Source: Octadecabacter algicola (GTDB lineage: Bacteria; Pseudomonadota; Alphaproteobacteria; Rhodobacterales; Rhodobacteraceae). Taken from it: a stretch of DNA of 64,000 nt. Both the position numbers and the translations under genes were made by a program. This document shows, piece by piece, positions 1-64,000 of the stretch. Numbering within the stretch: position 1 is the first letter of the stretch; every line of letters begins with the position of its first letter. The notes under the pieces are model-generated. The model did not search any database, was not told where the DNA came from, and saw only the letters and a list, made by a program, of their open reading frames with translations. The stretch covers positions 186,001-250,000 of the forward strand of contig NZ_JAKGAR010000002.1 in NCBI RefSeq assembly GCF_021532625.1, given 5' to 3'.

Positions 1-136
1 GGGCTTCGAGAACCATCTTCGCGTGCGCGAGGTCGCCAGCCCAGATGAAAACACAGCGCCCATCGCTGAATTCTTGAGCCTGTCCGAAGACGAGGCGCGT
101 GCAATTGCCCAAACCCCATATCTGTTCGCCGACTAA
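1..136 (+). CDS. C-terminal end of an unidentified gene (partial)
   Basis: An open frame enters from the left edge (codons begin at base 2) and stops at a TAA at 134-136. It gives the last 44 residues of a protein ending in TPYLFAD. The segment is acidic and looks soluble (...LSEDEARAIAQ...). The HIT gene follows 11 bases later on the same strand, so the two are probably co-transcribed. I do not recognise the family from this fragment. Confidence 0.6.
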   Translation, partial: GFENHLRVREVASPDENTAPIAEFLSLSEDEARAIAQTPYLFAD

Positions 137-147
137 GGATCGCCGCT

Positions 148-510
148 ATGCAATTTGACTATGATGACCAGAATATCTTTGCCAAGATTTTGCGTGGCGA
201 GATTCCAAACAACACCGTTTTTGAAAACGAGCATGCGCTTGCGTTTCGCGATATCAATCCGCAAGCACCGGTGCATGTTTTGGTGATCCCGAAGGGGCCA
301 TACATGACTCTTGATCATTTCGCGCAGGATGCGAGCGCGGACGAGCAAGTCGGGTTTATGGCCGCAGTTGCCGAAGTTTGCCGCCTTGAAGGGGTCGAAG
401 CGGGTTTCCGTGCGGTTGCGAATGCCCGCGAGGATGGCGTGCAAGAAGTGCCGCACTATCACCTGCATATTCTGGCCGGCCGCAATCTTGGACCAATGCT
501 GGCGCGGTAA
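148..510 (+). CDS. HIT (histidine triad) family protein, HinT-like
   Basis: A 120-residue cytoplasmic nucleotide-binding protein of the histidine triad superfamily. The signature H103-Y-H105-L-H107 near the C-terminus is the catalytic and phosphate-binding motif of HinT-type purine nucleoside phosphoramidases. The N-terminal part (IFAKILRGEIP, then a FRDINPQAPVHVLVIPK segment) is typical of bacterial HinT, and the length is normal. The gene lies 11 bases after the partial upstream gene. The physiological substrate in this family is usually unknown; it hydrolyses AMP-lysine-type phosphoramidates in vitro. Confidence 0.93.
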   Translation: MQFDYDDQNIFAKILRGEIPNNTVFENEHALAFRDINPQAPVHVLVIPKGPYMTLDHFAQDASADEQVGFMAAVAEVCRLEGVEAGFRAVANAREDGVQEVPHYHLHILAGRNLGPMLAR

Positions 511-560
511 GCGGTTTCGAATTTGCTTTGCAAATCCGACGAGTGTGCCTTTGGCGCGCG

Positions 561-1487
561 TTAGTCCCGTGTGAGATTCAAGAAGACATCTTCTAGGTGG
601 GGGTCTTCGGTGCGGATGTCTTTGATCAAAACGCCCGCTCCACGCAAGAGATCAAGGACTGCGTCGGCGCGTGTGTGTGATGTTTTATATGTGAAGGCTA
701 AAGTGCCGTCATCGCGACGGGTCAGATCGATGCCTGCCGGAAGATCTGGTAAAGTCGCGTCACCATCTGGCGTTATCACTAATGTTTTGCTGTCCAGTTG
801 CCCCAGCAGATTTGAGGTCGTGTCATTTGCGATAACCGATCCGTGGTTGATGATGGCGATTTGATCGCACATGGCCTCTGCTTCTTCTAGGTAATGGGTT
901 GTGAGGATGATCGTCATGCCTTCGTCATTCAGGCGGCGCACATGGGCCCAAAGCTGATTGCGCAAATCGATATCTACGCCAGCAGTTGGTTCATCCAGCA
1001 CTAGGATTTGTGGCGAATGAACCAGCGCTTTGCCCAACAGCAATCGGCGTCGCATCCCGCCAGACAGCGATCTTGCATAAGCCTCGGCCTTGTCAGTGAG
1101 GCCGGTGAGTTCAAGCAGTTCTTCTGTGCGGCGTTGGGATTTTGGCACCCCGTATAGGCCTGCCTGCACATCCAACGACCCGCGCGGTGTGAAAAATGGG
1201 TCAAGGTTGGGTTCTTGCGGCATGATACCAATGGCAGCGCGGCTTTGGCGTGGGTTTTCGTCCTGATCGAAGCCCCAAATTTTCACTGAGCCTGCCGATT
1301 TTGTCACCAGCCCAGCCAGTATATTGATGATGGTAGATTTACCGGCCCCGTTCGGCCCAAGCAGCCCAAAGATCGATCCGCGCGGCACGCACAGGTCGAC
1401 ACCCGTAAGCGCTTCTTTGGCAGGGCTACGTTTACTTGAGGCATAGGTCTTTTTCAGCCCCGTGATCTCTAACGCGTTCTCTGACAT
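561..1487 (-). CDS. ABC transporter ATP-binding protein (ABC-2/DrrA type)
   Basis: The ATPase subunit of an exporter-type ABC system, 308 residues from the start MSENALEI. A longer frame to 1568 exists, but the ATG at 1487 gives the family's normal N-terminus. Visible motifs are Walker [10 protein letters not shown] (about 44-52), signature LSGGMRRR, Walker [13 protein letters not shown] and H-loop TTHYLEEAE. The C-terminal region after about residue 220 resembles the regulatory tail of DrrA/CcmA-like ATPases that partner ABC-2 permeases. No permease gene is next to it, so the partner must be elsewhere. It is convergent with the HIT gene and divergent from the zinc-finger gene. Confidence 0.9.
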
Positions 1488-1580
1488 CAGGTGTTTCCCA
1501 TCTTGATTGGTGCCCTGTTTGACGGCTATACACTCTGCATGCAACGGCACGTTTTGTGCCCCCGACACAAAGGCCTACCT

Positions 1581-1760
1581 ATGACCCTTACCGCGCCAGA
1601 GACCAAGATCGTTAACCAACGACGCGTGGCCTGTGATGGCGGCGAAGGTGGTCTTGGGCACCCACGGGTCTGGCTGCAGATTCCGCTGAAAGAGGGTTAC
1701 GTTGAGTGCCCCTATTGCGATTGCAAATATGTTTATGGTGAAGACGCTGACGCGACCTGA
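1581..1760 (+). CDS. zinc-finger domain-containing protein (zf-CHCC)
   Basis: A 59-residue protein matching the zf-CHCC family, the fold of the mitochondrial complex I accessory subunit NDUFS6. The metal ligands are visible in order: C18, H27 (GHP) and the C-P-Y-C pair near residues 43-46. The ATG at 1581 is chosen over an upstream frame-open start at 1491 because homologues begin just before the first cysteine. Bacterial members are small and common in alphaproteobacteria; a role in respiratory complex biogenesis is inferred from the eukaryotic relative. Confidence 0.85.
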
Positions 1761-1772
1761 ATTCGGCAACGC

Positions 1773-2456
1773 ATGATCTGGTTAAGGCGACTCTTTCGGG
1801 CCGTCACTTGGGCACTTGTTCCCTTTATTTTGTATTTTGGTGTGGCCTTGCTGGGTGCGTTTGCCCCACAAAGCCCACGCGCGGGTGTTGGTGATGCACC
1901 AACGGATCGAGAGATCATCCTTGTTGCAGGGCTAATCCACTACGATATCTTATTGCCCGTAGACGACGCGACGCTGACAAATTTTGGCTTTCTGGAAAAC
2001 GCGGGCGTACCGTTGCGCCACCCTTTAGTGCGCTGGCTTGCCGTTGGGTGGGGTAGTGAAGCCTTTTATACCACAACAGGAAGTTATTCGTCTCTTTCTG
2101 CCAGCACAGTCCTTAAGGCTGCCACAGGCGACGTTGGCGTTATGCGGTTCGAGGTCACGGGCGCATTGCCTGTTCACCCGAGATTGCGGCGCATCCGCGT
2201 GAGCGAGGCGCAACTGACAGCTTTGCGGGCAAGTATTCTGTCCGACTTGAATGCGACACGGACCGCCTTGCCCTTGTCTGGCTTCACCCAAACTGATGTC
2301 TTTTTCCCCGCGGCAGGGCGTTTCAATGTCCTACGCACCTGCAATGTCTGGATCAGTGATAAACTCGCGGATGCGGGTTTAACGATAGGCGCATGGACCC
2401 CGACACCTTATGCCGTGACGGTTTCGCTGTGGTGGAACGGGCTTTTGGAGCGTTAG
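1773..2456 (+). CDS. DUF2459 (TIGR02117-like) membrane-anchored protein
   Basis: A 227-residue protein with one N-terminal membrane segment (about residues 9-31) and a large presumably periplasmic domain. The pattern HYDILLP near residue 55, a GWGSEAFYTTT motif near 92 and CNVWISDKLADAGL near 190 match DUF2459, an uncharacterised family common in alphaproteobacteria. The conserved His and Cys suggest a hydrolase or peptidase-like fold, but no activity is known to me. It starts 12 bases after the zinc-finger gene, so co-transcription is likely. Confidence 0.8.
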   Translation: MIWLRRLFRAVTWALVPFILYFGVALLGAFAPQSPRAGVGDAPTDREIILVAGLIHYDILLPVDDATLTNFGFLENAGVPLRHPLVRWLAVGWGSEAFYTTTGSYSSLSASTVLKAATGDVGVMRFEVTGALPVHPRLRRIRVSEAQLTALRASILSDLNATRTALPLSGFTQTDVFFPAAGRFNVLRTCNVWISDKLADAGLTIGAWTPTPYAVTVSLWWNGLLER

Positions 2457-2537
2457 CGACAGAGCCTTGCGCAGGAAACGGGTCGCTTTGTAGCAGGCAT
2501 CATGGCGTTTTGTTTCAAACAGCAAAAGGTTTGAAAA

Positions 2538-2996
2538 ATGCGTTATTCAGGACTCACGACAAAAGAAGCAAAGCGGCTGCGGGCTGGGGGTGGTGATGCG
2601 TTTGGCAACTCTGCGGAACGGGCAATCTCGAGCGGTGTTGGAACCCCGTGCCGTCATTGCCTTAAGATCGTACCGAAAGGCGACCCTTTCTTGATCGCCT
2701 CTCATAAACCATTCGAATCCACGCAGCCCTATTCAGAAATTGGTCCGATATTTCTGTGTGCAAACCCCTGTATGGCACCCAGTGGTGTTGACGCAGAAGT
2801 TCTTACTGCTTCGCCGCAATATCTGTTGAAGGCGTATTCCTCGGATGAACGGATCATTTATGGCACCGGAGCAGTAACGCCAGCGCAGGACTTGGAAGAC
2901 TACGCCATGACGTTGTTCGAGCGCGACGATGTGGCCTTTGTTGATGTGCGTTCTGCGGTGAACAATTGCTGGCTTGCGCGAATTACGGGCAGTTAG
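2538..2996 (+). CDS. DUF1203 domain-containing protein
   Basis: A 152-residue soluble protein. The region CRHCLKIVPKGDPFLIASHKPF (residues about 38-59), a GPIFLC motif and the C-terminal DVAFVDVRSA...CWLARI are characteristic of DUF1203, a conserved family without assigned function. A paired-cysteine CRHC motif suggests possible metal binding. The predicted ribosome site before the ATG is weak. It lies 69 bases upstream of polA on the same strand. Confidence 0.8.
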   Translation: MRYSGLTTKEAKRLRAGGGDAFGNSAERAISSGVGTPCRHCLKIVPKGDPFLIASHKPFESTQPYSEIGPIFLCANPCMAPSGVDAEVLTASPQYLLKAYSSDERIIYGTGAVTPAQDLEDYAMTLFERDDVAFVDVRSAVNNCWLARITGS

Positions 2997-3065
2997 GGTG
3001 GGTTGCCGCTGGAACGTTGCTTTGGTTCGTGCGACATATTGGAGGTCTGAAAAAGGGGTTCCGAC

Positions 3066-5861
3066 ATGGCATTTGGCAAAGGTCACCATCTTCATCTGAT
3101 CGACGGGTCGGCATTTATTTTTCGTGCCTATCACGCGTTGCCACCGCTGACGCGCAAATCTGACGGGTTGCCAATTGGTGCCGTGTCGGGCTTTTGCAAT
3201 ATGTTGCAGCGTTATGTCGAGGGAAACCAAGGCGGCGACGTCACCCATGTTGCAGTGATTTTTGACAAAGGCAGTCACACGTTCCGCAATGATCTTTACG
3301 ATCAATACAAAGCCAACCGTGATGCCATGCCCGAGGATCTGCGCCCGCAAATGCCGCTGACCCGCGATGCGACCCGCGCATTCAACATTGCCTGCGAAGA
3401 AATCGAAGGCTTTGAGGCCGACGACATTATGGCGACCCTCGCCCGCCAAGCCCGTGAGGCAGGGGGGCGCTGTACGATTATTTCAAGCGACAAAGACCTG
3501 ATGCAACTGGTAGGCGGCGGCGTCGTCATGATGGATGCCATGAAAGGCAACCGCGTGATCGACGTTGAAGGCGTAGAAGAAAAATTTGGCGTTGGTCCTG
3601 ACCGAGTGATCGACGTGCAGGCCCTTGCTGGCGACAGCGTTGATAACGTCCCTGGCGCGCCTGGTATCGGGATCAAGACAGCAGCGCTGTTGATCAATGA
3701 ATACGGCGATCTGGAAACGCTTTTGGATCGCGCTGAAGAAATCAAACAGCCAAAACGCCGACAGACCTTGATCGACCATCGCGCCCAAATCGAACTGTCC
3801 AAAAAGCTTGTGACTTTGGACACAGAAATGGACCTGCCGTTCGCTCTGGATGACCTCGAAGTGCGCGACCCCGAACCTGATGTTTTGCTCGAATTCCTTG
3901 CTCAGATGGAATTCCGAACCATTGTTAAACGCATCGCGGAAAAGCTTAACGTCGAAGCGCCTGTTATCGAAGACGCCGTTCAGCAACCCGCCGCTGAGGA
4001 CGCACCCGAGCAGCCGCCCTTTGACGCCGAAAAGTACGAATGGGTGAAAGATGCCACCGCGCTTCAGGCGTGGATCGACCGCATTTATGCCCGTGGCTAT
4101 GTGGCCGTGGATACCGAAACGACGGGCCTAAACGAAATGGTTGTCGACCTTGTTGGTGTCTCTCTTTGTGTTGAGGCAGGCGAGGCGTGCTACATTCCGT
4201 TGACCCACAAGGGTGGCGCTGCAGATGATCTGTTTGGTGACGATGAATTGGCCAAAGATCAGATGGGTTTTGAAGAATGCCTCGCACTCCTGAAACCGAT
4301 GCTTGAAGACGATAGCATCCTTAAAATTTTTCAAAACGCCAAGTATGACTGCAAGATTTTCAAGCGCTTGCTGATCGACGTGGCCCCCATCGACGACACC
4401 ATGTTGATGTCTTATGCGATGAATGCGGGCACCCACCGTCACAATATGGACGTGCTGTCGGAAACGTATTTGGGCCATACGCCGATCCCGATCAAACCGC
4501 TACTGGGCACAGGTAAATCGGCGATAACCTTTGATCGTGTGGATGTGGCTGAGGCCGTGAAATACGCCGCCGAAGACGCCGACATTACCCTACGACTTTG
4601 GCAGAGCCTTAAACCCCAACTGCACCGCGCCCGCGTCACTTCGGTTTACGAAACCATGGAACGCCCATTGGTTCCTGTGCTGGCTAAGATGGAAATGTCC
4701 GGCATCAAAGTCGATCGCGATACACTGTCGCGCATGTCCAACTCATTCGCCCAGAAAATGGCAGGGCTGGAAGATGAGCTTTATGAACTGGCGGGCGAGA
4801 AATTTAACGTCGGCTCCCCCGCGCAGGTTGGTGAAATCCTGTTTGAGAAAATGGGGCTTGAGGGCGGCAAAAAGGGTAAAACGGGCAAGTATTCCACTGG
4901 TGCCGACATTCTTGAAGACCTTGCTACTGAACACGAATTTCCAGCGCGTGTGCTTGACTGGCGGTCGTTGTCCAAGCTGAAATCGACCTACACCGACGCG
5001 TTGCAAACCCACATCAACGCCGAAACGGGTCGTGTTCATACATCCTATTCTATTACGGGCGCCAACACTGGGCGGTTGTCATCGACCGAACCAAACCTGC
5101 AAAACATCCCGATCCGCACCGAAGAAGGCCGCAAAATTCGCGAAGCTTTTGTCGCCGAAGAGGGCAAAACCCTTGTGGCGCTCGACTATTCCCAGATCGA
5201 ACTGCGCATCCTTGCCCATGTCGCGAATATCGAAACCCTGAAACAAGCCTTCCGCGATGGTCACGACATCCACGCGATGACGGCGTCCGAGATGTTTAAT
5301 GTGCCGCTTGATGAAATGACGTCAGACGTGCGCCGCCAAGCCAAGGCGATCAACTTTGGTGTGATCTACGGCATCTCCGGCTTTGGCCTTGCACGGAATC
5401 TGCGCATCCCACGGGCCGAGGCGCAGGGGTTTATCGACCGTTACTTTGAGCGCTTTCCGGGCATTCGCACCTACATGGATGACACGGTTGCCTTCGCCAA
5501 AGAACACAACCGCGTCGAGACCCTGTTTGGCCGTAAAATCCACACGCCCGAAATCAACGCCAAAGGCCCCGGCGCAGGGTTCGCCAAACGTGCGGCGATC
5601 AACGCCCCGATCCAAGGCACCGCCGCCGACGTCATCCGCCGCGCCATGATCCGCATGGACGACGCGATTGCGCACTTACCCGCCAAGATGCTGTTGCAGG
5701 TTCACGATGAACTGGTGTTTGAGGTCGACAAAGACGCGGCCGATGACCTGATCGTGGCCGCCAAAAATGTCATGGAAAACGCGGCCAATCCCGTGGTGAA
5801 ATTCGACGTACCGCTGGTTGTGGATGCAGGGATCGGTGCGACGTGGGCAGAAGCACACTAA
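3066..5861 (+). CDS. polA: DNA polymerase I
   Basis: A 931-residue replicative repair polymerase that removes RNA primers and fills gaps. It has all three domains. The 5'-3' nuclease domain is residues 1 to about 290 (GSAFIFRAYHALPP, then EADDIMATLA). The 3'-5' exonuclease is about 335-520, with an intact motif I DTETTGL (about 346), NAKYDCKIF and YAAEDADITLR, so proofreading should be active. The polymerase domain has motif A DYSQIELRILAH (about 706), motif B RRQAKAINFGVIYG (about 755) and motif C QVHDELVFEV (about 878). Length is normal for alphaproteobacteria. Confidence 0.98.
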   Translation: MAFGKGHHLHLIDGSAFIFRAYHALPPLTRKSDGLPIGAVSGFCNMLQRYVEGNQGGDVTHVAVIFDKGSHTFRNDLYDQYKANRDAMPEDLRPQMPLTRDATRAFNIACEEIEGFEADDIMATLARQAREAGGRCTIISSDKDLMQLVGGGVVMMDAMKGNRVIDVEGVEEKFGVGPDRVIDVQALAGDSVDNVPGAPGIGIKTAALLINEYGDLETLLDRAEEIKQPKRRQTLIDHRAQIELSKKLVTLDTEMDLPFALDDLEVRDPEPDVLLEFLAQMEFRTIVKRIAEKLNVEAPVIEDAVQQPAAEDAPEQPPFDAEKYEWVKDATALQAWIDRIYARGYVAVDTETTGLNEMVVDLVGVSLCVEAGEACYIPLTHKGGAADDLFGDDELAKDQMGFEECLALLKPMLEDDSILKIFQNAKYDCKIFKRLLIDVAPIDDTMLMSYAMNAGTHRHNMDVLSETYLGHTPIPIKPLLGTGKSAITFDRVDVAEAVKYAAEDADITLRLWQSLKPQLHRARVTSVYETMERPLVPVLAKMEMSGIKVDRDTLSRMSNSFAQKMAGLEDELYELAGEKFNVGSPAQVGEILFEKMGLEGGKKGKTGKYSTGADILEDLATEHEFPARVLDWRSLSKLKSTYTDALQTHINAETGRVHTSYSITGANTGRLSSTEPNLQNIPIRTEEGRKIREAFVAEEGKTLVALDYSQIELRILAHVANIETLKQAFRDGHDIHAMTASEMFNVPLDEMTSDVRRQAKAINFGVIYGISGFGLARNLRIPRAEAQGFIDRYFERFPGIRTYMDDTVAFAKEHNRVETLFGRKIHTPEINAKGPGAGFAKRAAINAPIQGTAADVIRRAMIRMDDAIAHLPAKMLLQVHDELVFEVDKDAADDLIVAAKNVMENAANPVVKFDVPLVVDAGIGATWAEAH

Positions 5862-5892
5862 GGATGAATGACCGCTGTTTGGGTCGTCGCGC

Positions 5893-6531
5893 CTATATTT
5901 CGGGCCGTTTTGCAAAAAGCGTAACGATGCCTGCTCCTATGATGGCTGCACCTGCTGTTCTTGAGACACCAAGTTGCAGCTTGAGTGAGTTTATTGCGTC
6001 GCCCGCTTTGCTTGCGAGAAGGGCATAGCCTGTGTCTACGAGAACCCCTGTCAGTACAAATAGCGAAACGAGGGTAATGGCCTGTGGCGCATATGCGGAT
6101 TCCGGATCAATAAACTGAGGAACAAATGCTGCAAAAAACAAGATCCCCTTCGGATTGAAAAGCATGACAAGAAATCCATCGCGGAATGACCGGTACGCTG
6201 TATCGACAGTGCGATTTGAACCCTCCGAAAAATCCTGAGGCTTAGCTGTCAAAAGCTTGAAACCCATATAAAATAAGTAAAGTGCGCCAAGCAGTTTCAG
6301 AACATTAAACGCTGAGGATGAAGCCATCAGAATGACCGATACTCCTGCAAGTGCCAGTGTTGCCGCAACCGCACCTCCAGCCGCGATTCCCAAGATCATT
6401 GGCAGCGCAACCCGTCTTCCTTGCGCTACCGACTTAGAAATGACGAGAGCAATTGTAGGCCCGGGCACAATCAATAAAAGAAAGCTGGCAGTGAGGAATA
6501 CAGATAGGGTTGCAAGCTCAGGCATTGGCAC
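5893..6531 (-). CDS. LysE family translocator
   Basis: A 212-residue inner-membrane protein of the LysE/RhtB amino-acid exporter family. The N-terminal signature with VPGPTIALVISKSVAQGRR (about residues 23-42) and five to six hydrophobic segments fit the family. The GVVLVD-like segment here reads LTGVLVDTGYALLA near residue 165. The substrate (amino acid or homoserine-lactone-like) cannot be told from sequence. It is convergent with polA, 31 bases away. An alternative ATG two codons downstream is possible. Confidence 0.88.
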   Translation of the reverse strand: MPMPELATLSVFLTASFLLLIVPGPTIALVISKSVAQGRRVALPMILGIAAGGAVAATLALAGVSVILMASSSAFNVLKLLGALYLFYMGFKLLTAKPQDFSEGSNRTVDTAYRSFRDGFLVMLFNPKGILFFAAFVPQFIDPESAYAPQAITLVSLFVLTGVLVDTGYALLASKAGDAINSLKLQLGVSRTAGAAIIGAGIVTLFAKRPEI

Positions 6532-6736
6532 ATCCTTGATGGGAAGTTATATCCTAGAAGTCTCGCACCGTGGCTTGCTGAAGCCCAGCCTAAAAGTGAG
6601 CAATCACTGGCCATCTATCGCAAAGCCGTCATACAGACATGACGCAGCATCGGTCAAGTTGGGCTCATAGCGGACATTCGCACTCTTGCGCTTAAGCAAA
6701 TCGGAAACTCAAACACTTGATGAGACTTGATCGCCC

Positions 6737-6958
6737 TTAGCGCTGTGGCTCTACTGAAAACACAGCTTCAATCGCTTCAGCACGATCTATGCCGGCTTCT
6801 TCGAGTTGGCGATCAGACATCTCAGCGACCCGAGCAGCTGCCTGCGCCATGGATACAGCTTCGGCAAGGTTGCTGAAGGCTTTGCCAATTGCAACGAATG
6901 GTCGCGCAAGTACTGAGCGATCGTTCGGTGTATTAATAGTCGTGTTGGCATATGCCAT
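6737..6958 (-). CDS. DUF1127 domain-containing small protein
   Basis: A 73-residue protein. The C-terminal part (VAEMSDRQLEEAGIDRAEAI) is the DUF1127 motif. The ATG at 6958 is chosen because it is preceded by a GGAG and gives the usual length; the longer frame to 7105 lacks support. In Rhodobacter a DUF1127 protein (CcaF1) binds RNA and affects RNA turnover, and others in Agrobacterium influence phosphate and carbon metabolism. It lies downstream of the small heat-shock gene on the same strand but behind that gene's terminator. Confidence 0.85.
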   Translation of the reverse strand: MAYANTTINTPNDRSVLARPFVAIGKAFSNLAEAVSMAQAAARVAEMSDRQLEEAGIDRAEAIEAVFSVEPQR

Positions 6959-7072
6959 TGGAGAGCTCCGTGTTCGTTCGGGTTTCTCCTCCCTGTTCGT
7001 AGAATAAGCCGCGACCTTATGAATGAGCACCCACAATAGAGGGTGTCCAACATGTGAAATTTGCATGGCTGA

Positions 7073-7110
7073 AATAACAACGGGCGCGCTGAGGGAGGTC
7101 AGCACGCCCG
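7073..7110 (-). terminator. Rho-independent terminator of the hsp20 gene
   Basis: The arms 7081-7092 and 7099-7110 form a 12-base-pair stem read on the minus strand, with one G-U wobble and a 6-base loop. It is followed by a T-rich run (TTGTTATTT). It sits about 30 bases past the hsp20 stop codon. Confidence 0.85.
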
Positions 7111-7138
7111 CGTCGTCTTGGGAGGAGACGTTGGAAGG

Positions 7139-7609
7139 TTAGTTGACTTTGTCGCCTTCGATCACGTCTTGTTCGACCTTGGGGGCCGTCGCGATCTCGA
7201 TGCGGCGCGGTTTCAGCGCTTCTGGCACTTCGCGGGTCAGGTCGATATGGAGCATGCCGTTTTCATGGGCAGCGCCAGTGACCTTTACGTGGTCGGCCAG
7301 ATGGAACCGACGGCTAAACGCGCGGGTGGCGATGCCACGGTGCAAATAAGTTCGCTCAACCGTGTCTTCTTCGGCCTTTTTGGCCGAGACATGAAGGGCG
7401 TTCTGTTTCACTTCAACGTGCAGATCGGACTCAGAGAAACCAGCGACGGCAATGGAAATGCGCCAGCTGTCATCTGCTGTTTTTTCGATGTTGTAGGGCG
7501 GGTAGCTTTGGCTGCCTTGGTCATTGCTAAGAATGCGGTCCATCATGTCAGTGATCTGGTCGAAACCGACAGTGGCACGGTGCAGTGGGGCTAAATCAAA
7601 CGTACGCAT
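7139..7609 (-). CDS. small heat-shock protein, Hsp20/IbpA family
   Basis: A 156-residue ATP-independent holdase chaperone of class A (IbpA-like). The start MRTFDLAPLHRATVGFDQI is the typical class A N-terminus. An alpha-crystallin domain spans about residues 38-130 (YNIEKTADDSWRISIAVAGF; NGMLHIDLTREVPE), and a short tail carries the RRIEIA assembly motif. The upstream region has an RpoH-type promoter and a probable ROSE thermometer, and the gene has its own terminator. It therefore looks like a single-gene heat-induced unit. Confidence 0.95.
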   Translation of the reverse strand: MRTFDLAPLHRATVGFDQITDMMDRILSNDQGSQSYPPYNIEKTADDSWRISIAVAGFSESDLHVEVKQNALHVSAKKAEEDTVERTYLHRGIATRAFSRRFHLADHVKVTGAAHENGMLHIDLTREVPEALKPRRIEIATAPKVEQDVIEGDKVN

Positions 7610-7702
7610 AGTGTATCCTTTTCAAAGCGATAGCGATGTAGTTTGTCGTCCCGAATGGGCACGACAGGGGTAGTCGCGGGACCCATCATTGGCATCCCGA
7701 TG
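7610..7702 (-). promoter_or_regulatory. probable ROSE-type RNA thermometer in the hsp20 5' leader
   Basis: The leader of about 93 bases folds into hairpins. The last one pairs the Shine-Dalgarno AGGA (7616-7619, read on the minus strand) with TCGCT (7626-7630) across a six-base loop. This leaves the central G bulged, as in the UYGCU/AGGA pairing of ROSE elements. A second hairpin upstream has arms around 7646-7653 and 7658-7666. ROSE elements control sHSP translation in alpha- and gammaproteobacteria by melting on heat shock. The motif is seen directly; the function is inferred. Confidence 0.65.
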
Positions 7703-7708
7703 TGTATT

Positions 7709-7737
7709 ATTTGGGGGGCAGTTGTGCAGGTTTCAAG
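7709..7737 (-). promoter_or_regulatory. RpoH (sigma-32)-type promoter for hsp20
   Basis: On the minus strand, CTTGAAA (7731-7737) is followed after 14 bases by CCCCAAAT (7709-7716). These match the sigma-32 consensus CTTGAAA and CCCCATNT with one mismatch at normal spacing. Transcription would start near 7702, giving the leader that contains the ROSE-like element. Confidence 0.75.
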
Positions 7738-7753
7738 ACCCGCGGATGCGCAA

Positions 7754-8566
7754 CTAGGGGCGTACGAACAAAGCGCCTGTGTTGGCGCGCTCACCGGGGC
7801 GGATAACCCGCGCGCTGGCAGGGGGTGTCGAAAACAACCCGCGCCCTTCTTCTAAGGCGAGACGCAACACGGCAATCGGTTCCGCAAGGTCCATGCCCAA
7901 CGCAACTTTGTCCCCGTCTATTTCCGCCATCGCTGAAACGACCGAAACCAAGCGCGGAACGCCGTCTTCAGATCGGAAGATCGGCGCGCCGGAGCTGCCA
8001 AAATCCACATCACAATCCATGATCAAAACGCCGTCTTGTTGCCCTAGTACATTGCAAACTTCTTGCAGGGACGGGGCATCCGAGCGGTCTTGTGCATAAG
8101 ATACAACGCCGACTTCAGTTCCACGACGCAGGGACGAGGATATTTCGAATGGTTCCACGCGGCTGGTACGGATCGGTTGGGACAGCTGCAACAGCGCCAC
8201 GTCATAGCGGACATCTTCTGGTGTTGCTTCGCCAGAGTGTTCATAGGACGGATGCACCACCGCGTTGCTCACGAGGCGCGTGGCCTCTGGGCGGCCACCA
8301 CGAAGCCCCGCAAGGAATTCCACGCGGGACGGATCAACAGCTAGCCCTGTGCCTTTGTCAAACATGCAATGGGCCGCCGTCAGCACGAGATCAGGGGCGA
8401 TCAACGCCCCAGTGCAGAACCCTTTACCATCGATATCCAAACGACCCACGGCCTCCCAACCCCGGGCATCAACGCCCGATGACAGTTCCTGTAGGGTCGT
8501 TGTTTGGGCCATGGCCGTTAAGCTGGAAAAAGCCAACATAACCATAGAAAGCAGGGTCTTGCGCAT
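7754..8566 (-). CDS. secreted trypsin-like serine protease
   Basis: A 270-residue protein from the ATG at 8566, which places a classical signal peptide (MRKTLLSMVMLAFSSLTAMAQ) at the N-terminus. The longer frame to 8734 is rejected. The S1 protease triad is visible: LTAAHC (His), DVALLQL (Asp) and GSSGAPIF (Ser, in place of GDSGGP). An extra pair of cysteines (EVCN...DCDV) could form a disulfide. It is expected to act in the periplasm or outside the cell; substrate unknown. Confidence 0.88.
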   Translation of the reverse strand: MRKTLLSMVMLAFSSLTAMAQTTTLQELSSGVDARGWEAVGRLDIDGKGFCTGALIAPDLVLTAAHCMFDKGTGLAVDPSRVEFLAGLRGGRPEATRLVSNAVVHPSYEHSGEATPEDVRYDVALLQLSQPIRTSRVEPFEISSSLRRGTEVGVVSYAQDRSDAPSLQEVCNVLGQQDGVLIMDCDVDFGSSGAPIFRSEDGVPRLVSVVSAMAEIDGDKVALGMDLAEPIAVLRLALEEGRGLFSTPPASARVIRPGERANTGALFVRP

Positions 8567-8655
8567 CGAATGCCTCGGGTGATTTCTTCCGAAATACCCA
8601 GAGACTGAGGCACAAATGTGGCGGCCTTTACCGTTTCTTAATGTCGCAAGACCGC

Positions 8656-9975
8656 CTAACGCAGAATTGGAACTGATGGAGTTGCGTCTCGTTTCGCGTC
8701 TAGCGCTGGAGGTTTCGGCCCACCTGTTGCCCAATCCAAAAGCTCAACCGTGTGTACGATTGGCAGCTCGGTTCCTCCGCCGATCTGCATCATGCAGCCA
8801 ATGTTCCCTGCGGCGATGATGTCAGGGTTAACGGCCTCAAGCGTCTGCACTTTTCGGGCTTTCAGCTGCTTGGAAATCTCGGGTTGCATCAGATTGTAAG
8901 TTCCGGCCGATCCACAGCACAAATGGCTGTCTGCAGGCTCAGCTACTTTAAACCCAACACGGCGCAACAAATCTTTCGGAAAAGTTTTGATCTGCTGCCC
9001 GTGCTGGAGGGAACAGGCCGCATGATAGGCGACAGTCATATCTGGTGCACCGCTTTCGGGCAGGTCCAGCTTCATCAGGACCTCGGACACATCCATCGCA
9101 ATGTTCGCGACGGCCTGTGCCTCGTCGGCGATATCCGTTTCACGGAACATATGGCCGTAGTCCTTAACGGTTGTGCCGCAACCAGAAGTGTTAATTACAA
9201 TAGCGTCCAAACCGTCGCCCTGAATTTCACGGGTCCACGCTTTGATGTTCTTTGCTGCTGCTGCATGGCTCTCGTCTGCCTTGCCCATGTGGTGGGTCAG
9301 CGCACCGCAACAGCCTGCGCCCTCCGCAACAACAACCTCAGCGCCCATGCGCGTCAGGAGCCGAATGGTTGCGTCGTTGATATCTGTGTTGAGCGCCTTT
9401 TGTGCGCACCCCGTCATCAACGCCACACGCATCTTCTTTTGCGCACTCGGAAAGGTCTGCGGGTCATCATTGCGCGACACGGGGGGGATGGTCTTGGGCG
9501 CCATCTCTAGCATCGCGCGCAACCGCGCGTCCGGCATGAACCTTGCAAACGGACGCCCAATCTTGGCCCCAAGAAGCGCGACGCGGAACCGTGTTGGATA
9601 GGGTAAAATACGCGCCAAAATCCAACGCAATGCGCGATCACTCAGGGGCCGCTTGTAATTGTTTTCGATGTATTCGCGGGCATGATCGACGAGATGCATG
9701 TAGTGCACACCGCTGGGGCAAGTGCTCATGCAGGCAAGACAGGACAGACACCGATCAATGTGTTTTACGGTCTTTTCATCGGGCACACGCTCGTTTTCCA
9801 GCATGTCCTTGATCAGATAAATCCGACCACGCGGGCTGTCCAATTCGTCGCCCAAGACCTGATAGGTTGGACAGGTCGCAGTGCAGAACCCGCAATGGAC
9901 ACAAGATCGCAAAATCTCGTTCGCACGTGCGGTCCCTGCGTCTTTTAACTGCTCTTCAGTGAATGTGGTTTGCAT
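8656..9975 (-). CDS. glcF: glycolate oxidase iron-sulfur subunit
   Basis: A 439-residue protein that passes electrons from glycolate in the GlcDEF complex. Two ferredoxin-like cluster motifs are present near the N-terminus: CVHCGFCTATCP (about 25-36) and CLSCLACMSTCP (about 75-86). Two CCG-type domains follow (GCCGALTHH and LCCGSAGTYN). It is the last gene of the minus-strand glcD-glcE-orf-glcF run, with only three bases between it and the preceding small membrane gene. Confidence 0.96.
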   Translation of the reverse strand: MQTTFTEEQLKDAGTARANEILRSCVHCGFCTATCPTYQVLGDELDSPRGRIYLIKDMLENERVPDEKTVKHIDRCLSCLACMSTCPSGVHYMHLVDHAREYIENNYKRPLSDRALRWILARILPYPTRFRVALLGAKIGRPFARFMPDARLRAMLEMAPKTIPPVSRNDDPQTFPSAQKKMRVALMTGCAQKALNTDINDATIRLLTRMGAEVVVAEGAGCCGALTHHMGKADESHAAAAKNIKAWTREIQGDGLDAIVINTSGCGTTVKDYGHMFRETDIADEAQAVANIAMDVSEVLMKLDLPESGAPDMTVAYHAACSLQHGQQIKTFPKDLLRRVGFKVAEPADSHLCCGSAGTYNLMQPEISKQLKARKVQTLEAVNPDIIAAGNIGCMMQIGGGTELPIVHTVELLDWATGGPKPPALDAKRDATPSVPILR

Positions 9976-9978
9976 GGA

Positions 9979-10296
9979 TCAAGTTACTCCGAGCGAGATG
10001 AGATGGCCGTACGTCACAATAAACGTCGCGACCAATGCGGCCGACATTCGTGACCATGTGGACGTAGATGGACGCCAAAGCAAAACCGCGACCAACGCCA
10101 AAGCGCCAATCGCGACACCCGACATGACCGAACTGCCATAAATACGCAGAATTTCGGGCAGTTGCGGAGCCAAGAACAGAAAGGCCAAAGCGCCACAGGC
10201 TGCAGCCGCTGCTAGCCGCCAATCAAATAAAACAACTGCAACCGCTGAGGCGGAGATGCAGGGGATAAGGACAAAGGCTGTTGTCAGGCCGCTCAT
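9979..10296 (-). CDS. small membrane protein inside the glc cluster
   Basis: A 105-residue protein with about three or four hydrophobic segments and no charged globular domain. It starts within the glcE stop codon (four-base overlap) and ends three bases before glcF, so it is translated with the glycolate oxidase genes. I do not recognise the family. Its position suggests a role tied to the complex, such as membrane anchoring or transport, but that is inference from context only. Confidence 0.75.
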   Translation of the reverse strand: MSGLTTAFVLIPCISASAVAVVLFDWRLAAAAACGALAFLFLAPQLPEILRIYGSSVMSGVAIGALALVAVLLWRPSTSTWSRMSAALVATFIVTYGHLISLGVT

Positions 10297-11435
10297 ACCA
10301 TCAATCCAGGGTTCAGGATGCCACGGGGATCGAATTTAGCGCGGATACCATCTGACAATGCAGTGATGGTCGGGTTCTCGGGTTGGAACACTGGCACGGC
10401 TGCACGGGTTTCAATTGGTGCTTTGATCAGCGTCGCATGTGCGTTGATTTGCGCACAACTGTCTTGGATCGCCTGATGGGCGACAGCCGCGGCATCCCCT
10501 TGCGTCATCCCGAGCCACATCAATCCGCCACCCCAATCCAGCATAACGTCTAGGTTATGCTTGCTCGCGATTTCATGCCCCAGTGCAGGGGCCGCGCTGG
10601 GCTGTACGGACACGCGGGTAACGGCCTCATGGTCAGCAAAATTTGATACATTAGCAATGCCACGCCACAGCGTGCTGCTTGCATTATGGTCAACCTGATC
10701 CACATCGCCATGCGTGCTTAGAAGTGCCGTAAGCTGCTCTGCCCGATACCGCACCGAGGCCTCGAACCCTTCGATGCGAATGCAGGTCTGCCCTTTGACC
10801 TTGCTTGCTCCGGTCACCTCAAACGGGGACCCAAGTGCAGCAGACAACGCAGCAACGCTATCCTCAAGGGATAGGTCGTTCAGCACCAGCGTGGCCTCGG
10901 TCTCGGGCTTGGGTAGTACTTTCAACGAAACCTCGCTCAAAACGCCCAAAGTTCCATAGGATCCTGCTAACAGCTTCACCAAGTCATAGCCGGTGACGTT
11001 CTTCATCACGCGGCCACCGTTCTTGATCACGGTTCCAGCCCCATCGACAAAACGAACGCCCAACAGGTGATCGCGGCACGCACCAACAGCAATACGACGC
11101 GGCCCGCTGACATTTGCCGCGACCATGCCGCCAATCGTTGGCGTGCCCTGCGTGCCCAACAGCGCACGATGGTCCATCGGTTCAAACGCAAGCCGCTGGT
11201 TTTCTGCATCCAGCGCCGCCTCAATTTCTGAGACCGGCGTGCCTGCTTGCGCTACTAAGGTCAAAGCGCCCGGTTCATACAGCGTAATGCCAGACAGTGC
11301 CGCGGTGCTAAGTGCATCCCCAACAACCGGATTGCCAATGTCGCGCGTGCCACCGCCGGTGATCCGCAGCGGTCCCTTGGCCGAGCTAATCGCGTCGGCC
11401 AATTCGTTTTCTGTTTTCGGGGTCATAGACGCCAT
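10293..11435 (-). CDS. glcE: glycolate oxidase FAD-binding subunit
   Basis: A 380-residue FAD-linked subunit of glycolate dehydrogenase. The N-terminal FAD-binding PCMH-type domain shows ITGGGTRD near residue 25, GTPTIGGMVAANVSGPRR near 115 and GRVMKNVTGYDLVKLLAGSYGTLGV near 160. The short C-terminal domain ends in DPRGILNPG, which matches GlcE. It overlaps the small membrane gene by four bases and lies 58 bases after glcD. A second ATG three codons in (11426) is also usable. Confidence 0.95.
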   Translation of the reverse strand: MASMTPKTENELADAISSAKGPLRITGGGTRDIGNPVVGDALSTAALSGITLYEPGALTLVAQAGTPVSEIEAALDAENQRLAFEPMDHRALLGTQGTPTIGGMVAANVSGPRRIAVGACRDHLLGVRFVDGAGTVIKNGGRVMKNVTGYDLVKLLAGSYGTLGVLSEVSLKVLPKPETEATLVLNDLSLEDSVAALSAALGSPFEVTGASKVKGQTCIRIEGFEASVRYRAEQLTALLSTHGDVDQVDHNASSTLWRGIANVSNFADHEAVTRVSVQPSAAPALGHEIASKHNLDVMLDWGGGLMWLGMTQGDAAAVAHQAIQDSCAQINAHATLIKAPIETRAAVPVFQPENPTITALSDGIRAKFDPRGILNPGLMV

Positions 11436-11493
11436 GAGGTCAACTTCTTTTGTTCAGTAATTCGGCAGTTTAGCTAAGAGCGGGCAGGGTATG

Positions 11494-12933
11494 TTACTCA
11501 GCTGCAATCCGACGTGATTGCGACGACTGCAATGGAAACACTTTTGCAGGGTTCAACAGCCACATGGGGTCAAACACATCCTTCACGGCCATCTGTATTT
11601 CTAAATCCTGCGGTTCAAACTGGTGTGTCATCAGATCGCGTTTTTCGATGCCCACACCGTGTTCACCTGTCAAACATCCGCCAGCGTCCACACAGAGCTT
11701 TAAGATCTCCGCGCCCATCGCCTCGCACAGCTCGAGATCGCCTTCTTTGTTGGCATTATACAGGATCAGTGGGTGCATATTACCGTCACCTGCGTGGAAC
11801 ACATTGCCCACCTGAAGCCCGTACCGTTCGCTTAATTCACCAATACGGCGCAGCACCATCGGCAGTGACGAGACGGGGATCGTGCCGTCCAGACACATGT
11901 AATCTGCGATCTGCCCAACTGCACCAAACGCCGACTTACGCCCAAGCCAGATGCGGGCGGCTTCTTCTGCGGATTTCGCCTCGCGCAGTTCTACAGGGTC
12001 ATGTTTGCGCGCAATATCTAGGATCAACGCCAGCTGTTCGTCGATTTCCTCAGGGGCGCCTTCGACTTCAACGATTAAAAGCGCCTCGCAGTCGGGATAA
12101 CCAGCCTTGGCGTAATTGTCGGTGGTTTCAATGCACAAACGATCCATGAATTCGATCGCAACAGGCAAGACACCCGCCTTGATGATATCTGCGACACAGG
12201 CACCCGCAACTTCGTTGTCGTTAAACGCCATCAACACGGGCCGCGCCCCTTCGGGTTTGCGCAGGATGCGCAACGTGGCTTCCGTTACAACGCCAAGCTG
12301 CCCTTCGCTTCCGCAGATCAAACCCAATAGATCAAGACCAGCGGCATCTAAATGCGCGCCACCAATCTCAGTCACCGTGCCATCCATCAGCACCATTTTG
12401 ACGCCCATTAGATTGTTCGTTGTCACCCCGTATTTCAGGCAGTGCGCCCCGCCAGAATTCATCGCGATATTTCCGGCAATGGCACAGGCCAACTGGCTGG
12501 ACGGGTCGGGTGCATAGAAGAAATCCATCTCTTCTACGGCACCTGTAACGCTGAGGTTCGTGCGGCCTGATCCAACACGGATGTAACGGTCATCGTAATT
12601 TGTCTCGAGCACCGCATTCAACCGTGCGGTGCCAAGTATCACGCAATCCGCAGTCGGCAAGGCGCCGCCAGCCAAAGACGTGCCCGATCCGCGCGGAACC
12701 ACTGGTACACCCATCTCATGACAAGCCTTCAAGACCGCTGAAACCTCATCCGTGGTGGCAGGCAGCACCGCGCAAAGTGGCGGGCATTTATAGGCGGTCA
12801 AGGCATCGCACTCATACGCGCGCACTTGGGAATCCGAGTGGATCACCGCATCCTTGGGGAGAACTCTTTGTAATATTTCAACAATTTTTGCCTTTCGGGA
12901 CAGAATTGTTGGGTTTGGCTGTGGCATGTCCAT
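11494..12933 (-). CDS. glcD: glycolate oxidase subunit GlcD
   Basis: A 479-residue FAD-linked catalytic subunit that oxidises glycolate to glyoxylate. The start at 12933 has a strong GGAGGAG site, so the frame extension to 13350 is not used. Features are the PCMH FAD-binding domain (PRGSGTSLAGGA near residue 77; GNIAMNSGGAHCLKYG near 150) and a C-terminal domain ending GEHGVGIEKRD...DPMWLLNPAKVFP. It is the first gene of the glc operon and divergent from the DUF599 gene. Confidence 0.96.
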   Translation of the reverse strand: MDMPQPNPTILSRKAKIVEILQRVLPKDAVIHSDSQVRAYECDALTAYKCPPLCAVLPATTDEVSAVLKACHEMGVPVVPRGSGTSLAGGALPTADCVILGTARLNAVLETNYDDRYIRVGSGRTNLSVTGAVEEMDFFYAPDPSSQLACAIAGNIAMNSGGAHCLKYGVTTNNLMGVKMVLMDGTVTEIGGAHLDAAGLDLLGLICGSEGQLGVVTEATLRILRKPEGARPVLMAFNDNEVAGACVADIIKAGVLPVAIEFMDRLCIETTDNYAKAGYPDCEALLIVEVEGAPEEIDEQLALILDIARKHDPVELREAKSAEEAARIWLGRKSAFGAVGQIADYMCLDGTIPVSSLPMVLRRIGELSERYGLQVGNVFHAGDGNMHPLILYNANKEGDLELCEAMGAEILKLCVDAGGCLTGEHGVGIEKRDLMTHQFEPQDLEIQMAVKDVFDPMWLLNPAKVFPLQSSQSRRIAAE

Positions 12934-12947
12934 AGACGGCTCCTCCG

Positions 12948-12970
12948 ATTGGTAAAGAAATATAACCAAT
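12948..12970. promoter_or_regulatory. inverted repeat between glcD and the DUF599 gene
   Basis: ATTGGT (12948-12953) and ACCAAT (12965-12970) form a perfect 6-base inverted repeat with an 11-base spacer, just upstream of the glcD ribosome site. The arms resemble half-sites of FadR-type GntR regulators (TTGGT..ACCAA) such as GlcC or LldR. Those normally have a three-base gap, so this assignment is tentative. Confidence 0.35.
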
Positions 12971-13014
12971 TTATGCGCGTGTCTATCCCCCAGATTAGCC
13001 CTAGGGTGCGACAT

Positions 13015-13725
13015 ATGGATTTTGTAACTGACTTTGCCAGCCTGACATGGCTGGACGGCGGGTTTGTCACGCTGATGATTGTGGTCTGGCTCTGGCTTGG
13101 CTGGTGGATCGAACATCCTTCGGCCAGCCGACCTTCCGTGACAGTTCTCATGTCGGAATACCGCCGTGAATGGATGCGGGTGATGATTGATCGCCAGCCG
13201 CGTATCTTTGACGCGCAGATCATGGACAGCCTGCGCCAAGGAACGTCGTTTTTCGCCTCGACTTGCTTGCTTGCGGTCGGTGGTGTCTTGGCCCTGATCG
13301 GCAATGTGGACCCGCTGCGCGGTGTCGCAGAAGGCATCACAATGGCCCAAAGCCCCGCTGTGATCTGGCAGATCAAACTGGGGCTAGTGCTTTTGTTCCT
13401 CAGCAATGGCTTTCTGAAATTCGTGTGGTCCAATCGTGTCTTCGGATATTGCAGCGTCATGATGTCCGCAGTCCCCAACGATGTTGATGACCCGCGCACA
13501 CGCCCTATGGCCGCCAAAGCCGCTGAACTGAACATCCGCGCCGCGATGAATTTCAACCGGGGCCTACGGTCTATGTATTTCGCGCTTGGGTCTGTCGCTT
13601 GGATGGCTGGACCATGGCCCTTATTGGTAGCGATTGTCCTTGTGGCCTGGCTGGTCTGGAGCCGCGAATTCACTTCAATCCCGCGTGCCATTCTGCTGGA
13701 CGAACGCGGCTACCCGAAAACGTGA
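13015..13725 (+). CDS. DUF599 membrane protein
   Basis: A 236-residue integral membrane protein with about four hydrophobic segments (near residues 12-32, 77-97, 120-140 and 185-215). The sequence around MDSLRQGTSFFASTCLLAVGG and AAELNIRAAMNFNRGLR fits the DUF599 family, which has no assigned function. The ATG at 13015 is preferred over an upstream start at 12949, which would fall in the glcD promoter region. It is divergent from glcD and followed closely by a secreted protein gene. Confidence 0.8.
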   Translation: MDFVTDFASLTWLDGGFVTLMIVVWLWLGWWIEHPSASRPSVTVLMSEYRREWMRVMIDRQPRIFDAQIMDSLRQGTSFFASTCLLAVGGVLALIGNVDPLRGVAEGITMAQSPAVIWQIKLGLVLLFLSNGFLKFVWSNRVFGYCSVMMSAVPNDVDDPRTRPMAAKAAELNIRAAMNFNRGLRSMYFALGSVAWMAGPWPLLVAIVLVAWLVWSREFTSIPRAILLDERGYPKT

Positions 13726-13761
13726 TTTTGCAACGGTCTGGTGGGGCGCTATGCACGTCGC

Positions 13762-14100
13762 ATGAAACATGCACTTGCACTTGCACTTATTCTTTTCGCA
13801 GCCCCTGCTTTTGCAGATGCGCCCGTTTTTGAAAACGTCACCTATTCGAATGGTCGTTTTGACGTCACCCTGTCCCACCCAGATACGGGCTGGGACCATT
13901 ACGCTGACGGTTGGCGTGTAGAATTGGCGGACGGAACAGTTCTTGGCACCCGCGTATTGGCGCACCCGCACGTGAATGAGCAGCCCTTTACACGGTCCAG
14001 TTCTATTGCCGTTCATGATGGCGTGAACGAAGTGTTCATCCGCGCGTCTGACACATTGGAAGGTTGGGCCGAAGAGCGGCACCAAATGACCCTGCCTTAG
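13762..14100 (+). CDS. small secreted protein of unknown function
   Basis: A 112-residue protein with a clear signal peptide (MKHALALALILFAAPAFA, cleavage near residue 18), so a periplasmic location is expected. The mature part is rich in beta-prone and charged residues (GWDHYADGWRVELADGT) and has no cysteine. I recognise no domain by name. An alternative start lies seven codons upstream at 13741. Its stop overlaps the convergent gene below by four bases. Confidence 0.7.
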   Translation: MKHALALALILFAAPAFADAPVFENVTYSNGRFDVTLSHPDTGWDHYADGWRVELADGTVLGTRVLAHPHVNEQPFTRSSSIAVHDGVNEVFIRASDTLEGWAEERHQMTLP

Positions 14101-16169
14101 CGGCGACCCTCGCGCAGCCACGCCCCGATCACCAACAATCCTGCCAGCAGCAGCGCCAGCCAAGCTGGCAGCAATGGCGTCACGCTGACGTCTGCTGTTC
14201 GGTAGGCATCGCGAGGCGTCAAACCAATCCAACCCCGTCCAAAGGCAGGGCGTCCCGCGCGCACGTCACGTAGGGATGGCTGCCCGTCGGTCAGGGTCAT
14301 AATCCCGCCATTTGTGCCTGCCACCAAGTCAGCCAGAACATCGCCCGTCGCGATCGTTTGTTCAAATTCACGCGGCGCAGAGGGGCCAAGCGCGATGACG
14401 GTTTCGGTTTCGCTGTCGCGCAGGCGGTACAGACCGATTTCAGGGGCTTCCCACAGCAGCTCATAACGACCCGGTGAAACCTCATCCAAGGTCACGATGG
14501 TTTCGGTGCCGTCGGGATGGATGATCGTCACTTCACCGGCGGTGTCATTCAGTGTGCGGCGTATAATACGCATCGTGAGCCCGTTAGGTTCGGCCCACAG
14601 GGTCTCTTCCTCAAGTTCGGGTTCTTTCATCATCCAGTGGGCGAGGCGGCGCAGCAATTCAAGCTGCGGGCCGCCGCCCTCAAATCCACGATCCCAAAGC
14701 CATGAATGATCCGACGCAATCAACGCAACCCGTCCTTCTTCGACCCGTTCCAGCATCAACAACGGTTGCCCGTCGACCCCAGACATGACCACATCCGCGT
14801 CTGGGCTTGGTATGACTTCGATTTGGCGGAACCAACGGCCCCAAGCAGGTGTGCCGTCCTCGTTCGTTCCTGTCGCAAACGTCTCAAGCCCTTCGGTCAC
14901 AGGGTGACGCTGGCCAAGATCCGTGATCGCGGGCGTAAAGCCTTCTTCATAAACCCGCGCTGTCGGACCGCCGGGCAAAACATCCCCTAACGGCGAGCGA
15001 TAGATACTATCCGCTGAGGCATAATCCGGACCTGCAGACACCAGAACCGCGCCGCCATTTGTCACGTAGTCACGGATGCTTTCGATGTACGCAGACGGCA
15101 AAATCCCGCGCCGTTTGTAGCGGTCAAAAATGATCAGATCGAATTCTTCGATCTTTTCCAAGAACAACTCGCGCGTTGGAAAGGCAATCAGGCTTAGTTC
15201 GTTAACAGGTACGCCGTCTTGTTTTTCAGGTGGGCGCAGAATGGTGAAATGCACCAAATCCACGGAACTGTCGGATTTGAGCAGGTTGCGCCACGTGCGT
15301 TCGCCCGCATGGGGTTCGCCACTGACCAAAAGCACACGCAAACGGTCGCGCACGCCGTTGATCTGGATGACCGCTTCGTTGTTGCGGTCTGTCAGTTCGC
15401 CCTCGGCGACGGGTGTCGAAAATTGCATGACGTTCATGCCGCCATGGGGCAGATCAATCGGCAGTTCGATGTCTTCATTCACAGGGACTTGGAACGTCAA
15501 AGGGGCGTCACCATCAATCGCGATGCTTAGCTCAATAAGTTGCGTATCGGGCGCGGCGCCTTGATCTTCGACGCGTAGTGTCAGCGATACAGGTTCACCT
15601 AATATCGCAAAGGCTGGGGCATTGCGTACAACAAGGCGGCGGTCCCAATCATCGGGCTGACCTGTCAGCAATACATGCAGCGGTGCGGGCAGCGCGGCAG
15701 GGGCGGCGGGCATATCATGGGCGCGACCATCCGTGATCATCACCATGCCCGCGATCCGCGCGCGCGGTTCTTCGGCAAGGGCCTCAGAGAGAGCAGACAT
15801 CAACTCAGTGCCCGCATCCCCGTCACCATCGCTTAATGACACGACACGAAGTTCGGTATTCGCACGTCGTGACACGTCTGCCTGTAATTGCGCCAAGGCT
15901 TCGGCGGTTTGCTGTTCGCGTTCATCGATACGCTGGCTTGCGCTTTCGTCGATCACAGCGATCACGATGTCAGATAATTCTGCACGGTCTTCTTGTTGCA
16001 GCGACGGATTGGCGATTGCGCCAAGGATTACAATTGCGGCTAACGCACGCAGGCCCCAACCCACAAGGCGGCGCCAAATCGCGATTGCTAACCCGACAGC
16101 GGCCAAAACCGCCAACCCATAAAGCACCGCAGACGGTACAAGTGGATCAAGTATAACACTGCCAATCAT
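14097..16169 (-). CDS. membrane protein with glutamine-amidotransferase-like domain (MoxR cluster)
   Basis: A 690-residue protein. Two membrane segments lie at the N-terminus (about residues 15-55). A von Willebrand-like region follows (IVIAVIDESASQRI near 68; VMITDGRAH near 142), then a class I amidotransferase-like domain (VLLVSGEPHAGERTW near 283; GAVLVSAGPDY near 370). A last membrane segment is near 670. It is the final gene of the moxR-DUF58-DUF4159 run. Such proteins resemble Bat proteins in layout. No catalytic Cys is apparent in the amidotransferase-like domain. Confidence 0.75.
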   Translation of the reverse strand: MIGSVILDPLVPSAVLYGLAVLAAVGLAIAIWRRLVGWGLRALAAIVILGAIANPSLQQEDRAELSDIVIAVIDESASQRIDEREQQTAEALAQLQADVSRRANTELRVVSLSDGDGDAGTELMSALSEALAEEPRARIAGMVMITDGRAHDMPAAPAALPAPLHVLLTGQPDDWDRRLVVRNAPAFAILGEPVSLTLRVEDQGAAPDTQLIELSIAIDGDAPLTFQVPVNEDIELPIDLPHGGMNVMQFSTPVAEGELTDRNNEAVIQINGVRDRLRVLLVSGEPHAGERTWRNLLKSDSSVDLVHFTILRPPEKQDGVPVNELSLIAFPTRELFLEKIEEFDLIIFDRYKRRGILPSAYIESIRDYVTNGGAVLVSAGPDYASADSIYRSPLGDVLPGGPTARVYEEGFTPAITDLGQRHPVTEGLETFATGTNEDGTPAWGRWFRQIEVIPSPDADVVMSGVDGQPLLMLERVEEGRVALIASDHSWLWDRGFEGGGPQLELLRRLAHWMMKEPELEEETLWAEPNGLTMRIIRRTLNDTAGEVTIIHPDGTETIVTLDEVSPGRYELLWEAPEIGLYRLRDSETETVIALGPSAPREFEQTIATGDVLADLVAGTNGGIMTLTDGQPSLRDVRAGRPAFGRGWIGLTPRDAYRTADVSVTPLLPAWLALLLAGLLVIGAWLREGRR

Positions 16170-16209
16170 GCGCCGTTTCCTTGTCCGGTTTTGCTAAGGA
16201 GTTGCATCA

Positions 16210-18969
16210 TTATTGGCCCAACCGATCCAGCAATGCAGGCACATGCACCTGATCCGATTTATAATTGCCCGTCAGCACATGCATGATCAGGTTCACGCCA
16301 AATCGCAGGGCGATTTCGCGCTGGCGTTCGCCCGCCAATCCACGTCCGATTGGAACCAGCGGCGTGCCCTGCCGATCTGTTGCCCAAGCTGAGGCCCAGT
16401 CATTGCCGCCGATCACCACTGGCGTCACACCGTCATTGAGGTCGCGGAATGGCATGCCTTCGGCGGCTTGCGCGTTTGCGGATGCTGCTTCGACCCAGAT
16501 GTCGCGGCTTGCGTGGCGACCAGGAAAATCTTGGAGAAGATAAAACGTGCGGGTCAGAACATGGTCCTGCGGAATGGGTTCAAGCGCAGGAATATCAAGA
16601 CCACGGGCAATCGCCTGCAATTTGCGCCCCTCTGGACTGGCCGATCCAAACCGCGCAAGGTCTGCATCACGTGTGTCAAACAAGATCATGCCACCGCTGC
16701 GCAGATAGCGGTTCAAGCGGGCGTAGGCCTCACGCGTTGGCAGTTGTTGATCGGCGGTCACGGGCCAGTAAATGAACGGGAAAAACGCCAGCTCATCGGT
16801 CTCAAGGTCAATACCGACAGGAAAGGATGGTTCAATGGATGTGCGCTGGAACAGGATGTTGGACAAGCCATAAAGGCCCGCATCAGACATCTCATCGACC
16901 TGCGTATCGCCTGTAATCACATAGGCCAGCACCACATCCGCCGTTGAGGCGATCGCAAAGCTATCGTCCTGAGCATCGGCCCAATTGGGCGCGATCATCA
17001 TCGCCATCAGAACCACTGCCGCCGATGCAGCACGCGGCCCGCGCAAGCGGCCTGACAGTGCGAGTGACGCGATGATATCGATGCTCAGCAACACCAGTGC
17101 TGCCGCCAAGAGCCAGCCTTTCAACAAGGTTTCACGCACGACGTTCAATCCTTCTACTGCGATGCGGGCAGGCCAAGTGGCAGCGGCCAAGACGTCGTCG
17201 GGGCCTGTCACGTTCAACGCGATACGGCGATCCTCGCCGGCGTAAAGGCCGGGCAATAGATCAGCGGATGCGACGGCCTCAGCCAAATCTTCACCAGCAA
17301 CGCCGGGCAAGGTATCGGCGCGGGACAGTTCCCCGAAGGCGTCCAGCACGTCCTCGGGTTGCCACGTGGTGCCAGCTAAGTCTTCGACGCTGGGGGTGGC
17401 TGGGCGGGTCGAGATCGCCAAGCGTTCAAGCATCTGAACGAACAACCCTGACAACGGTAAGGTGGACCATTCCGCGTTTGCGGTGACGTGGAACAAAACA
17501 ATGGATCCATTGCCGCTGGATTTACGGGTGACCAAAGGCGTGCCATCGGCCAATTGCGCGATCACGCGGTCAGCCAATGTCGGGTCCGGCTGGGCCATGA
17601 CCTGTGCAGTCACTGCCACATCATCTGGAATAGGCAGGCCAAAGAACGGGCTGTTGTCAGCAAAGGGGGCCAGTTCTTTGGGTTCACCCCAAGACATCGC
17701 GCCGCCAATGGAACGCCCGCCAACCCGCAATCTAACGGGCATCAGAGGGTCTTCGTCGGTGCGGCTGATGTCGGACGCTGCAAGACGCGGACCAGCAAAG
17801 CGCACAAGCAACCCGCCCGTATCGACCCATTCCAACATCGCGTCGGCCTCGATTGCCGTCAGCGTGGCCACATCGGCAAGGATGATGACATCCGGATTTG
17901 CCAACAACACGTCTTCGAGGCTGCCTTCAATCAGGTCAGCCGTCGGGATCAAAGCCTGTTCAAGGTAGTGCAATGGCGACAACAGTTCGAGCGCTTCGCG
18001 GTCGCTGGCACCTGCCAAAAGAGCGACTTCGCGGCGTTTCAAGGCGTCATCCGCAAGGGTTATAACAGCGGCAGATCGAATGCCTTGTATTTCGAAACGA
18101 GTCACGCGGTTGCGCAGTTCAGGCGGAAGGTCAAAGGTGGCCGTTGCCACAAGGTCTGAAGCCGTGAACGTGGCGGTCGCCGTTGCAAGGCGACGTTCAA
18201 CACCCGCAGGGTCAAGCCCGACCGCGGTGACGGTGGTTTCGGTGTCATTGCCAGCGGCGGCCCGTAGAACTGTGACGCTGACAGCGTCGTCCACGAACTG
18301 GGCAGGCCGCAGCGCGAACACGGGGCGCGTGGATTCAAAGGCGGTGACAGTACCATGGGTTTCGAGTGACGTAAGAAGATCGCTGCGGCTGTCATGCGCG
18401 ATACCGTCCGACAGCCAGAAGGTATCAAATGTGCCGGTCAGGCTACCTGCCCACAGGGAGAGGGCTTCGGCGTCGGGTGCAAAGGGGCGTGGCATAACAT
18501 TGGGGAGCCGTTGTTGCACGGCCTGCGCATCTTGAAACACAGGTGGTTCTGGCGGCAGATCGGTAAGTGTGACGAGGGCGGCGGTTCGTCCATCGCGTGC
18601 GGCTTCGGCCAAGGCGGCATCGACGCGGTCGATGCGGCGGGTCCAGTCGCGGGCATCTGCCCATGTGCCATCCATGATCACCAATAGTGGACCGTTGCCT
18701 GCGGTTTCCTGTTTCGGGTTCAAGACGGGGCCTGCAAAGGCCGTGATGATCGCGGCGACAGCCGAAAGCCGCAGCAACAAAAGCCACCATGGTGTGCGGT
18801 CCGACTGACTGTCATCATCGGATAGGCCCAACAGAAGCGCGACACCGGGAAAGCGGCGGCGGATCGGGGCGGGCGGAACTGCGCGCAGCAACAGCCACAA
18901 GATCGGCAGGATTAGCAGACCGAGCAACAGCCACGGCGTGGCAAAGGCGATTGGGCCGAGTGTTAGCAT
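16210..18969 (-). CDS. DUF4159 protein with BatA-like N-terminus
   Basis: A 919-residue inner-membrane protein. The first 90 residues carry two membrane segments typical of the aerotolerance-regulator (BatA) N-terminal domain. A long von Willebrand-like periplasmic or cytoplasmic region follows. Further membrane segments lie near 635-690. The C-terminal DUF4159 domain, about 690-919, includes LYGLSNILFQRTSIEP, SGGMILFDTRDAD and FGVNLIMHVLTGNYKSDQ. It belongs to the MoxR cluster and is separated by 40 bases from the downstream membrane gene. Function is unassigned; a chaperone-like cell envelope role is inferred. Confidence 0.85.
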   Translation of the reverse strand: MLTLGPIAFATPWLLLGLLILPILWLLLRAVPPAPIRRRFPGVALLLGLSDDDSQSDRTPWWLLLLRLSAVAAIITAFAGPVLNPKQETAGNGPLLVIMDGTWADARDWTRRIDRVDAALAEAARDGRTAALVTLTDLPPEPPVFQDAQAVQQRLPNVMPRPFAPDAEALSLWAGSLTGTFDTFWLSDGIAHDSRSDLLTSLETHGTVTAFESTRPVFALRPAQFVDDAVSVTVLRAAAGNDTETTVTAVGLDPAGVERRLATATATFTASDLVATATFDLPPELRNRVTRFEIQGIRSAAVITLADDALKRREVALLAGASDREALELLSPLHYLEQALIPTADLIEGSLEDVLLANPDVIILADVATLTAIEADAMLEWVDTGGLLVRFAGPRLAASDISRTDEDPLMPVRLRVGGRSIGGAMSWGEPKELAPFADNSPFFGLPIPDDVAVTAQVMAQPDPTLADRVIAQLADGTPLVTRKSSGNGSIVLFHVTANAEWSTLPLSGLFVQMLERLAISTRPATPSVEDLAGTTWQPEDVLDAFGELSRADTLPGVAGEDLAEAVASADLLPGLYAGEDRRIALNVTGPDDVLAAATWPARIAVEGLNVVRETLLKGWLLAAALVLLSIDIIASLALSGRLRGPRAASAAVVLMAMMIAPNWADAQDDSFAIASTADVVLAYVITGDTQVDEMSDAGLYGLSNILFQRTSIEPSFPVGIDLETDELAFFPFIYWPVTADQQLPTREAYARLNRYLRSGGMILFDTRDADLARFGSASPEGRKLQAIARGLDIPALEPIPQDHVLTRTFYLLQDFPGRHASRDIWVEAASANAQAAEGMPFRDLNDGVTPVVIGGNDWASAWATDRQGTPLVPIGRGLAGERQREIALRFGVNLIMHVLTGNYKSDQVHVPALLDRLGQ

Positions 18970-19006
18970 GTTGTGATCTCACTGTTGGCGAAACGCAGTA
19001 GGAAAG

Positions 19007-19882
19007 TCATGCGCGGCGTTCCAGTGCCGAATAGGTCCAAAGCAGGGCCGACGACGCGGCGGTATCGGTGTGATGGGTGTGGAACTGCCAACCAGAGGTT
19101 CGCGCCAACGTCGCGAGGCGGTCTTTGCGTTCAGCGAGGCGATCAAGGTAGCGGTCGCGCAAATCACGAGCTTTCAGGGTTTCATGTACGACAGCACCGG
19201 TCATGGATTCAAAGATCGTGCGTCCGTCAAATGGGAAGGCTTCTTCCGTGGGATCAAGGACTTGCACCAATGCGCCGCGCACGTCGCGTTCGGCGGCTTT
19301 GGCCATGGCGGTTTCGATCCCTGTCAGATCGCCCAAGAAATCCGACACGAAGAGTGCGCGGGAATGGGAGGCCATGCCGTCTGCAACAGGGGTTCCGAAG
19401 TCGTCGGCGTGATCTTCAGACAAGAGGGCGGCCATCTGAGAGATTTGCATTTCACCCCGACGAGGGGGCAGTAGGTCGCCAGTCAGCCCAACCCGTTCCC
19501 CGCCGCGCAGCAAAAGGATCGCCGTGGCAAGTGCAAGCGTGCGCGCGCGCTGGGCTTTGGTGGTCCCGTCTTTCAGGGACGTGAACGACATTGCGGCGGA
19601 TTGATCGACCCAGAGCAGGATACTTTGGGCGATTTGCCATTCTTTGTCTTGTACGAACTGGTTGTCAGACCGTGCTGAACGACGCCAATCAATCGCGCGC
19701 ATTTCATCGTGGTTTTGTGCTGGCCGATATTGCCAGAACGTATCACCCGCACCTGCGCGGCGGCGACCGTGATCGCCCACCATGACCGTTGCGGCAAGGT
19801 GTTCTGCCTCGGCCAGCAAAGCTGGGAACGGCGCAGCGAGGTCTTCGGATCGCGACCTCAGGGAGAGGGGCGCGTCACTCAT
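19007..19882 (-). CDS. DUF58 domain-containing protein
   Basis: A 291-residue cytoplasmic protein. The RRAGAGDTFWQYRP and AIDWRRSARSD segments near residues 40-70 are the DUF58 core, with a degenerate von Willebrand A fold around SILLWVDQSAAMSF and LFVSDFLGDL. DUF58 proteins are usual partners of MoxR ATPases. The start overlaps the moxR-like stop by four bases, which supports translational coupling. Confidence 0.92.
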   Translation of the reverse strand: MSDAPLSLRSRSEDLAAPFPALLAEAEHLAATVMVGDHGRRRAGAGDTFWQYRPAQNHDEMRAIDWRRSARSDNQFVQDKEWQIAQSILLWVDQSAAMSFTSLKDGTTKAQRARTLALATAILLLRGGERVGLTGDLLPPRRGEMQISQMAALLSEDHADDFGTPVADGMASHSRALFVSDFLGDLTGIETAMAKAAERDVRGALVQVLDPTEEAFPFDGRTIFESMTGAVVHETLKARDLRDRYLDRLAERKDRLATLARTSGWQFHTHHTDTAASSALLWTYSALERRA

Positions 19883-20898
19883 GCGGCGGCGGCAGTCGCA
19901 GTAATTTGGGTCGCCACTTGATCAATCACATCCGCGAGGACCTCTCCGCGGGCACGAGCCGCAAACGAAAGGGCCATACGGTGGGACAGCACGGGTGCAG
20001 CCATGGCGCGAACGTCGTCAATGGACGGCACAAGGCGGCCATCAAGCAATGCGTTGGCGCGAACCGTCATCATTAAAGCCTGCGCCGCACGTGGGCCCGG
20101 GCCCCAATTGACGCTGTTTTTCACGACGTCCGGTGCTGTTTCATCATCAGGGCGACAGGCGCGCACGAGGTCGAGGATCATTTCAACAATGCCGTCGCCG
20201 ACGGGCATGCGGCGCAGAAGTGTTTGCGCGGCCAAAAGCTCATCGGCAGTAAAGACGGCAGATGCAGCACCTTCGTCGATCCCTGTCGTCGCGATCAGAA
20301 TGTCGCGTTCGGTTTCGCGTGTCGGGTAAGGCACATCGATTTGCACAAGGAAACGGTCAAGCTGGGCTTCTGGCAGCGGGTAGGTGCCTTCTTGTTCCAG
20401 CGGGTTTTGCGTGGCGAGAACGTGGAACGGCACGCCAAGGGAGCGATGTTCGCCGGCTATGGTCACTTCTTTTTCCTGCATCGCCTGTAGCAGCGCCGAT
20501 TGGGTCCGTGGTGAAGCGCGGTTGATTTCATCCGCCATCAAGAGCTGGCAAAACACCGGACCTTCGATAAAGCGAAAGTCGCGGCTGCCGTCAGCGGCGG
20601 TTTCGAGTACTTCGGATCCAAGAATATCCGCGGGCATCAGGTCCGGTGTGAACTGAATGCGGTTGCCGTTCAGGCCCATCACGGTGGACAGCGTATCCAC
20701 CAACATCGTCTTACCCAAACCGGGGAGGCCGATCAGCAGCGCATGGCCGCCACACAGAAGGGACGTCAGCGTAAGATCAACAACCTTATCCTGTCCGATA
20801 AACCGTTTGGCGATAGACGACCGCGCCTCTGCCAGTTTGCCACCAAGGGCTTCGATATCATTAACAAGTTGATCGTTACTCTGGTCGGGGCTGGGCAT
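19879..20898 (-). CDS. MoxR family AAA ATPase
   Basis: A 339-residue AAA+ ATPase thought to act as a chaperone or metal-insertion helper for von Willebrand A proteins. Visible motifs are Walker A GLPGLGKT (about 72-79), Walker B LLMADEINRA (about 128), sensor 1 ATQNPLEQEGTYPLPEAQLDRF and a C-terminal lid. The ATG at 20898 is chosen because AAAGGA lies 10 bases before it; one eight codons upstream (20922) is less well supported. It is the first gene of the cluster and divergent from the DUF1285 gene. Confidence 0.95.
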   Translation of the reverse strand: MPSPDQSNDQLVNDIEALGGKLAEARSSIAKRFIGQDKVVDLTLTSLLCGGHALLIGLPGLGKTMLVDTLSTVMGLNGNRIQFTPDLMPADILGSEVLETAADGSRDFRFIEGPVFCQLLMADEINRASPRTQSALLQAMQEKEVTIAGEHRSLGVPFHVLATQNPLEQEGTYPLPEAQLDRFLVQIDVPYPTRETERDILIATTGIDEGAASAVFTADELLAAQTLLRRMPVGDGIVEMILDLVRACRPDDETAPDVVKNSVNWGPGPRAAQALMMTVRANALLDGRLVPSIDDVRAMAAPVLSHRMALSFAARARGEVLADVIDQVATQITATAAAA

Positions 20899-20964
20899 GG
20901 CAATCCGGTCCTTTAGGGGCATATAGTTGAATTAACAGAAGAACAGATAACGCGGATAAGCCCA

Positions 20965-21558
20965 ATGGCAAAAACAAACCAAAGTGATGAGAAGGTGCCT
21001 GTTTCGGCGGAAAGTCTCGCATCATCGGCGCGTGCAGCGAGCAAAGGGGGCGGATTGCCCCCCGTGGACAAATGGAATCCGCCGTTTTGCGGGGATTTGG
21101 ACATGCGGATCGCGCGGGACGGGACGTGGTTTTATTTGGGCACACCCATTGGACGTCCCGAATTGGTGCGCCTGTTTTCGACGGTTATTCGCCGTGACGG
21201 GGACGACTATTTTCTGGTGACGCCCGTCGAGAAGGTCGGAATCACCGTGGATGACGCGCCTTTTGTGGCTGTGGATTTTGAAACTGTGGACGGGGACCTG
21301 CGATTTGAAACCAATGTCGGGGATTTTGCGACAGCAGGGCCACAACACCCTATCCGCGTGGTACGGAACCCCGAAACAGGAGAGCCATCGCCCTACGTTT
21401 TGGTCCGTCGCAACCTCGAGGCGCTGATTGATCGCAAGTCGTTCTACAGGCTTGTCGATATCGGAGAGACGGCGCCGCATGATGGGGCTGATTGGTTTGG
21501 GGTGCGATCTGGCGGGGTATTCTTCCCGATCATTCTTGCCGCAGAACTGGACATCTGA
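20965..21558 (+). CDS. DUF1285 domain-containing protein
   Basis: A 197-residue soluble protein. The conserved run PPVDKWNPPFCGDLDMRI followed by a GTWFYLGTPIGRPELVRLFS segment (about residues 33-75) identifies DUF1285, which sits next to moxR/DUF58 genes in many alphaproteobacteria. Function is unknown. Its TGA stop shares one base with the ATG of the next gene (TGATG), so the two are translationally coupled. Confidence 0.92.
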   Translation: MAKTNQSDEKVPVSAESLASSARAASKGGGLPPVDKWNPPFCGDLDMRIARDGTWFYLGTPIGRPELVRLFSTVIRRDGDDYFLVTPVEKVGITVDDAPFVAVDFETVDGDLRFETNVGDFATAGPQHPIRVVRNPETGEPSPYVLVRRNLEALIDRKSFYRLVDIGETAPHDGADWFGVRSGGVFFPIILAAELDI

Positions 21559-22313
21559 TGCCAAAGTTTTGCGCCAACTTATCGATGTTGTTCACCGAAT
21601 ACCCATTGCTGGAGCGTCCTATGGCAGCGGCCAAGGCGGGATTTAAAGCGGTGGAAGTTCTGTTTCCTTATGACGAAAACGCAGCCGAATTTGGCACGGC
21701 GCTGGCTCGGGCGAAAATGCCTATGGCGCTGATCAATTGCCCGCCGCCAAATTACACTGATCCCAATGGCCCCCGTGGATTTGCCGCCATGCCTCAGGAA
21801 CAAGTGCGGTTTCAGGGCGCGTTTCGCCGCACGGTTCGTTATGCGGGCGCTCTGGGCGCGGAGTTCATTCATATCATGGCGGGGGCCGCTGAAGGGTCGG
21901 ACGCACGCGCCTGTTTCGTCGAAAATCTGAAATGGGCAGCAGAGTCTGCGCCGAAACAAAAACTGACGATTGAACCGATCAACCGCCACGACTTACCTGG
22001 TTATTTCTTGGACGATTTCGACTTGGCGATGGAGATTTTGGACGAGGTAAATGCGCCAAACCTGTATTTGCAGTTCGATGCTTATCACGCTGCGCGAATT
22101 ACCGGTGACGTTCTGGGCACATGGGACAAGGTAAAAGCCCGTGTTGCCCATGTTCAGGTCGGCAGTGTGCCGGATCGCCACGAACCGTCGGAGGGTGATT
22201 TTGACTACGCCGCGTTCTTTAAAATGCTGGATAAACAAAAATTTAAGGGCTGGGTGAGTGGCGAATATAACCCCGCCGGACGGACCGAAGAGAATCTTTC
22301 TTGGATCAGCTGA
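21558..22313 (+). CDS. hyi: hydroxypyruvate isomerase family TIM-barrel protein
   Basis: A 251-residue protein starting MPKFCANLSMLFTEYPLLER. The motifs FKAVEVLFPYD, LTIEPINRHDLPGYFLDD, LQFDAYHAARITGD and AHVQVGSVPDRHEP are those of hydroxypyruvate isomerase (Hyi), which interconverts hydroxypyruvate and tartronate semialdehyde in glyoxylate metabolism. Catalytic glutamates are present (LTIEP; SGEYNP). The presence of glcDEF in the same window fits a glyoxylate pathway role. OtnI-type isomerases are close relatives and cannot be excluded. Confidence 0.85.
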   Translation: MPKFCANLSMLFTEYPLLERPMAAAKAGFKAVEVLFPYDENAAEFGTALARAKMPMALINCPPPNYTDPNGPRGFAAMPQEQVRFQGAFRRTVRYAGALGAEFIHIMAGAAEGSDARACFVENLKWAAESAPKQKLTIEPINRHDLPGYFLDDFDLAMEILDEVNAPNLYLQFDAYHAARITGDVLGTWDKVKARVAHVQVGSVPDRHEPSEGDFDYAAFFKMLDKQKFKGWVSGEYNPAGRTEENLSWIS

Positions 22314-22385
22314 CAACCTGCTGACATAATGCTGTCAGTAGGGGTGTGTCAGAAGATGCTCATCAACAACTTATGGAGATGAGAA

Positions 22386-22760
22386 ATGACATACCAACCA
22401 ATGACAGCATGGGTCGAAATTCCAGTGACGGACCTCGAGAAATCAATGGCGTACTATGACGAAGTGTTCGGATGGACATCGCAAATGGTAACTGACATGG
22501 GGCCAAACCCGATTGCCATTTTGGACGGTGCCGATAACGGTGGTGGTGGCCACCTTTATCCGGGTAAGCCACCAGCAACTGGGACGGGCGCTACGCTTCA
22601 TTTGTCGGTGTCCGGTAAACTCGAAGATGCCGCCGCGCGGGTTACCAAAGCAGGGGGCGAGGTTCTGGGGCCAATTGTCGACATTCCAGCGGGTCGTTTT
22701 CAGTACACGCTTGATCTTGATGGAAACTCCATCGGGCTCTTCGAACTTGGAAAGAAATAA
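22386..22760 (+). CDS. VOC family protein (glyoxalase/bleomycin-resistance fold)
   Basis: A 124-residue single-module vicinal oxygen chelate protein. The N-terminal pattern (WVEIPVTDLEKSMAYYDEVFGW) and C-terminal FQYTLDLDGNSIGLFEL are typical. The C-terminal Glu of the metal site is present in GLFEL, while the first position is Glu rather than His (WVEIP). It may therefore be a non-enzymatic or divergent member. It is followed four bases later by a WYL regulator gene, so the two are probably one unit. Confidence 0.88.
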   Translation: MTYQPMTAWVEIPVTDLEKSMAYYDEVFGWTSQMVTDMGPNPIAILDGADNGGGGHLYPGKPPATGTGATLHLSVSGKLEDAAARVTKAGGEVLGPIVDIPAGRFQYTLDLDGNSIGLFELGKK

Positions 22761-22763
22761 ACC

Positions 22764-23462
22764 ATGAGACGCGCCGACCGCCTTTTCCAGATTGTACAAT
22801 ATCTGCGGGGCGGTCGGCTGCTTACGGCTCAAATGCTGGCTGAACGGCTCGAGGTTACAAAGCGGACGGTGTATCGCGATGTAGCGGATTTGATTGGCTC
22901 TGGCGTGCCGATTGAGGGTGAAGCTGGCGTTGGGTATGTGATGAGGGCGGGTTATGACCTGCCGCCGCTGATGTTCAATTCAGAAGAAATTGTGGCCCTT
23001 GTGGCAGGAGCGCGGATGATCCGTGCGTGGGGTGGCGCATCAATGGCCGCCGCCGCCGAGGAAGCGTTGGTCAAGATCGAGGCGGTGTTGCCCGATGATG
23101 CACGGGCCAAGGCCGCTAGCGTTCCTGTTCATGCATTTACGATGCACAATATGACGGATGAAATCCGCGCGCGCATTGACCGTATTGAAACGGCGGCGGA
23201 CGGGCGCATCAGGTTGGATTTGGACTATGCCGATCAATTTGGCGCGTCTTCACGGCGTGTCATTCGGCCTTTGGGGTTGTGGTTCTGGGGCAAGGTTTGG
23301 ACCGTCGTTGGATGGTGCGAATTGCGCAATGATTTCCGTATGTTCCGCCTTGATCGCATCAAAGACATGGAAGAAGCAGGGCCGTTCAAAATTGAAAAGG
23401 GCCAGAGTCTGAGGGACTTTTACGCCAGTCCGGATGTCGGACGACCTGAGGGTGCGTCATGA
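22764..23462 (+). CDS. YafY/WYL-domain transcriptional regulator
   Basis: A 232-residue DNA-binding protein with an N-terminal HTH_11 domain (about residues 1-60: RLFQIVQYLRGGRLLTAQML and VTKRTVYRDVADLIGSGV). It has a C-terminal WYL-type ligand-sensing region (VIRPLGLWFWGKVWTVVGWCELRNDFRMFRLDRI). The order VOC-regulator-DUF6500 in one tight run suggests it controls its own small operon. The effector is unknown. Confidence 0.9.
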   Translation: MRRADRLFQIVQYLRGGRLLTAQMLAERLEVTKRTVYRDVADLIGSGVPIEGEAGVGYVMRAGYDLPPLMFNSEEIVALVAGARMIRAWGGASMAAAAEEALVKIEAVLPDDARAKAASVPVHAFTMHNMTDEIRARIDRIETAADGRIRLDLDYADQFGASSRRVIRPLGLWFWGKVWTVVGWCELRNDFRMFRLDRIKDMEEAGPFKIEKGQSLRDFYASPDVGRPEGAS

Positions 23463-23677
23463 GGCAGAGTTTAAGAGATAAGGCTGTCGCTATTTGTGAT
23501 GCAAAGATCGCGAAGAAGGGCGAGAATGTTGGCCTGTCGTTTTACGCATTTTTTGCGAATAAGAATGATGATCCCGAACGTCTTATGGAAGCGGCGGAGT
23601 GGTGGATCAAAACCCACAAGCTGGATCACTTTGAGAAGGCTGTAAAAATCCGCGAGATGATCACAGACGGGAAGTGA
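23459..23677 (+). CDS. small conserved protein (DUF6500-like)
   Basis: A 72-residue soluble protein beginning MRQSLRDKAVAICDAKIA, with the block VGLSFYAFFANKNDDPE and WWIKTHKLDHFEKAVKI. From memory it matches DUF6500; function unknown. It overlaps the WYL regulator stop by four bases and ends just before a strong palindrome. Confidence 0.7.
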   Translation: MRQSLRDKAVAICDAKIAKKGENVGLSFYAFFANKNDDPERLMEAAEWWIKTHKLDHFEKAVKIREMITDGK

Positions 23678-23685
23678 CTATCGCT

Positions 23686-23721
23686 AAAGAGGTCGACCTC
23701 GCATGCGAAGCCGACCTCTTT
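23686..23721. terminator. bidirectional terminator between convergent genes
   Basis: A perfect 10-base inverted repeat, AAAGAGGTCG (23686-23695) and CGACCTCTTT (23712-23721), encloses a second palindrome (TCGCATGCGA). It lies between the stop of the DUF6500-like gene and the stop of the convergent von Willebrand gene. U-tracts are short on both sides, so efficiency is uncertain. Confidence 0.65.
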
Positions 23722-23742
23722 GATCCGTCTGATCGCTAAGGG

Positions 23743-25734
23743 TTAGTTGCTGAGGGATTGTGCCAAGCGCATCAACTGCACCGCCTCGGTTCGGTAACCG
23801 AATTGGTCGGTGCTACGGTTGGCGTTTGCCAATGCGATGGCGTCATCCCAGCCCCAATCACCAAGATAGGTGTCATCGCACAACAGCTGGCCAAAGCCCG
23901 CCATAGAAGCGGCGAACAGGGCTTCGGTGTCGGGTGTGCCGACGGTCGAGAATGGTGTTTCGATCAACTGGCTGACGTCCTCGCCGGGCGCTTTGTACCG
24001 CAGGCGCAGGAAGCCAAGTTCGTCAGATGTCGTTCCCGTTTCAGCCACTTGATAACGCAGCGGATCGCTGAGTTGTGCGGGCGAACCGACGGGGGTGACT
24101 TCATAGATCGCCGTGACCGTGTGGCCTGCGCCAAGTTCGCCTGCATCCACGGCGTCGTTGTTGAAATCCTCACGGGCAAGGGAGCGGGTCTCATAGCCGA
24201 TTAAGCGATATTCAGCGATGGTTGCGGGATTGAATTCAACCTGAATTTTTACGTCATTGGCGATGGGGAACAAAGCGCCTGTGAGGTTATCAACCAGCAC
24301 CTTTTGGGCCTCTGACAAGGTGTCGATATAGGCCGCAGTTCCGTTGCCGTTTTGCGCAAGGCTTTGCATAGTCGCGTCTTGCAGATTACCGCGACCGAAA
24401 CCAAGGACGGACAGGTAAGTGCCGCTATCGCGTTTGTCTTCGATGTAGGCTTCCAAACCGCGCGGATCAGACAGGCCGACGTTGAAATCACCGTCTGTGG
24501 CAAGGATCACGCGAGACACATCGCCATCATCTGTCATCTGTTCCGCCATGGCATACGCGGCCTCAAGCCCGCCTTGGCCGTTGGTCGATCCGCCAGCGCG
24601 AAGGTCATTTAGAGCCTTCAGGATTGTCGTACGGTCTGACGCTGCGGTTGGTTCCAGTGCGATGGATGTTGATCCCGCGTAGGTGACGATGGAAACCTCA
24701 TCTTCAGGGCGCAGGTTATCCAGCATCAGGCGGAAGGACTGACGCAGCAGCGGCAGTTTGTCCGCACTTTCCATGGACCCGGACGTGTCGATCAGGAACA
24801 CGAGGTTCAGTGGTGGGCGATCATCAACCGCAGGCATTTCACCTTGGATGCCAATGTGGACCAGCTGCGTGTCCGCGTTCCACGGGGTTTCGAACACGTT
24901 GACCGTGGGTTGGAACGGGTGCGGGCCTTCTGGTGCGGCGTAGGCGTAAGGGAAATAGTTGATCATTTCCTCGATCCGCACAGCTTGTTCGGGCGGCAGT
25001 TGGCCAGCGGTCAGGGAGGAACGCACAACGGAATAGGCGGCGGTATCCACGTCGATAGAGAACGTCGAAACCGGTTCATCGGACGTGATCTTCAGCGGGT
25101 TGGGCGTATCATTGGCAAAGGTTTCGGTGTTTGCCGCTGGTACTTGCACGATAGTTTCGTTGTAACCTGCCGGTGCCATATCGCTGGAAATTGAATCCTC
25201 CACGGCCATTTGGCGGGTCAGCGCCTGTGGCGCGGCAGGTGAAATACTGATGCTTTCGACGCTTCGTTCAAGAAGGGCAGCGCCCTCGGCTTCGGCGACG
25301 ATCGCTGGTGCTGGTTCGACGAGCGCTCTAAGGTCTGATTCTTCTTGAGCGTCGCCTGCTTGTGCTGGGGTGACGGATACAGAACCAATGGCAGTGGCAT
25401 CCGGCTCAGCCAGTGTTTCAGGGGTGGTCACCTTAGTTGTCGGGTCGAGGTTCAGGATATCGCGCCCTTGGGGCGTGGTGATCATGACGCCGCAGGCGAC
25501 GATGGCGGTGGTGACAGTGAGGCCTCCACGGGATGTAAGTTTGTTCAGCATGTCTTTTACTCCAGTCCATTTTGTTGGTCTGGTGATATGACGGGCTGCA
25601 TCGCGCGATCCTTGGAGATCGGCGAAATTTCTCGTCGCCAATGCGATATTTCGCGCCTTGGCCTCTGCATCAGGCGCAGGGGTTGCGGCATTCATTGCGG
25701 ACTTGAGGTCGTCTAGATCAAAGTCATCACTCAT
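23743..25734 (-). CDS. membrane-anchored von Willebrand A protein, YfbK/DUF3520 type
   Basis: A 663-residue protein. The N-terminal ~75 residues are charged and predicted cytoplasmic. One membrane segment follows (about 72-88, LTVTTAIVACGVMI), then a von Willebrand precursor region (STFSIDVDTAAYSVVR near 225) and a von Willebrand A domain with an intact MIDAS DTSGSM (about 310) and VILATDGDFNVG. The DUF3520 domain is C-terminal. It starts immediately after the ECF sigma stop codon (TAA then ATG). The layout suggests the cytoplasmic tail could act as an anti-sigma segment, which is inference. Confidence 0.88.
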   Translation of the reverse strand: MSDDFDLDDLKSAMNAATPAPDAEAKARNIALATRNFADLQGSRDAARHITRPTKWTGVKDMLNKLTSRGGLTVTTAIVACGVMITTPQGRDILNLDPTTKVTTPETLAEPDATAIGSVSVTPAQAGDAQEESDLRALVEPAPAIVAEAEGAALLERSVESISISPAAPQALTRQMAVEDSISSDMAPAGYNETIVQVPAANTETFANDTPNPLKITSDEPVSTFSIDVDTAAYSVVRSSLTAGQLPPEQAVRIEEMINYFPYAYAAPEGPHPFQPTVNVFETPWNADTQLVHIGIQGEMPAVDDRPPLNLVFLIDTSGSMESADKLPLLRQSFRLMLDNLRPEDEVSIVTYAGSTSIALEPTAASDRTTILKALNDLRAGGSTNGQGGLEAAYAMAEQMTDDGDVSRVILATDGDFNVGLSDPRGLEAYIEDKRDSGTYLSVLGFGRGNLQDATMQSLAQNGNGTAAYIDTLSEAQKVLVDNLTGALFPIANDVKIQVEFNPATIAEYRLIGYETRSLAREDFNNDAVDAGELGAGHTVTAIYEVTPVGSPAQLSDPLRYQVAETGTTSDELGFLRLRYKAPGEDVSQLIETPFSTVGTPDTEALFAASMAGFGQLLCDDTYLGDWGWDDAIALANANRSTDQFGYRTEAVQLMRLAQSLSN

Positions 25735-26274
25735 TTATACGCCCTCCTTTTCCTTAAGGGATTTAAGATGTTTGCGGGCCTCGGACAGGCGCCAGCTGAT
25801 GGTGCCTTCGGAGACGCCCAAGATTTCGCCAGCCTCGGCGTGGGTCATGTCATCAAGGATTAGGGCCAACGTATCGCGCAGGTCGGGGGCGAGTTGACCC
25901 ATCGCTTCGGTCAGCCAATCGGCGCGTTCGGTGTTTTCTTCAATCACGGCTTGGCGGTTGAGTTCCCAATCACCCCATCCATCTGCGGCACGCCCATGGG
26001 TGGCCTGTTTACGACGACGATCATGGGCGGCGTTTACGGCCACGCGGTACAGCCATGTGGTGACTTTGGATTGGCGTTTGTAACTAGTGAGTTTGGCAGG
26101 CAGCGCGGCGCAGATGTCTTGGGTAAGGTCTTCGGCCTCGTGCTGGCTGCCCGTCAGGCGAAAACACAAACGATACAGGCGGTCGTACTGGCGGGCGATC
26201 AGGCTGGCAAAGGCCTGCCCGTCCCCGTTTGCGGCCGCCAAGGCCATGTCTTCATCACTAACTGTCATTCGCAT
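25735..26274 (-). CDS. ECF-type RNA polymerase sigma factor
   Basis: A sigma-70 family protein of about 179 residues. Region 2 shows FASLIARQYDRLYRLCFRLTG and a EAEDLTQDIC motif (the family's core-binding helix), followed by TTWLYRVAVNAAHDRRR. Region 4 shows LRDTLALILDDMTHAEAGEIL and SEGTISWRLSEARKHLK. The start is uncertain: ATGs at 26274 and 26268 are both possible, and neither has a strong ribosome site; a TTG at 26304 has an AAGGA too close to it. The von Willebrand gene follows without a gap. Confidence 0.9.
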   Translation of the reverse strand: MRMTVSDEDMALAAANGDGQAFASLIARQYDRLYRLCFRLTGSQHEAEDLTQDICAALPAKLTSYKRQSKVTTWLYRVAVNAAHDRRRKQATHGRAADGWGDWELNRQAVIEENTERADWLTEAMGQLAPDLRDTLALILDDMTHAEAGEILGVSEGTISWRLSEARKHLKSLKEKEGV

Positions 26275-26330
26275 CACTAGGGTATGACGAGCGTCAAAGG
26301 TCAATCCTTGGAAGAAAACTCAAAAAAATT

Positions 26331-26744
26331 TCAAAAAGGCTTTGTGATTACGACCCAGAGGATGGCGATGACGCCGAAGACGCTGATTTCATTGAAGATA
26401 CGCAGGTACATGTCGCTTTCACGAAATTCGCCTTTTTTGGCGCGCATGACCATGCCACCCGTCATCATGTAGTGGACGAACAGTAGCGCGACGAGGCCAA
26501 GTTTTACCCAGACCCAAGGCGCAAAGGCGAACACAGCCGCGCCAAGCCAGATCCCCGTGATCAGCGCGATCACCATAAGGCCCGCCGAAAAGCGATAGAG
26601 GCGATAGGTGAGATCACCAATGGGGCCGAATTCTCCCGTCTTGGCGAAATCACGTTTCCAATAGATCAACGCGCGTGGGACTGCGAAGATTGAGGTCATC
26701 CAGCCCATGACGCAGAGAATATGTATGATTTTCAGCCAATCCAT
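26331..26744 (-). CDS. CopD/HemJ-like small membrane protein
   Basis: A 137-residue inner-membrane protein with four hydrophobic segments. An IIHILCVMGWM motif at the N-terminus has the conserved His of the CopD/UPF0093 (HemJ-like) fold, and a VHYMMTGG motif is near residue 90. HemJ proteins oxidise protoporphyrinogen with a bound heme. The length fits, but I cannot tell HemJ from other CopD-like proteins here. It lies upstream of the ECF sigma gene on the same strand. Confidence 0.7.
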   Translation of the reverse strand: MDWLKIIHILCVMGWMTSIFAVPRALIYWKRDFAKTGEFGPIGDLTYRLYRFSAGLMVIALITGIWLGAAVFAFAPWVWVKLGLVALLFVHYMMTGGMVMRAKKGEFRESDMYLRIFNEISVFGVIAILWVVITKPF

Positions 26745-27147
26745 AGGCGTTTAATGGAGGAACGCGCTGCCACGTGCAAGCGGCCCACGTCTTATTCCGC
26801 GCCTTCGGCCCGAGGCAGCGCAGGGCTGTCAGGCGGAATACGGGCGGTGCTTATGCTGGTGTTTTACATGTGGGCGGTGCCGAGGGGGGTAGGCCCCCAA
26901 GGTCAATGCGCTGCGACCTGCTGGCCCCGCTTGGGGACCAACCGGCGGCCACAAATGCCATGGCGCGCGGGGTGATAATCCGCACGGGTTAACCATGGGT
27001 GAAGGTATGCGCGGGGTGTTGATGGGGAATGAAAAGGGCGTTCGGTTAAAGAGCAACGGGCAGTGTGTTGGCACCAAAATCCGCTGTGCGGGACGAAGCT
27101 GCCATTGGTTTTGCAAGCCTCAAAGCCCGCTTTCGGAGAATGTTCAC
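26745..27147. other. gene-free GC-rich stretch with interleaved inverted repeats
   Basis: No convincing gene is present. The first 240 bases are GC-rich and contain several self-complementary elements. One is GCGCTGCC (26764-26771) with GGCAGCGC (26814-26821); another is TATTCCGC (26793-26800) with GCGGAATA (26833-26840). There are also two short G/C hairpins around 26883-26900 and 26925-26942. The first two pairs interleave. The rest, to 27147, shows nothing I can name. It may be a dispersed repeat or a structured RNA. Confidence 0.5.
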
Positions 27148-27564
27148 TTAAGACGCATGTCCGAGACAGGGAGTGTTCAAAATAACGATATATGTGTTGT
27201 TGAAGTACGCGATTCTATCTTGAATTTCTTCCAGATCAGTCTGCGGACAGGTTACTCGGACTGCTGAATGGATGAGATTTATTCGTTCTTCCTCAGAAGT
27301 CACAGGCGCGGCAAAGAATAACTCGATATCATTCCGGAAAACATCAGCGTGACCTGTTGAGCCGTCATCAAAGGTAATTGGAACTCCAACCAGCTCCCTT
27401 ACTGCGCGTAGATGAACACGAGGTGTGAGGGCTAAATCATTCGTATAATAGGGTGTCAGACGTTCGTAGTACCATGCGTCAGAATACCCTGTACGATCTT
27501 GTACAACCGCGCATCCAGAAACTGCAAAAGCAAGCGGCAGCAAAGCCTTTCGGTACTTCATCAA
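27148..27564 (-). CDS. small lipoprotein of unknown function
   Basis: A 138-residue protein with a lipoprotein signal peptide ending in VSGC (Cys about residue 18). The mature part contains YYERLTPYYTNDLALTPRVHLRAVRELV and further C residues near the end (TCPQTDL; NTPCLG), which may form a disulfide. An ATG one codon downstream is equally possible. AT content is higher than in neighbours, which could reflect acquisition. No family recognised. Confidence 0.65.
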   Translation of the reverse strand: MMKYRKALLPLAFAVSGCAVVQDRTGYSDAWYYERLTPYYTNDLALTPRVHLRAVRELVGVPITFDDGSTGHADVFRNDIELFFAAPVTSEEERINLIHSAVRVTCPQTDLEEIQDRIAYFNNTYIVILNTPCLGHAS

Positions 27565-27704
27565 AACTACATTGCCTTTCTCTGCGAAGTAACGTCAGCT
27601 TAACCCAACCCGCAGAACCGGACATTGGGCTACTGCTCAGCATAGGTCAACAGGGGCTCAAAACAGACATTAGCGGCACGGCTTAGACCGCGCGGCGATG
27701 CTGA

Positions 27705-29183
27705 TTAAACCACGGTGCAGATGTATTTCATTTCCAAGTAGTCCTCGATCCCGTGGTGGCTGCCTTCGCGTCCAAGGCCGGATTGTTTTACGCCGCCAAA
27801 GGGCGCGACTTCGGTGGAAATAATGCCAGTATTCACGCCGACGATGCCATATTCCAACGCTTCGGCCACTTTGGTTACGCGGGACAGGTCTTTGGCGTAG
27901 AAATAGGACGCGAGGCCGAAGATCGTGTCGTTGGCCAGTTCGATGACATCGTCTTCGTCTTCAAACTTGAACAGGGGTGCGAAGGGACCGAAAGTTTCAT
28001 CGGTGCTAACGAGCATATCTTTGGTCGCGCCCGTCACGACGGTCGGTTCAAAGAACAGCGGTCCGAGGTTGGACGCGTTGCCGCCAGTCAAAACATCGCC
28101 GCCTTTGGAAAGAGCATCGGCAAGGTGTTCGCGCACTTTTTCGACTGCGGCGGGGGCGATCAGCGGGCCGAGGGTTGTGCCGTCCGTCAGGCCATCGCCG
28201 ATTTTCAACGCTTCGACGGCGGTTTTCAGTTTCTGGGCAAATTCATCATAGACGCCGGCTTGCACGTAGATGCGGTTTGCGCAGACGCAGGTCTGGCCGT
28301 TGTTGCGGAATTTACAGGCGATGGCTCCGATCACGGCTTCGTCCAGATCAGCGTCGTCAAAGACGATAAAGGGCGCGTTGCCGCCCAGTTCCATGGAGCA
28401 CTTCATCACTTGGTCTGCCGCTTGTTTCAGCAGGATGCGCCCCACAGCGGTTGACCCTGTGAAGGTTAACTTACGCACGATGGGGTTTTCGCAGAATTCT
28501 TTGCCGGTTCCGGAGGCATCCGTGGATGTCAGCACAGAGAATAGGCCATCTGGGATGCCGGCCTCTTGGGCGAGTTTACCCATGGCGAGGGCCGACAGCG
28601 GTGTGAGTTCGGACGGGCGGGCTACAAAGCCGCAGCCAGCGGCCAGTGCGGGCGCGACCTTGCGGGCGATCATCGCGTTGGGGAAATTCCACGGCGTGAT
28701 ACCTGCGGCGACGCCGATGGGCTGCTTGATCACGGTAATGCGGGCGTTTGGCATGTGGCTCGGGATGGTTTCACCATAGACGCGTTTTGCTTCTTCGGCG
28801 AACCATTCCACGAAGGACGCGCCATAGGCGACCTCGCCACGGGCTTCGGCCAGTGGTTTGCCTTGTTCGGCGGTCATAATGATTGCGAGGTCTTCTTGAT
28901 TGGCCATCAAAAGATCGAACCATTTGCGCAGCACGTTTGCGCGGTCTTTTCCGGTCCGCGCAGCCCAAATGTGGCGGGCCTTTTCGGCGGCATCAATCGC
29001 GTCCGCGATTTCTGTGCGGCTTAGGTCGGCGACCTTGGCTATTACGTCGCCGCGGGCAGGGTTGGTCACATCGAAGGTTTTGCCGGATTTGGCTTGAACC
29101 CATTTGCCTGCGACGAAGGCGTCGGTGCAGACAAGGTCAGGGCGGGACAGCATGGACTTTAGGTCTGTGGTGGAATCAAGCAT
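27705..29183 (-). CDS. gabD: NAD(P)-dependent succinate-semialdehyde dehydrogenase
   Basis: A 492-residue aldehyde dehydrogenase that oxidises succinate semialdehyde to succinate, the last step of the GABA shunt. Key motifs are PWNFPNAMIARKVAPALAAGC (cofactor site), FTGSTAVGRIL, the catalytic Glu in MELGGNAPFIVFDDADLD and the catalytic Cys in NNGQTCVCANRIYV. The C-terminus ends EAPFGGVKQSGLGREGSHHGIEDY-like, as in GabD. The start is upstream of the divergent hydrolase gene, so the two share a promoter region of about 67 bases. Confidence 0.92.
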   Translation of the reverse strand: MLDSTTDLKSMLSRPDLVCTDAFVAGKWVQAKSGKTFDVTNPARGDVIAKVADLSRTEIADAIDAAEKARHIWAARTGKDRANVLRKWFDLLMANQEDLAIIMTAEQGKPLAEARGEVAYGASFVEWFAEEAKRVYGETIPSHMPNARITVIKQPIGVAAGITPWNFPNAMIARKVAPALAAGCGFVARPSELTPLSALAMGKLAQEAGIPDGLFSVLTSTDASGTGKEFCENPIVRKLTFTGSTAVGRILLKQAADQVMKCSMELGGNAPFIVFDDADLDEAVIGAIACKFRNNGQTCVCANRIYVQAGVYDEFAQKLKTAVEALKIGDGLTDGTTLGPLIAPAAVEKVREHLADALSKGGDVLTGGNASNLGPLFFEPTVVTGATKDMLVSTDETFGPFAPLFKFEDEDDVIELANDTIFGLASYFYAKDLSRVTKVAEALEYGIVGVNTGIISTEVAPFGGVKQSGLGREGSHHGIEDYLEMKYICTVV

Positions 29184-29250
29184 TGTGGTCTCCGATATGA
29201 CTTTGGGAAATACCTACGCGGCTTCGCGGGATGATCCAAGAGGAGCCGTT

Positions 29251-30018
29251 ATGACGAACCGAGATGCAGCTGATCAGGCCTATGCGAATTCCGCCTATAT
29301 TCCCGATGGCGAGAGCTATTATGAACGCTGGGACGCGGCGGCCAAGGCGTTTCGAGCGCAGCAATCTGCGACGCGCCCCAATGAGACAGGTGAGATCTAC
29401 GCCCCTAAAGGGCCGTTACGTGGAACCGTTATTATCGTTCACGGGGGCTATTGGTTGGCAGGGTCGCCATCGATGTTTTCGCATTTGGCAGCGGGTGCGA
29501 TCAGCGCTGGTTTTGCGGTTGCATTACCATCTTATACCTTGGCTCCGGCGGCTCGTATCGGTGACATGACACAGCAGATCGCCGCAAGTATTGACGAGAT
29601 CGCAGCGGCGATTGAGGGGCCGATATACCTTGTGGGTCATTCGGCGGGTGGGCACTTGGTGGCGCGTATGGCGTGCACAGATATGACGGCCAATTGGTCA
29701 CATAGGGTACGGCGGATGATGGCGATTTCACCGATTGGTGATTTGGCGCCGTTGCGCGACACCACGATGAACGACACGCTGGGCATTAGCGAAGATGAAG
29801 CATTGAGAGAAAGCCCCATTCATCACAAGCGGCAAGATATCCCTTTTACCGTTTGGGTCGGGGCAGAGGAACGGCCTGCGTTCATTGATCAAGCCATGGG
29901 GCTCTCGCGGGTATGGGATTGTGATTTAACGATTGAAGCCGGGAAACATCATTTCGATGTGATTGAAGGGTTGGAAAGCCCTATCAGTCCGATGATGCGA
30001 GCACTGTTTAGGTCGTAG
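29251..30018 (+). CDS. alpha/beta hydrolase, arylformamidase-like
   Basis: A 255-residue hydrolase. The oxyanion motif HGGYW (about residue 65) and the nucleophile elbow GHSAGGH (about 130) are the pattern of kynurenine formamidase and related esterases. The catalytic His is likely in GKHHFDVIEGL near the C-terminus. The ATG at 29251 has an AGAGGAG site; the frame from 29104 lies inside the divergent gabD and is rejected. A kynureninase gene lies 27 kb away in this window, which makes a tryptophan-catabolic role plausible, but other substrates are equally possible. Confidence 0.82.
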   Translation: MTNRDAADQAYANSAYIPDGESYYERWDAAAKAFRAQQSATRPNETGEIYAPKGPLRGTVIIVHGGYWLAGSPSMFSHLAAGAISAGFAVALPSYTLAPAARIGDMTQQIAASIDEIAAAIEGPIYLVGHSAGGHLVARMACTDMTANWSHRVRRMMAISPIGDLAPLRDTTMNDTLGISEDEALRESPIHHKRQDIPFTVWVGAEERPAFIDQAMGLSRVWDCDLTIEAGKHHFDVIEGLESPISPMMRALFRS

Positions 30019-30032
30019 AGGCTAAGTCATGC

Positions 30033-30512
30033 TCAAAATGCAATCACGGGCCTGACGATCATCAACCAAAGCAATGCGATGATGGCGATGAAGGCCGGAA
30101 AACCGCACGCGAACCATATGCGATAAAGTCGCATGTAGCGTGGTGTTAAAGGCCTGCCTGTTTGCGCTGATTGGCGTGCCTCGTCGCGCATTTTGGCTTG
30201 AATCCACACAACGGGAAGCCAAAACAGCCCGATAAACACATAAAGCCCGAGCGAGACCGCGAGCCAGCCCTCCAACAGCGGCCAGCCTAAGTCGAACGCT
30301 AGAACGACACCCGTGATTGGCTGCGCGATTGCCGCCGTGGCGGTGAACAACATGTCTGCGATGACGACAATCGCGGCGGTGTGAGTAATACTGGCAGGGT
30401 CTTTGGTACGATGGGCCATGACCATGAAGAACGCGATCCCAGCCCCTGTTCCGATCAGCACGCAGGCCCCAAGCACATGCAGCAGGCGGATGACGTCAAT
30501 CCCTTCGATCAT
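30033..30512 (-). CDS. DUF2269 membrane protein
   Basis: A 159-residue integral membrane protein with four hydrophobic segments, starting MIEGIDVIRLLHVLGACVLIG. The conserved HVLG of helix 1, the H-T of the helix-2 start and a W-I-Q-A-K-M motif near 110 fit DUF2269, a family often found beside DoxX-like proteins. Its start overlaps the preceding SDR gene by four bases. Function is unknown. Confidence 0.82.
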   Translation of the reverse strand: MIEGIDVIRLLHVLGACVLIGTGAGIAFFMVMAHRTKDPASITHTAAIVVIADMLFTATAAIAQPITGVVLAFDLGWPLLEGWLAVSLGLYVFIGLFWLPVVWIQAKMRDEARQSAQTGRPLTPRYMRLYRIWFACGFPAFIAIIALLWLMIVRPVIAF

Positions 30513-31837
30513 CGTGTTTCCAGTGCTACGCGAGCAACCAAGGCCAAGGCGATGCTTGGCAGTACTTTGATCATTGGGCCAAGCGGATCAAGCCATAGAT
30601 GTGGCACGAAGAGCGTTGAGGCCGCCAAATAGAATAGGCTGACCGCGATTGCGGCCCAGCATGCCATTTTAGCGGTTGGGCGATATAAGAACGCGGCAGC
30701 GATTGTTATGTCGACGACACCCCAGAACATAACGCTGCTGATGGCCAAGGCGTTGGGCCAGCCGACGTCAGTAAGAACACGGGCTGCTTCTTGAACTTTG
30801 ATGAACCCAATGACACCGGACAGGACCCAAAACACCACGAGAGTTGCGATGAGTATTGGGGTCAGAAGCGCCATCTGAGCAAACAGCCGATCCTCTGCCC
30901 ACGCAGGCATGCCGGCGAAGGTTTGCTTCAGTGACCTGACGGGTGGCACTCCGAATTGCGAAAGGTTGGGCGGTGTTCCCGTCACCCCATCGGAGAGCAC
31001 TTTGACCGCGGTGGTTCTGAGGGGGGATCGCCAGCCTAATTTGCCCAGTCCATCTGCGACTTTCGAAGTTGCGCGCATTAAGGCGTTTGGCATTTTTATT
31101 TCATGTCTTGCGGGGGCGAACCCCAACCAATGGCGGGTGGCGGCCACGACGTCGCGCAGTGAATGCGTTTTGTCCTCGACCAGATCCCCAACAAAACCAC
31201 TGGGAATTTTGCCTGCGAGTGCGGCGCTTACGGCTGCGGCAACATCATCTAGCGCGACGGTTTGAATTTTGGCGTCTGGATCGGCGATGGGTTGGATCAG
31301 GGGGATTGCGGCCAACATGCGCAACATGGTGGTGCCGCCGTAGCTGTGTCTTGCCAAGACCAGCCCGGGTCGGAAAATGTGATGTATGACGCCAGAGTTT
31401 TGGATGGCGCCATCGCCGCGTGCCTTTGACGCCAGAAAAGGCGTTGATGCAGCGACATCTGCACCTGCTGCTGAGATTTGAACAAGGTGCACGTCGGCTG
31501 ACGCGCAAGCCTGCGCGAGGGCTGACACGGCGTAATGGTGTAGCGTCTCAAGGTCGTCCTCTGGCCCGTCCTGAAGCGCGCCTGAACAGTTTACCACCGC
31601 ATCGATCCCGTCCAGAAAGGGCTGCCATGCATCTGTGTGGGTCAAGGATCGAAGGTCAGAAATGCGCCAGTCGATGTCCGGAAGGACACGTTTTCCCGTG
31701 GATAGGTCGCGCCCTAATCCGATGACCGTGTGGCCATCCGGGGTGAGGCGTTGTGCGACGCCACTGCCAATGAGGCCATATGCGCCGACAACTAGGATCG
31801 TCATTCTCGGGCGGGTGGTTGAAGAAAGGGTGCTCAT
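30509..31837 (-). CDS. SDR family oxidoreductase fused to a DoxX-like membrane domain
   Basis: A 442-residue fusion. The N-terminal ~290 residues form an atypical short-chain dehydrogenase/NAD(P)-binding domain (VVGAYGLIGSGVAQRL near 16). The C-terminal ~130 residues have four hydrophobic segments typical of DoxX_3. The fusion is known in proteobacteria, but its substrate is not. The ATG at 31837 has AGGA eight bases upstream and is preferred over 31870 and 31804. It overlaps the DUF2269 start and follows the 157-residue gene closely. Confidence 0.85.
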   Translation of the reverse strand: MSTLSSTTRPRMTILVVGAYGLIGSGVAQRLTPDGHTVIGLGRDLSTGKRVLPDIDWRISDLRSLTHTDAWQPFLDGIDAVVNCSGALQDGPEDDLETLHHYAVSALAQACASADVHLVQISAAGADVAASTPFLASKARGDGAIQNSGVIHHIFRPGLVLARHSYGGTTMLRMLAAIPLIQPIADPDAKIQTVALDDVAAAVSAALAGKIPSGFVGDLVEDKTHSLRDVVAATRHWLGFAPARHEIKMPNALMRATSKVADGLGKLGWRSPLRTTAVKVLSDGVTGTPPNLSQFGVPPVRSLKQTFAGMPAWAEDRLFAQMALLTPILIATLVVFWVLSGVIGFIKVQEAARVLTDVGWPNALAISSVMFWGVVDITIAAAFLYRPTAKMACWAAIAVSLFYLAASTLFVPHLWLDPLGPMIKVLPSIALALVARVALETR

Positions 31838-31850
31838 CTGGCGTCCTGCG

Positions 31851-32324
31851 TCAGGTAACGTCGAATGCACCAGCGTAGCGCAATTTTGGCGTGTCGTTCA
31901 GGGTGTAGGGCAGGCCGCAAAACGCCGCTTCGGAAAGCAATATAATGGTGTTGTTTGATCCAATCTGCTGAAACAGCCCATCTGGGTGCGGTGTTAACAT
32001 TGGAACTGCGGCACCTATGCGGGGGGCGCCAAAAACGATCTCGACTTCATCGGTGTCGATCGTCGCGTCCGGCAGGTCTCGTGTGAGGGGCTCAGGCTCG
32101 TTTTGGCTGGGGGCGTCGATGCAGTAGCGCGTCGCGTCCAGTTCGGATTCGAACGTGCCGTGGAAGACGTGAACGCGGTTGCTATGCGCGCGATTGGGTT
32201 GCTGAGTCTGATCCATCGCGCGGGTGTCGCGGTGCGGGTTGCCGACCACCGTATGGGGAATGATTTTCCGCCAAGGGATCAGGCTGGCGATAGGGGCGAA
32301 GACTATTCCAAACAAACCCTTCAT
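31851..32324 (-). CDS. conserved hypothetical protein in the cupin-SDR operon
   Basis: A 157-residue protein with a short hydrophobic N-terminus (MKGLFGIVFAPIASLIPW). I recognise no domain. Its ATG shares a base with the cupin stop codon (TAATG), so it is translationally coupled, and the SDR-DoxX gene starts 13 bases past its stop. The operon order is cupin, this gene, SDR-DoxX, DUF2269. Confidence 0.7.
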   Translation of the reverse strand: MKGLFGIVFAPIASLIPWRKIIPHTVVGNPHRDTRAMDQTQQPNRAHSNRVHVFHGTFESELDATRYCIDAPSQNEPEPLTRDLPDATIDTDEVEIVFGAPRIGAAVPMLTPHPDGLFQQIGSNNTIILLSEAAFCGLPYTLNDTPKLRYAGAFDVT

Positions 32325-32686
32325 TAGATTGACGGCTTTGCCGATGCAGGGCGGTCACTGTCGCCAGAATTCGGTTCTCCGGTGGGTTCGATCAGCAACA
32401 CTTTGGCTTCGGATGTGGCGCGGGGGCGGTGAACCATGCCTTGTGGCACGACGCACAATTCACCAGGGCCAAGGGTGACGGCATCACCATCTTCGCCGTC
32501 GAGCGTGACTTCGCCTTCTAGGATCAAGAAAAAGTCGTCTGTGGTGTCGTGTTTGTGGAACGGGAATTCGCCTGTAAACTTGACCACCATCACATCGTTT
32601 CCGTTGTAATTTGCAACGACATGCGGGTCCCAATGGGAACTGAACATGGACAGCTTTTCCGCGAGGTTTACTTTTTTCAGGCCCAT
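32324..32686 (-). CDS. cupin domain-containing protein
   Basis: A 120-residue single-domain cupin. Motif 1 (FPFHKHDTTDDFFLILEGE, about 41-59) has the two His and one Glu usual for metal binding, and motif 2 is GELCVVPQGMVHRP. Small cupins of this type often bind metals and act on small molecules; the substrate is unknown. It heads the minus-strand run that continues into the hypothetical, SDR-DoxX and DUF2269 genes. Confidence 0.9.
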   Translation of the reverse strand: MGLKKVNLAEKLSMFSSHWDPHVVANYNGNDVMVVKFTGEFPFHKHDTTDDFFLILEGEVTLDGEDGDAVTLGPGELCVVPQGMVHRPRATSEAKVLLIEPTGEPNSGDSDRPASAKPSI

Positions 32687-32858
32687 GGGTTTTGTCTTTC
32701 TTTGGGTCGGTTATGCCCACTATCTACATCAAGTTTGAGATGGCAAGCGGCCCGAATGCACACCTTGCCGCGGATAATTCGATAGTTTCACATTTGGGGT
32801 GGTTTTGCCGTGCTCTGCAGGGGTAGTGTTTGGAAAAGGTAATCAATCGAGGGCAAAA

Positions 32859-33692
32859 ATGCAGTTTTCCACAGTTCCAACCGTTCGTTTTGCTCTAATG
32901 GGATTGGCCATTGGTGTTTTGTCAGCTTGTGCTGAACGGGTTGAGATGATCGGCGGAATTCCAGCCGACCAGATCGTTGAGGGATACGGGTTCCTTGAGG
33001 ATAATGGATACAACCTGCCACCGATCCCCGCTGAGTATTTGAGCGAACTGAACCGTCGTACTGTTGTAGAATACAATGGACCGGAAGCTGCGGGCACAAT
33101 TGTCGTCGATCCCCATGCCAAGCTTTTGTACTTTGTCGGTGATGACGGCACGGCGCGCCGTTACCCTATTGCTGTCGGGCGTCAGGGCATGAGCATGAGC
33201 CGCCCTTCAACCGTGCAGTTGAAACGCGAATGGCCCGGCTGGACGCCAACGCAAAACATGTTGCGCACCCAACCAGAAGTTTACGGTCCCTTCGCACGCG
33301 GTGTTGAAGGTGGTTTGGCAAGCCCGTTGGGCGCTCGGGCGCTGTATCTGTTCCAGAACGGGCGCGACACGCACTTCCGTATCCACGGCACCAACGATTT
33401 GCCGTCTATCGGTAACTCGGGGTCTGCTGGATGTATCCGCATGTTCAACCACGACATCATTGATCTGTTTGACGATGTGCCAAACGGCACACGGGTTGTG
33501 GTGCGGACCTATGCTGCCTCCGTTGAATTGGAGGGCGAAGCGGTTGCCAATCGCGGTGTGATCCTTGAGCCAAACATCGTTGATCCGGATTTGATTTACG
33601 GCACTGGCGAAGATGATGCTGTTGAGTTGGATGAGATCGCGGAAGACGTCGCCGTTGATCCGCTGAGTGCCAGCACGATTTCGGGCGGGTGA
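32859..33692 (+). CDS. L,D-transpeptidase (YkuD family), lipoprotein
   Basis: A 277-residue protein with a lipoprotein-type signal peptide (lipobox LSAC, Cys near residue 21). The YkuD catalytic motif is present: HGTNDLPSIGNSGSAGCIRM spans the conserved His and Cys (about 180-200). Such enzymes form 3-3 peptidoglycan crosslinks or attach lipoproteins to the wall. The start at 32859 is chosen because it leads directly into the signal peptide. The C-terminal extension is acidic. It converges with the next gene with a one-base gap. Confidence 0.92.
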   Translation: MQFSTVPTVRFALMGLAIGVLSACAERVEMIGGIPADQIVEGYGFLEDNGYNLPPIPAEYLSELNRRTVVEYNGPEAAGTIVVDPHAKLLYFVGDDGTARRYPIAVGRQGMSMSRPSTVQLKREWPGWTPTQNMLRTQPEVYGPFARGVEGGLASPLGARALYLFQNGRDTHFRIHGTNDLPSIGNSGSAGCIRMFNHDIIDLFDDVPNGTRVVVRTYAASVELEGEAVANRGVILEPNIVDPDLIYGTGEDDAVELDEIAEDVAVDPLSASTISGG

Positions 33693-33693
33693 G

Positions 33694-34233
33694 TCAAATC
33701 CGAAAGACGACGACGCCAGAATAGAGCAAATGACACGAATAGGCTGCCCAAAACGTGAGGCAGAATAATCCGAACCGCATAAGCCGACGTTCATATGTGT
33801 GGCGCACGATCATCGCGGACAGGCCGTAGGTTATTGTCAGCAAGCCAAGCAAGAAAGTGAAGCCTGCGAGCGACATCGTTGGAAGGACCAGTGCAATGAG
33901 CCTGCCCACTGTCCATGGCAGATCGCTTACTACGCCGATGGGTGTTGCCAACGTCAAAGCAATCATTCCCACAATCCGCCCAAGGGTCGGGCGAAATGTT
34001 TCGCGGATTTGCCCTTTGGTGTGGGTTATCAACCACCAAAGCATCGCCAGCCCGTAGCCTAAGACCAACGAACACGCAATTGCAACAATGGGGGGAAGCG
34101 CTTTGCCGGTTGTCTCGTATTCCATCAGCGCTGGGCGTCGAACCAGATAATAAAACACGAAGATCAGCCCGCCTAGACAGAGGGCAAGCATGCGGGGCGG
34201 GGTGTATGGTTTTTGAACGATGTTCATTTTCAC
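33694..34233 (-). CDS. predicted multi-pass membrane protein
   Basis: A 179-residue protein with about five hydrophobic segments (near 16-32, 45-68, 88-105, 108-135, 150-175). It has no recognisable catalytic motif, and I cannot name the family. An ATG two codons in (34227) is an alternative start. It is divergent from the large operon that begins at 34381, with a 147-base gap that must hold both promoters. Confidence 0.7.
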   Translation of the reverse strand: MKMNIVQKPYTPPRMLALCLGGLIFVFYYLVRRPALMEYETTGKALPPIVAIACSLVLGYGLAMLWWLITHTKGQIRETFRPTLGRIVGMIALTLATPIGVVSDLPWTVGRLIALVLPTMSLAGFTFLLGLLTITYGLSAMIVRHTYERRLMRFGLFCLTFWAAYSCHLLYSGVVVFRI

Positions 34234-34380
34234 ATCGTGCCATATGCCTCATCAAATTGCATAGGTCTGGATTTCCTGACCTGTTCGGGCCGATTTTGCG
34301 CATTTCTAGCTACTCGCGCCATGAAATTGTCGTTAACAATACCTACATAACACGCAACGAATTCTTACAGTGAGGACCAT

Positions 34381-35457
34381 ATGGCCGATTTTGACGCGCA
34401 AATCCGTAAATCCCAATCCGAGGTTGCCGAAGCGCAATCCAAGATTTCAGAGCTAACGAGCCGGATTGAAACCGCACGTCAGAAGATGGCCGAGGGGACG
34501 GATATCGCTGTCGACATCGAGAATGCCTCGCTTGAGGACGTGCATGCACACACCGAACTGATGAACGCTAACATCGCTGAGCTGATAATGGGTCTAGACG
34601 ATGTGACTGCAGGGTTCCAACAGGACTTTGACGAGATGCGCAGCAAGACCGGCTGGGAAAGCTTTGTTGGGTTCTTTAGCGGGGCCAAGTCGGATTCCAT
34701 GCGCGAAGAACGTATGCGGTCTGCTTCAGTTGACGACAAATTGCAGGATTTGATTTCCAAATCCGACGTGATCACCAAGCTGCTGGAAAACCAGTTGCTG
34801 ATCCTTGAGGATCAGAAAGCCAAGGTCGAAGGAAACCTTGGCGGCACGTTGGAAGAACGCGAAGCCGTTGTTGGTGAACTAGAAGCGGTCCGTGCTGAAA
34901 TCTTAGCTGCTGATCCAAAGATCATCGCTCTGGAAAACAAGATCGCCGTGGAACAAGACGCCGCTGCGCGCACCAAGCTGGAAACAGAGTTGGCAGCTAT
35001 GAACACGGCCTATAACGAGGCGGTGCAGCAGGAACAGGTAAAACTGGCGAAGTCCCAAACGCTGGAGCGCTACATCGAAAAGGGCAAAACCTGGATCGAT
35101 TCATTGCAGAACCAAGCGGCGACGCAGATGGTGCTGATCAACAAACTGCAAACAGACACCAAGCAGCGTGTTGTTTTGTATGACGCCCTGACGAAATCTT
35201 TGAAAACAGCGCAGCAACAAGACGTAGCGCACCGCATCAACGAGATCGGTGTGAAGACGGACCAAGAAGCGCAGACAGCTATGGCTGCGATTGGGTCCGC
35301 CACCAACGCGCGTATGGCCGAAATGATGGAAGCCCACGAGGACCACATGGTGTTCGCGCGCGAAGTGCTGGAGCAAAAAGCCAAAGCGGATGACCGTTTT
35401 ATGCGCCGTTTTGCGAAGATCGTCGAGAAGCACGACAGCAATGAATATGGGGCTTGA
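34381..35457 (+). CDS. large coiled-coil protein, first gene of the AAA operon
   Basis: A 358-residue, highly charged, alpha-helical protein with no signal peptide. It has long heptad-like stretches at about residues 1-40 and 125-300, separated by a GWESFVGFFSGAK segment (about 97-109) that may be a hinge or membrane-contacting patch. It starts after GTGAGGACCAT, a good ribosome site. I do not recognise the family; the layout faintly recalls TelA-type proteins but this is not secure. It opens the operon that runs to a terminator at 42.9 kb. Confidence 0.75.
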   Translation: MADFDAQIRKSQSEVAEAQSKISELTSRIETARQKMAEGTDIAVDIENASLEDVHAHTELMNANIAELIMGLDDVTAGFQQDFDEMRSKTGWESFVGFFSGAKSDSMREERMRSASVDDKLQDLISKSDVITKLLENQLLILEDQKAKVEGNLGGTLEEREAVVGELEAVRAEILAADPKIIALENKIAVEQDAAARTKLETELAAMNTAYNEAVQQEQVKLAKSQTLERYIEKGKTWIDSLQNQAATQMVLINKLQTDTKQRVVLYDALTKSLKTAQQQDVAHRINEIGVKTDQEAQTAMAAIGSATNARMAEMMEAHEDHMVFAREVLEQKAKADDRFMRRFAKIVEKHDSNEYGA

Positions 35458-35468
35458 GCGCGTCTTCG

Positions 35469-35774
35469 ATGAATAGAAAACCTGCGCTTTTCCTACCACT
35501 TCTCGCTTTGTTCGGAGCCGCTGGCCCAATCGCATCTGAGGCCGACGACCTAGGGTGGTCTACAGTTGAGGGCACATCTGCTTTTCTGGCAGAAGGCGGG
35601 CAAGAACTTGTTTCGTCGGTGACTTATCAATTGTCGGCCAATCGGCAGGTCATCGTAACGTTTTGGAAAGTGCCAACAACGAATGGCGTTGATACGGTGT
35701 TTCGATGCTTTGATGTAGTCTCCGACGGCTTCGAGACCATTACCGCAGAGTGTCAGGTCCCTCAATATGACTGA
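35469..35774 (+). CDS. small predicted exported protein
   Basis: A protein of about 101 residues from the ATG at 35469, with a signal peptide (MNRKPALFLPLLALFGAAGPIAS). A TTG at 35454 overlapping the coiled-coil stop codon is an alternative start. The mature domain has two Cys residues (RCFDVV; AECQV) that may pair. No family recognised. The end overlaps the duplicated fragment below by eight bases. Confidence 0.65.
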   Translation: MNRKPALFLPLLALFGAAGPIASEADDLGWSTVEGTSAFLAEGGQELVSSVTYQLSANRQVIVTFWKVPTTNGVDTVFRCFDVVSDGFETITAECQVPQYD

Positions 35775-35907
35775 CACCGCTTACGACTATTTCCAGCTTG
35801 AAGACATCCGTGCCACGCGGCGGTATTTTGGCAAGCTTAGGAAGACCGTTGGTCATCTAACCCGTGGTGAGGTGGCGCATGATATCAAGAAAGGCCACTT
35901 TGAATGA
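35767..35907 (+). pseudogene. 46-codon duplicated N-terminal fragment of the downstream 373-residue gene
   Basis: This frame reads MTDTAYDYFQLEDIRATRRY..., and about 35 residues closely match the start of the protein at 36190 (MTSDTAYDHFQLEDTRVTRRY...). Roughly 25 of those 35 positions are identical, and the DNA also matches strongly. The similarity ends near residue 37; the last residues (AHDIKKGHFE) are unrelated. The offset between copies is 423 bases. It starts inside the preceding stop and overlaps the next start (ATGA), so it may be translated as a small peptide or be a relic. Confidence 0.75.
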
Positions 35908-36200
35908 GGTACACTGCTGATGATTACATCGCGATGCGGGCCAACGCAGAGCGGGGCAAATGGTGGACTGCGGCAATCCTGATTTTTGCGGCTATCGTGG
36001 CCGTGCACGTCTTATTGAATTACGTGACGACCTCTGACGCGCCAGCGCGTGATGGGGACACTGATGACTTGTTTGAGACCGTGCTTTTATACCTGCTCTC
36101 GATTGGGGCGGGTGTTTACTGCGTCGTCATGGGCTATCTCAAAAAGAAGTTTACCTTGATGGACGGCGGCGATGAGACTGGAGAATCCGGTGACTTCTGA
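35904..36200 (+). CDS. small membrane protein between the duplicated ends
   Basis: A 98-residue protein with two predicted membrane segments (about 21-41 and 62-80), a soluble charged N-terminus and an acidic C-terminus (DGGDETGESGDF). No family recognised. It lies between the partial copy and the full copy of the 373-residue gene, overlapping the former by four bases and the latter by eleven. It may have been captured by the duplication. Confidence 0.7.
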   Translation: MRYTADDYIAMRANAERGKWWTAAILIFAAIVAVHVLLNYVTTSDAPARDGDTDDLFETVLLYLLSIGAGVYCVVMGYLKKKFTLMDGGDETGESGDF

Positions 36201-37311
36201 CACTGCGTACGACCACTTTCAACTTGAAGACACCCGCGTCACGCGGCGCTATTTTGGCAAGTTCGAAAAGATTATCGGCCATTTAGGCCGCGTTGCAGCA
36301 ACACTTGAGGCGGAACGACGGTTGTCCAAGCGCGATGTTGAAGTGATGACGCGCTATATCATGGCGCTGAATTACACCTTCAAAGCGCTGGCGCATAAGT
36401 ACCATTTCAGCGGTCGCTTTGCGCATGCGGGAAAGCTAACGTTTGACCGCGTGGACAGCGGATTTCCCGTCTATTCCGAATTGCTGACCATGGCCAATGA
36501 TGCGGCGCAAGCCTCGCGGCATCTAGAAGGGATGCGTTCTGTTGAGGCGTTGAAACAGGATATGGTCCGCGTGATCCTGTCCGAACAGGCGATCCCCTCA
36601 AAATTGCAATATGCGCTGTCCCAGCGGCTGTATTATGAAGAACTGGCCAAGGGCGAGCTGTTCTGGGCCCGCAATGATCCAACAGCGATCTGGTTGGGTA
36701 ACAAGCAGCAAATGCGCCGTGATTTCATGGTGCATTGGGCGGTTTATGACAGCGTCAACAACTTGCCGACAATCTACATGATGGAGCTTGAGGATTCAGG
36801 ACGTGTTGGGCTGCCAAAGGATGATCGTCGCTGGCCCGAAGTGCAGGCGCATTTGATGGCACAGTCGTTGGGCGGGTTGAAATTGCTGACCATCGCCAAA
36901 GGGTTTGATGAAGACTTTGACGATCTACATCCTAAACGTCTGCGGCGGTTCCATGTGGGGCCGATGTATTCCAATGCGTTCACTCGTCAGGCTGGACCGT
37001 TGCGCGAAGTGCTTGAATTGGCGCGATCCCCCGTGGGGGAAGACTGGGCGCTGGTCTGGACGGAAGAAGAACTCGTGTCGAGCGAAACGCGCCGCGAGAA
37101 ATCCGGTTGGTTCGGCACGGTGGAACGCGAAACATTCGCGCTGGACCCGTTTGCAGGGCACGGCGCGGAAACCGGAGCCACCAAAGTCGAGCGCAGCATC
37201 ATCCTGCCCGAACGCCCCTATCAGGCACTGGAAGAACGCCGCCCTGCGGGGTTCGCGGATGTGCGTAAGTTTGTGGTGTCGCCCAAGGGGCGGGTCTTGA
37301 GTTATAAGTGA
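36190..37311 (+). CDS. conserved protein of unknown function in the AAA operon
   Basis: A 373-residue soluble protein. The GTG at 36190 is chosen because it gives MTSDTAYDHF, matching the duplicated fragment's start; an ATG at 36172 would add six residues. The first ~120 residues are mostly helical and basic. The second half has mixed strands and the motifs VHWAVYDSVNNLPTIYMMELED and HVGPMYSNAFTRQ. I do not recognise a domain. It overlaps both neighbours and is probably a partner of the AAA ATPase encoded downstream. Confidence 0.75.
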   Translation: MTSDTAYDHFQLEDTRVTRRYFGKFEKIIGHLGRVAATLEAERRLSKRDVEVMTRYIMALNYTFKALAHKYHFSGRFAHAGKLTFDRVDSGFPVYSELLTMANDAAQASRHLEGMRSVEALKQDMVRVILSEQAIPSKLQYALSQRLYYEELAKGELFWARNDPTAIWLGNKQQMRRDFMVHWAVYDSVNNLPTIYMMELEDSGRVGLPKDDRRWPEVQAHLMAQSLGGLKLLTIAKGFDEDFDDLHPKRLRRFHVGPMYSNAFTRQAGPLREVLELARSPVGEDWALVWTEEELVSSETRREKSGWFGTVERETFALDPFAGHGAETGATKVERSIILPERPYQALEERRPAGFADVRKFVVSPKGRVLSYK

Positions 37312-37694
37312 GAATGCTTTGCCTCATATCAATGCTATTGCTTTCAGCATGTGGATCGGTTCGCCCCTCGGCTGATCGATTGGCGGAGTTGGTGGAGTCA
37401 CGTCCAGAACTTGTGACCCCATCGGTTCTAAAGAACCGTGGGTTTTTCCGGATCAGCGGAATGATGGGACCACAATTGCAGTCGGGTGAGTGTTACGAAA
37501 AAACGGCTGTCGGTTTGCTTGGACTGGCGGCAGGGGTCGATATCGTGCGGGTCTGTTTTGATACAGATGGGCCGATCATCATCTCACGTCACACACATGG
37601 TTGCCCTTGGCACGAATTTTATCCCAACCGTGACGATGCTTGTTGGGAAGAACCAAATTTTAGCGAAGAGACACAGGTAAGGTTAAGTCGATGA
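37308..37694 (+). CDS. small lipoprotein in the AAA operon
   Basis: A 128-residue protein with a lipoprotein signal peptide, lipobox LLSAC (Cys15). The mature part contains four further Cys (GECYEK, VCFD, GCPW, ACWEE), compatible with two disulfides in the periplasm. The GTG at 37308 overlaps the preceding TGA; an ATG at 37314 is an alternative start. No family recognised. Confidence 0.7.
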   Translation: MRMLCLISMLLLSACGSVRPSADRLAELVESRPELVTPSVLKNRGFFRISGMMGPQLQSGECYEKTAVGLLGLAAGVDIVRVCFDTDGPIIISRHTHGCPWHEFYPNRDDACWEEPNFSEETQVRLSR

Positions 37695-39625
37695 GCCAGA
37701 CAAGTGACACAATGGAGCTGCGCGAAGAAGACATTCGCAAGCATTATGACGCGGCCACGGCCATGGTGCAGGGGTTTGATCACACACCTCGCATTGCGGA
37801 AACCAAAGAGGCTGCTCCGGTCGAGAAATCCAGCGGCATCGGTACGCGGCGACGGTTTCGCACGACGACACCGGGTTTGGTGACCCGTAGCACGGCCCGC
37901 ACCGAGGGCGTGCAGTTGTCTGGGCGGATCGAGAGCGCGGATGACGGGGACGGTTTAACGTCGCCCACACAGGCCAGCGTGTTGCATGGGCTGCGCCGCG
38001 CGTTGGCGATTGCTTTGGCGGTGGGTGAACAGTTTGGTGAACGCACAGGTCTGGCGGACTTGAAACGTGCCAATCTGGAAGGGTCTTTGCCGGCGGGCAA
38101 GAAGACCGAGTTCAGCGAATTGCTGACGGCCGAGGCGCTATCTGTTCTGTATGTTTTTGCCAATTCCACGTCGTTCCTGTTGTCGTCCCATGCCGGAGAA
38201 GAAAGCGTCGAAGTTGGCGAAGTCGAAGAGGTTTTGACCGACAATGCCACGCTCGCGCTGCATGGTGCGTTGTGGGAGCTGGATCAAGACATCGGATTGT
38301 TTGCGGGCGAAGAAGGCCGTCTTGTCCCGACGGTGCTTGCCTATGCTGAACAACTGATGGCCAAGATCGCGGCTCGGGCTAGCACGGCGGGCCGTCTGGC
38401 AAGCTTTGTTGATGCAAGTTGGAAGGTCGAAGCCGACGATCTGACGATCCGTGGCTTTAGCCCTGCACGGGCAGCCAAAGGGTCGACGCTCACGATGTCG
38501 TTCAAAAAACCTAACGAGGTCGTCGGCAACCACATCGCCAAGTATCAAGCCATGAAGTTGGCCAAGATGGTTATGGCCTATGACTTTGAGCGCAAGCTCA
38601 ACCCGTTTGCCGAACTCGGTGGGTTTATCTTTACGTTCATGGGGGATGGCGCGCCGGGGACGGGGAAGACCACGTTGATCCAGATGATGGCAGGGTTGAT
38701 TTCGGAGTACTGCAAGATTGCCGACTATCCGTTCCGATATCAGAACCTGAGCACCGACAATATCGACAGCTATCAGGGTAAATCGGGCCAGAATGCAAAG
38801 GCATTTATCAACAATGTGATTGACCCGAATGTCATTGGTTTTGGCACGATTGATGATATCGATCAGTTGGCGGGTAAACGCGGGGATCGTCAGTCTTCGG
38901 CGGGGCAGTTGGAAATTACCGCTGTGCTGATGGAAAGCTTTGCAGGTGCCAACACGGTTGTGCGCGGCAACTGCACCTTCGGGATGTTTTCCAACTACCC
39001 CGAGAACGTGGATGATGCGCTGCGCCAGCGGGCGGGCGCGCGGTTCTTGGTGGATGGTCCGCAAACGCGGGAGGATTACGTCGATATCCTTTATCTGCTT
39101 ATGGGGAAAAACCATGACATCCCCGTCGGTGACCATGAGGTGTTCAGCGCCCAAGAGATCAAGAAAGCTGTTGCTGCGTCCTTTGAGGGGCACTCCAAAC
39201 CTCACGAACCCGGTTTGCTGAACGTGTTTGATCGGGTGTCTTCTGAAATTGGCGAGTTGGATACCATCAACAAACTCGGGACGTACCTTAAGGGTATTCA
39301 AGAGGCGGATAACCGTTTCACGGGCCGTGCGATTAAGAACATCACGGACGCCGTTAAGGTGCGCGCGATGGACTTTGAATTGCCGGATGAGTGGATGGAA
39401 AACCCAGAACTGTTCCTGACCAAGGACTACGACACCAAGCTGGCGATGATCAACGATATGCGTCAGCCGATCACCGTTGAAATGGTCATCCAAGAAATCA
39501 ACCGCTACGCGGACTCAGAATTCCGCTATGCCGATAAATCCGACGAGGTGGCGATCGATAACATGGTGCGGGATTTTGAACGCTCCGAAGAAGCCAAAAG
39601 GCGGTATATGGAGAGCAAGGGGTGA
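37691..39625 (+). CDS. large AAA family ATPase of unknown role
   Basis: A 644-residue protein. The N-terminal ~300 residues are helical and contain no named domain. The AAA core begins near residue 308. Motifs are Walker A GAPGTGKTT (about 320-328), Walker B FGTIDDID (about 394), sensor-like GMFSNYPENVDDALRQ and an Arg-rich RQRAGARF that may hold the arginine finger. The C-terminal ~120 residues are helical. It is preceded and followed by four-base overlaps. I recall similar ATPases next to DUF6638 proteins in Rhodobacteraceae, but no function is known to me. Confidence 0.85.
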   Translation: MSQTSDTMELREEDIRKHYDAATAMVQGFDHTPRIAETKEAAPVEKSSGIGTRRRFRTTTPGLVTRSTARTEGVQLSGRIESADDGDGLTSPTQASVLHGLRRALAIALAVGEQFGERTGLADLKRANLEGSLPAGKKTEFSELLTAEALSVLYVFANSTSFLLSSHAGEESVEVGEVEEVLTDNATLALHGALWELDQDIGLFAGEEGRLVPTVLAYAEQLMAKIAARASTAGRLASFVDASWKVEADDLTIRGFSPARAAKGSTLTMSFKKPNEVVGNHIAKYQAMKLAKMVMAYDFERKLNPFAELGGFIFTFMGDGAPGTGKTTLIQMMAGLISEYCKIADYPFRYQNLSTDNIDSYQGKSGQNAKAFINNVIDPNVIGFGTIDDIDQLAGKRGDRQSSAGQLEITAVLMESFAGANTVVRGNCTFGMFSNYPENVDDALRQRAGARFLVDGPQTREDYVDILYLLMGKNHDIPVGDHEVFSAQEIKKAVAASFEGHSKPHEPGLLNVFDRVSSEIGELDTINKLGTYLKGIQEADNRFTGRAIKNITDAVKVRAMDFELPDEWMENPELFLTKDYDTKLAMINDMRQPITVEMVIQEINRYADSEFRYADKSDEVAIDNMVRDFERSEEAKRRYMESKG

Positions 39626-39966
39626 GCGACGCCTTTTCATCAGGGCTGCTGCTCCCCGCGATCTGTTTGGCCGCTTTGGGCTGGACGGTGCCGCGGATGC
39701 TGGCGCTGTGGTGGCCTGAAGGGGTGAAATGGCTGATGTTTTTGGCGCTGGTCAGCACGCTTGTCATGGCTTTGGCTGGGGCCGTGGTTTTTGTGGTGAT
39801 CTATGCGGCGCAAGGCGTCAGTTTGGCTGACCTGTGGGCGACGGGCGGGTTGTCCGTCACGATCCACTTTATGAAGCTGAGCATCGTATCCGCGCTGTTG
39901 TGGGGGCCGTTGATGATTTTGTCTTTGGCAGGTGTGCCGAAGAATTGGGTGAAGGAGGTTTGGTGA
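39622..39966 (+). CDS. small multi-pass membrane protein
   Basis: A 114-residue protein with three or four hydrophobic segments (about 7-25, 33-62, 78-105). The GTG start overlaps the AAA stop (GTGA). No family recognised. It ends at the point where the operon's tight overlaps stop and the inserted GIY-YIG gene begins. Confidence 0.7.
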   Translation: MSDAFSSGLLLPAICLAALGWTVPRMLALWWPEGVKWLMFLALVSTLVMALAGAVVFVVIYAAQGVSLADLWATGGLSVTIHFMKLSIVSALLWGPLMILSLAGVPKNWVKEVW

Positions 39967-39995
39967 AATGATTTTTGTCTTGAAAGGGTCTGGCA

Positions 39996-40523
39996 ATGGC
40001 TGCGACTAGTCTAATCAAGCTCTATGGGGAGTTTTGGAATCCCGACATTATAGATTGGGGAGCAAGGGGGGCAGGAAACGCCGCTCAATTTCTGGGTGAA
40101 GTCAAAAAAGACAAAAAGAAATACAAAGCGAATTTCTTTGGCGCTCAGGGAATCTACATTCTGTTTGATAGCTTCAAGCCCGTTTACGTGGGTAAAGCGT
40201 TTTCGACTTCGATCGGCAAGAGAGTGAGAGACCACATGTCAGACCGACACGCAGGTCGGTGGGACATGTTTTCGTGGTATAGCACCTGCACTTTTAAGAT
40301 TACCGATTCAACTTTGAGGAACGCTGGAACCAGACAGCTGAGGCCGGAGACCGTCGTAAATACGTTAGAAGCGCTTGCGATCTTAATTGCCGACCCTGCT
40401 CTAAATCGGAAACGCGAGAGCCTCCCCAATGCGATGGAAGTTTTTCAACAAGACAACCCGAATCCAGTTACTGTCCGTCATTATCTCGAAACAATATTAA
40501 GCCGGCTTCCCGATGATGAGTGA
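39996..40523 (+). CDS. GIY-YIG nuclease family protein
   Basis: A 175-residue protein with the complete GIY-YIG catalytic set: G52-I-Y54, Y64-V-G66, basic R76/R78 with H80, E125 and N137. The N-terminal 50 residues have a helical KKDKKKYK stretch that could bind DNA. It is separated from its neighbours by 29 and 9 bases rather than overlapping, and its codons and base composition are visibly AT-richer than the rest of the operon. This suggests a later insertion. It is expected to nick or cut DNA; target unknown. Confidence 0.8.
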   Translation: MAATSLIKLYGEFWNPDIIDWGARGAGNAAQFLGEVKKDKKKYKANFFGAQGIYILFDSFKPVYVGKAFSTSIGKRVRDHMSDRHAGRWDMFSWYSTCTFKITDSTLRNAGTRQLRPETVVNTLEALAILIADPALNRKRESLPNAMEVFQQDNPNPVTVRHYLETILSRLPDDE

Positions 40524-40532
40524 AAAACAGCA

Positions 40533-41882
40533 ATGAAACGTCTAATCTTACGCGGTCTCATGTTCGGCAATCTGATCCCCGTGGTCAGCCCTATTCTGGT
40601 GGAGCGGTATAACCGCGCGTTGGAGCGCCTTACGGGGCAGCGGACCGCGCTCACTGATTTTCATGTCGATATTTCGGGGTATTCTCCCGAGATTGGTGAT
40701 GAGTTTGGCGATGAATTGTACCTCAACCATCACGGGGTGAACCGTCAGTTTATTCTACTAACGACCGACCAGAAGACCGCGCCGTTGCTGAATGCCAAAT
40801 TTTCAACCTCTCGCGGGATTTTGCGCCAGTTCATTGAGGCCAATGAGGCGCAGTTGTTTGCCCTGACTGCGCGCGATGCTGTCGCAGGGGAATTGGTAAA
40901 TTCGGTCTTTGCGCTGGATACGCCTGCGCGGCTGTTTGACATCGGCCATGTTGAGATTGAAGCCGATACGACTGATGGGGCGGTGGCGTCCGCGACCAAA
41001 TTGGGCGGGATGATTGACCGCTTTATGGGCGAGGAAGATGCGTGGTGTGATGACGTGCTGATTGGCGAGATGATCACGCTGGCAAAGGACACGGGCGACA
41101 TCACCCGCAACCCGTTGACGCTCAAAACGATGACCTTTGATCAGGACAATTTCTGGACCGCTCATTTGGGCGGGTTCTATCTGTTTCGCGATGTGGAAGA
41201 ACCTGCGGCGATTACCATGGGCGACAAGGAGAGCTTGGGTAAATTACCGATTGAGCATCTGTTGCAACGTGACGAACGTTCGGCGATTGCGCAGTTTTTG
41301 AAGGTGAATGATCTTGCCGAGCCGATCATCGAGGCGCGCGGCATCGATAGTGCTGCGATCCTGCGCCAGAAAATGGACTTTATTGTCGCCGATGTAGCTG
41401 CTGGTCTGGGCGAGGATCTGAGCCGTGCAACGCGGCGCGATCTGCGACGCTTGGGTCGGCAGTATCATGACAAACTGCCTGCCGCGTGGCGCGGTCTTGC
41501 GGACCTTGTGCGCTGGGCTGAAGATGGTGGACCTTGGCCCAAGATCGACAGCGAACACCCCGCATATTTTTACACGTTACGCGCCAAAGACCATAAAGAC
41601 GCGGATTTGGTGAACATGTTGTTGGCCGAACTGACCGAAATGGATGTGCGCCAACTGTTCATTTGCCACAAAGAAGCATTCTACCGAGCCTATATGGGCT
41701 GGCCGGACGAAAAGAAGGCTTATGTGGCGGAATTCCTTTCAAACGAGTATCAGGTGGATAAAGCGGGCACTCGTGATGCCCTGTTCGGCCATGAGGCGGC
41801 GATGGAAGAAGCTCCAGCAGCCCCCAAAAGGTCAACGTTGATCGATAGGGTCGGGCCTTGGGGCGCGGTAAGGAGGAGATGA
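40533..41882 (+). CDS. conserved protein, DUF6638-like
   Basis: A 449-residue soluble protein. The N-terminal block GLMFGNLIPVVSPILVERYN and ISGYSPEIGDEFGDELYLNH matches, from memory, DUF6638, found beside an AAA ATPase in Rhodobacteraceae. The C-terminus is basic and Pro/Ala-rich (APAAPKRS). Domain boundaries are unclear: residues 1-130 look alpha/beta, 200-400 mostly helical. It lies nine bases after the GIY-YIG gene and one base before the next small membrane gene. Confidence 0.6.
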   Translation: MKRLILRGLMFGNLIPVVSPILVERYNRALERLTGQRTALTDFHVDISGYSPEIGDEFGDELYLNHHGVNRQFILLTTDQKTAPLLNAKFSTSRGILRQFIEANEAQLFALTARDAVAGELVNSVFALDTPARLFDIGHVEIEADTTDGAVASATKLGGMIDRFMGEEDAWCDDVLIGEMITLAKDTGDITRNPLTLKTMTFDQDNFWTAHLGGFYLFRDVEEPAAITMGDKESLGKLPIEHLLQRDERSAIAQFLKVNDLAEPIIEARGIDSAAILRQKMDFIVADVAAGLGEDLSRATRRDLRRLGRQYHDKLPAAWRGLADLVRWAEDGGPWPKIDSEHPAYFYTLRAKDHKDADLVNMLLAELTEMDVRQLFICHKEAFYRAYMGWPDEKKAYVAEFLSNEYQVDKAGTRDALFGHEAAMEEAPAAPKRSTLIDRVGPWGAVRRR

Positions 41883-41883
41883 C

Positions 41884-42153
41884 ATGCAGTTCGTAAGATT
41901 GGTCGTATTCGGGTTCTTGCTGCTTGGCGTGGTTTATTTTGGCATTTCGCTTTACTCGCGATCCATTCGCAAGGAAAAGCTGGAAGATGACTGGGATGAG
42001 AATCCGCCTGAAAACGCTTCCGCTGAGACACGCGATGCCTTTATTGCAGAGGGCATGGCGAAATATGAAAGCGGGCTGCGCAAAAAGCTGATCTTGCTGG
42101 TCTTTGTCATCCCGCCGATTGTTGTCGGTACCATTATTTACTTTATCAACTGA
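41884..42153 (+). CDS. small membrane protein with two membrane segments
   Basis: An 89-residue protein with hydrophobic segments at about 4-24 and 69-88 flanking an acidic central loop of about 45 residues (WDENPPENASAETRD). No family recognised. It is one base after the DUF6638-like stop and ten before the DUF1523 gene, so it is in the same operon. Confidence 0.75.
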   Translation: MQFVRLVVFGFLLLGVVYFGISLYSRSIRKEKLEDDWDENPPENASAETRDAFIAEGMAKYESGLRKKLILLVFVIPPIVVGTIIYFIN

Positions 42154-42163
42154 GGCTGCTCAC

Positions 42164-42841
42164 ATGCGCAATATCAGACGTTTTCTTCGTATCGCCCTGT
42201 TCCTGCTTGTCGGGTTGTTCCTGCACTACGTGATGCCGCAACAAGACATCGCGCGGATCGTGAATGTGGACAGCCGGCTGCAAAGTGTTTCTGGCCTACA
42301 AAGCTGGTTTTATGCGCAAGAGGATGCTGGGACAGCCGAAAGCTCCGCTGGGCGCGATCTGCGTCTGATCTCGACCGAACGTAAGGCGACGTATTTGTTT
42401 GGACTGATCCGCGGCAACAACGAAACCATGGTCTATCGCAACGAGGATACGGGTTGGATCTATCCGCCGTATTTCAAGTTCGACAGCTCGGATTTGCATG
42501 CAGAGGCTGCGGCGGCTGTGTCATCGACAGAGCCTTATCAGTGGGTAGTCATCCGCCATTATGGCTGGCGTATTCGCTGGGCGACAATTTACCCGAATGC
42601 GGTTTCAATCCGCCCCGCCGAGAGCGAAGATTTCCGTCCATTCCCTTGGATTAACCTCATTATCTTTGCCGTGCTGATTGGTGGTCTTTTGTTTGTTCGC
42701 GCGGCGTGGGCTCAGTTCCGTGAACGCACGGTTGACCCATTGGCCGATAAGGTCGGGGATCAATATGACCATGTGAGTGCGGACTTGTCGGAACGTAAAG
42801 GTCGCATTTCCCGTTGGCTTGGAACTTGGCGCAAGAAGTAA
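42164..42841 (+). CDS. DUF1523 family protein
   Basis: A 225-residue protein with an N-terminal membrane segment (about 8-25), a periplasmic domain and a second membrane segment near 170-188. The motifs VYRNEDTGWIYPPYFKFD and QWVVIRHYGWRIRW match DUF1523. The ATG at 42164 replaces an in-frame ATG at 42104 that lies inside the previous gene. It is the last gene before the terminator, so it closes the operon. Function is unknown. Confidence 0.85.
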   Translation: MRNIRRFLRIALFLLVGLFLHYVMPQQDIARIVNVDSRLQSVSGLQSWFYAQEDAGTAESSAGRDLRLISTERKATYLFGLIRGNNETMVYRNEDTGWIYPPYFKFDSSDLHAEAAAAVSSTEPYQWVVIRHYGWRIRWATIYPNAVSIRPAESEDFRPFPWINLIIFAVLIGGLLFVRAAWAQFRERTVDPLADKVGDQYDHVSADLSERKGRISRWLGTWRKK

Positions 42842-42873
42842 CGATCTTACGATCGGGTCCTGCGGACGGCAGG

Positions 42874-42903
42874 AAGCGCCCCTTTCGGGGCGCTTTTCGT
42901 TTC
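42874..42903 (+). terminator. Rho-independent terminator at the end of the AAA operon
   Basis: AAGCGCCCC (42874-42882) and GGGGCGCTT (42887-42895) form a 9-base-pair stem with a 4-base loop, followed by TTCGTTT. It is 32 bases past the DUF1523 stop. Confidence 0.9.
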
Positions 42904-42936
42904 AAGTGCAGGTGCAAGGCCGATGTGCGTTAGATG

Positions 42937-43176
42937 TCAGCTGTTGTGCATCCGGATCAACGCCCAGAGTTGGTAAAGAGTTATCACCGCGCCGAAAACG
43001 GCAAGACTGCCCCATGACAGGCCCGACTGTTCCAGCATGACAGTGCCACTGCCAGGATCAAAACAACGGCCCAATTCGTTAAAACAGTCCTGCCATTTAA
43101 AGTAGCGATCGTAATAGGCGAAGCCGCACAGGCCTGTTGCGCAAAAACTTAGGGCGAAGAGGGCGAGCCTTTTCAT
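42937..43176 (-). CDS. small membrane protein of unknown function
   Basis: A 79-residue protein with two hydrophobic segments (about 3-22 and 52-73) and an intervening loop with two Cys (DCFNELGRCFDPG) that may pair in the periplasm. It sits behind the ALDH16 gene on the same strand, 19 bases away. No family recognised. Confidence 0.6.
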   Translation of the reverse strand: MKRLALFALSFCATGLCGFAYYDRYFKWQDCFNELGRCFDPGSGTVMLEQSGLSWGSLAVFGAVITLYQLWALIRMHNS

Positions 43177-43195
43177 ATTGTCTCAGCTACCTGCT

Positions 43196-45520
43196 TCACT
43201 CGCCGTAGGGAATCCAGATCGTCTTGATCTCGGTGGATTGTGCGCGCCAAATGGTACTTGGCCAGCTGCGTGCAGTTCCGTTGTTAACCCATGTACGCTT
43301 CAGGTTTTGGGCTGACTTAGCCTCGATGATTTCAGACGTGTCGGAGGTTGAGAAGGACCAGACCGCGTCGATGTTGGCATGTGCTGCCATGTGCGGTGCT
43401 AGTTCTGTATGATCCCCTGTCAGGATGTTTACGACGCCTGCGGGCACGTCGGACGTGTCCAGAACTTGATAGAAATCCGTGGCCGCAAGTGGGAACGCTT
43501 GTGAGGCGACAGCTGTGACGCGGTTGCCCATGGCGAGTGCTGGTGCCAGCGGTTCGATCAGCCCCATGAGGGGGCGGGTGTCGTCTGTCAGAACAGCGAT
43601 GTTGCCAACGGGTTCGTTCATCGCCAATGCGACGCCACGGATGGGAACACCCTTTGCAGCGCCATCATGTTTGTCTGCCCAAGCGGCCCATGTGAACAGG
43701 TGATCAATCGCGTCAGAGACTTCTTTCGCGCCGTTTTTGGTTCCGGTGAGATGGTTAATCCGATCGGCAAATTCATCCGCACGAGCGGAGAGGTTTTCAC
43801 CGATGTAATACAGGATTTGTGCCCGTAGGTGACCGGTGGTTTTTGACCAGCCCTTTGCGGCGGCCATGGCCTCAACAGCGTTGCGCAGGTCTTTGCGGTT
43901 GGCGATGCTGGCGTGACCCAGAAGCTTGCCGGACTTGTTGAAGACGGGTTGCGAATAGCCGCCGTCAGGGCGGGCTTGTTTGCCGCCAACATAAAGTTTG
44001 GCCGTGCGATCCAGCGGGTCCGCAGGGGTGCCGTCATCCGATGTGAACGCAATGGGCGCTTTAACGTCAGAGGATTTCCCGCGAGGTTTGGTGTAGCCAA
44101 GCAGGCCTTCCCAACCGCCTTCGCGACCGAAGCCGCTTTCACGCACACCGCCGAAGCCAGCAGCTGCATCCATTAGATTTGTTGCGTTGACCCAGACGAT
44201 GCCGGACACCAATTTAGGCGCGATATCCAGAGCGAGGTTCACGTTTTCGGTCCAGACCGAAGCCGCCAGTCCGTAGCGGGTGTTGTTGGCGATTTCCACG
44301 GCTTCCGCTGGGGTGCGGAAGGTGCAGGCAACCAGCACCGGGCCGAATATTTCTTCTTGCATCAGCGTGTCAGCTGGCGCGAGGCCCGTGATCAGTGTTG
44401 GCGGATAGAAACAGCCTTCGGGAGCCTTGCACTGGTGCATTTCACCCGAGGTGTTGGCGTCGACCATGGCTTTGATCTGGTCGAGCTGCACAGTGTCAGC
44501 GATGGCGCCCATATCGATGCATTTATCCAGGCCGTCACCAATACGCAGCCCATCCATACGGGCGCGAAGTTTGGCGTAAAAACGATCGGAGATGCCTTCT
44601 TGCACCAAAAGCCGCGATCCAGCGCAGCAGACCTGACCTTGATTGAACCAGATCGCATCAACGAGGCCTTCGACCGCGGAATCAATATCAGCATCGTCAA
44701 AGACGATGTAGGGGGATTTGCCGCCCAGCTCCAAAGACAGCGTTTTTCCCGATCCGGCGGTTTGTTCACGAATAATGCGGCCTACTGCGGTGGAGCCCGT
44801 GAAGGCGATCTTATCGACGTCGGACGCGACCAAAGCAGCGCCTGTGTCGCCGTCACCTGTGACGATGTTGATCACACCCGGGGGCACGCCGGCGGCGGTG
44901 CAGATTTCGCAGAACACCATGGCGGACAAGGACGTATATTCGGCTGGTTTGAGAACGACCGTGTTGCCCATCGCAAGCGCAGGGGCGATTTTCCAAGCGA
45001 GCATCAACAGCGGGAAATTCCACGGGATAATCTGTCCGCAAACACCAAGAGGTTCGGCGTTTGGCATTTCTTCATCCATCAATTGGGCAAAACCCGCGTG
45101 GTGGTAGAAGTGGCGGATCGCCAGCGGTACATCAATATCGCGGCTTTCGCGGATCGGTTTGCCGTTATCTAACGTTTCCATCACGGCCAGAAGGCGCGCG
45201 TTCTTCTGCATTAGGCGTGCGATGGCATATAGGACGCGGGCGCGGGCCTTGCCGTCTTTGGCCCATTTTGGTTGCGCTTTGCGCGCGGCAGCGACGGCCT
45301 TGGTGACCTCATCGGCGGTGCCATTGGTGACACCTGCAAGGCGTTCGCCCGTCGCTGGGTTGGTGGAGGCGAAGTCATCGCGCAAAGGGCCCCATTGCCC
45401 GTTGATAAAGTGACCCGCGATGCCGCCACGATCTGCCAGCCAAGACAGTGCTTCGGAGGCGTCTTCAAGGGCAGGGCCGTAGTCCATGGAGTCGAAAATG
45501 TCTTTGACGGTCATTGTCAT
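43196..45520 (-). CDS. ALDH16-type fused aldehyde dehydrogenase
   Basis: A 774-residue protein with two aldehyde dehydrogenase modules. The first (about 1-480) has the cofactor site PWNFPLLMLAWKIAPALAMGN, the Glu in LELGGKSPYIVFDDADID and the catalytic Cys in NQGQVCCAGSR. The second (about 490-774) keeps the fold but lacks the catalytic Glu/Cys motifs. This matches ALDH16, of which the bacterial form from Loktanella has been studied structurally. Its ATG overlaps the deoC stop (TAATG). Oxidation of acetaldehyde from DeoC is inferred from that coupling. Confidence 0.9.
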   Translation of the reverse strand: MTMTVKDIFDSMDYGPALEDASEALSWLADRGGIAGHFINGQWGPLRDDFASTNPATGERLAGVTNGTADEVTKAVAAARKAQPKWAKDGKARARVLYAIARLMQKNARLLAVMETLDNGKPIRESRDIDVPLAIRHFYHHAGFAQLMDEEMPNAEPLGVCGQIIPWNFPLLMLAWKIAPALAMGNTVVLKPAEYTSLSAMVFCEICTAAGVPPGVINIVTGDGDTGAALVASDVDKIAFTGSTAVGRIIREQTAGSGKTLSLELGGKSPYIVFDDADIDSAVEGLVDAIWFNQGQVCCAGSRLLVQEGISDRFYAKLRARMDGLRIGDGLDKCIDMGAIADTVQLDQIKAMVDANTSGEMHQCKAPEGCFYPPTLITGLAPADTLMQEEIFGPVLVACTFRTPAEAVEIANNTRYGLAASVWTENVNLALDIAPKLVSGIVWVNATNLMDAAAGFGGVRESGFGREGGWEGLLGYTKPRGKSSDVKAPIAFTSDDGTPADPLDRTAKLYVGGKQARPDGGYSQPVFNKSGKLLGHASIANRKDLRNAVEAMAAAKGWSKTTGHLRAQILYYIGENLSARADEFADRINHLTGTKNGAKEVSDAIDHLFTWAAWADKHDGAAKGVPIRGVALAMNEPVGNIAVLTDDTRPLMGLIEPLAPALAMGNRVTAVASQAFPLAATDFYQVLDTSDVPAGVVNILTGDHTELAPHMAAHANIDAVWSFSTSDTSEIIEAKSAQNLKRTWVNNGTARSWPSTIWRAQSTEIKTIWIPYGE

Positions 45521-46506
45521 TATCCAATCGCGTGACGCCAGCCAGCGGAATAGCCGCCTGTGACGTGGTGTTCGAGTTGCCGTTCGATGTCGCCCAAAAG
45601 CGATGAGGCGCCAAAGCGGAACAGGTCCGGTTGCAGCCATCGATCGCCGAGTTCGTCTTTGATCAACGCCAGATAGACCAGCGCATCTTTGGCTTTGCTG
45701 ATCCCGCCTGCCGGTTTGTAACCGACACGTAGGCCAGTGCGGTCGTAGTAGTCACGGATCGCGCGGACCATCGTAAGGGTGACAGGCAAGGTTGCGTTAA
45801 CGCTTTCCTTACCGGTGCTGGTCTTGATGAAATCGGCGCCAGCCATCATGCACACCACAGAGGCGCGCGCGACGTTGCGCAGACTGCCCAGTTCTCCCGT
45901 CGCAAGGATCGCCTTGACGTGGGCATTGCCACAGGCGGCCCGCATTTCCGACATTTCATCGTAAAGCGCCTGCCAGTTGCCTTGCAGCACGTGACGGCGG
46001 GTGATGACGATATCGATTTCTTCGGCCCCCGCTTTCACGCTTTCGCCGATTTCGGCGATGCGCAGCGGAAACGGCGAGAGGCCAGCAGGGAAACCAGTTG
46101 ATACGGCTGCAACGGGAATGCCTGAACCGCGCAAGGCGTCCACGGCCGTTTCGACCATATCATGGTAAACGCAAATGGCGCCTGTGGTCAGGCCTTCCAT
46201 TCCCAGCGCCTGCAGGAGCTCGGGGCGAACGGGTTGGCGGGCCTTGGCGCAAAGTCGGCGTACACGGCCCTCTGTGTCATCGCCGGACAAGGTGGTCAGG
46301 TCGATCAGGCTGATTGCCTTACACAGCCATGCTGCTTGGTAGTCTTTCTTGACTGAGCGGCGCCCAGGCAACGTTGCAGCGCGACGTTCGATCGCCGAGG
46401 TATTGGCCTGAACGGCCTTCACCCATGAGATATCTAGCGGAATCCCATCATTGCGGGGTTCCTGAACTTGCGGAAGATGGTTGGTTGTTTTGTCTGTGGT
46501 CAGCAT
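45520..46506 (-). CDS. deoC: deoxyribose-phosphate aldolase
   Basis: A 328-residue class I aldolase that splits 2-deoxyribose 5-phosphate into acetaldehyde and glyceraldehyde 3-phosphate. The Schiff-base Lys lies in FIKTSTGK. Other markers are VSTGFPAG, EIDIVITRRHVLQG and the phosphate-binding GYKPAGGI, followed by FRFGASSLL. It is longer than the E. coli enzyme by about 70 N-terminal residues, as in the eukaryote-like DeoC class. The start at 46506 has no clear ribosome site. It is coupled to ALDH16 by a one-base overlap. Confidence 0.95.
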   Translation of the reverse strand: MLTTDKTTNHLPQVQEPRNDGIPLDISWVKAVQANTSAIERRAATLPGRRSVKKDYQAAWLCKAISLIDLTTLSGDDTEGRVRRLCAKARQPVRPELLQALGMEGLTTGAICVYHDMVETAVDALRGSGIPVAAVSTGFPAGLSPFPLRIAEIGESVKAGAEEIDIVITRRHVLQGNWQALYDEMSEMRAACGNAHVKAILATGELGSLRNVARASVVCMMAGADFIKTSTGKESVNATLPVTLTMVRAIRDYYDRTGLRVGYKPAGGISKAKDALVYLALIKDELGDRWLQPDLFRFGASSLLGDIERQLEHHVTGGYSAGWRHAIG

Positions 46507-46587
46507 CGTGCGCACCGTGTTGTGAGTGCGGAGAGTGTCACGCAGCCCAAACGAAGGCAAGCGGCGACGCGACGTTGTTTGTGTCCA

Positions 46588-47436
46588 TTAGGTGCGAGGT
46601 TGGATCAACTCGCGTTGGCGGGTGCGACGATAGCGTTGCGGGGTTTCGCCGTGAGTTGCCAAAAAGAGTTTATGGAAATGGGACAAGTTCGGCAGCCCGC
46701 AGTCCGTTGCGATTTCCGCAAGACTGTCGGACGTCCCTGTCAGTTGCCGTGCTGCGTGATCCATTCGAATACCATTGATGTAATCGATAGGGGTTTGCCC
46801 CATAAAGCGGCGCATTGTTCGGGAAACATGCGGATGGGCGCGTCCCGTTTTAGCAACAAATCCTGCGGCGCCTTCGCGAAATACCGTTGGTGTATGTGCT
46901 GCGGCACAGGCGGACAGCAGCCAAGAGGGGGCGTCGGGCGCGATGCCTTCCGGTGCGCGATCCAACCCGACGAGCAGGGGCAATAAGAACGCTTCGAGAT
47001 AGAGTTTGCGTCGGGGTGCGCGTTCCAGCTGTAGGGCGTCATGGTTCAACGCCGCCAGTTGGCGCATGTCGCGATGGGAAAGCACGGGTTCGGTGCCGCC
47101 GCCCCAGAAACCAACGCCGACCAGATCTTCGTGGCGATTGCCAAGTGCGTTGATAATCCCGGGGCGAATAGCAAGTGAGACAACGATAGGTGCTTCGCCG
47201 CGGCCTTGAATGCCATGGGGTTGATCAGGCGCAATAAAAACCAAGTCACCCTCTTTGAGGTCTTTCTTGCCCTGACCCGAATGCAATCGCACGGTGCCGT
47301 TTTGAACCCAAAGAAGTTCATGAAAGTCTTGTGTGTGCAGGTTGGATGGGCGTTTTGTGTCCAGCTCTGAACGACTCAATACAAAAGCGTCGTCGTCGGC
47401 GAATGTGTCACTCGCGGATATGGTGATTTGGTCCAT
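46588..47436 (-). CDS. AraC family transcriptional regulator
   Basis: A 282-residue regulator with an N-terminal cupin-like sensing domain (HTQDFHELLWVQNGTVRL, then GDLVFIAPDQPHGIQG) and a C-terminal double helix-turn-helix (VSRTMRRFMGQTPIDYINGIR; SLAEIATDCGLPNLSHFHKLF). The ATG at 47436 is chosen; the frame to 47595 extends into the divergent rpe region. It lies 81 bases upstream of deoC on the same strand and could control deoC-ALDH16, which is inferred from position. Confidence 0.9.
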   Translation of the reverse strand: MDQITISASDTFADDDAFVLSRSELDTKRPSNLHTQDFHELLWVQNGTVRLHSGQGKKDLKEGDLVFIAPDQPHGIQGRGEAPIVVSLAIRPGIINALGNRHEDLVGVGFWGGGTEPVLSHRDMRQLAALNHDALQLERAPRRKLYLEAFLLPLLVGLDRAPEGIAPDAPSWLLSACAAAHTPTVFREGAAGFVAKTGRAHPHVSRTMRRFMGQTPIDYINGIRMDHAARQLTGTSDSLAEIATDCGLPNLSHFHKLFLATHGETPQRYRRTRQRELIQPRT

Positions 47437-47536
47437 GGCATCAAAATAGCATATTGAGCGCCGGCGTCTATGCGGCAACTTGGCAAGAGGCCGAGCACAG
47501 GCTAGGACGGGGCAAATCGCATCAGGAGTCTGCCCC

Positions 47537-48226
47537 ATGTCCTTTGACCGTTCCATCAAGATTGCCCCGTCTATTTTGTCCGCTGATTTCGCCAACCTTG
47601 GCGCGGAAATTCAAGCGGTCGAAGCGCAAGGCGCGGATTGGATTCACGTTGATCCGATGGACGGACATTTCGTGCCGAACCTGACAATCGGGCCAAACGT
47701 CGTCGCCGCGATCCGCCCACATGTGAAAACGTTTATGGATGTGCATTTGATGATTTCACCCGCTGACCCCTATATCGGGGCGTTTGCGAAGGCTGGTAGC
47801 GATATGATTACGGTACACGCCGAAGCTGGGCCGCATTTGCACCGTTCTTTGCAGTCTGTTCGCGCAGAAGGCGCAATGGCAGGCGTTGCGTTGAACATGA
47901 CGACGCCTTTGTCTCACGTTGAAGATATTCTTGATGATATCGACATGATCTTGGTGATGACGATCAATCCGGGATTCGGCGGTCAGAAGTTCACCCATGC
48001 GATGGTTGATAAGGTCGCGCGGTGTCGTTCGATGATTGGCGATCGCCCGATCCACATCCAAGTTGATGGTGGGATTGACCCAACAACCGCGCCATTGGTT
48101 GCCAAAGCGGGTGCGGATGCATTGGTGGCGGGGTCTGCGGTGTTCCGTGGCGGGTCTGTTGATCAGCCCGAGGTTTATGGAGCCAACATCAAAGCCATCC
48201 GTGACGCTGCAAACGCGGCACTATAG
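47537..48226 (+). CDS. rpe: ribulose-phosphate 3-epimerase
   Basis: A 229-residue TIM-barrel enzyme that interconverts ribulose 5-phosphate and xylulose 5-phosphate. Markers are [17 protein letters not shown], the metal-binding [21 protein letters not shown] and [10 protein letters not shown], and the catalytic Asp in QVDGGID. The ATG at 47537 has CAGGAG seven to eight bases upstream, so the frame from 47480 is not used. It is divergent from the AraC gene. Confidence 0.97.
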
Positions 48227-48228
48227 GC

Positions 48229-48270
48229 CTGCACAAAAACTGCACAAACCGGCGAACCCGTCTGCACAAA
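48229..48270 (+). promoter_or_regulatory. three phased direct repeats upstream of the two-component operon
   Basis: CTGCACAAA occurs at 48229-48237, 48240-48248 and 48262-48270. The spacings are 11 and 22 bases, whole turns of the helix, so all sites face the same side. This is the layout of binding sites for OmpR-type response regulators. The array ends 44 bases before the first ORF, with a possible -10 (TAAAAC) near 48287, which suggests control by the response regulator encoded just downstream. Confidence 0.65.
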
Positions 48271-48313
48271 CCTTTCGCATAAGGGGTAAAACTCGCATGC
48301 GAAGGACAGTGCA

Positions 48314-48442
48314 ATGACAACGTTAACCAAGGCCGTACCCTCTAAATTGCAGCTGGACGGATGGTGGCTGGACCACGAAATGCGGCCATTCCCCAAACAG
48401 ATCGTTGCCGCTAAGCTGGCGTCAAAAGGGGCGCGCGCATGA
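48314..48442 (+). CDS. 42-residue leader ORF of the two-component operon
   Basis: A short frame reads MTTLTKAVPSKLQLDGWWLD..., soluble and basic at the C-terminus. It starts after AAGGACAGTGCA and ends in a TGA overlapping the response-regulator ATG (ATGA). The good ribosome site and coupling argue that it is translated. It is not similar to anything I recognise. Confidence 0.6.
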   Translation: MTTLTKAVPSKLQLDGWWLDHEMRPFPKQIVAAKLASKGARA

Positions 48443-49131
48443 GTGGCACGATACTAATTGTTGATGATGATGCGGACATCCGTGATGTTGTTCGGATTGC
48501 GCTAAGCCAAGCTGGATTCCAAACACAAGAAGCCGGCGACGGGCGCGCTGCCTTGGCGGCCATTGCCGCGGCAAAGCCTGACTTGGTGGTTCTGGACATT
48601 GGTCTGCCCGAAATGGATGGGCTCGAAGTCTGCCGCACCGTTCGGGTGACGTCAGATGTGCCGATCCTATTTTTGACGGCGCAGGACGATGAAATTGACC
48701 GTATCGTGGGGCTTGAAATGGGGGCGGATGATTACCTGTCCAAGCCGTTCTCCCCTCGTGAATTGGTTGCACGGGTCAAAGCGATTTTGCGCCGTGGTGG
48801 AACCGTGGTTGAGGACCAGCCGTTGCGTCACGGGATTATCGAGGTGGACCCCAACCGCCATTTGACACGCGTGCGCGGCGCGGCTGTCGCGTTGACCGCG
48901 CGTGAGATGGACTTGCTTGTGAAACTGATCGCGCGGCCAGATCAAGTGTTTGCACGGCCTGCTTTGGTTGATGCGATTTATGGCACCAATGTTCATGTGA
49001 GTGACCGTACAATGGACAGCCATCTGCGCAACCTTCGGGCCAAATTGAGTGCTGCGGGATGCGCTGATGCCGTCGAAACCATGCATGGCATCGGTATTCG
49101 CATGGGGCCATGTAAGGGCGCGGTCGCATGA
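48439..49131 (+). CDS. OmpR-family response regulator
   Basis: A 230-residue regulator. The receiver domain (1-120) has the acidic pair DDD at 9-11, phosphoacceptor D53 in VLDIGLPEMDG, and the conserved Thr and Lys (FLTAQ; LSKPF). The C-terminal winged-helix domain (about 130-230) has LTAREMDLLVKLIARPDQV and VSDRTMDSHLRNLRAKL. It overlaps the 42-residue ORF and the histidine kinase gene by four bases each. Confidence 0.96.
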   Translation: MSGTILIVDDDADIRDVVRIALSQAGFQTQEAGDGRAALAAIAAAKPDLVVLDIGLPEMDGLEVCRTVRVTSDVPILFLTAQDDEIDRIVGLEMGADDYLSKPFSPRELVARVKAILRRGGTVVEDQPLRHGIIEVDPNRHLTRVRGAAVALTAREMDLLVKLIARPDQVFARPALVDAIYGTNVHVSDRTMDSHLRNLRAKLSAAGCADAVETMHGIGIRMGPCKGAVA

Positions 49132-50057
49132 TGCGGATCAGACGTAAATGGCGGCCTCCGTTATGGATGGTCGTCGGGATTACGTTGGCCGTCGTTTTAT
49201 GTTTGCCGATCATCGGTATTTTCTTCGTACGTTATATGTGGCCCGTTCTTGGGTATCGTGAAGCCGTTTATGTGGCCGGATTTGGCGTTTTGGCCGCGAC
49301 GTTTGTCGTAGGCTGGGGGCTATGGCGTATTTTGCTGCGGCCCGTTCAAGCGATGCGCACGCGGGTGACTGCGTTGCGGGCGGGGGATGACAATGCGTTA
49401 GACCCTTTGGATCATTACGGAACAGCAGACATGCAGGCGCTTGGGCAGTCGTTTCTCGATATGGGACGGGCGCTGCGTAGCAGAGAGGCGGTTTTACGCA
49501 GTTACGCGGACCATGTGACCCATGAGCTTAAATCACCACTGACGGTGGTGCGCGGCGCGGCGGAGCTTTTGGCGATGCCGGATTTGCCCGATGCCGAGCG
49601 CGCTCGATTGCTGGGCCGGATCGAAGCCTCAGCGGATCGGATGACGGCGCTGCTGGATGCACAGCGATCCCTTGCGCAGGCACAAGAACCCGCCGCACGA
49701 GGTTCGGTGCGGTTGTCTGATGTCGCGAAAGGCGTTGAGGTGTTGCAAGATGGCACAGTGCCGTTGAGCGAGGACGCCTTGCAACTTGTGATGGACCATT
49801 TGGTGGGCAACGCAAAGGCACATGGGGCCACGAAGATCACAGCTTCTTTTGACGGTAGTCTGACGGTTCAAGACAATGGTTCTGGCGTGTCGATCGGGAA
49901 CCAAGATCGAATATTCGAGCCGTTTTTCACCACGCGGCGTGAGTCCGGCGGTACTGGGATGGGGCTGTCGATTGTGCGCCGCATCCTTGAGGCGCATGAG
50001 GCCGAAATCACCCTGACGCCAAGCGAACAGGGCGCGCGGTTTGTCATAACCTTTTAG
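49128..50057 (+). CDS. sensor histidine kinase
   Basis: A 309-residue membrane kinase. Two membrane segments near the N-terminus (about 13-38 and 46-70) enclose only a short loop, so signal sensing is probably within the membrane. A HAMP-like stretch follows, then the H-box with phosphoacceptor H132 (HELKSPLTVVRGAAELL), N-box (VMDHLVGNAKAHG) and G-boxes (VQDNGSGVS; GGTGMGLSIV). It forms a pair with the response regulator. Confidence 0.94.
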   Translation: MMRIRRKWRPPLWMVVGITLAVVLCLPIIGIFFVRYMWPVLGYREAVYVAGFGVLAATFVVGWGLWRILLRPVQAMRTRVTALRAGDDNALDPLDHYGTADMQALGQSFLDMGRALRSREAVLRSYADHVTHELKSPLTVVRGAAELLAMPDLPDAERARLLGRIEASADRMTALLDAQRSLAQAQEPAARGSVRLSDVAKGVEVLQDGTVPLSEDALQLVMDHLVGNAKAHGATKITASFDGSLTVQDNGSGVSIGNQDRIFEPFFTTRRESGGTGMGLSIVRRILEAHEAEITLTPSEQGARFVITF

Positions 50058-51016
50058 GGGTTCATGCCCTTTTTCGTTAGGAATGACGGAAGTTTCTTGC
50101 CGTCTGCGGCAGGTGCTGCAGGTGCTGCAGGTTCTGGGGTGGGATCAGGTGTTTCTGTCACATCCGGTGTCGAGACAGCGTTCGTCATCGCCTGAATTCC
50201 GGCGAGGCCGCTTTCGCCCAATGGTACGGTGGCAAATGGTCCACCAATCAGCAAATGGGCAGGGTCGGTTCGGTCGACGTCGACACCGGCCGGTATCAGG
50301 CTTTCTGCCCAGTTTTCCGCGTTGTCTTTGGGGCGGTAGCCCAAGAACGTTGATTTCGCGTTGTTAACTGGTGCGCGGTCATTGTTGGAGATGCCATAAA
50401 CCACAGCAAAGCCAGTGGCCTGCGTGGTGATGGAACGTTCCACTAAATGACGCAGATCGTCAAAGCTAAGCCACGTGCGCAGCGCCCGAGCGTTCTGGGG
50501 AACTTTGGTGCAAGAGAAAATCCGCAAATGCACAGATTCCATGCCGCGTTTGGACCAATAAAGCTTGCCGAGGTCTTCGGTGAAACATTTCGCGAGGCCA
50601 TAGAATGTGTCTGGCGCGTGATCGGCATCCGTGTCGATGCCTGCCGAGTTTTCCAGCATGCCAACCGCGTGTACGGATGACGCATAGATGACCCGTTTGA
50701 CGCCGTGGCGATAACCGGCTTCCCAGACATTATAGGATGACAGGTAATTCGGCCCAAGGAGTTCCTCAAAGGGGCGTTCATCAACGATTGAAGCAAAGTG
50801 CACGGCGATGTCCGCCCCCTCCATCAGGGGCAGAACCTCGTCGAAGTTGGAGCAATCGGCCTGAACAAATGTTTCGTTCTCCAGCAAGTCTGCAGGAGCC
50901 GCTGCGATGTCCACTGAAAGCAGTTCATCCGCGAGAGAAGCGAGCGTGCCGCGCAGCTCCATTCCCAATGTGCCAGAGGCGCCGGTCAGAACAATTTTCT
51001 TGAAGAGTTTGGCCAT
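50054..51016 (-). CDS. NAD-dependent SDR, uronate-dehydrogenase-like, with a C-terminal tail
   Basis: A 320-residue extended short-chain dehydrogenase. The NAD motif TGASGTLG, the catalytic YGLAK pair (TFYGLAKCFTED) and the region IFSCTKVPQNARALRTWLSFDDL then FLGYRPKDNAE closely resemble uronate dehydrogenase (Udh), which oxidises galacturonate or glucuronate. About 50 extra C-terminal residues are Pro/Ala-rich and end KKLPSFLTKKGMNP. The start at 51016 has AAAGGCG upstream; 51031 is also possible. It is convergent with the kinase gene by four bases. Confidence 0.82.
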   Translation of the reverse strand: MAKLFKKIVLTGASGTLGMELRGTLASLADELLSVDIAAAPADLLENETFVQADCSNFDEVLPLMEGADIAVHFASIVDERPFEELLGPNYLSSYNVWEAGYRHGVKRVIYASSVHAVGMLENSAGIDTDADHAPDTFYGLAKCFTEDLGKLYWSKRGMESVHLRIFSCTKVPQNARALRTWLSFDDLRHLVERSITTQATGFAVVYGISNNDRAPVNNAKSTFLGYRPKDNAENWAESLIPAGVDVDRTDPAHLLIGGPFATVPLGESGLAGIQAMTNAVSTPDVTETPDPTPEPAAPAAPAADGKKLPSFLTKKGMNP

Positions 51017-51078
51017 ATCAGCGCCTTTCATGTTGTGTTGCTACGGTCTGATTTTGGCAAGGCGACGTCAAGGGGGCG

Positions 51079-52605
51079 TTAGCCGAGAATATTGAAGGCC
51101 GCGCGGATTTCCGCGTCTTGTTCGGGGGTTAAGTAGGCGGGGTTATGCTCGGTCAGGATTTGAGTGGTGCGTTGTTTAGCGCGGTCCCATGCCGTTTGTG
51201 CGCCATCGTCCGCCCAAGTCTTGGGTTGTTCGCGATCTGCCAGTTTCGGGTAGTGATAGTCGCGTTCCATTGCTTGGTAGGTGTGATCGGCACCAAGGAA
51301 GTGGCCATCCCCAAGGATTGCGGCACAAATCGCTTCATAACCAAGGTTATCTTCGGTGACTTCGACGCCGCGCAAGGTGCGATAGGTCATTGCGTGCATT
51401 TCATCATCTAGCACGAAACCCTCAAAGGATGCGCCAAGTAGGGAGGCTGTCATACCGGAGCTTTCATAAATCAGGTTACCACCAGCCAGCGCGGCGGCGA
51501 GGCTCGTCATACCTTTTTCGGCGCCATATTGTGCGTCGATCGCTTTGGCGTCGGTCATTGAGGCTGCAACACCAGACGGCAGGCCAAGCCAATTGGACAG
51601 TTGCGCAGAGGCGGCATTGAGGAGGGTGGTTTCCCCGCCGCCGCCTGCGAAGGCCCCGCTGCGCAGGTCAATCACCAACGGCCAGTTGGAGAAGATCATC
51701 GGAAAACCGGGCGAGATGACGTTGACCATCACAAGGCTGGCGAGGGTTTCCGCAAGTGACATCGCGAGAAAGCCCGCCATTGTAGCAGGGGCGGTTGCGC
51801 CTGCCTGTGCGGCGGTTATGCAGGACATCGGGATGTTGTGTTCAATGCACTTGTAGACGACATCCACGGCGTCTTCGCCAAATCGCATGGGGCTGATCAC
51901 GGGGCTGATGTGGGTTTTGACAAAAGGGCGTTTGGCGAACTCACCTTCCCCACCTGCTGCAATGTCGAAAATGTGCACAATTGGGTCAACGTGGTCTGCA
52001 ATGGTGAACGCCGTGGCAACTGGCTTGGTCGTGCCGCGCATCAGAGCGTAAGCGGTGTTCACGTCTAGATCGAACATGTCTGGCACGTCCGTTGCGATGC
52101 AGCAGCGTGTGAACCAAGCGACGTTATCAAGCGCGTCTTGTAGGCGAGTAAAGTCGTGAAGGTCTTGCAGGGTTGAAGGGCGGTAAAGGCCCGTTTCTCG
52201 ATCCAGCGTGTTGACGGCTGCGCCTCCGGTGCCAAAGAAGACCTTGTCGCCGCCGACTTCGATGGTTCGGTTCGGATCGCGCCCGTGAAGGGGAAAGGTT
52301 TTCGCGGCCTTGTCGATAATGTCTTCGACTAAGGCTCGGGGCAGGCCGATACGACCCTCGCCGAGGTCGATGCAGCCTGCGCCCATCAAGTCATCCCACA
52401 ACCGCTTGGGCACTTCGCCCATGCCGAGGTCAGACAGCAGCCGCAGGGCCGTGTCATAAATAGCTTTGCAATCTTGTTCATTTAGTGGGCGATATTGCCC
52501 GCCAATCTGACCAGGCGCTGCCGGATTGATGGGAACTGGTACGGCGCGTTTGGCGTGGCGCGCGGCGCGGCCGCCTGATCGGGTAGGGCGTTTTGTCATG
52601 TGCAT
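51079..52605 (-). CDS. trimethylamine methyltransferase (MttB) superfamily protein, non-pyrrolysine
   Basis: A 508-residue protein of the MttB/MtgB family, which moves methyl groups from quaternary amines to a corrinoid protein. Signatures include GTTKPVATAFTIADHVDPI, ISPGFPMIFSNWPLVIDLRSG and GHFLGADHTYQAMERDYHYPKLADRE. No in-frame amber codon interrupts it, so it is a non-pyrrolysine member such as glycine betaine or carnitine methyltransferases. The start at 52605 has AAGGTGA upstream. No corrinoid protein gene is adjacent. It is divergent from the LysR gene. Confidence 0.9.
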   Translation of the reverse strand: MHMTKRPTRSGGRAARHAKRAVPVPINPAAPGQIGGQYRPLNEQDCKAIYDTALRLLSDLGMGEVPKRLWDDLMGAGCIDLGEGRIGLPRALVEDIIDKAAKTFPLHGRDPNRTIEVGGDKVFFGTGGAAVNTLDRETGLYRPSTLQDLHDFTRLQDALDNVAWFTRCCIATDVPDMFDLDVNTAYALMRGTTKPVATAFTIADHVDPIVHIFDIAAGGEGEFAKRPFVKTHISPVISPMRFGEDAVDVVYKCIEHNIPMSCITAAQAGATAPATMAGFLAMSLAETLASLVMVNVISPGFPMIFSNWPLVIDLRSGAFAGGGGETTLLNAASAQLSNWLGLPSGVAASMTDAKAIDAQYGAEKGMTSLAAALAGGNLIYESSGMTASLLGASFEGFVLDDEMHAMTYRTLRGVEVTEDNLGYEAICAAILGDGHFLGADHTYQAMERDYHYPKLADREQPKTWADDGAQTAWDRAKQRTTQILTEHNPAYLTPEQDAEIRAAFNILG

Positions 52606-52678
52606 AGCGTCACCTTCTGGATGCATTGGTGCAAGCGCCATGGACAAGCTGCGGTAAAACCGAAAGGATGATTTGGTT

Positions 52679-53629
52679 ATGGACAATCAAGAGCCACCTT
52701 TCACGTTTCGCGCCGCTCAGGTGTTTGTTGCCGCCGTTGAGGCAGGATCCGTCACGCGGGCTGCGCATCGGTTGGGGATTAGCCCGTCTACGGTGTCCCA
52801 ACAGTTGGCGAGCCTTGAGGCGGCGCTGGGCGCACGTCTTTTGGAACGTACTGCGCGACAGTTCCGGTTGACCAAATCGGGCGAGTTGTTCCTAGACCCT
52901 GCACGCCAGTTGTTGGATGATGTGACAGCAGCAAAAGCGCGGCTGGTCATGGCGGATCAGAGCCCCCCTATGGCGATCCGCATTGCATCGCTCGAAGAAT
53001 TGGATGCCACAGTGATGGCACCGTGGATGCTTAAGCTGACTGAGCGGTTTCCAAATATCACCTTCACGTTGAGTGGTGGGGCGAGCCATGAAAATCACGA
53101 GGCGCTAAGTACACGATCCGTGGACTTGATGCTGGCGGTCGATACGGTCGGTAAGGTCGACTGGGTCGACCAGTTCCCGATTTTACGGGACCCGTTTATT
53201 CTCGTGACAGCGCCAAATGTGACCGCCGATGAGGTCGCATCGCGTCCGTTTGTGCGCTACGCGAGTGATTTGCAGATCGGGCGCCAAATCGAAGCACAGT
53301 TACGCCGTAGCGGGATGCAACCCGCACGCGGGTTCGAGTTTTCTACCAATCAGGCATTATTTGCGATGACGGCTGAGTTGAGCGGCTGGGCGATCACCAC
53401 GGCGTTGGCCTACTTTGGCACACCATTAGCTGGCGATTTGGTTACGGCGCACGCGCTTCCTGTGCCGTCATTTTCGCGGCGCTTGGCCTTACAGGCGCGC
53501 AGTGGTGCTTTGGGCGACCTTCCTGCGCGCATGGCGGAAGATATTCGATCTAGTTTGCAGGACAGGATTGTCGAAGGGTCGGCATCGCGACTGCCCTTTT
53601 TAAGTGACGGGTTTCAGATGCTTCGGTAA
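52679..53629 (+). CDS. LysR family transcriptional regulator
   Basis: A 316-residue regulator with an N-terminal helix-turn-helix (QVFVAAVEAGSVTRAAHRLG; SPSTVSQQLASLEAALG; LLERTARQFRLTKSGELFL) and a C-terminal ligand-binding domain. The ATG at 52679 has AGGA ten bases upstream; a TTG at 52673 is less likely. Its divergent position suggests control of the MttB gene, and perhaps of the flavoprotein gene downstream. Confidence 0.92.
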   Translation: MDNQEPPFTFRAAQVFVAAVEAGSVTRAAHRLGISPSTVSQQLASLEAALGARLLERTARQFRLTKSGELFLDPARQLLDDVTAAKARLVMADQSPPMAIRIASLEELDATVMAPWMLKLTERFPNITFTLSGGASHENHEALSTRSVDLMLAVDTVGKVDWVDQFPILRDPFILVTAPNVTADEVASRPFVRYASDLQIGRQIEAQLRRSGMQPARGFEFSTNQALFAMTAELSGWAITTALAYFGTPLAGDLVTAHALPVPSFSRRLALQARSGALGDLPARMAEDIRSSLQDRIVEGSASRLPFLSDGFQMLR

Positions 53630-53655
53630 ATCGAAATTATAGATTTAGGCTGAGT

Positions 53656-53698
53656 TGGGTGGATTGATCGAAACCGATGTTTCTGGTCCCATCACCCA
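53656..53698 (+). promoter_or_regulatory. hairpin in the leader of the flavoprotein gene
   Basis: TGGGTG (53656-53661) pairs with CACCCA (53693-53698), extended by an AT pair across one bulge. An inner stem is GAAAC (53670-53674) with GTTTC (53679-53683). It lies between the LysR stop and the flavoprotein ribosome site. No U-tract follows, so it may be a leader element rather than a terminator. Confidence 0.4.
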
Positions 53699-53719
53699 GT
53701 CATATAGGAGACTCACCCC

Positions 53720-56155
53720 ATGAAAACGACGACCAGAGCTGTTGTAATCGGTGGCGGCATTGCGGGCTGTTCCACGTTGTATCACCTGACCCAAGAAGGC
53801 TGGAGCGATGTTGTTTTGGTGGAACGTGATGAACTTACGAGCGGAACGACGTGGCATTCGGCCGCGCAGGTGACGAACTTTGGCGGTAACCAAACGATGG
53901 TGGGTCTCAAGACGCATTCGATCAACCTGTACAAAGAGCTGCGCGATGATGCCGATTATCCGGTCCAATATAACCACGGTGATGGCGGCATTCGCCTTGC
54001 CAACACCGAAGAGCAGATGGACGGATATCGTCACTTTTCATCCATGGCACGCGGCATGGGAGTTGATTTTGAAGTTATCGATGCTGAGGAATGCGCACGT
54101 CGTCATCCGTTGATTTCCACCGACAACTTGTTGGGCGGCCTTTGGGACCCAAGCGATGGCGATATTGACCCAGCGTCCTTGTGTCAGGCGCTAGCGCGTC
54201 GTGCCCGAAAGGCAGGCGCAGAAGTTTACCGTCAGACCAACGTGACCGGACTGACCCAACACAAAGACGACACGTGGACTGTGCACACCAACAAAGGTGA
54301 TATCGATTGCGAGGTCGTGGTGAATGCTTGTGGCTATCGCGTAAACGAAGTCGGCGAGATGATGGGCGTGCATCACCCCGTTGCCTCAATGGAACACCAA
54401 TATTTTGTAACAGATGAAATTCCGGGGATCGTTGAAGCGGGCCACCGGATGCCGCTGCTGCGTTGCCCGATTTCCGACTATTATTGTCGTCAGGAAAAGA
54501 ACGGGCTTCTGCTTGGGTTCTACGAACAGGATTGTAAGACGTGGGGCATGGATGGCATCTCGCCCGACTTTTCCAACGATCTGTGCCCTGACGATCTGGA
54601 CCGAGTGACCGACGTGCTTGAGGGCGCGTTTGAGCGGATGCCAGCGCTGATGGAAGTGGGCATCAAGAACATCGTTAACGGGCCGATTACTTACACGATT
54701 GACGGCGCACCGTTGGTTGGCCCAATCCCGAACAAGCGCAATGCGTTCTGCATTATCGGCCTGCGTGCAGGTCTGGGCGAGGGTGGCGGCCACGGCTGGA
54801 TGTTGGCGCAACAAATTGTTCATGGTGAGGCCTGCTATGACACCTGGTGCATCGATCCGCGTCGTTTTACGGGTCATACCAATGTCGAATTGACTTCTCT
54901 GAAAGCGATTGAGGATTACCAGAACGAATTCCGCTTCCATTTCCCGAACGAGCACCGCCCTGTTGGCCGCGATGCAAAGACAACGCCGATCACTCCGGTT
55001 TTGGCGGCAGAAGGCGCCGAGTTTACAATCGTGAATGGTTGGGAACGGGTCGAATTCATGAAGCCGACCCCTGATTTCCACGTTACCCACACGTTCAAGT
55101 TTGATGAAAGTTTTGACATTGTCGGCGAAGAAGTCGCTGCCGTTCAAAACGCTGTCGGCATCTGTGAGGTCAACGGGTTCAACCGTTTCGAAATTACAGG
55201 TGAAGATCGTCACACGTTCATCGACCGTATGTTCTGCGGCAATATGACGAAGAAAGACGGTCGCGTTGGCCTGGGATACATGTTGAATGACCATGGCATG
55301 ATTAAAGGCGAGGCGACGATTGCAAACCTTCCAGCCACGGATCGCGGCCCTCAGCGGGCTTGGTTCGGGTCTGCTGCGGCGGCTGAATATCACGATATGG
55401 ATTGGCTGCAGACACACCTGCGCGACGATGAAGATGTGCAGATCAAGTCACTGACGAATGACCAGACGATTTTGGTCATTGCAGGGCCGAAGGCGCGTGA
55501 TGTGTTGTCGGCTGTGTCACGTCTAGACTGGTCTAGTTCGGCATTCCCATGGCTAAGCGCACGTGAGTGTTTCATCGGTTATGCACCTGCGACAGTGCTG
55601 GGCGTGAGCTTTTCTGGTGAGTTGGCCTATGAAATCCACATTCCTAACGCGCATCTTTACAACGCGTACAAAACGCTGCGCAAAGCAGGCGAGGCGTTTG
55701 GGATGGAGATGTTCGGGGCAAAGGCCGTGGATTCCATGCGGATGGAAAAAGGGTTCCTGCATTGGAAGGCCGACATTTTGACTGAATTCGACCCGTTTGA
55801 AACAGGACTGGATCGGTTCGTGAAGATGGAAAAAGAGGATTTTGTTGGCAAGGCGGCGTTGGAGAAACGCGTCGCAGCGGGCAAAACCGTCGAGCTCGTA
55901 ACTATGGAATTGGACACCAAAGAGGCCGCGGCTCATGGCGGGTCGTCTGTGATGGTCGGCGGCGATGTCATTGGCACGGTGACGTCTGGTGACTGGGGGT
56001 ATCGCACGGGTAAGAACCTTGCTTATGCGTTCGTGAAGCCCGAGTACTCCGCCACGGGCACCACGTTTGAGGTGGATGTTCTGGGCAAACGTGTGCCAGC
56101 AACGATTATCCCTATGGGGCCATACGATCCGGACTACTCGCTGATGCGTGGTTAG
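53720..56155 (+). CDS. FAD-dependent oxidoreductase with GcvT domain (dimethylglycine/sarcosine dehydrogenase-like)
   Basis: An 811-residue protein. The N-terminal FAD domain has GGGIAGCSTLYHL and ERDELTSGTTWHSAAQ, where H46 matches the His that carries covalent FAD in dimethylglycine and sarcosine dehydrogenases. The C-terminal GcvT/aminomethyltransferase-like half (about 450-811) would bind tetrahydrofolate and pass on the methyl group (FIDRMFCGNM; GELAYEIHIPN; RMEKGFLHWKADI). The MttB homologue nearby supports a demethylation role. The exact substrate is not determined by sequence. Confidence 0.92.
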   Translation: MKTTTRAVVIGGGIAGCSTLYHLTQEGWSDVVLVERDELTSGTTWHSAAQVTNFGGNQTMVGLKTHSINLYKELRDDADYPVQYNHGDGGIRLANTEEQMDGYRHFSSMARGMGVDFEVIDAEECARRHPLISTDNLLGGLWDPSDGDIDPASLCQALARRARKAGAEVYRQTNVTGLTQHKDDTWTVHTNKGDIDCEVVVNACGYRVNEVGEMMGVHHPVASMEHQYFVTDEIPGIVEAGHRMPLLRCPISDYYCRQEKNGLLLGFYEQDCKTWGMDGISPDFSNDLCPDDLDRVTDVLEGAFERMPALMEVGIKNIVNGPITYTIDGAPLVGPIPNKRNAFCIIGLRAGLGEGGGHGWMLAQQIVHGEACYDTWCIDPRRFTGHTNVELTSLKAIEDYQNEFRFHFPNEHRPVGRDAKTTPITPVLAAEGAEFTIVNGWERVEFMKPTPDFHVTHTFKFDESFDIVGEEVAAVQNAVGICEVNGFNRFEITGEDRHTFIDRMFCGNMTKKDGRVGLGYMLNDHGMIKGEATIANLPATDRGPQRAWFGSAAAAEYHDMDWLQTHLRDDEDVQIKSLTNDQTILVIAGPKARDVLSAVSRLDWSSSAFPWLSARECFIGYAPATVLGVSFSGELAYEIHIPNAHLYNAYKTLRKAGEAFGMEMFGAKAVDSMRMEKGFLHWKADILTEFDPFETGLDRFVKMEKEDFVGKAALEKRVAAGKTVELVTMELDTKEAAAHGGSSVMVGGDVIGTVTSGDWGYRTGKNLAYAFVKPEYSATGTTFEVDVLGKRVPATIIPMGPYDPDYSLMRG

Positions 56156-56189
56156 GTTAGCGTGGGGCAAGCCGACTAAGGATTGCCCC

Positions 56190-57377
56190 ATGACACTGCC
56201 CCGCAAAGACCTGTTTCACCTGCCTGACGGCATGATCTACCTTGATGGTAACTCGTTAGGGCCATTGCCGAAATCGGTGGATGGCGCGTTGAGTGCCATG
56301 GTCACGGACCAGTGGGGGCAGCACCTTATCAAAGGTTGGAATGTTGACGACTGGATGGGCCAACCGATGCGGGTTGGTAATCTGGTCGGCAGGCTTATCG
56401 GCGCACCAGAAGGCAGTGTGACGATGGGCGACACCCTGTCGGTAAAGGTCTATCAAGCGCTCTCTGCGGCGGTGCAGATGCGTCCAGACCGTAAGGTGAT
56501 CCTGTCTGATAGCGGCAACTTTCCGTCCGATTTGTACATGGCACAGGGGTTGATTGCGCAGCTAGGGCAGGGGCATGAACTGCGCATCGTTGCGCCCGAA
56601 GAGGTTGCGGATGCCATCACCGAAGACGTCGCCGCTGTGATGATCACCCACGTAGATTACCGCACAGGCCGAATGCACGACATGGACGCCATCACGTCCA
56701 AGGCGCAGGACGCAGGGGCTGTGATGATTTGGGATTTGGCACATTCAGCGGGGGCTGTTCCAGTTGATTTGGCCGCTTGCGGCTGCGAATTTGCGGTTGG
56801 TTGCACGTATAAATACCTCAACGGGGGACCGGGTGCGCCTGCGTTCATTTATGTCCATCCTGACGTCATCGGCGATATCCAACCGGCATTGTCTGGCTGG
56901 CTTGGCCATGATGCGCCGTTCGCGTTTGATCTGGATTACCGCCCCGCCACGGGGATTGAACGGATGCGCGTTGGTACGCCGCCTGTCTTGCAACTTACCG
57001 CGCTTGAGGCTGCAATGACCGCATGGGACGGCGTGGATATGGCGGAAGTTCGCGCGGCGTCGATCCGTTTGACGGATTTGTTCATCGAATTGGTCGAGGC
57101 GCGTTGCCCAGAGCTGACCCTGCATTCGCCCCGTGATGGCGACAATAGGGGCAGCCAAGTATCGTTCGAACACGAGAATGGATACCCAGTTATGCAGGCG
57201 TTAATTGCACGGGATGTTATAGGTGACTTTCGTGCACCTAACCTTATCCGGTTCGGGTTTACACCGCTTTATATCGACGAGACCGATGTGCGCGGGGCGG
57301 TCGATATTTTGGGCGACGTTTTGGACAACCGGCTTTGGGATGACCCTGTGTATCATGCCAAAGGCCGTGTGACATGA
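56190..57377 (+). CDS. kynU: kynureninase
   Basis: A 395-residue PLP enzyme that cleaves kynurenine to anthranilate and alanine. Motifs include IYLDGNSLGPLPKS near the N-terminus, LSDSGNFPSDLYMAQG, MIWDLAHSAGAVPVDL (PLP-binding Asp) and K208 in YKYLNGGPGAPAF, which forms the Schiff base. The ATG at 56190 with AAGGA upstream is preferred over 56148, which overlaps the previous gene. No other tryptophan-degradation gene is directly beside it. Confidence 0.95.
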   Translation: MTLPRKDLFHLPDGMIYLDGNSLGPLPKSVDGALSAMVTDQWGQHLIKGWNVDDWMGQPMRVGNLVGRLIGAPEGSVTMGDTLSVKVYQALSAAVQMRPDRKVILSDSGNFPSDLYMAQGLIAQLGQGHELRIVAPEEVADAITEDVAAVMITHVDYRTGRMHDMDAITSKAQDAGAVMIWDLAHSAGAVPVDLAACGCEFAVGCTYKYLNGGPGAPAFIYVHPDVIGDIQPALSGWLGHDAPFAFDLDYRPATGIERMRVGTPPVLQLTALEAAMTAWDGVDMAEVRAASIRLTDLFIELVEARCPELTLHSPRDGDNRGSQVSFEHENGYPVMQALIARDVIGDFRAPNLIRFGFTPLYIDETDVRGAVDILGDVLDNRLWDDPVYHAKGRVT

Positions 57378-57409
57378 CACCCAACGCGGACTAGAATTGG
57401 CGGACACAG

Positions 57410-58333
57410 ATGAATCGGCGGGACGATCAAAAAGATCTGCGTGAAAGGCTCTTTCAGCTCCTTGGGGTGCAAGAAGAGGGTGTGTTTTTTGCTGCCGTTC
57501 AAAGCCATGGAGTGACGGACTGCCATGGGTGGTGCCTTGAGGATATTCTCTTCCAAGCGGCAAACGAGGAGGAAATCCCCGCTTATTTTCTGCGTCCACC
57601 GACAGGTCATGCAAAAGTACCAGCGCTGATTTACGCCCACGCGCATGGCAACAATTATGCGGTCGGGCGCGACGAACTTATTGATGGTCGTGCCGCCCTT
57701 CAGGGTCCCTATGCCGCTGACTTGGTCGCGCAAAGGATCGCTGTGCTTTGTATCGAGATGCCGTGCTTTGGCGCACGGCAGCGGCCGAGCGAAAGTGCAC
57801 GATCCAAAGCACTGGCATGGTATGGCAAAACGCTATTCGGGCAGATGTTGAGCGAACAACGGGCAGGTATAGATTTTCTGTCGCAGCATGCGGCGGTCGA
57901 TGCGGATAGAATCGGAGTATTGGGATTTTCCATGGGCAGCACCCTCGCGTGGTGGTTGGCAGCGCTTGATCCACGCATCCGTGCGGCATCGGCGCTGTGT
58001 TCGTTTGCCGATCTTGAGACTTTGGTTGGGTCGGGCGCGCATGATGGTCACGGACATTATATGACCGTTCCGGGCTTGCTGACTGTTGCGCGCAGTGGTC
58101 AGATTGCCGGGCTTACTGCGCCGCGGGCGCTGCAAGTTGGGGTTGGGCTTTTGGATTGGTCAACGCCAGAAGAGGCCTTTGAAATAGGTCGTTCGGACCT
58201 TGCGGCTGCGTATGCCGCCGCTGACGCGAAAGAGAAATTATCGGTTCTTGTTGACCCTGAATCGGGACATGTCGAAACATCGAAATTGCGCGCCGCCGTT
58301 CTGGATTTTTTGCAGCGCGAACTGCTGGATTGA
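57410..58333 (+). CDS. alpha/beta hydrolase (dienelactone-hydrolase-like)
   Basis: A 307-residue hydrolase. HAHGNNYAVGRDEL forms the oxyanion region, GVLGFSMGST holds the nucleophile Ser (about 175), and the catalytic His is probably in DPESGHVET near residue 284. The fold resembles dienelactone-hydrolase or acetyl-xylan-esterase-type enzymes that act on small esters. It is 32 bases after kynU on the same strand. The substrate is unknown. Confidence 0.85.
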   Translation: MNRRDDQKDLRERLFQLLGVQEEGVFFAAVQSHGVTDCHGWCLEDILFQAANEEEIPAYFLRPPTGHAKVPALIYAHAHGNNYAVGRDELIDGRAALQGPYAADLVAQRIAVLCIEMPCFGARQRPSESARSKALAWYGKTLFGQMLSEQRAGIDFLSQHAAVDADRIGVLGFSMGSTLAWWLAALDPRIRAASALCSFADLETLVGSGAHDGHGHYMTVPGLLTVARSGQIAGLTAPRALQVGVGLLDWSTPEEAFEIGRSDLAAAYAAADAKEKLSVLVDPESGHVETSKLRAAVLDFLQRELLD

Positions 58334-58438
58334 CCTGTTCGGCAGGCGGTTGAACACGCGATTTAAAATAATATCGATATTCGTTTGATAGGGCGCAGTG
58401 TGTGTGCCAACTTGCCGCAGCAGGGAGGAGATCTGCGA

Positions 58439-59488
58439 ATGAGCGACTCGAAAAAGGTCAGTGCCGCGATCATTGGTGCGGGGATGGTTGCGCGGACGCA
58501 TGTTGCAGCTATCGCAGCAGGGGATTGCGTGCGGCTCGCGTCGATTTGTTCGCGCAGCGGGGAGCGCGCAAAGGCGCTGGCCGTTGATGCCGCGGAACTG
58601 ACGGGCGCTCCTGTAGACGCTACAAGCGATCTGTCTGCTGTCGCTGCGGATGCATCCGTAGATTTCGCAATTATTCTTACGCCGCCCAATGCACGGGCTG
58701 AAATTATTCGCCCCTTGGCGCAGGCGGGCAAACATATTCTGCTCGAAAAACCAATGGGGCGGACATCCGATGAGGCCCGCGAAGTCGTTCAGATTTGCCA
58801 AGATGCGGGCGTGGCGCTGGGCGTTGTATTCCAGCACCGTATGCGTGCTGCGTCTATCGCTGCCGCTAAGATCATCGGTTCTGGCGATTTGGGCGCGCTT
58901 GGTGTGGTAGAGATTTCCGTGCCGTGGTGGCGCGATCAGGGATATTACGATGAGCCCGGTCGTGGAACACTATCGCGGGACGGGGGCGGGGTTCTGATCA
59001 GTCAGGCCATTCACACGATTGATCTTGCGTTGTCGCTGGCGGGGCCGGTGAAATCGGTGCGGGCCATGGCGGCTACGACGCGGTTCCATGACATGGAAGC
59101 CGAAGATTTCGTTTCGGCGGGTTTTGAATTTGAAAATGGCGCAGTCGGGTCGATGGTGGCCAGCACGGCCAGTTTCCCCGGTGGCGCCGAGAGCATCACG
59201 ATGCATTTCGACAACGCGAGCCTGCATCTTGCCTCGGGTCAGTTGCACATAAACTGGCGCGATGGACGGTCAGAAGTCCAAGGGGAGGCTGGCGGCACAG
59301 GCGGTGGCGCGGACCCGATGGCGTTCACCCATGAATGGCACCAAGGCATCATCGAAGATTTTGCTGAAGCAATCACCCAAGGCCGCGATCCTGTGGTGAC
59401 AGGGCAAGCAGCGCTAGATGCGCATGATTTGATTGATGCAACTATGCGATCCGCCCGTAGTGGCCAGATCGAGGAGATTTCCAAGTGA
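58439..59488 (+). CDS. Gfo/Idh/MocA family oxidoreductase 1
   Basis: A 349-residue NAD(P)-dependent sugar or polyol dehydrogenase-like protein. The Rossmann motif IIGAGMVARTHVAAI, the EKP dinucleotide motif (LLEKPMGRTSDEA, about 100) and the catalytic-type His in GGGVLISQAIHTIDLALSL are typical. The ATG has GGGAGGAG nine bases upstream. It is the first of three family members and overlaps the next by four bases (GTGA). Confidence 0.92.
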   Translation: MSDSKKVSAAIIGAGMVARTHVAAIAAGDCVRLASICSRSGERAKALAVDAAELTGAPVDATSDLSAVAADASVDFAIILTPPNARAEIIRPLAQAGKHILLEKPMGRTSDEAREVVQICQDAGVALGVVFQHRMRAASIAAAKIIGSGDLGALGVVEISVPWWRDQGYYDEPGRGTLSRDGGGVLISQAIHTIDLALSLAGPVKSVRAMAATTRFHDMEAEDFVSAGFEFENGAVGSMVASTASFPGGAESITMHFDNASLHLASGQLHINWRDGRSEVQGEAGGTGGGADPMAFTHEWHQGIIEDFAEAITQGRDPVVTGQAALDAHDLIDATMRSARSGQIEEISK

Positions 59489-60498
59489 GTACCCCTTTGC
59501 GTTTTGCCGCCATCGGCATCGACCATCGTCATGTCTACGGTATGGCGGCCAACCTGATTGATGCAGGCGCGGAATTTGTGGGCTGGGCGACCGAGGGCCA
59601 CCCCAACACCGAAGATGGATTTGTTGCGCGGTTTCCTGACGTGCCACGCGCCAAGGATGGCGATGCGCTGCTTGCTGACCCTTCTATCGACTTTATCGTT
59701 CTGTCAGGTATCCCACGGGATCGTGCCGCGTGGGCCATCCGCGCCATGGAAGCGGGCAAAGACGTACTGAGCGATAAGCCAGGTTGCACCACCTTTGAAC
59801 AGCTCGCCGCGTTGCAGGCCGCCGTTGAGGCCACGGGCCGCATTTGGTCCATCGATTTTTCCGAACGCTTTGAGGTGCCCGCCGTGACGCGGGCCGCTGA
59901 ACTGGTGGCAGAGGGTGCGATTGGCCGTGTGATCCAGACCATCGGCATTGGCCCGCATCGGCTTAATAAGCCTACTCGTCCCGATTGGTTCTTTGATCGT
60001 GACGCCTACGGCGGCATTTTGACGGATATTGCCAGCCACCAGATTGACCAGTTCCTGTTCTTTACGGGATCGGATGATGCCGAAATCACGACGGCCTGTG
60101 TTGCCAACTATGCCAACCCCGATAATGCGGGTTTGCAGGATTTTGGTGAGATTGGCCTGCGCAGTGCCAATGGCCACGGCTACATCCGTGTGGACTGGTA
60201 CACGCCTGACGCCTTGCCGACGTGGGGGGATGGTCGTCTGACGATCCTTGGCACGGAAGGATATATCGAGCTGCGCAAATACGTCGACGTTGGCCGCGAG
60301 GGCACGGACCATGTGATCGTCGTGAACGGCACGCGCTGTGAAACGATCGACGCATCCGATGCGGGCCTGCCGTTCTTTGCGACCTTGATCGACGATTTCC
60401 GTACGCGTGGCCAAAAGGCAATGACGCAGGCCCATGTGTTTAAGGTTTGCGAATTGTCCCTACAGGCGCAAGCCATCGCGGAAGGCAAAACTGTATGA
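59485..60498 (+). CDS. Gfo/Idh/MocA family oxidoreductase 2
   Basis: A 337-residue member starting with GTG (VSTPLRFAAIGIDHRHVYGM). The usual GxGxxG is replaced by GIDHRH, and the EKP motif by DKPGCTTFEQL (about 92), so it is a divergent, glucoside- or myo-inositol-type member. The region GGILTDIASHQIDQFLFFTG holds the family's active-site His. It overlaps both neighbours by four bases, so the three are one translational unit. Confidence 0.9.
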   Translation: MSTPLRFAAIGIDHRHVYGMAANLIDAGAEFVGWATEGHPNTEDGFVARFPDVPRAKDGDALLADPSIDFIVLSGIPRDRAAWAIRAMEAGKDVLSDKPGCTTFEQLAALQAAVEATGRIWSIDFSERFEVPAVTRAAELVAEGAIGRVIQTIGIGPHRLNKPTRPDWFFDRDAYGGILTDIASHQIDQFLFFTGSDDAEITTACVANYANPDNAGLQDFGEIGLRSANGHGYIRVDWYTPDALPTWGDGRLTILGTEGYIELRKYVDVGREGTDHVIVVNGTRCETIDASDAGLPFFATLIDDFRTRGQKAMTQAHVFKVCELSLQAQAIAEGKTV

Positions 60499-61553
60499 TC
60501 CGTGTTGCCATCATTGGGGCGGGCATTGGGGCCGAGCATCTGGAAGGCTACCGTGCGCTACCGGATCGGTTCCAAGTGGTGACCCTGTGCGATCTTGATA
60601 CGGACCGCGCGACTGCTGCGCTGAACGGGGATGCGACCATCGAAGTGAGTGCTGATCTTGATGCGGTGATGGCGGATGAGCGTATCGATCTGATCGATGT
60701 CTGTCTGCCGCCGCACTTGCATTTTCGGGTGTCGATGCAGGCGTTGGAGGCGGGGAAACACGTGATCTGCGAAAAGCCGATTGTGCGATCGTTGCATGAG
60801 GCGGATCAGCTGGAAGCCGCGGCAAAGGCACAGGGGCGGCAGGTGTTTCCCGTGTTCCAATACCGGTACGGCAAAGCCATGGATCAACTGATGGCGCTGC
60901 GCAAAGCAGGGCTTGCGGGTAAGCCATATGTTGCAAGTGTCGAAACCCACTGGAACCGCGATGGTGAATACTATTCCATCCCGTGGCGCGGGACATGGGC
61001 GGGTGAATCTGGTGGATCATTGTTGGGCCATGCCATTCACGCCCATGACTTGATTTGTCACGTGATGGGCCCTGTGGCTGATGTGTTTGCCTTTGCCGAT
61101 ACCCGCGTAAACGACATCGAAACCGAAGACTGTGCATCCTTGTCGTTTCGTTTGAACAACGGAGCACTGGCGACGTCGTCTGTCACGTTGGGGGCAGGGG
61201 ATGACACAACGCGGCTGCGGTTCTGTTTTGATGGGCTGACCGCTGAAAGTGGGACTGCCCCATACACACCTGCGCAAGACGTTTGGACATTCACAGCGCG
61301 TGCGCCTGTCACACAAGACCAGATCGACGATGTCCTAGAGGGCGTGGCGCAAAACAGGCTTTCGGGGTTCGCTGGTTACCTTGAGGCAACAGCAAATGTG
61401 CTGGACTCTGGAGGTGACGATGGGGTTACCTTGGCAGATGGCCGCCGTTCGATCGAACTCGTGACGGCAATTTATACTTCGGCGCGAAATAGGGAGATGA
61501 TTTCGTTACCGCTTAAACCGGACTCGGAGTTTTATAAGGGGTGGATGCCTTAG
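60495..61553 (+). CDS. Gfo/Idh/MocA family oxidoreductase 3
   Basis: A 352-residue member with Rossmann motif IIGAGIGAEHLEGY, EKP motif ICEKPIVRSLHEAD (about 96) and the GGSLLGHAIHAHDLICHV active-site region. It overlaps the previous gene by four bases (ATGA). Together with genes 1 and 2 and the following ABC transporter it suggests uptake and stepwise oxidation of a sugar or polyol. The substrate cannot be told from sequence. Confidence 0.92.
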   Translation: MIRVAIIGAGIGAEHLEGYRALPDRFQVVTLCDLDTDRATAALNGDATIEVSADLDAVMADERIDLIDVCLPPHLHFRVSMQALEAGKHVICEKPIVRSLHEADQLEAAAKAQGRQVFPVFQYRYGKAMDQLMALRKAGLAGKPYVASVETHWNRDGEYYSIPWRGTWAGESGGSLLGHAIHAHDLICHVMGPVADVFAFADTRVNDIETEDCASLSFRLNNGALATSSVTLGAGDDTTRLRFCFDGLTAESGTAPYTPAQDVWTFTARAPVTQDQIDDVLEGVAQNRLSGFAGYLEATANVLDSGGDDGVTLADGRRSIELVTAIYTSARNREMISLPLKPDSEFYKGWMP

Positions 61554-61602
61554 CCATTCCAATATTTTCTAATCATTAAGGTAACTTGGAGGAGACCAAA
61601 CA

Positions 61603-62865
61603 ATGAAAAAGACACACCTGCTTACCACAGCGCTTGCTGCGGGTCTTGGTGTTGCTGCTGGCGCGGCGATGTCCCAAGAAATTCGGTTCATGTGCTATTC
61701 CGATGGCAATGAATGCGAAGTTTACGACGACCTGCTGACACGATTTGAAGCCGAGAACGACGGCGTTGATGTGATCGTCGATGTGGTTCCATATCAGGCT
61801 ATTCTCGAAAACCTGCCAGTGCAGCTTGCTGCGGGCACAGGTCCTGACCTTGCTAAGGTAACTGACCTTGGCGGCCTGAACGAGTTTTACCTCGATCTCA
61901 CACCATACGTAGACACTGGCTATTGGGATGCGTCCTTTGGAGAGACTTTGAACTGGTACCGCAATGGCGACCGTCAGGGTTATTACGGCATGCACTCTCA
62001 GTTGACGATCACGGGTCCGTTCGTGAACGCGACGCTGTTTGAACAAGCTGGCGTAGACATGCCGGGTGCTGGTGCATCTTGGGATGACTGGGCGACTGCA
62101 ACACGGGCAGTGACCGAAGCCACAGACGCTGATTTCCCAATGGCGATGGACCGTTCCGGTCACCGCGTTGCGGGCCCAGCTGTTTCCTATGGCGCAAAGT
62201 ACTTTGACGCAGACGGTAATGGTTCTTTTGAAGGCTTTGACGCCTTTGCAGAAGCATTCGTAGGCTGGAACGAAGACGGCACAATGGCGCGCGACGTTTG
62301 GGCAAGCCAAGGTGGGTCCACATACGCGGATGCCGCACAAGAATTCATCAACGGCGAAGTAGTCTTCTATTACTCCGGTTCTTGGCAGGTTGGTCGTATG
62401 GACGAACAAGTCGGTGATTTCTTTGACTGGCAGGTTGTCGGATCCCCTTGTGGTCCAGCTGGTGCATGTTCCGGCATGCCGGGCGGTGCTGGTGTTGTCG
62501 GCTTTGAACAGACAGAACACCCAGAAGTTGTTGCTGCGCTTATCGACTTCCTTGCTCAGGAAGAGATCTACGCTGAAGCTGCTGCACGCACAAAGAACCT
62601 GCCTGCGCACCTTGGCGTCGCCTCTGCTGGCGTTGAGTTCCAAGACGCAAGCCCAGCTGCACAAGCCGCGTTGAACGGGTTTGCAGGCGCATTGCCAGAC
62701 GTATCCCCAATCGCATTCGCGTATCAGGGCTATGCCGGCAACCGCGCAATGTTCGGCATCACTGTCGAACGTCTGAGCCAAGCGATTGTTGGCGAGTTGT
62801 CTGTTGGAGACGCGATGATGCGCGCTTCCTCAGACCTCGAAGCAGCAATGGCAGAAGCCGACTAA
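61603..62865 (+). CDS. ABC transporter sugar-binding protein
   Basis: A 420-residue extracellular solute-binding protein (family 1 type) with a signal peptide (MKKTHLLTTALAAGLGVAAGAAMS). The mature start QEIRFMCYSDGNECEVYDDLL and the block LPVQLAAGTGPDLAKVTDLGG are typical of sugar-binding proteins. Two nearby Cys (MCYSDGNEC) may form a disulfide. The GGAGGAG site lies nine bases before the ATG. It is followed by a strong hairpin before the permease. Confidence 0.94.
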   Translation: MKKTHLLTTALAAGLGVAAGAAMSQEIRFMCYSDGNECEVYDDLLTRFEAENDGVDVIVDVVPYQAILENLPVQLAAGTGPDLAKVTDLGGLNEFYLDLTPYVDTGYWDASFGETLNWYRNGDRQGYYGMHSQLTITGPFVNATLFEQAGVDMPGAGASWDDWATATRAVTEATDADFPMAMDRSGHRVAGPAVSYGAKYFDADGNGSFEGFDAFAEAFVGWNEDGTMARDVWASQGGSTYADAAQEFINGEVVFYYSGSWQVGRMDEQVGDFFDWQVVGSPCGPAGACSGMPGGAGVVGFEQTEHPEVVAALIDFLAQEEIYAEAAARTKNLPAHLGVASAGVEFQDASPAAQAALNGFAGALPDVSPIAFAYQGYAGNRAMFGITVERLSQAIVGELSVGDAMMRASSDLEAAMAEAD

Positions 62866-62876
62866 TCACACCACGG

Positions 62877-62910
62877 CCCGCGGCGTTTCATGCGCCGCGG
62901 GTTTTCTTTT
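62877..62910 (+). terminator. hairpin with U-tract between binding protein and permease
   Basis: CCCGCGGCG (62877-62885) and CGCCGCGGG (62893-62901) form a perfect 9-base-pair stem with a 7-base loop, followed by TTTTCTTTT. The next gene's start is 16 bases further on, so partial read-through would give more binding protein than permease. Confidence 0.9.
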
Positions 62911-62925
62911 GGGGGGGGCGGTGCC

Positions 62926-63894
62926 ATGTTGAAAATCCTGACACCAATGATGCGGATTATCGAAGTTCCGATGCTTGCGTTGCAGCGCAAGATTGGGATC
63001 AACCGGCTGGCGTGGGCTTTCCTACTGCCGAACCTCGTTCTTTTTGGGCTGTTCGCCTTCTTGCCCGTTATTCTAAACGTGTTTTACGCCATGACAGGCG
63101 GAGACAATGTTTTGCTGGCGGATCGTCCTGACGTGGGCGCGCGCAATTTTGCGCAGTTATTAGATTGTTCCAACCATTTTGACCCCAACAGTTGCCGCGA
63201 AGATAAGTTCTGGCGTGCCGTTTGGAACACGATCTGGTTCGTTGTTTTGCAGGTCGGGTTTATGGTGGGCTTTGCCTTGCTCACCGCTTTGATCTTGAAC
63301 CGCGACATCCGCGCGCGCGGGTTCTTTCGCTCGGTCTTTTTCTTTCCTGTTTTGTTGTCCCCTGTCGTTGTCGCGCTCGTCTGGAAATGGATTTTGCAGC
63401 GCGAGGGCGTGTTGAACGCCTTTCTTGATTGGACAGGTGCGGGCGGCATCAATTGGCTGGTCGATGCGCAGTGGGCGTTCGGGTGGTCTGTGTTTATTTC
63501 CGTCTGGGCGCATATGGGGTTTTATACATTGATCCTATTGGCAGGCCTGCAGGCGATCCCGCGTGATGTTTATGACGCCGCCTTGATGGATCGCGCATCG
63601 GCGTGGCGCACGTTCCGGCGGATCACGCTTCCGCTGTTGTCACCGACCATGTTGGTGGTGCTGATCCTTGCGCTGATCAAAGGCGTGCAAACGTTCGATG
63701 AAATCTACGCCTTTACGGGTGGTGGCCCAGGCACGGCGACGACGTTTATCATTCAATATATTTACGAACGCGGCTTTGCAGGTGCACCGCGTCTATTTGG
63801 GCTTGCGGCGGCGGCATCGTTGCTCGTGGCTGGCGTGTTGGTCGTTCTGACGCTTGTGCAATTGCGGATCAGTAAGGAGAACGCCGATGGCTAA
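62926..63894 (+). CDS. sugar ABC transporter permease
   Basis: A 322-residue inner-membrane permease of the MalF type with about six hydrophobic segments. The EAA-loop motif is visible near residue 215 (YDAALMDRASAWRTFRRITLPLLSPT). The ATG at 62926 with a G-rich ribosome site is chosen; an in-frame ATG at 62890 lies inside the terminator. Its stop overlaps the second permease start by eight bases. Confidence 0.93.
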   Translation: MLKILTPMMRIIEVPMLALQRKIGINRLAWAFLLPNLVLFGLFAFLPVILNVFYAMTGGDNVLLADRPDVGARNFAQLLDCSNHFDPNSCREDKFWRAVWNTIWFVVLQVGFMVGFALLTALILNRDIRARGFFRSVFFFPVLLSPVVVALVWKWILQREGVLNAFLDWTGAGGINWLVDAQWAFGWSVFISVWAHMGFYTLILLAGLQAIPRDVYDAALMDRASAWRTFRRITLPLLSPTMLVVLILALIKGVQTFDEIYAFTGGGPGTATTFIIQYIYERGFAGAPRLFGLAAAASLLVAGVLVVLTLVQLRISKENADG

Positions 63895-64000
63895 AGTTCT
63901 ATCATTCCTGACTGCGACGCGGGGCAAGGGCCGCCTTCATTGGACCGACTGGGTGTCCTACGGGTATTTGATTTTCGGTGTTTTCCTGATGTTCGGCCCC
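63887..64000 (+). CDS. second sugar ABC transporter permease (partial, right edge)
   Basis: The first 38 residues of a permease (MAKVLSFLTATRGKGRLHWTDW...) run off the window. It begins with a cytoplasmic basic segment and then a hydrophobic helix (YLIFGVFLMFGP). Position after the first permease, with AAGGAGA upstream and an eight-base overlap, indicates the MalG-type partner subunit. Confidence 0.85.
   Translation, partial: MAKVLSFLTATRGKGRLHWTDWVSYGYLIFGVFLMFGP

Follow-up and report, generated by a model that had tools for sequence, protein, structure and literature searches.

The probable machine encoded by the operon at positions 34381-42903 of the window, the whole 64,000-nt stretch of Octadecabacter algicola DNA analysed here, is only a part of that operon: a four-gene core that encodes g1, g5 (a 373-aa protein), an AAA ATPase, and a DUF6638 protein. 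The order of the core genes is preserved in Rhodobacteraceae, Roseibium, Stappia, Sinorhizobium, Aestuariispira, Halomonas, Vibrio, and one 359-kb jumbo-phage contig, and the carriers include marine and soil bacteria. The core is well supported as a unit; the job that it may perform is inferred.

The operon comprises 11 plus-strand genes and a truncated duplicate fragment, also on the plus strand. The first gene, g1 (34381-35457), encodes a 358-aa coiled-coil protein. A small predicted exported protein, g2 (35454-35774, with a TTG start, or ATG at 35469), is followed by a 46-aa ORF (35767-35907), a truncated duplicate of the g5 start; positions 35771-35869 and 36197-36295 are 75% identical over 99 bp, indicating partial duplication. 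The small protein g3 (35904-36200) has two TM segments by hydropathy, g5 (36190-37311) has a GTG start, and g6 (37308-37694) is a predicted lipoprotein with a lipobox, LLSAC, in its translation. The 644-aa AAA ATPase, g7 (37691-39625), is separated from the 449-aa DUF6638 protein, g10 (40533-41882), by a small three-TM protein, g8 (39622-39966), and a 175-aa GIY-YIG-like protein, g9 (39996-40523). The 89-aa g11 (41884-42153) and the DUF1523 protein g12 (42164-42841), arranged as TM, soluble domain, TM, and tail, complete the set. Hydropathy predicts two TM segments each in g11 and DUF1523 and none in g1, g5, and the AAA protein.

The genes are tightly packed. Overlaps of 4 bp join g1/g2 (if g2 starts at TTG), g5/g6, g6/AAA, and AAA/g8; g2 and the 46-aa ORF overlap by 8 bp, the 46-aa ORF and g3 by 4 bp, and g3 and g5 by 11 bp, and the gaps from g8 through g9, g10, and g11 to g12 are 29, 9, 1, and 10 bp. 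The operon ends at a strong plus-strand intrinsic terminator (42875-42898), a hairpin at 42875-42894 followed by TTTT; a 68-nt fold around it (42838-42905) has an energy of -33.2 kcal/mol (z -4.2). The terminator is absent from the list produced by a simple terminator scan. The preliminary description had recorded eleven mostly overlapping ORFs in one direction and a strong terminator, all of which stand, but the ten products that it named left out the 46-aa ORF and the GIY-YIG-like protein. Pfam agrees with its AAA, DUF6638-like, and DUF1523 calls (PF00004, E 3.2e-11; PF20343, 2.7e-236; and PF07509, 2.2e-55).

The core genes are inherited together. By tblastn, all 40 of 40 loci of the window's order have g1, g5, AAA, DUF6638, and DUF1523 arranged identically on the same strand, with g11 in place among them in 39. 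The DUF6638 gene of one genome (G007, locus L036) carries an in-frame TAG, and one count therefore gives DUF6638 in 39 of the 40. Of 244 genomes of this order, 136 have AAA and the identical 136 have DUF6638; in 134 of them the two genes share a contig and start no more than 3.4 kb from each other. All ten plasmid-collection records that have the AAA gene also have g5 and g1. One genome (G211) has the operon broken in two in mid-contig with both halves retained, and another (G123) has the core as fragments of all four genes. Pairwise distances of the core proteins correlate with r of 0.91-0.95 across 112 loci and 0.78-0.85 across 102 ingroup loci, a correlation that shared descent alone explains in part. 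Incomplete loci include a MAG contig with AAA alone (L120), L189 without DUF6638 in its 7.5-kb flank, and L185 without it in the remaining 4.7 kb of its contig. L142 contains masked bases, and the remaining partial loci stop at contig ends. The single functional unit proposed in the preliminary description is upheld: the possibility that its genes are not co-conserved clearly fails against this common order and occupancy.

The further proposal that all eleven genes form one machine is supported for the four-gene core but not for g2, g3, g6, and g9, which have no relatives in 124 other operons, nor for g8, with relatives in 23 of the 124 (tblastn, E 1e-3). The window's genes for the exported protein, the lipoprotein, the GIY-YIG-like protein, and the two small membrane proteins g3 and g8 are lineage-specific or, like g8, recurrent passengers in insertion slots; g9 matches GIY-YIG in Pfam at 0.011, under the cut-off, and the UzuA model of PADLOC at 1.9e-4. 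Because they lack relatives in these operons, the periplasmic lipoprotein and the exported protein lie outside the conserved design, and from the suggested span of cytoplasm, membrane, and periplasm the membrane link is supported, by DUF1523 or DUF2333 partners and by the place of DUF2333 in psp-type operons of two genomes.

The AAA-DUF6638 gap measures at least 150 bp in 87 of 119 cases and is filled with varied ORFs. Of 199 slot ORFs of at least 45 aa, picked mechanically, 107 are singletons. Among the 83 gaps of at least 300 bp, 68 have a co-directional longest slot ORF and 64 have the AAA stop in an ATGA/GTGA context (raw counts). Slot proteins include Mrr-type (2), DUF559 (2), DUF2971 (2), AbiJ_NTD4 (1), and Phd/YefM antitoxin (1) members. 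Such slots, along with the patchy presence of the core and its copy in a phage, would suit a conflict system in which the core senses attack or invasion, the slot genes serve as exchangeable effectors or immunity genes, and the jumbo-phage copy acts as a counter-measure or in superinfection exclusion. We regard this as unlikely: the 130 slot ORFs gave matches to only 13 Pfam families, with no family represented by more than two ORFs, and the slot is empty in some operons (4 bp in L031). Nor do the core proteins strongly match known anti-phage systems in PADLOC, where ten of the eleven operon proteins were scanned, the best match being a partial one of AAA to a TRIP13 model at 7.8e-6. This likeness to TRIP13/Pch2 of CBASS is weak, and the ten scanned of the eleven operon proteins (all except g11) contain no HORMA or CD-NTase/nucleotidyltransferase family.

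The jumbo-phage contig carries the four-gene core, with DUF2333 directly upstream. A scan of viral contigs with the AAA profile found one contig. g1 has no relative in the phage collection, nor among the viral contigs when searched with its own profile; the phage DUF6638 has no relative in the phage collection, where a single weak AAA-domain match was seen. One terminase family was sought on the phage contig and was not found. Given the missing g1 and DUF6638 relatives and the lone viral contig with the AAA profile, a mobile or phage origin in general was rejected.

g1 matches no Pfam family at the cut-off. TelA (PF05816) is, like g1, helical, soluble, long, and of comparable size, and g1 and TelA profiles align over their whole length (E 0.005, versus 0.10 and 0.12 for reversed controls). 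g1 could then be a TelA-like helical protein that has diverged greatly and is served by an AAA motor of its own, part of a system for toxic anion or chemical stress. This is quite improbable, as the g1 alignment has a probability of 7% and that hhalign test gives TelA a better match to the g5 profile (16%, E 0.0016), which marks the signal as non-specific. A narrower hhalign profile test was negative, none of 23 g1 members reaches E 0.1 with the Pfam model of TelA, and a separate TelA gene is located elsewhere in the window's genome. After two profile comparisons, g1 was not accepted as a TelA member.

The AlphaFold model of g5 (pLDDT 92.9) has no fold match at E 0.001 in the PDB or among viral models, and the model of DUF6638 has none in the PDB at the same threshold. 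Since both folds are confidently predicted and lack a PDB match, g5 and DUF6638 may represent new structural families. A single weak hydropathy peak near the N terminus of DUF6638 makes its cytosolic placement uncertain.

The AAA protein scores 44.2 bits against PF00004 (cut-off 21.2), and Walker A, Walker B, sensor, and arginine finger residues are all found. All 130 of the 130 sequences aligned keep the Walker A motif GxPGTGKT, the sensor N, and three arginines, and also a Walker B Asp-Asp in which Asp replaces the usual Glu. The domain is weakly similar to several AAA clades; with a broader profile, its best PDB sequence matches are an i-AAA protease ATPase (7.4e-5) and Rpt4 (5e-4). These top matches would accord with a proteolysis-type module, in which the AAA protein unfolds substrates brought by g5 and DUF6638 and feeds a protease encoded elsewhere, like proteasomal and FtsH-type ATPases. 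We consider such a module a poor candidate because the matches are weak, cover the ATPase domain only, and extend to katanin, VCP, and fidgetin, with Vps4 chains also among the weak matches, and no protease family occurs among the scanned operon proteins. Compared with FtsH and i-AAA proteases, the protein has a single AAA domain, no peptidase family, and no TM segment. That unrelated neighbours were packed together by chance, as the four of 11 window genes lacking relatives in the other operons might suggest, is contradicted by exact co-occurrence and fixed core order across two bacterial classes and a phage and has a negligible chance of being true.

The membrane partner of the core is exchangeable, being either DUF1523, a lineage partner, together with g11, or DUF2333. 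g11 behaves as core in most Rhodobacteraceae loci and was not found in L116, L150, L154, L169, L186, and L216-L219. In Sinorhizobium, DUF2333 comes after DUF6638. In L204, it forms a run of genes with PspA and a PspC-like gene, and in L206 it adjoins a PspC-like gene; these two are the psp-type contexts among 20 DUF2333 loci, with short flanks, and PspA itself is present in one. Both DUF1523 and DUF2333 are found in places that lack the core as well. Not every locus has a fixed membrane tether, since in Vibrio L216 the four core genes are present and neither DUF1523 nor DUF2333 was found adjoining them.

PA1767 of Pseudomonas aeruginosa, which we take to be a DUF2333 protein, gives the PA1768-PA1767-PA1766 operon its likeness to these loci; as described, that operon includes a predicted ATP-grasp protein and not the AAA core. 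PA1767 mutants are listed in a screen for exopolysaccharide suppressors, in work on ceftazidime resistance, and in a virulence screen with worms (PMC7314104, PMC10187892, PMC3406104). SMc02733 of Sinorhizobium, from a ChvI binding screen (PMC3687685), was set aside, its operon membership not being demonstrated.

A conserved box, consensus gGGgGATGTAAATngnntTAACATTcCCtATaT, is found upstream of g1. The window contains a degenerate copy on the plus strand (34316-34353; 17.4 bits by matrix), 61 bp 5' of g1. The matrix matches 55 of 115 distinct upstream regions, the same regions on which it was trained, and none of 240 controls; it did not score the box in the listed examples from Vibrio, Sinorhizobium, Aestuariispira, Halomonas, and Stappia. 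A stricter pattern allowing two mismatches yields 18 sites in 14 of 16 genomes, none of them in the window's own genome, and a backward control pattern yields zero in the same search. By coordinates, ten of these sites are directly 5' of g1: each of the nine that have 0 or 1 mismatch, plus a single one that has 2. A regulon was sought and rejected, as the other eight sites, outside g1 upstream regions, have no common neighbour. The box looks operon-specific.

No known system fits in the membership tests run. Psp systems, according to the accessible portion of one paper (PMC11237479), combine a coiled-coil protein without TM segments and small inner-membrane partners, with PspA accompanied by Vps4 or other AAA ATPases in some variants. 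The core resembles them in its TM-less coiled-coil g1, its AAA protein, and its small membrane partners, and DUF2333, which lies beside the core in Sinorhizobium and the phage and in psp-type operons of two genomes, may be a shared envelope partner. However, g5 and DUF6638 have no counterpart in Psp, and that portion of the paper does not name this gene set. PspB, PspC, and PspF have no match among the window's scanned proteins, PspA_IM30 has none at E 0.1 in 23 g1 proteins, and the g1 profile reaches only 6.6 bits for its best domain against true PspA, no detectable sequence relation. ESCRT-III/Vps4 is similar in pairing a helical protein with an AAA ATPase, and Vps4 chains occur among the weak hits that the AAA protein gives in the PDB. 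The core differs in its Walker B Asp-Asp, and g1 polymerisation and membrane binding are putative; Pfam scans of g1 and the window's AAA protein found no Snf7 or MIT family.

Our leading reading, which we hold tentatively and at somewhat less than even odds, is that of an AAA remodeller, tethered to the membrane, that works on a coiled-coil assembly and acts in envelope maintenance. The operon would encode one machine with an obligate core of g1, g5, AAA, and DUF6638, taken as cytosolic. g1 would assemble at or close to the inner membrane, and the AAA ring would build, remodel, or dismantle this assembly by slow ATP hydrolysis, given its Walker B Asp in place of the usual Glu, with g5 and DUF6638 as adaptors or regulators. 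DUF1523 and g11, or DUF2333, would tether the machine to the inner membrane and report on the envelope. The data show common inheritance, a constant order of genes, exchange of the membrane partner, and the motifs of a motor; a physical complex, its substrate, membrane remodelling, and the envelope or stress role are inferences. A bolder form of the remodeller model, which we think doubtful, would make the core a bacterial equivalent to the pairs known from ESCRT-III/Vps4 and Psp, not described before and assembled from unrelated parts: g1 as the membrane-bound polymer, the AAA protein as a slow motor, g5 and DUF6638 as adaptors with folds absent from the PDB, and DUF1523 and DUF2333 as interchangeable envelope sensors, the whole machine having been captured by a jumbo phage for host membrane control during infection.

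The view that this gene set has no assigned function is borne out by the literature and databases searched. We found no paper on DUF6638, none on PF20343 or PF07509, none by a combined search, and no experiment on any core protein; the name DUF1523 occurs in four papers and DUF2333 in one. More than half of the sampled genomes in the window's order carry a unit whose four core proteins have no assigned function that we could find. DUF1523, DUF2333, and DUF6638 gain a common context, and with the phage copy and the link between DUF2333 and psp, what was a list of unknown genes yields claims on envelope control that can be tested.

Eleven genes run in one direction from 34381 to 42841 and end at a hairpin terminator (42875-42894), as the preliminary description had proposed. 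An additional, twelfth small ORF (35767-35907), which overlaps both its neighbours, repeats in truncated form the beginning of g5, the gene for a 373-aa protein. Scans of ten of the eleven proteins (all but g11, an 89-aa two-TM protein) found Pfam families for the AAA ATPase, DUF6638 and DUF1523 and a weak GIY-YIG match for g9; neither g1, a 358-aa coiled-coil protein, nor g5 matched a Pfam family at cut-off. A gene upstream of the operon (32799-33692) was read by eye as an L,D-transpeptidase; of 48 loci compared, 10 have a relative of it upstream.

DUF6638 and the AAA ATPase each occur in 136 of 244 genomes of Rhodobacterales, and the two sets of positive genomes are identical. In 134 of these 136 genomes a single contig carries both genes, and their starts are separated by no more than 3.4 kb. 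The two exceptions are G137, where a contig break cuts the AAA gene, and G211, where g1-g5-AAA and DUF6638-g11-DUF1523 are on separate contigs; each piece is well away from the contig ends, and the split operon therefore retains both halves. In another genome (G123) the four core genes, g1, g5, AAA and DUF6638, are present as fragments only, and in G005 (L278) the core was not found and DUF1523 adjoins a small gene resembling ORFs that lie between the core genes of other operons. When one DUF6638 locus per genome was taken from 40 of the 136 positive genomes, tblastn placed g1, g5, AAA, DUF6638 and DUF1523 in the same order and direction in 40/40 and g11 at the same place in 39/40, confirming the conservation of the neighbourhood within the order. 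The eleven genes do not hold together as one set: a search of 124 other operons found no relative of g2, g3, g6 or g9, and a relative of g8 is present in 23 of them. The gaps of some operons (L031, L051 and L053) are all short, so the remaining genes are dispensable for the arrangement. The operon core is a real unit, and our literature search found no description of it.

Across wider samples, the AAA profile matches 5 of 289 genomes of Alphaproteobacteria; in samples of Pseudomonadota, 15 of 200 genomes have DUF6638 and 20 of 249 have g1. The best 80 of 460 AAA relatives in named genomes are mostly from Rhodobacteraceae, with others from Roseibium, Stappia, Labrenzia, two Halomonas and Aestuariispira insulae. 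Together with four plasmid-collection records they make 84 loci, of which 65 have the core with g11 and DUF1523, 5 lack g11, 5 have just the core four of these six genes (one, L157, stops at a contig end) and 9 are partial; for three partial loci (L120, L185 and L189) contig ends or masked bases alone do not suffice as an explanation. Sinorhizobium, Shinella, Rhizobium and Vibrio join this range through the plasmid collection, and AAA, g5 and g1 are common to the same ten of its records, with one more weak g1 record. The Vibrio records with the core (L216 among them) are of 0.88-0.94 Mb and called plasmids, and in Vibrio the four genes stand before mfd. The g1 copies on V. parahaemolyticus and V. 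vulnificus records share 98% identity, which suggests that the core was recently shared between these records.

A scan of viral contigs gave a single hit, a 359-kb contig that carries g1, g5, AAA and DUF6638 in order (L265, IMG/VR IMGVR_UViG_3300035698_035310) and is read as a jumbo phage, with identities to the window's proteins of 51, 34, 48 and 33%, respectively. As a single metagenomic contig, it is a provisional find; its content is phage-like. It has 18 tRNA genes in two of the four stretches read, a GC content of 0.34-0.36 in all four, and genes for a DNA polymerase exonuclease, an Rz-like spanin (1.2e-4), peptide deformylase, an ATP-dependent protease subunit, a methyltransferase and chaperones, including DnaJ; a search for one terminase family was negative.

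A 7-N7-7 inverted-repeat box, at 34316-34353 in the window as a degenerate copy and also present in upstream regions of L031-L195, occurs in 55 of 115 distinct upstream regions and in none of 240 control regions. It overlaps a -10-like CTATAT and is situated 40-77 bp ahead of g1. In a pattern search of 16 genomes, each of the nine sites that depart from the pattern at no more than one position precedes this operon. The box appears operon-specific and implies a dedicated regulator, none being evident among the core genes.

Gaps of at least 150 bp separate AAA from DUF6638 in 87/119 loci, g1 from g5 in 64/121 and g5 from AAA in 16/123. The g5-AAA gap of L048 holds an insert of about 5.6 kb, with genes that by eye we take to resemble ImuA, ImuB and DnaE2. 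Among 199 mechanically picked slot ORFs (at least 45 aa), 107 are unrelated to any of the rest, and not all of the 199 need be real genes. In 64 of the 83 gaps that reach 300 bp or more, the AAA stop codon is part of an ATGA or GTGA context (a raw count); judged from these junctions, many slot ORFs appear to be translationally coupled to the core. The main rival to a remodelling role, a conflict system with exchangeable effectors, bears on these slots. A small minority of 130 slot proteins have Pfam matches, including restriction-type nucleases, AbiJ and an antitoxin, and 19 PADLOC models are listed for slot proteins; both are raw counts for which we claim no enrichment.

Walker A, the sensor Asn and three arginines show no variation across 130 aligned AAA sequences, and Walker B is Asp-Asp, not Asp-Glu, in 130/130 and in the phage copy. 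Such a Walker B should make hydrolysis slower without abolishing it. Sequence comparison with solved structures gives weak matches scattered across i-AAA, Rpt4, VCP, katanin, Vps4 and fidgetin. For g5 the predicted structure has high confidence (pLDDT 92.9, pTM 0.90), with a best PDB match at E 0.27 and none among viral models at 0.001; that of DUF6638 (pLDDT 86.4, pTM 0.82) has a best PDB match at E 1.5. The score of g1 against TelA is equivocal and non-specific.

DUF2333, an alternative membrane partner, adjoins the core in three settings: it follows DUF6638 in Sinorhizobium meliloti and in L110, also alphaproteobacterial, and lies directly upstream of g1 on L265 (7.7e-91). In genus g322 (2 of the 20 g1-positive genomes) it follows a diverged g1, with no other core gene found within the fetched stretch. 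In L204, from Pseudomonadota outside Alphaproteobacteria, DUF2333 stands in a row with a PspC-like gene and a gene for a clear PspA, which matches phage shock protein A in the PDB at 1.1e-37; L206, of the same family, has the PspC-like gene with DUF2333, and PspA, if present, lies beyond the flank. The labels PspC and outer-membrane protein in these neighbourhoods were assigned by eye, and psp-type context was seen in 2 of the 20 DUF2333 loci, each of which has little flanking sequence. The Pseudomonas protein PA1767 is, we presume, a DUF2333 protein. Published work places PA1767 among exopolysaccharide, ceftazidime and virulence hits (PMC7314104, PMC10187892, PMC3406104). The DUF2333 neighbourhoods suggest that it may serve two kinds of coiled-coil envelope system. 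We assign the core to no known system; the likeliest of the readings considered is a membrane-tethered AAA remodelling machine.
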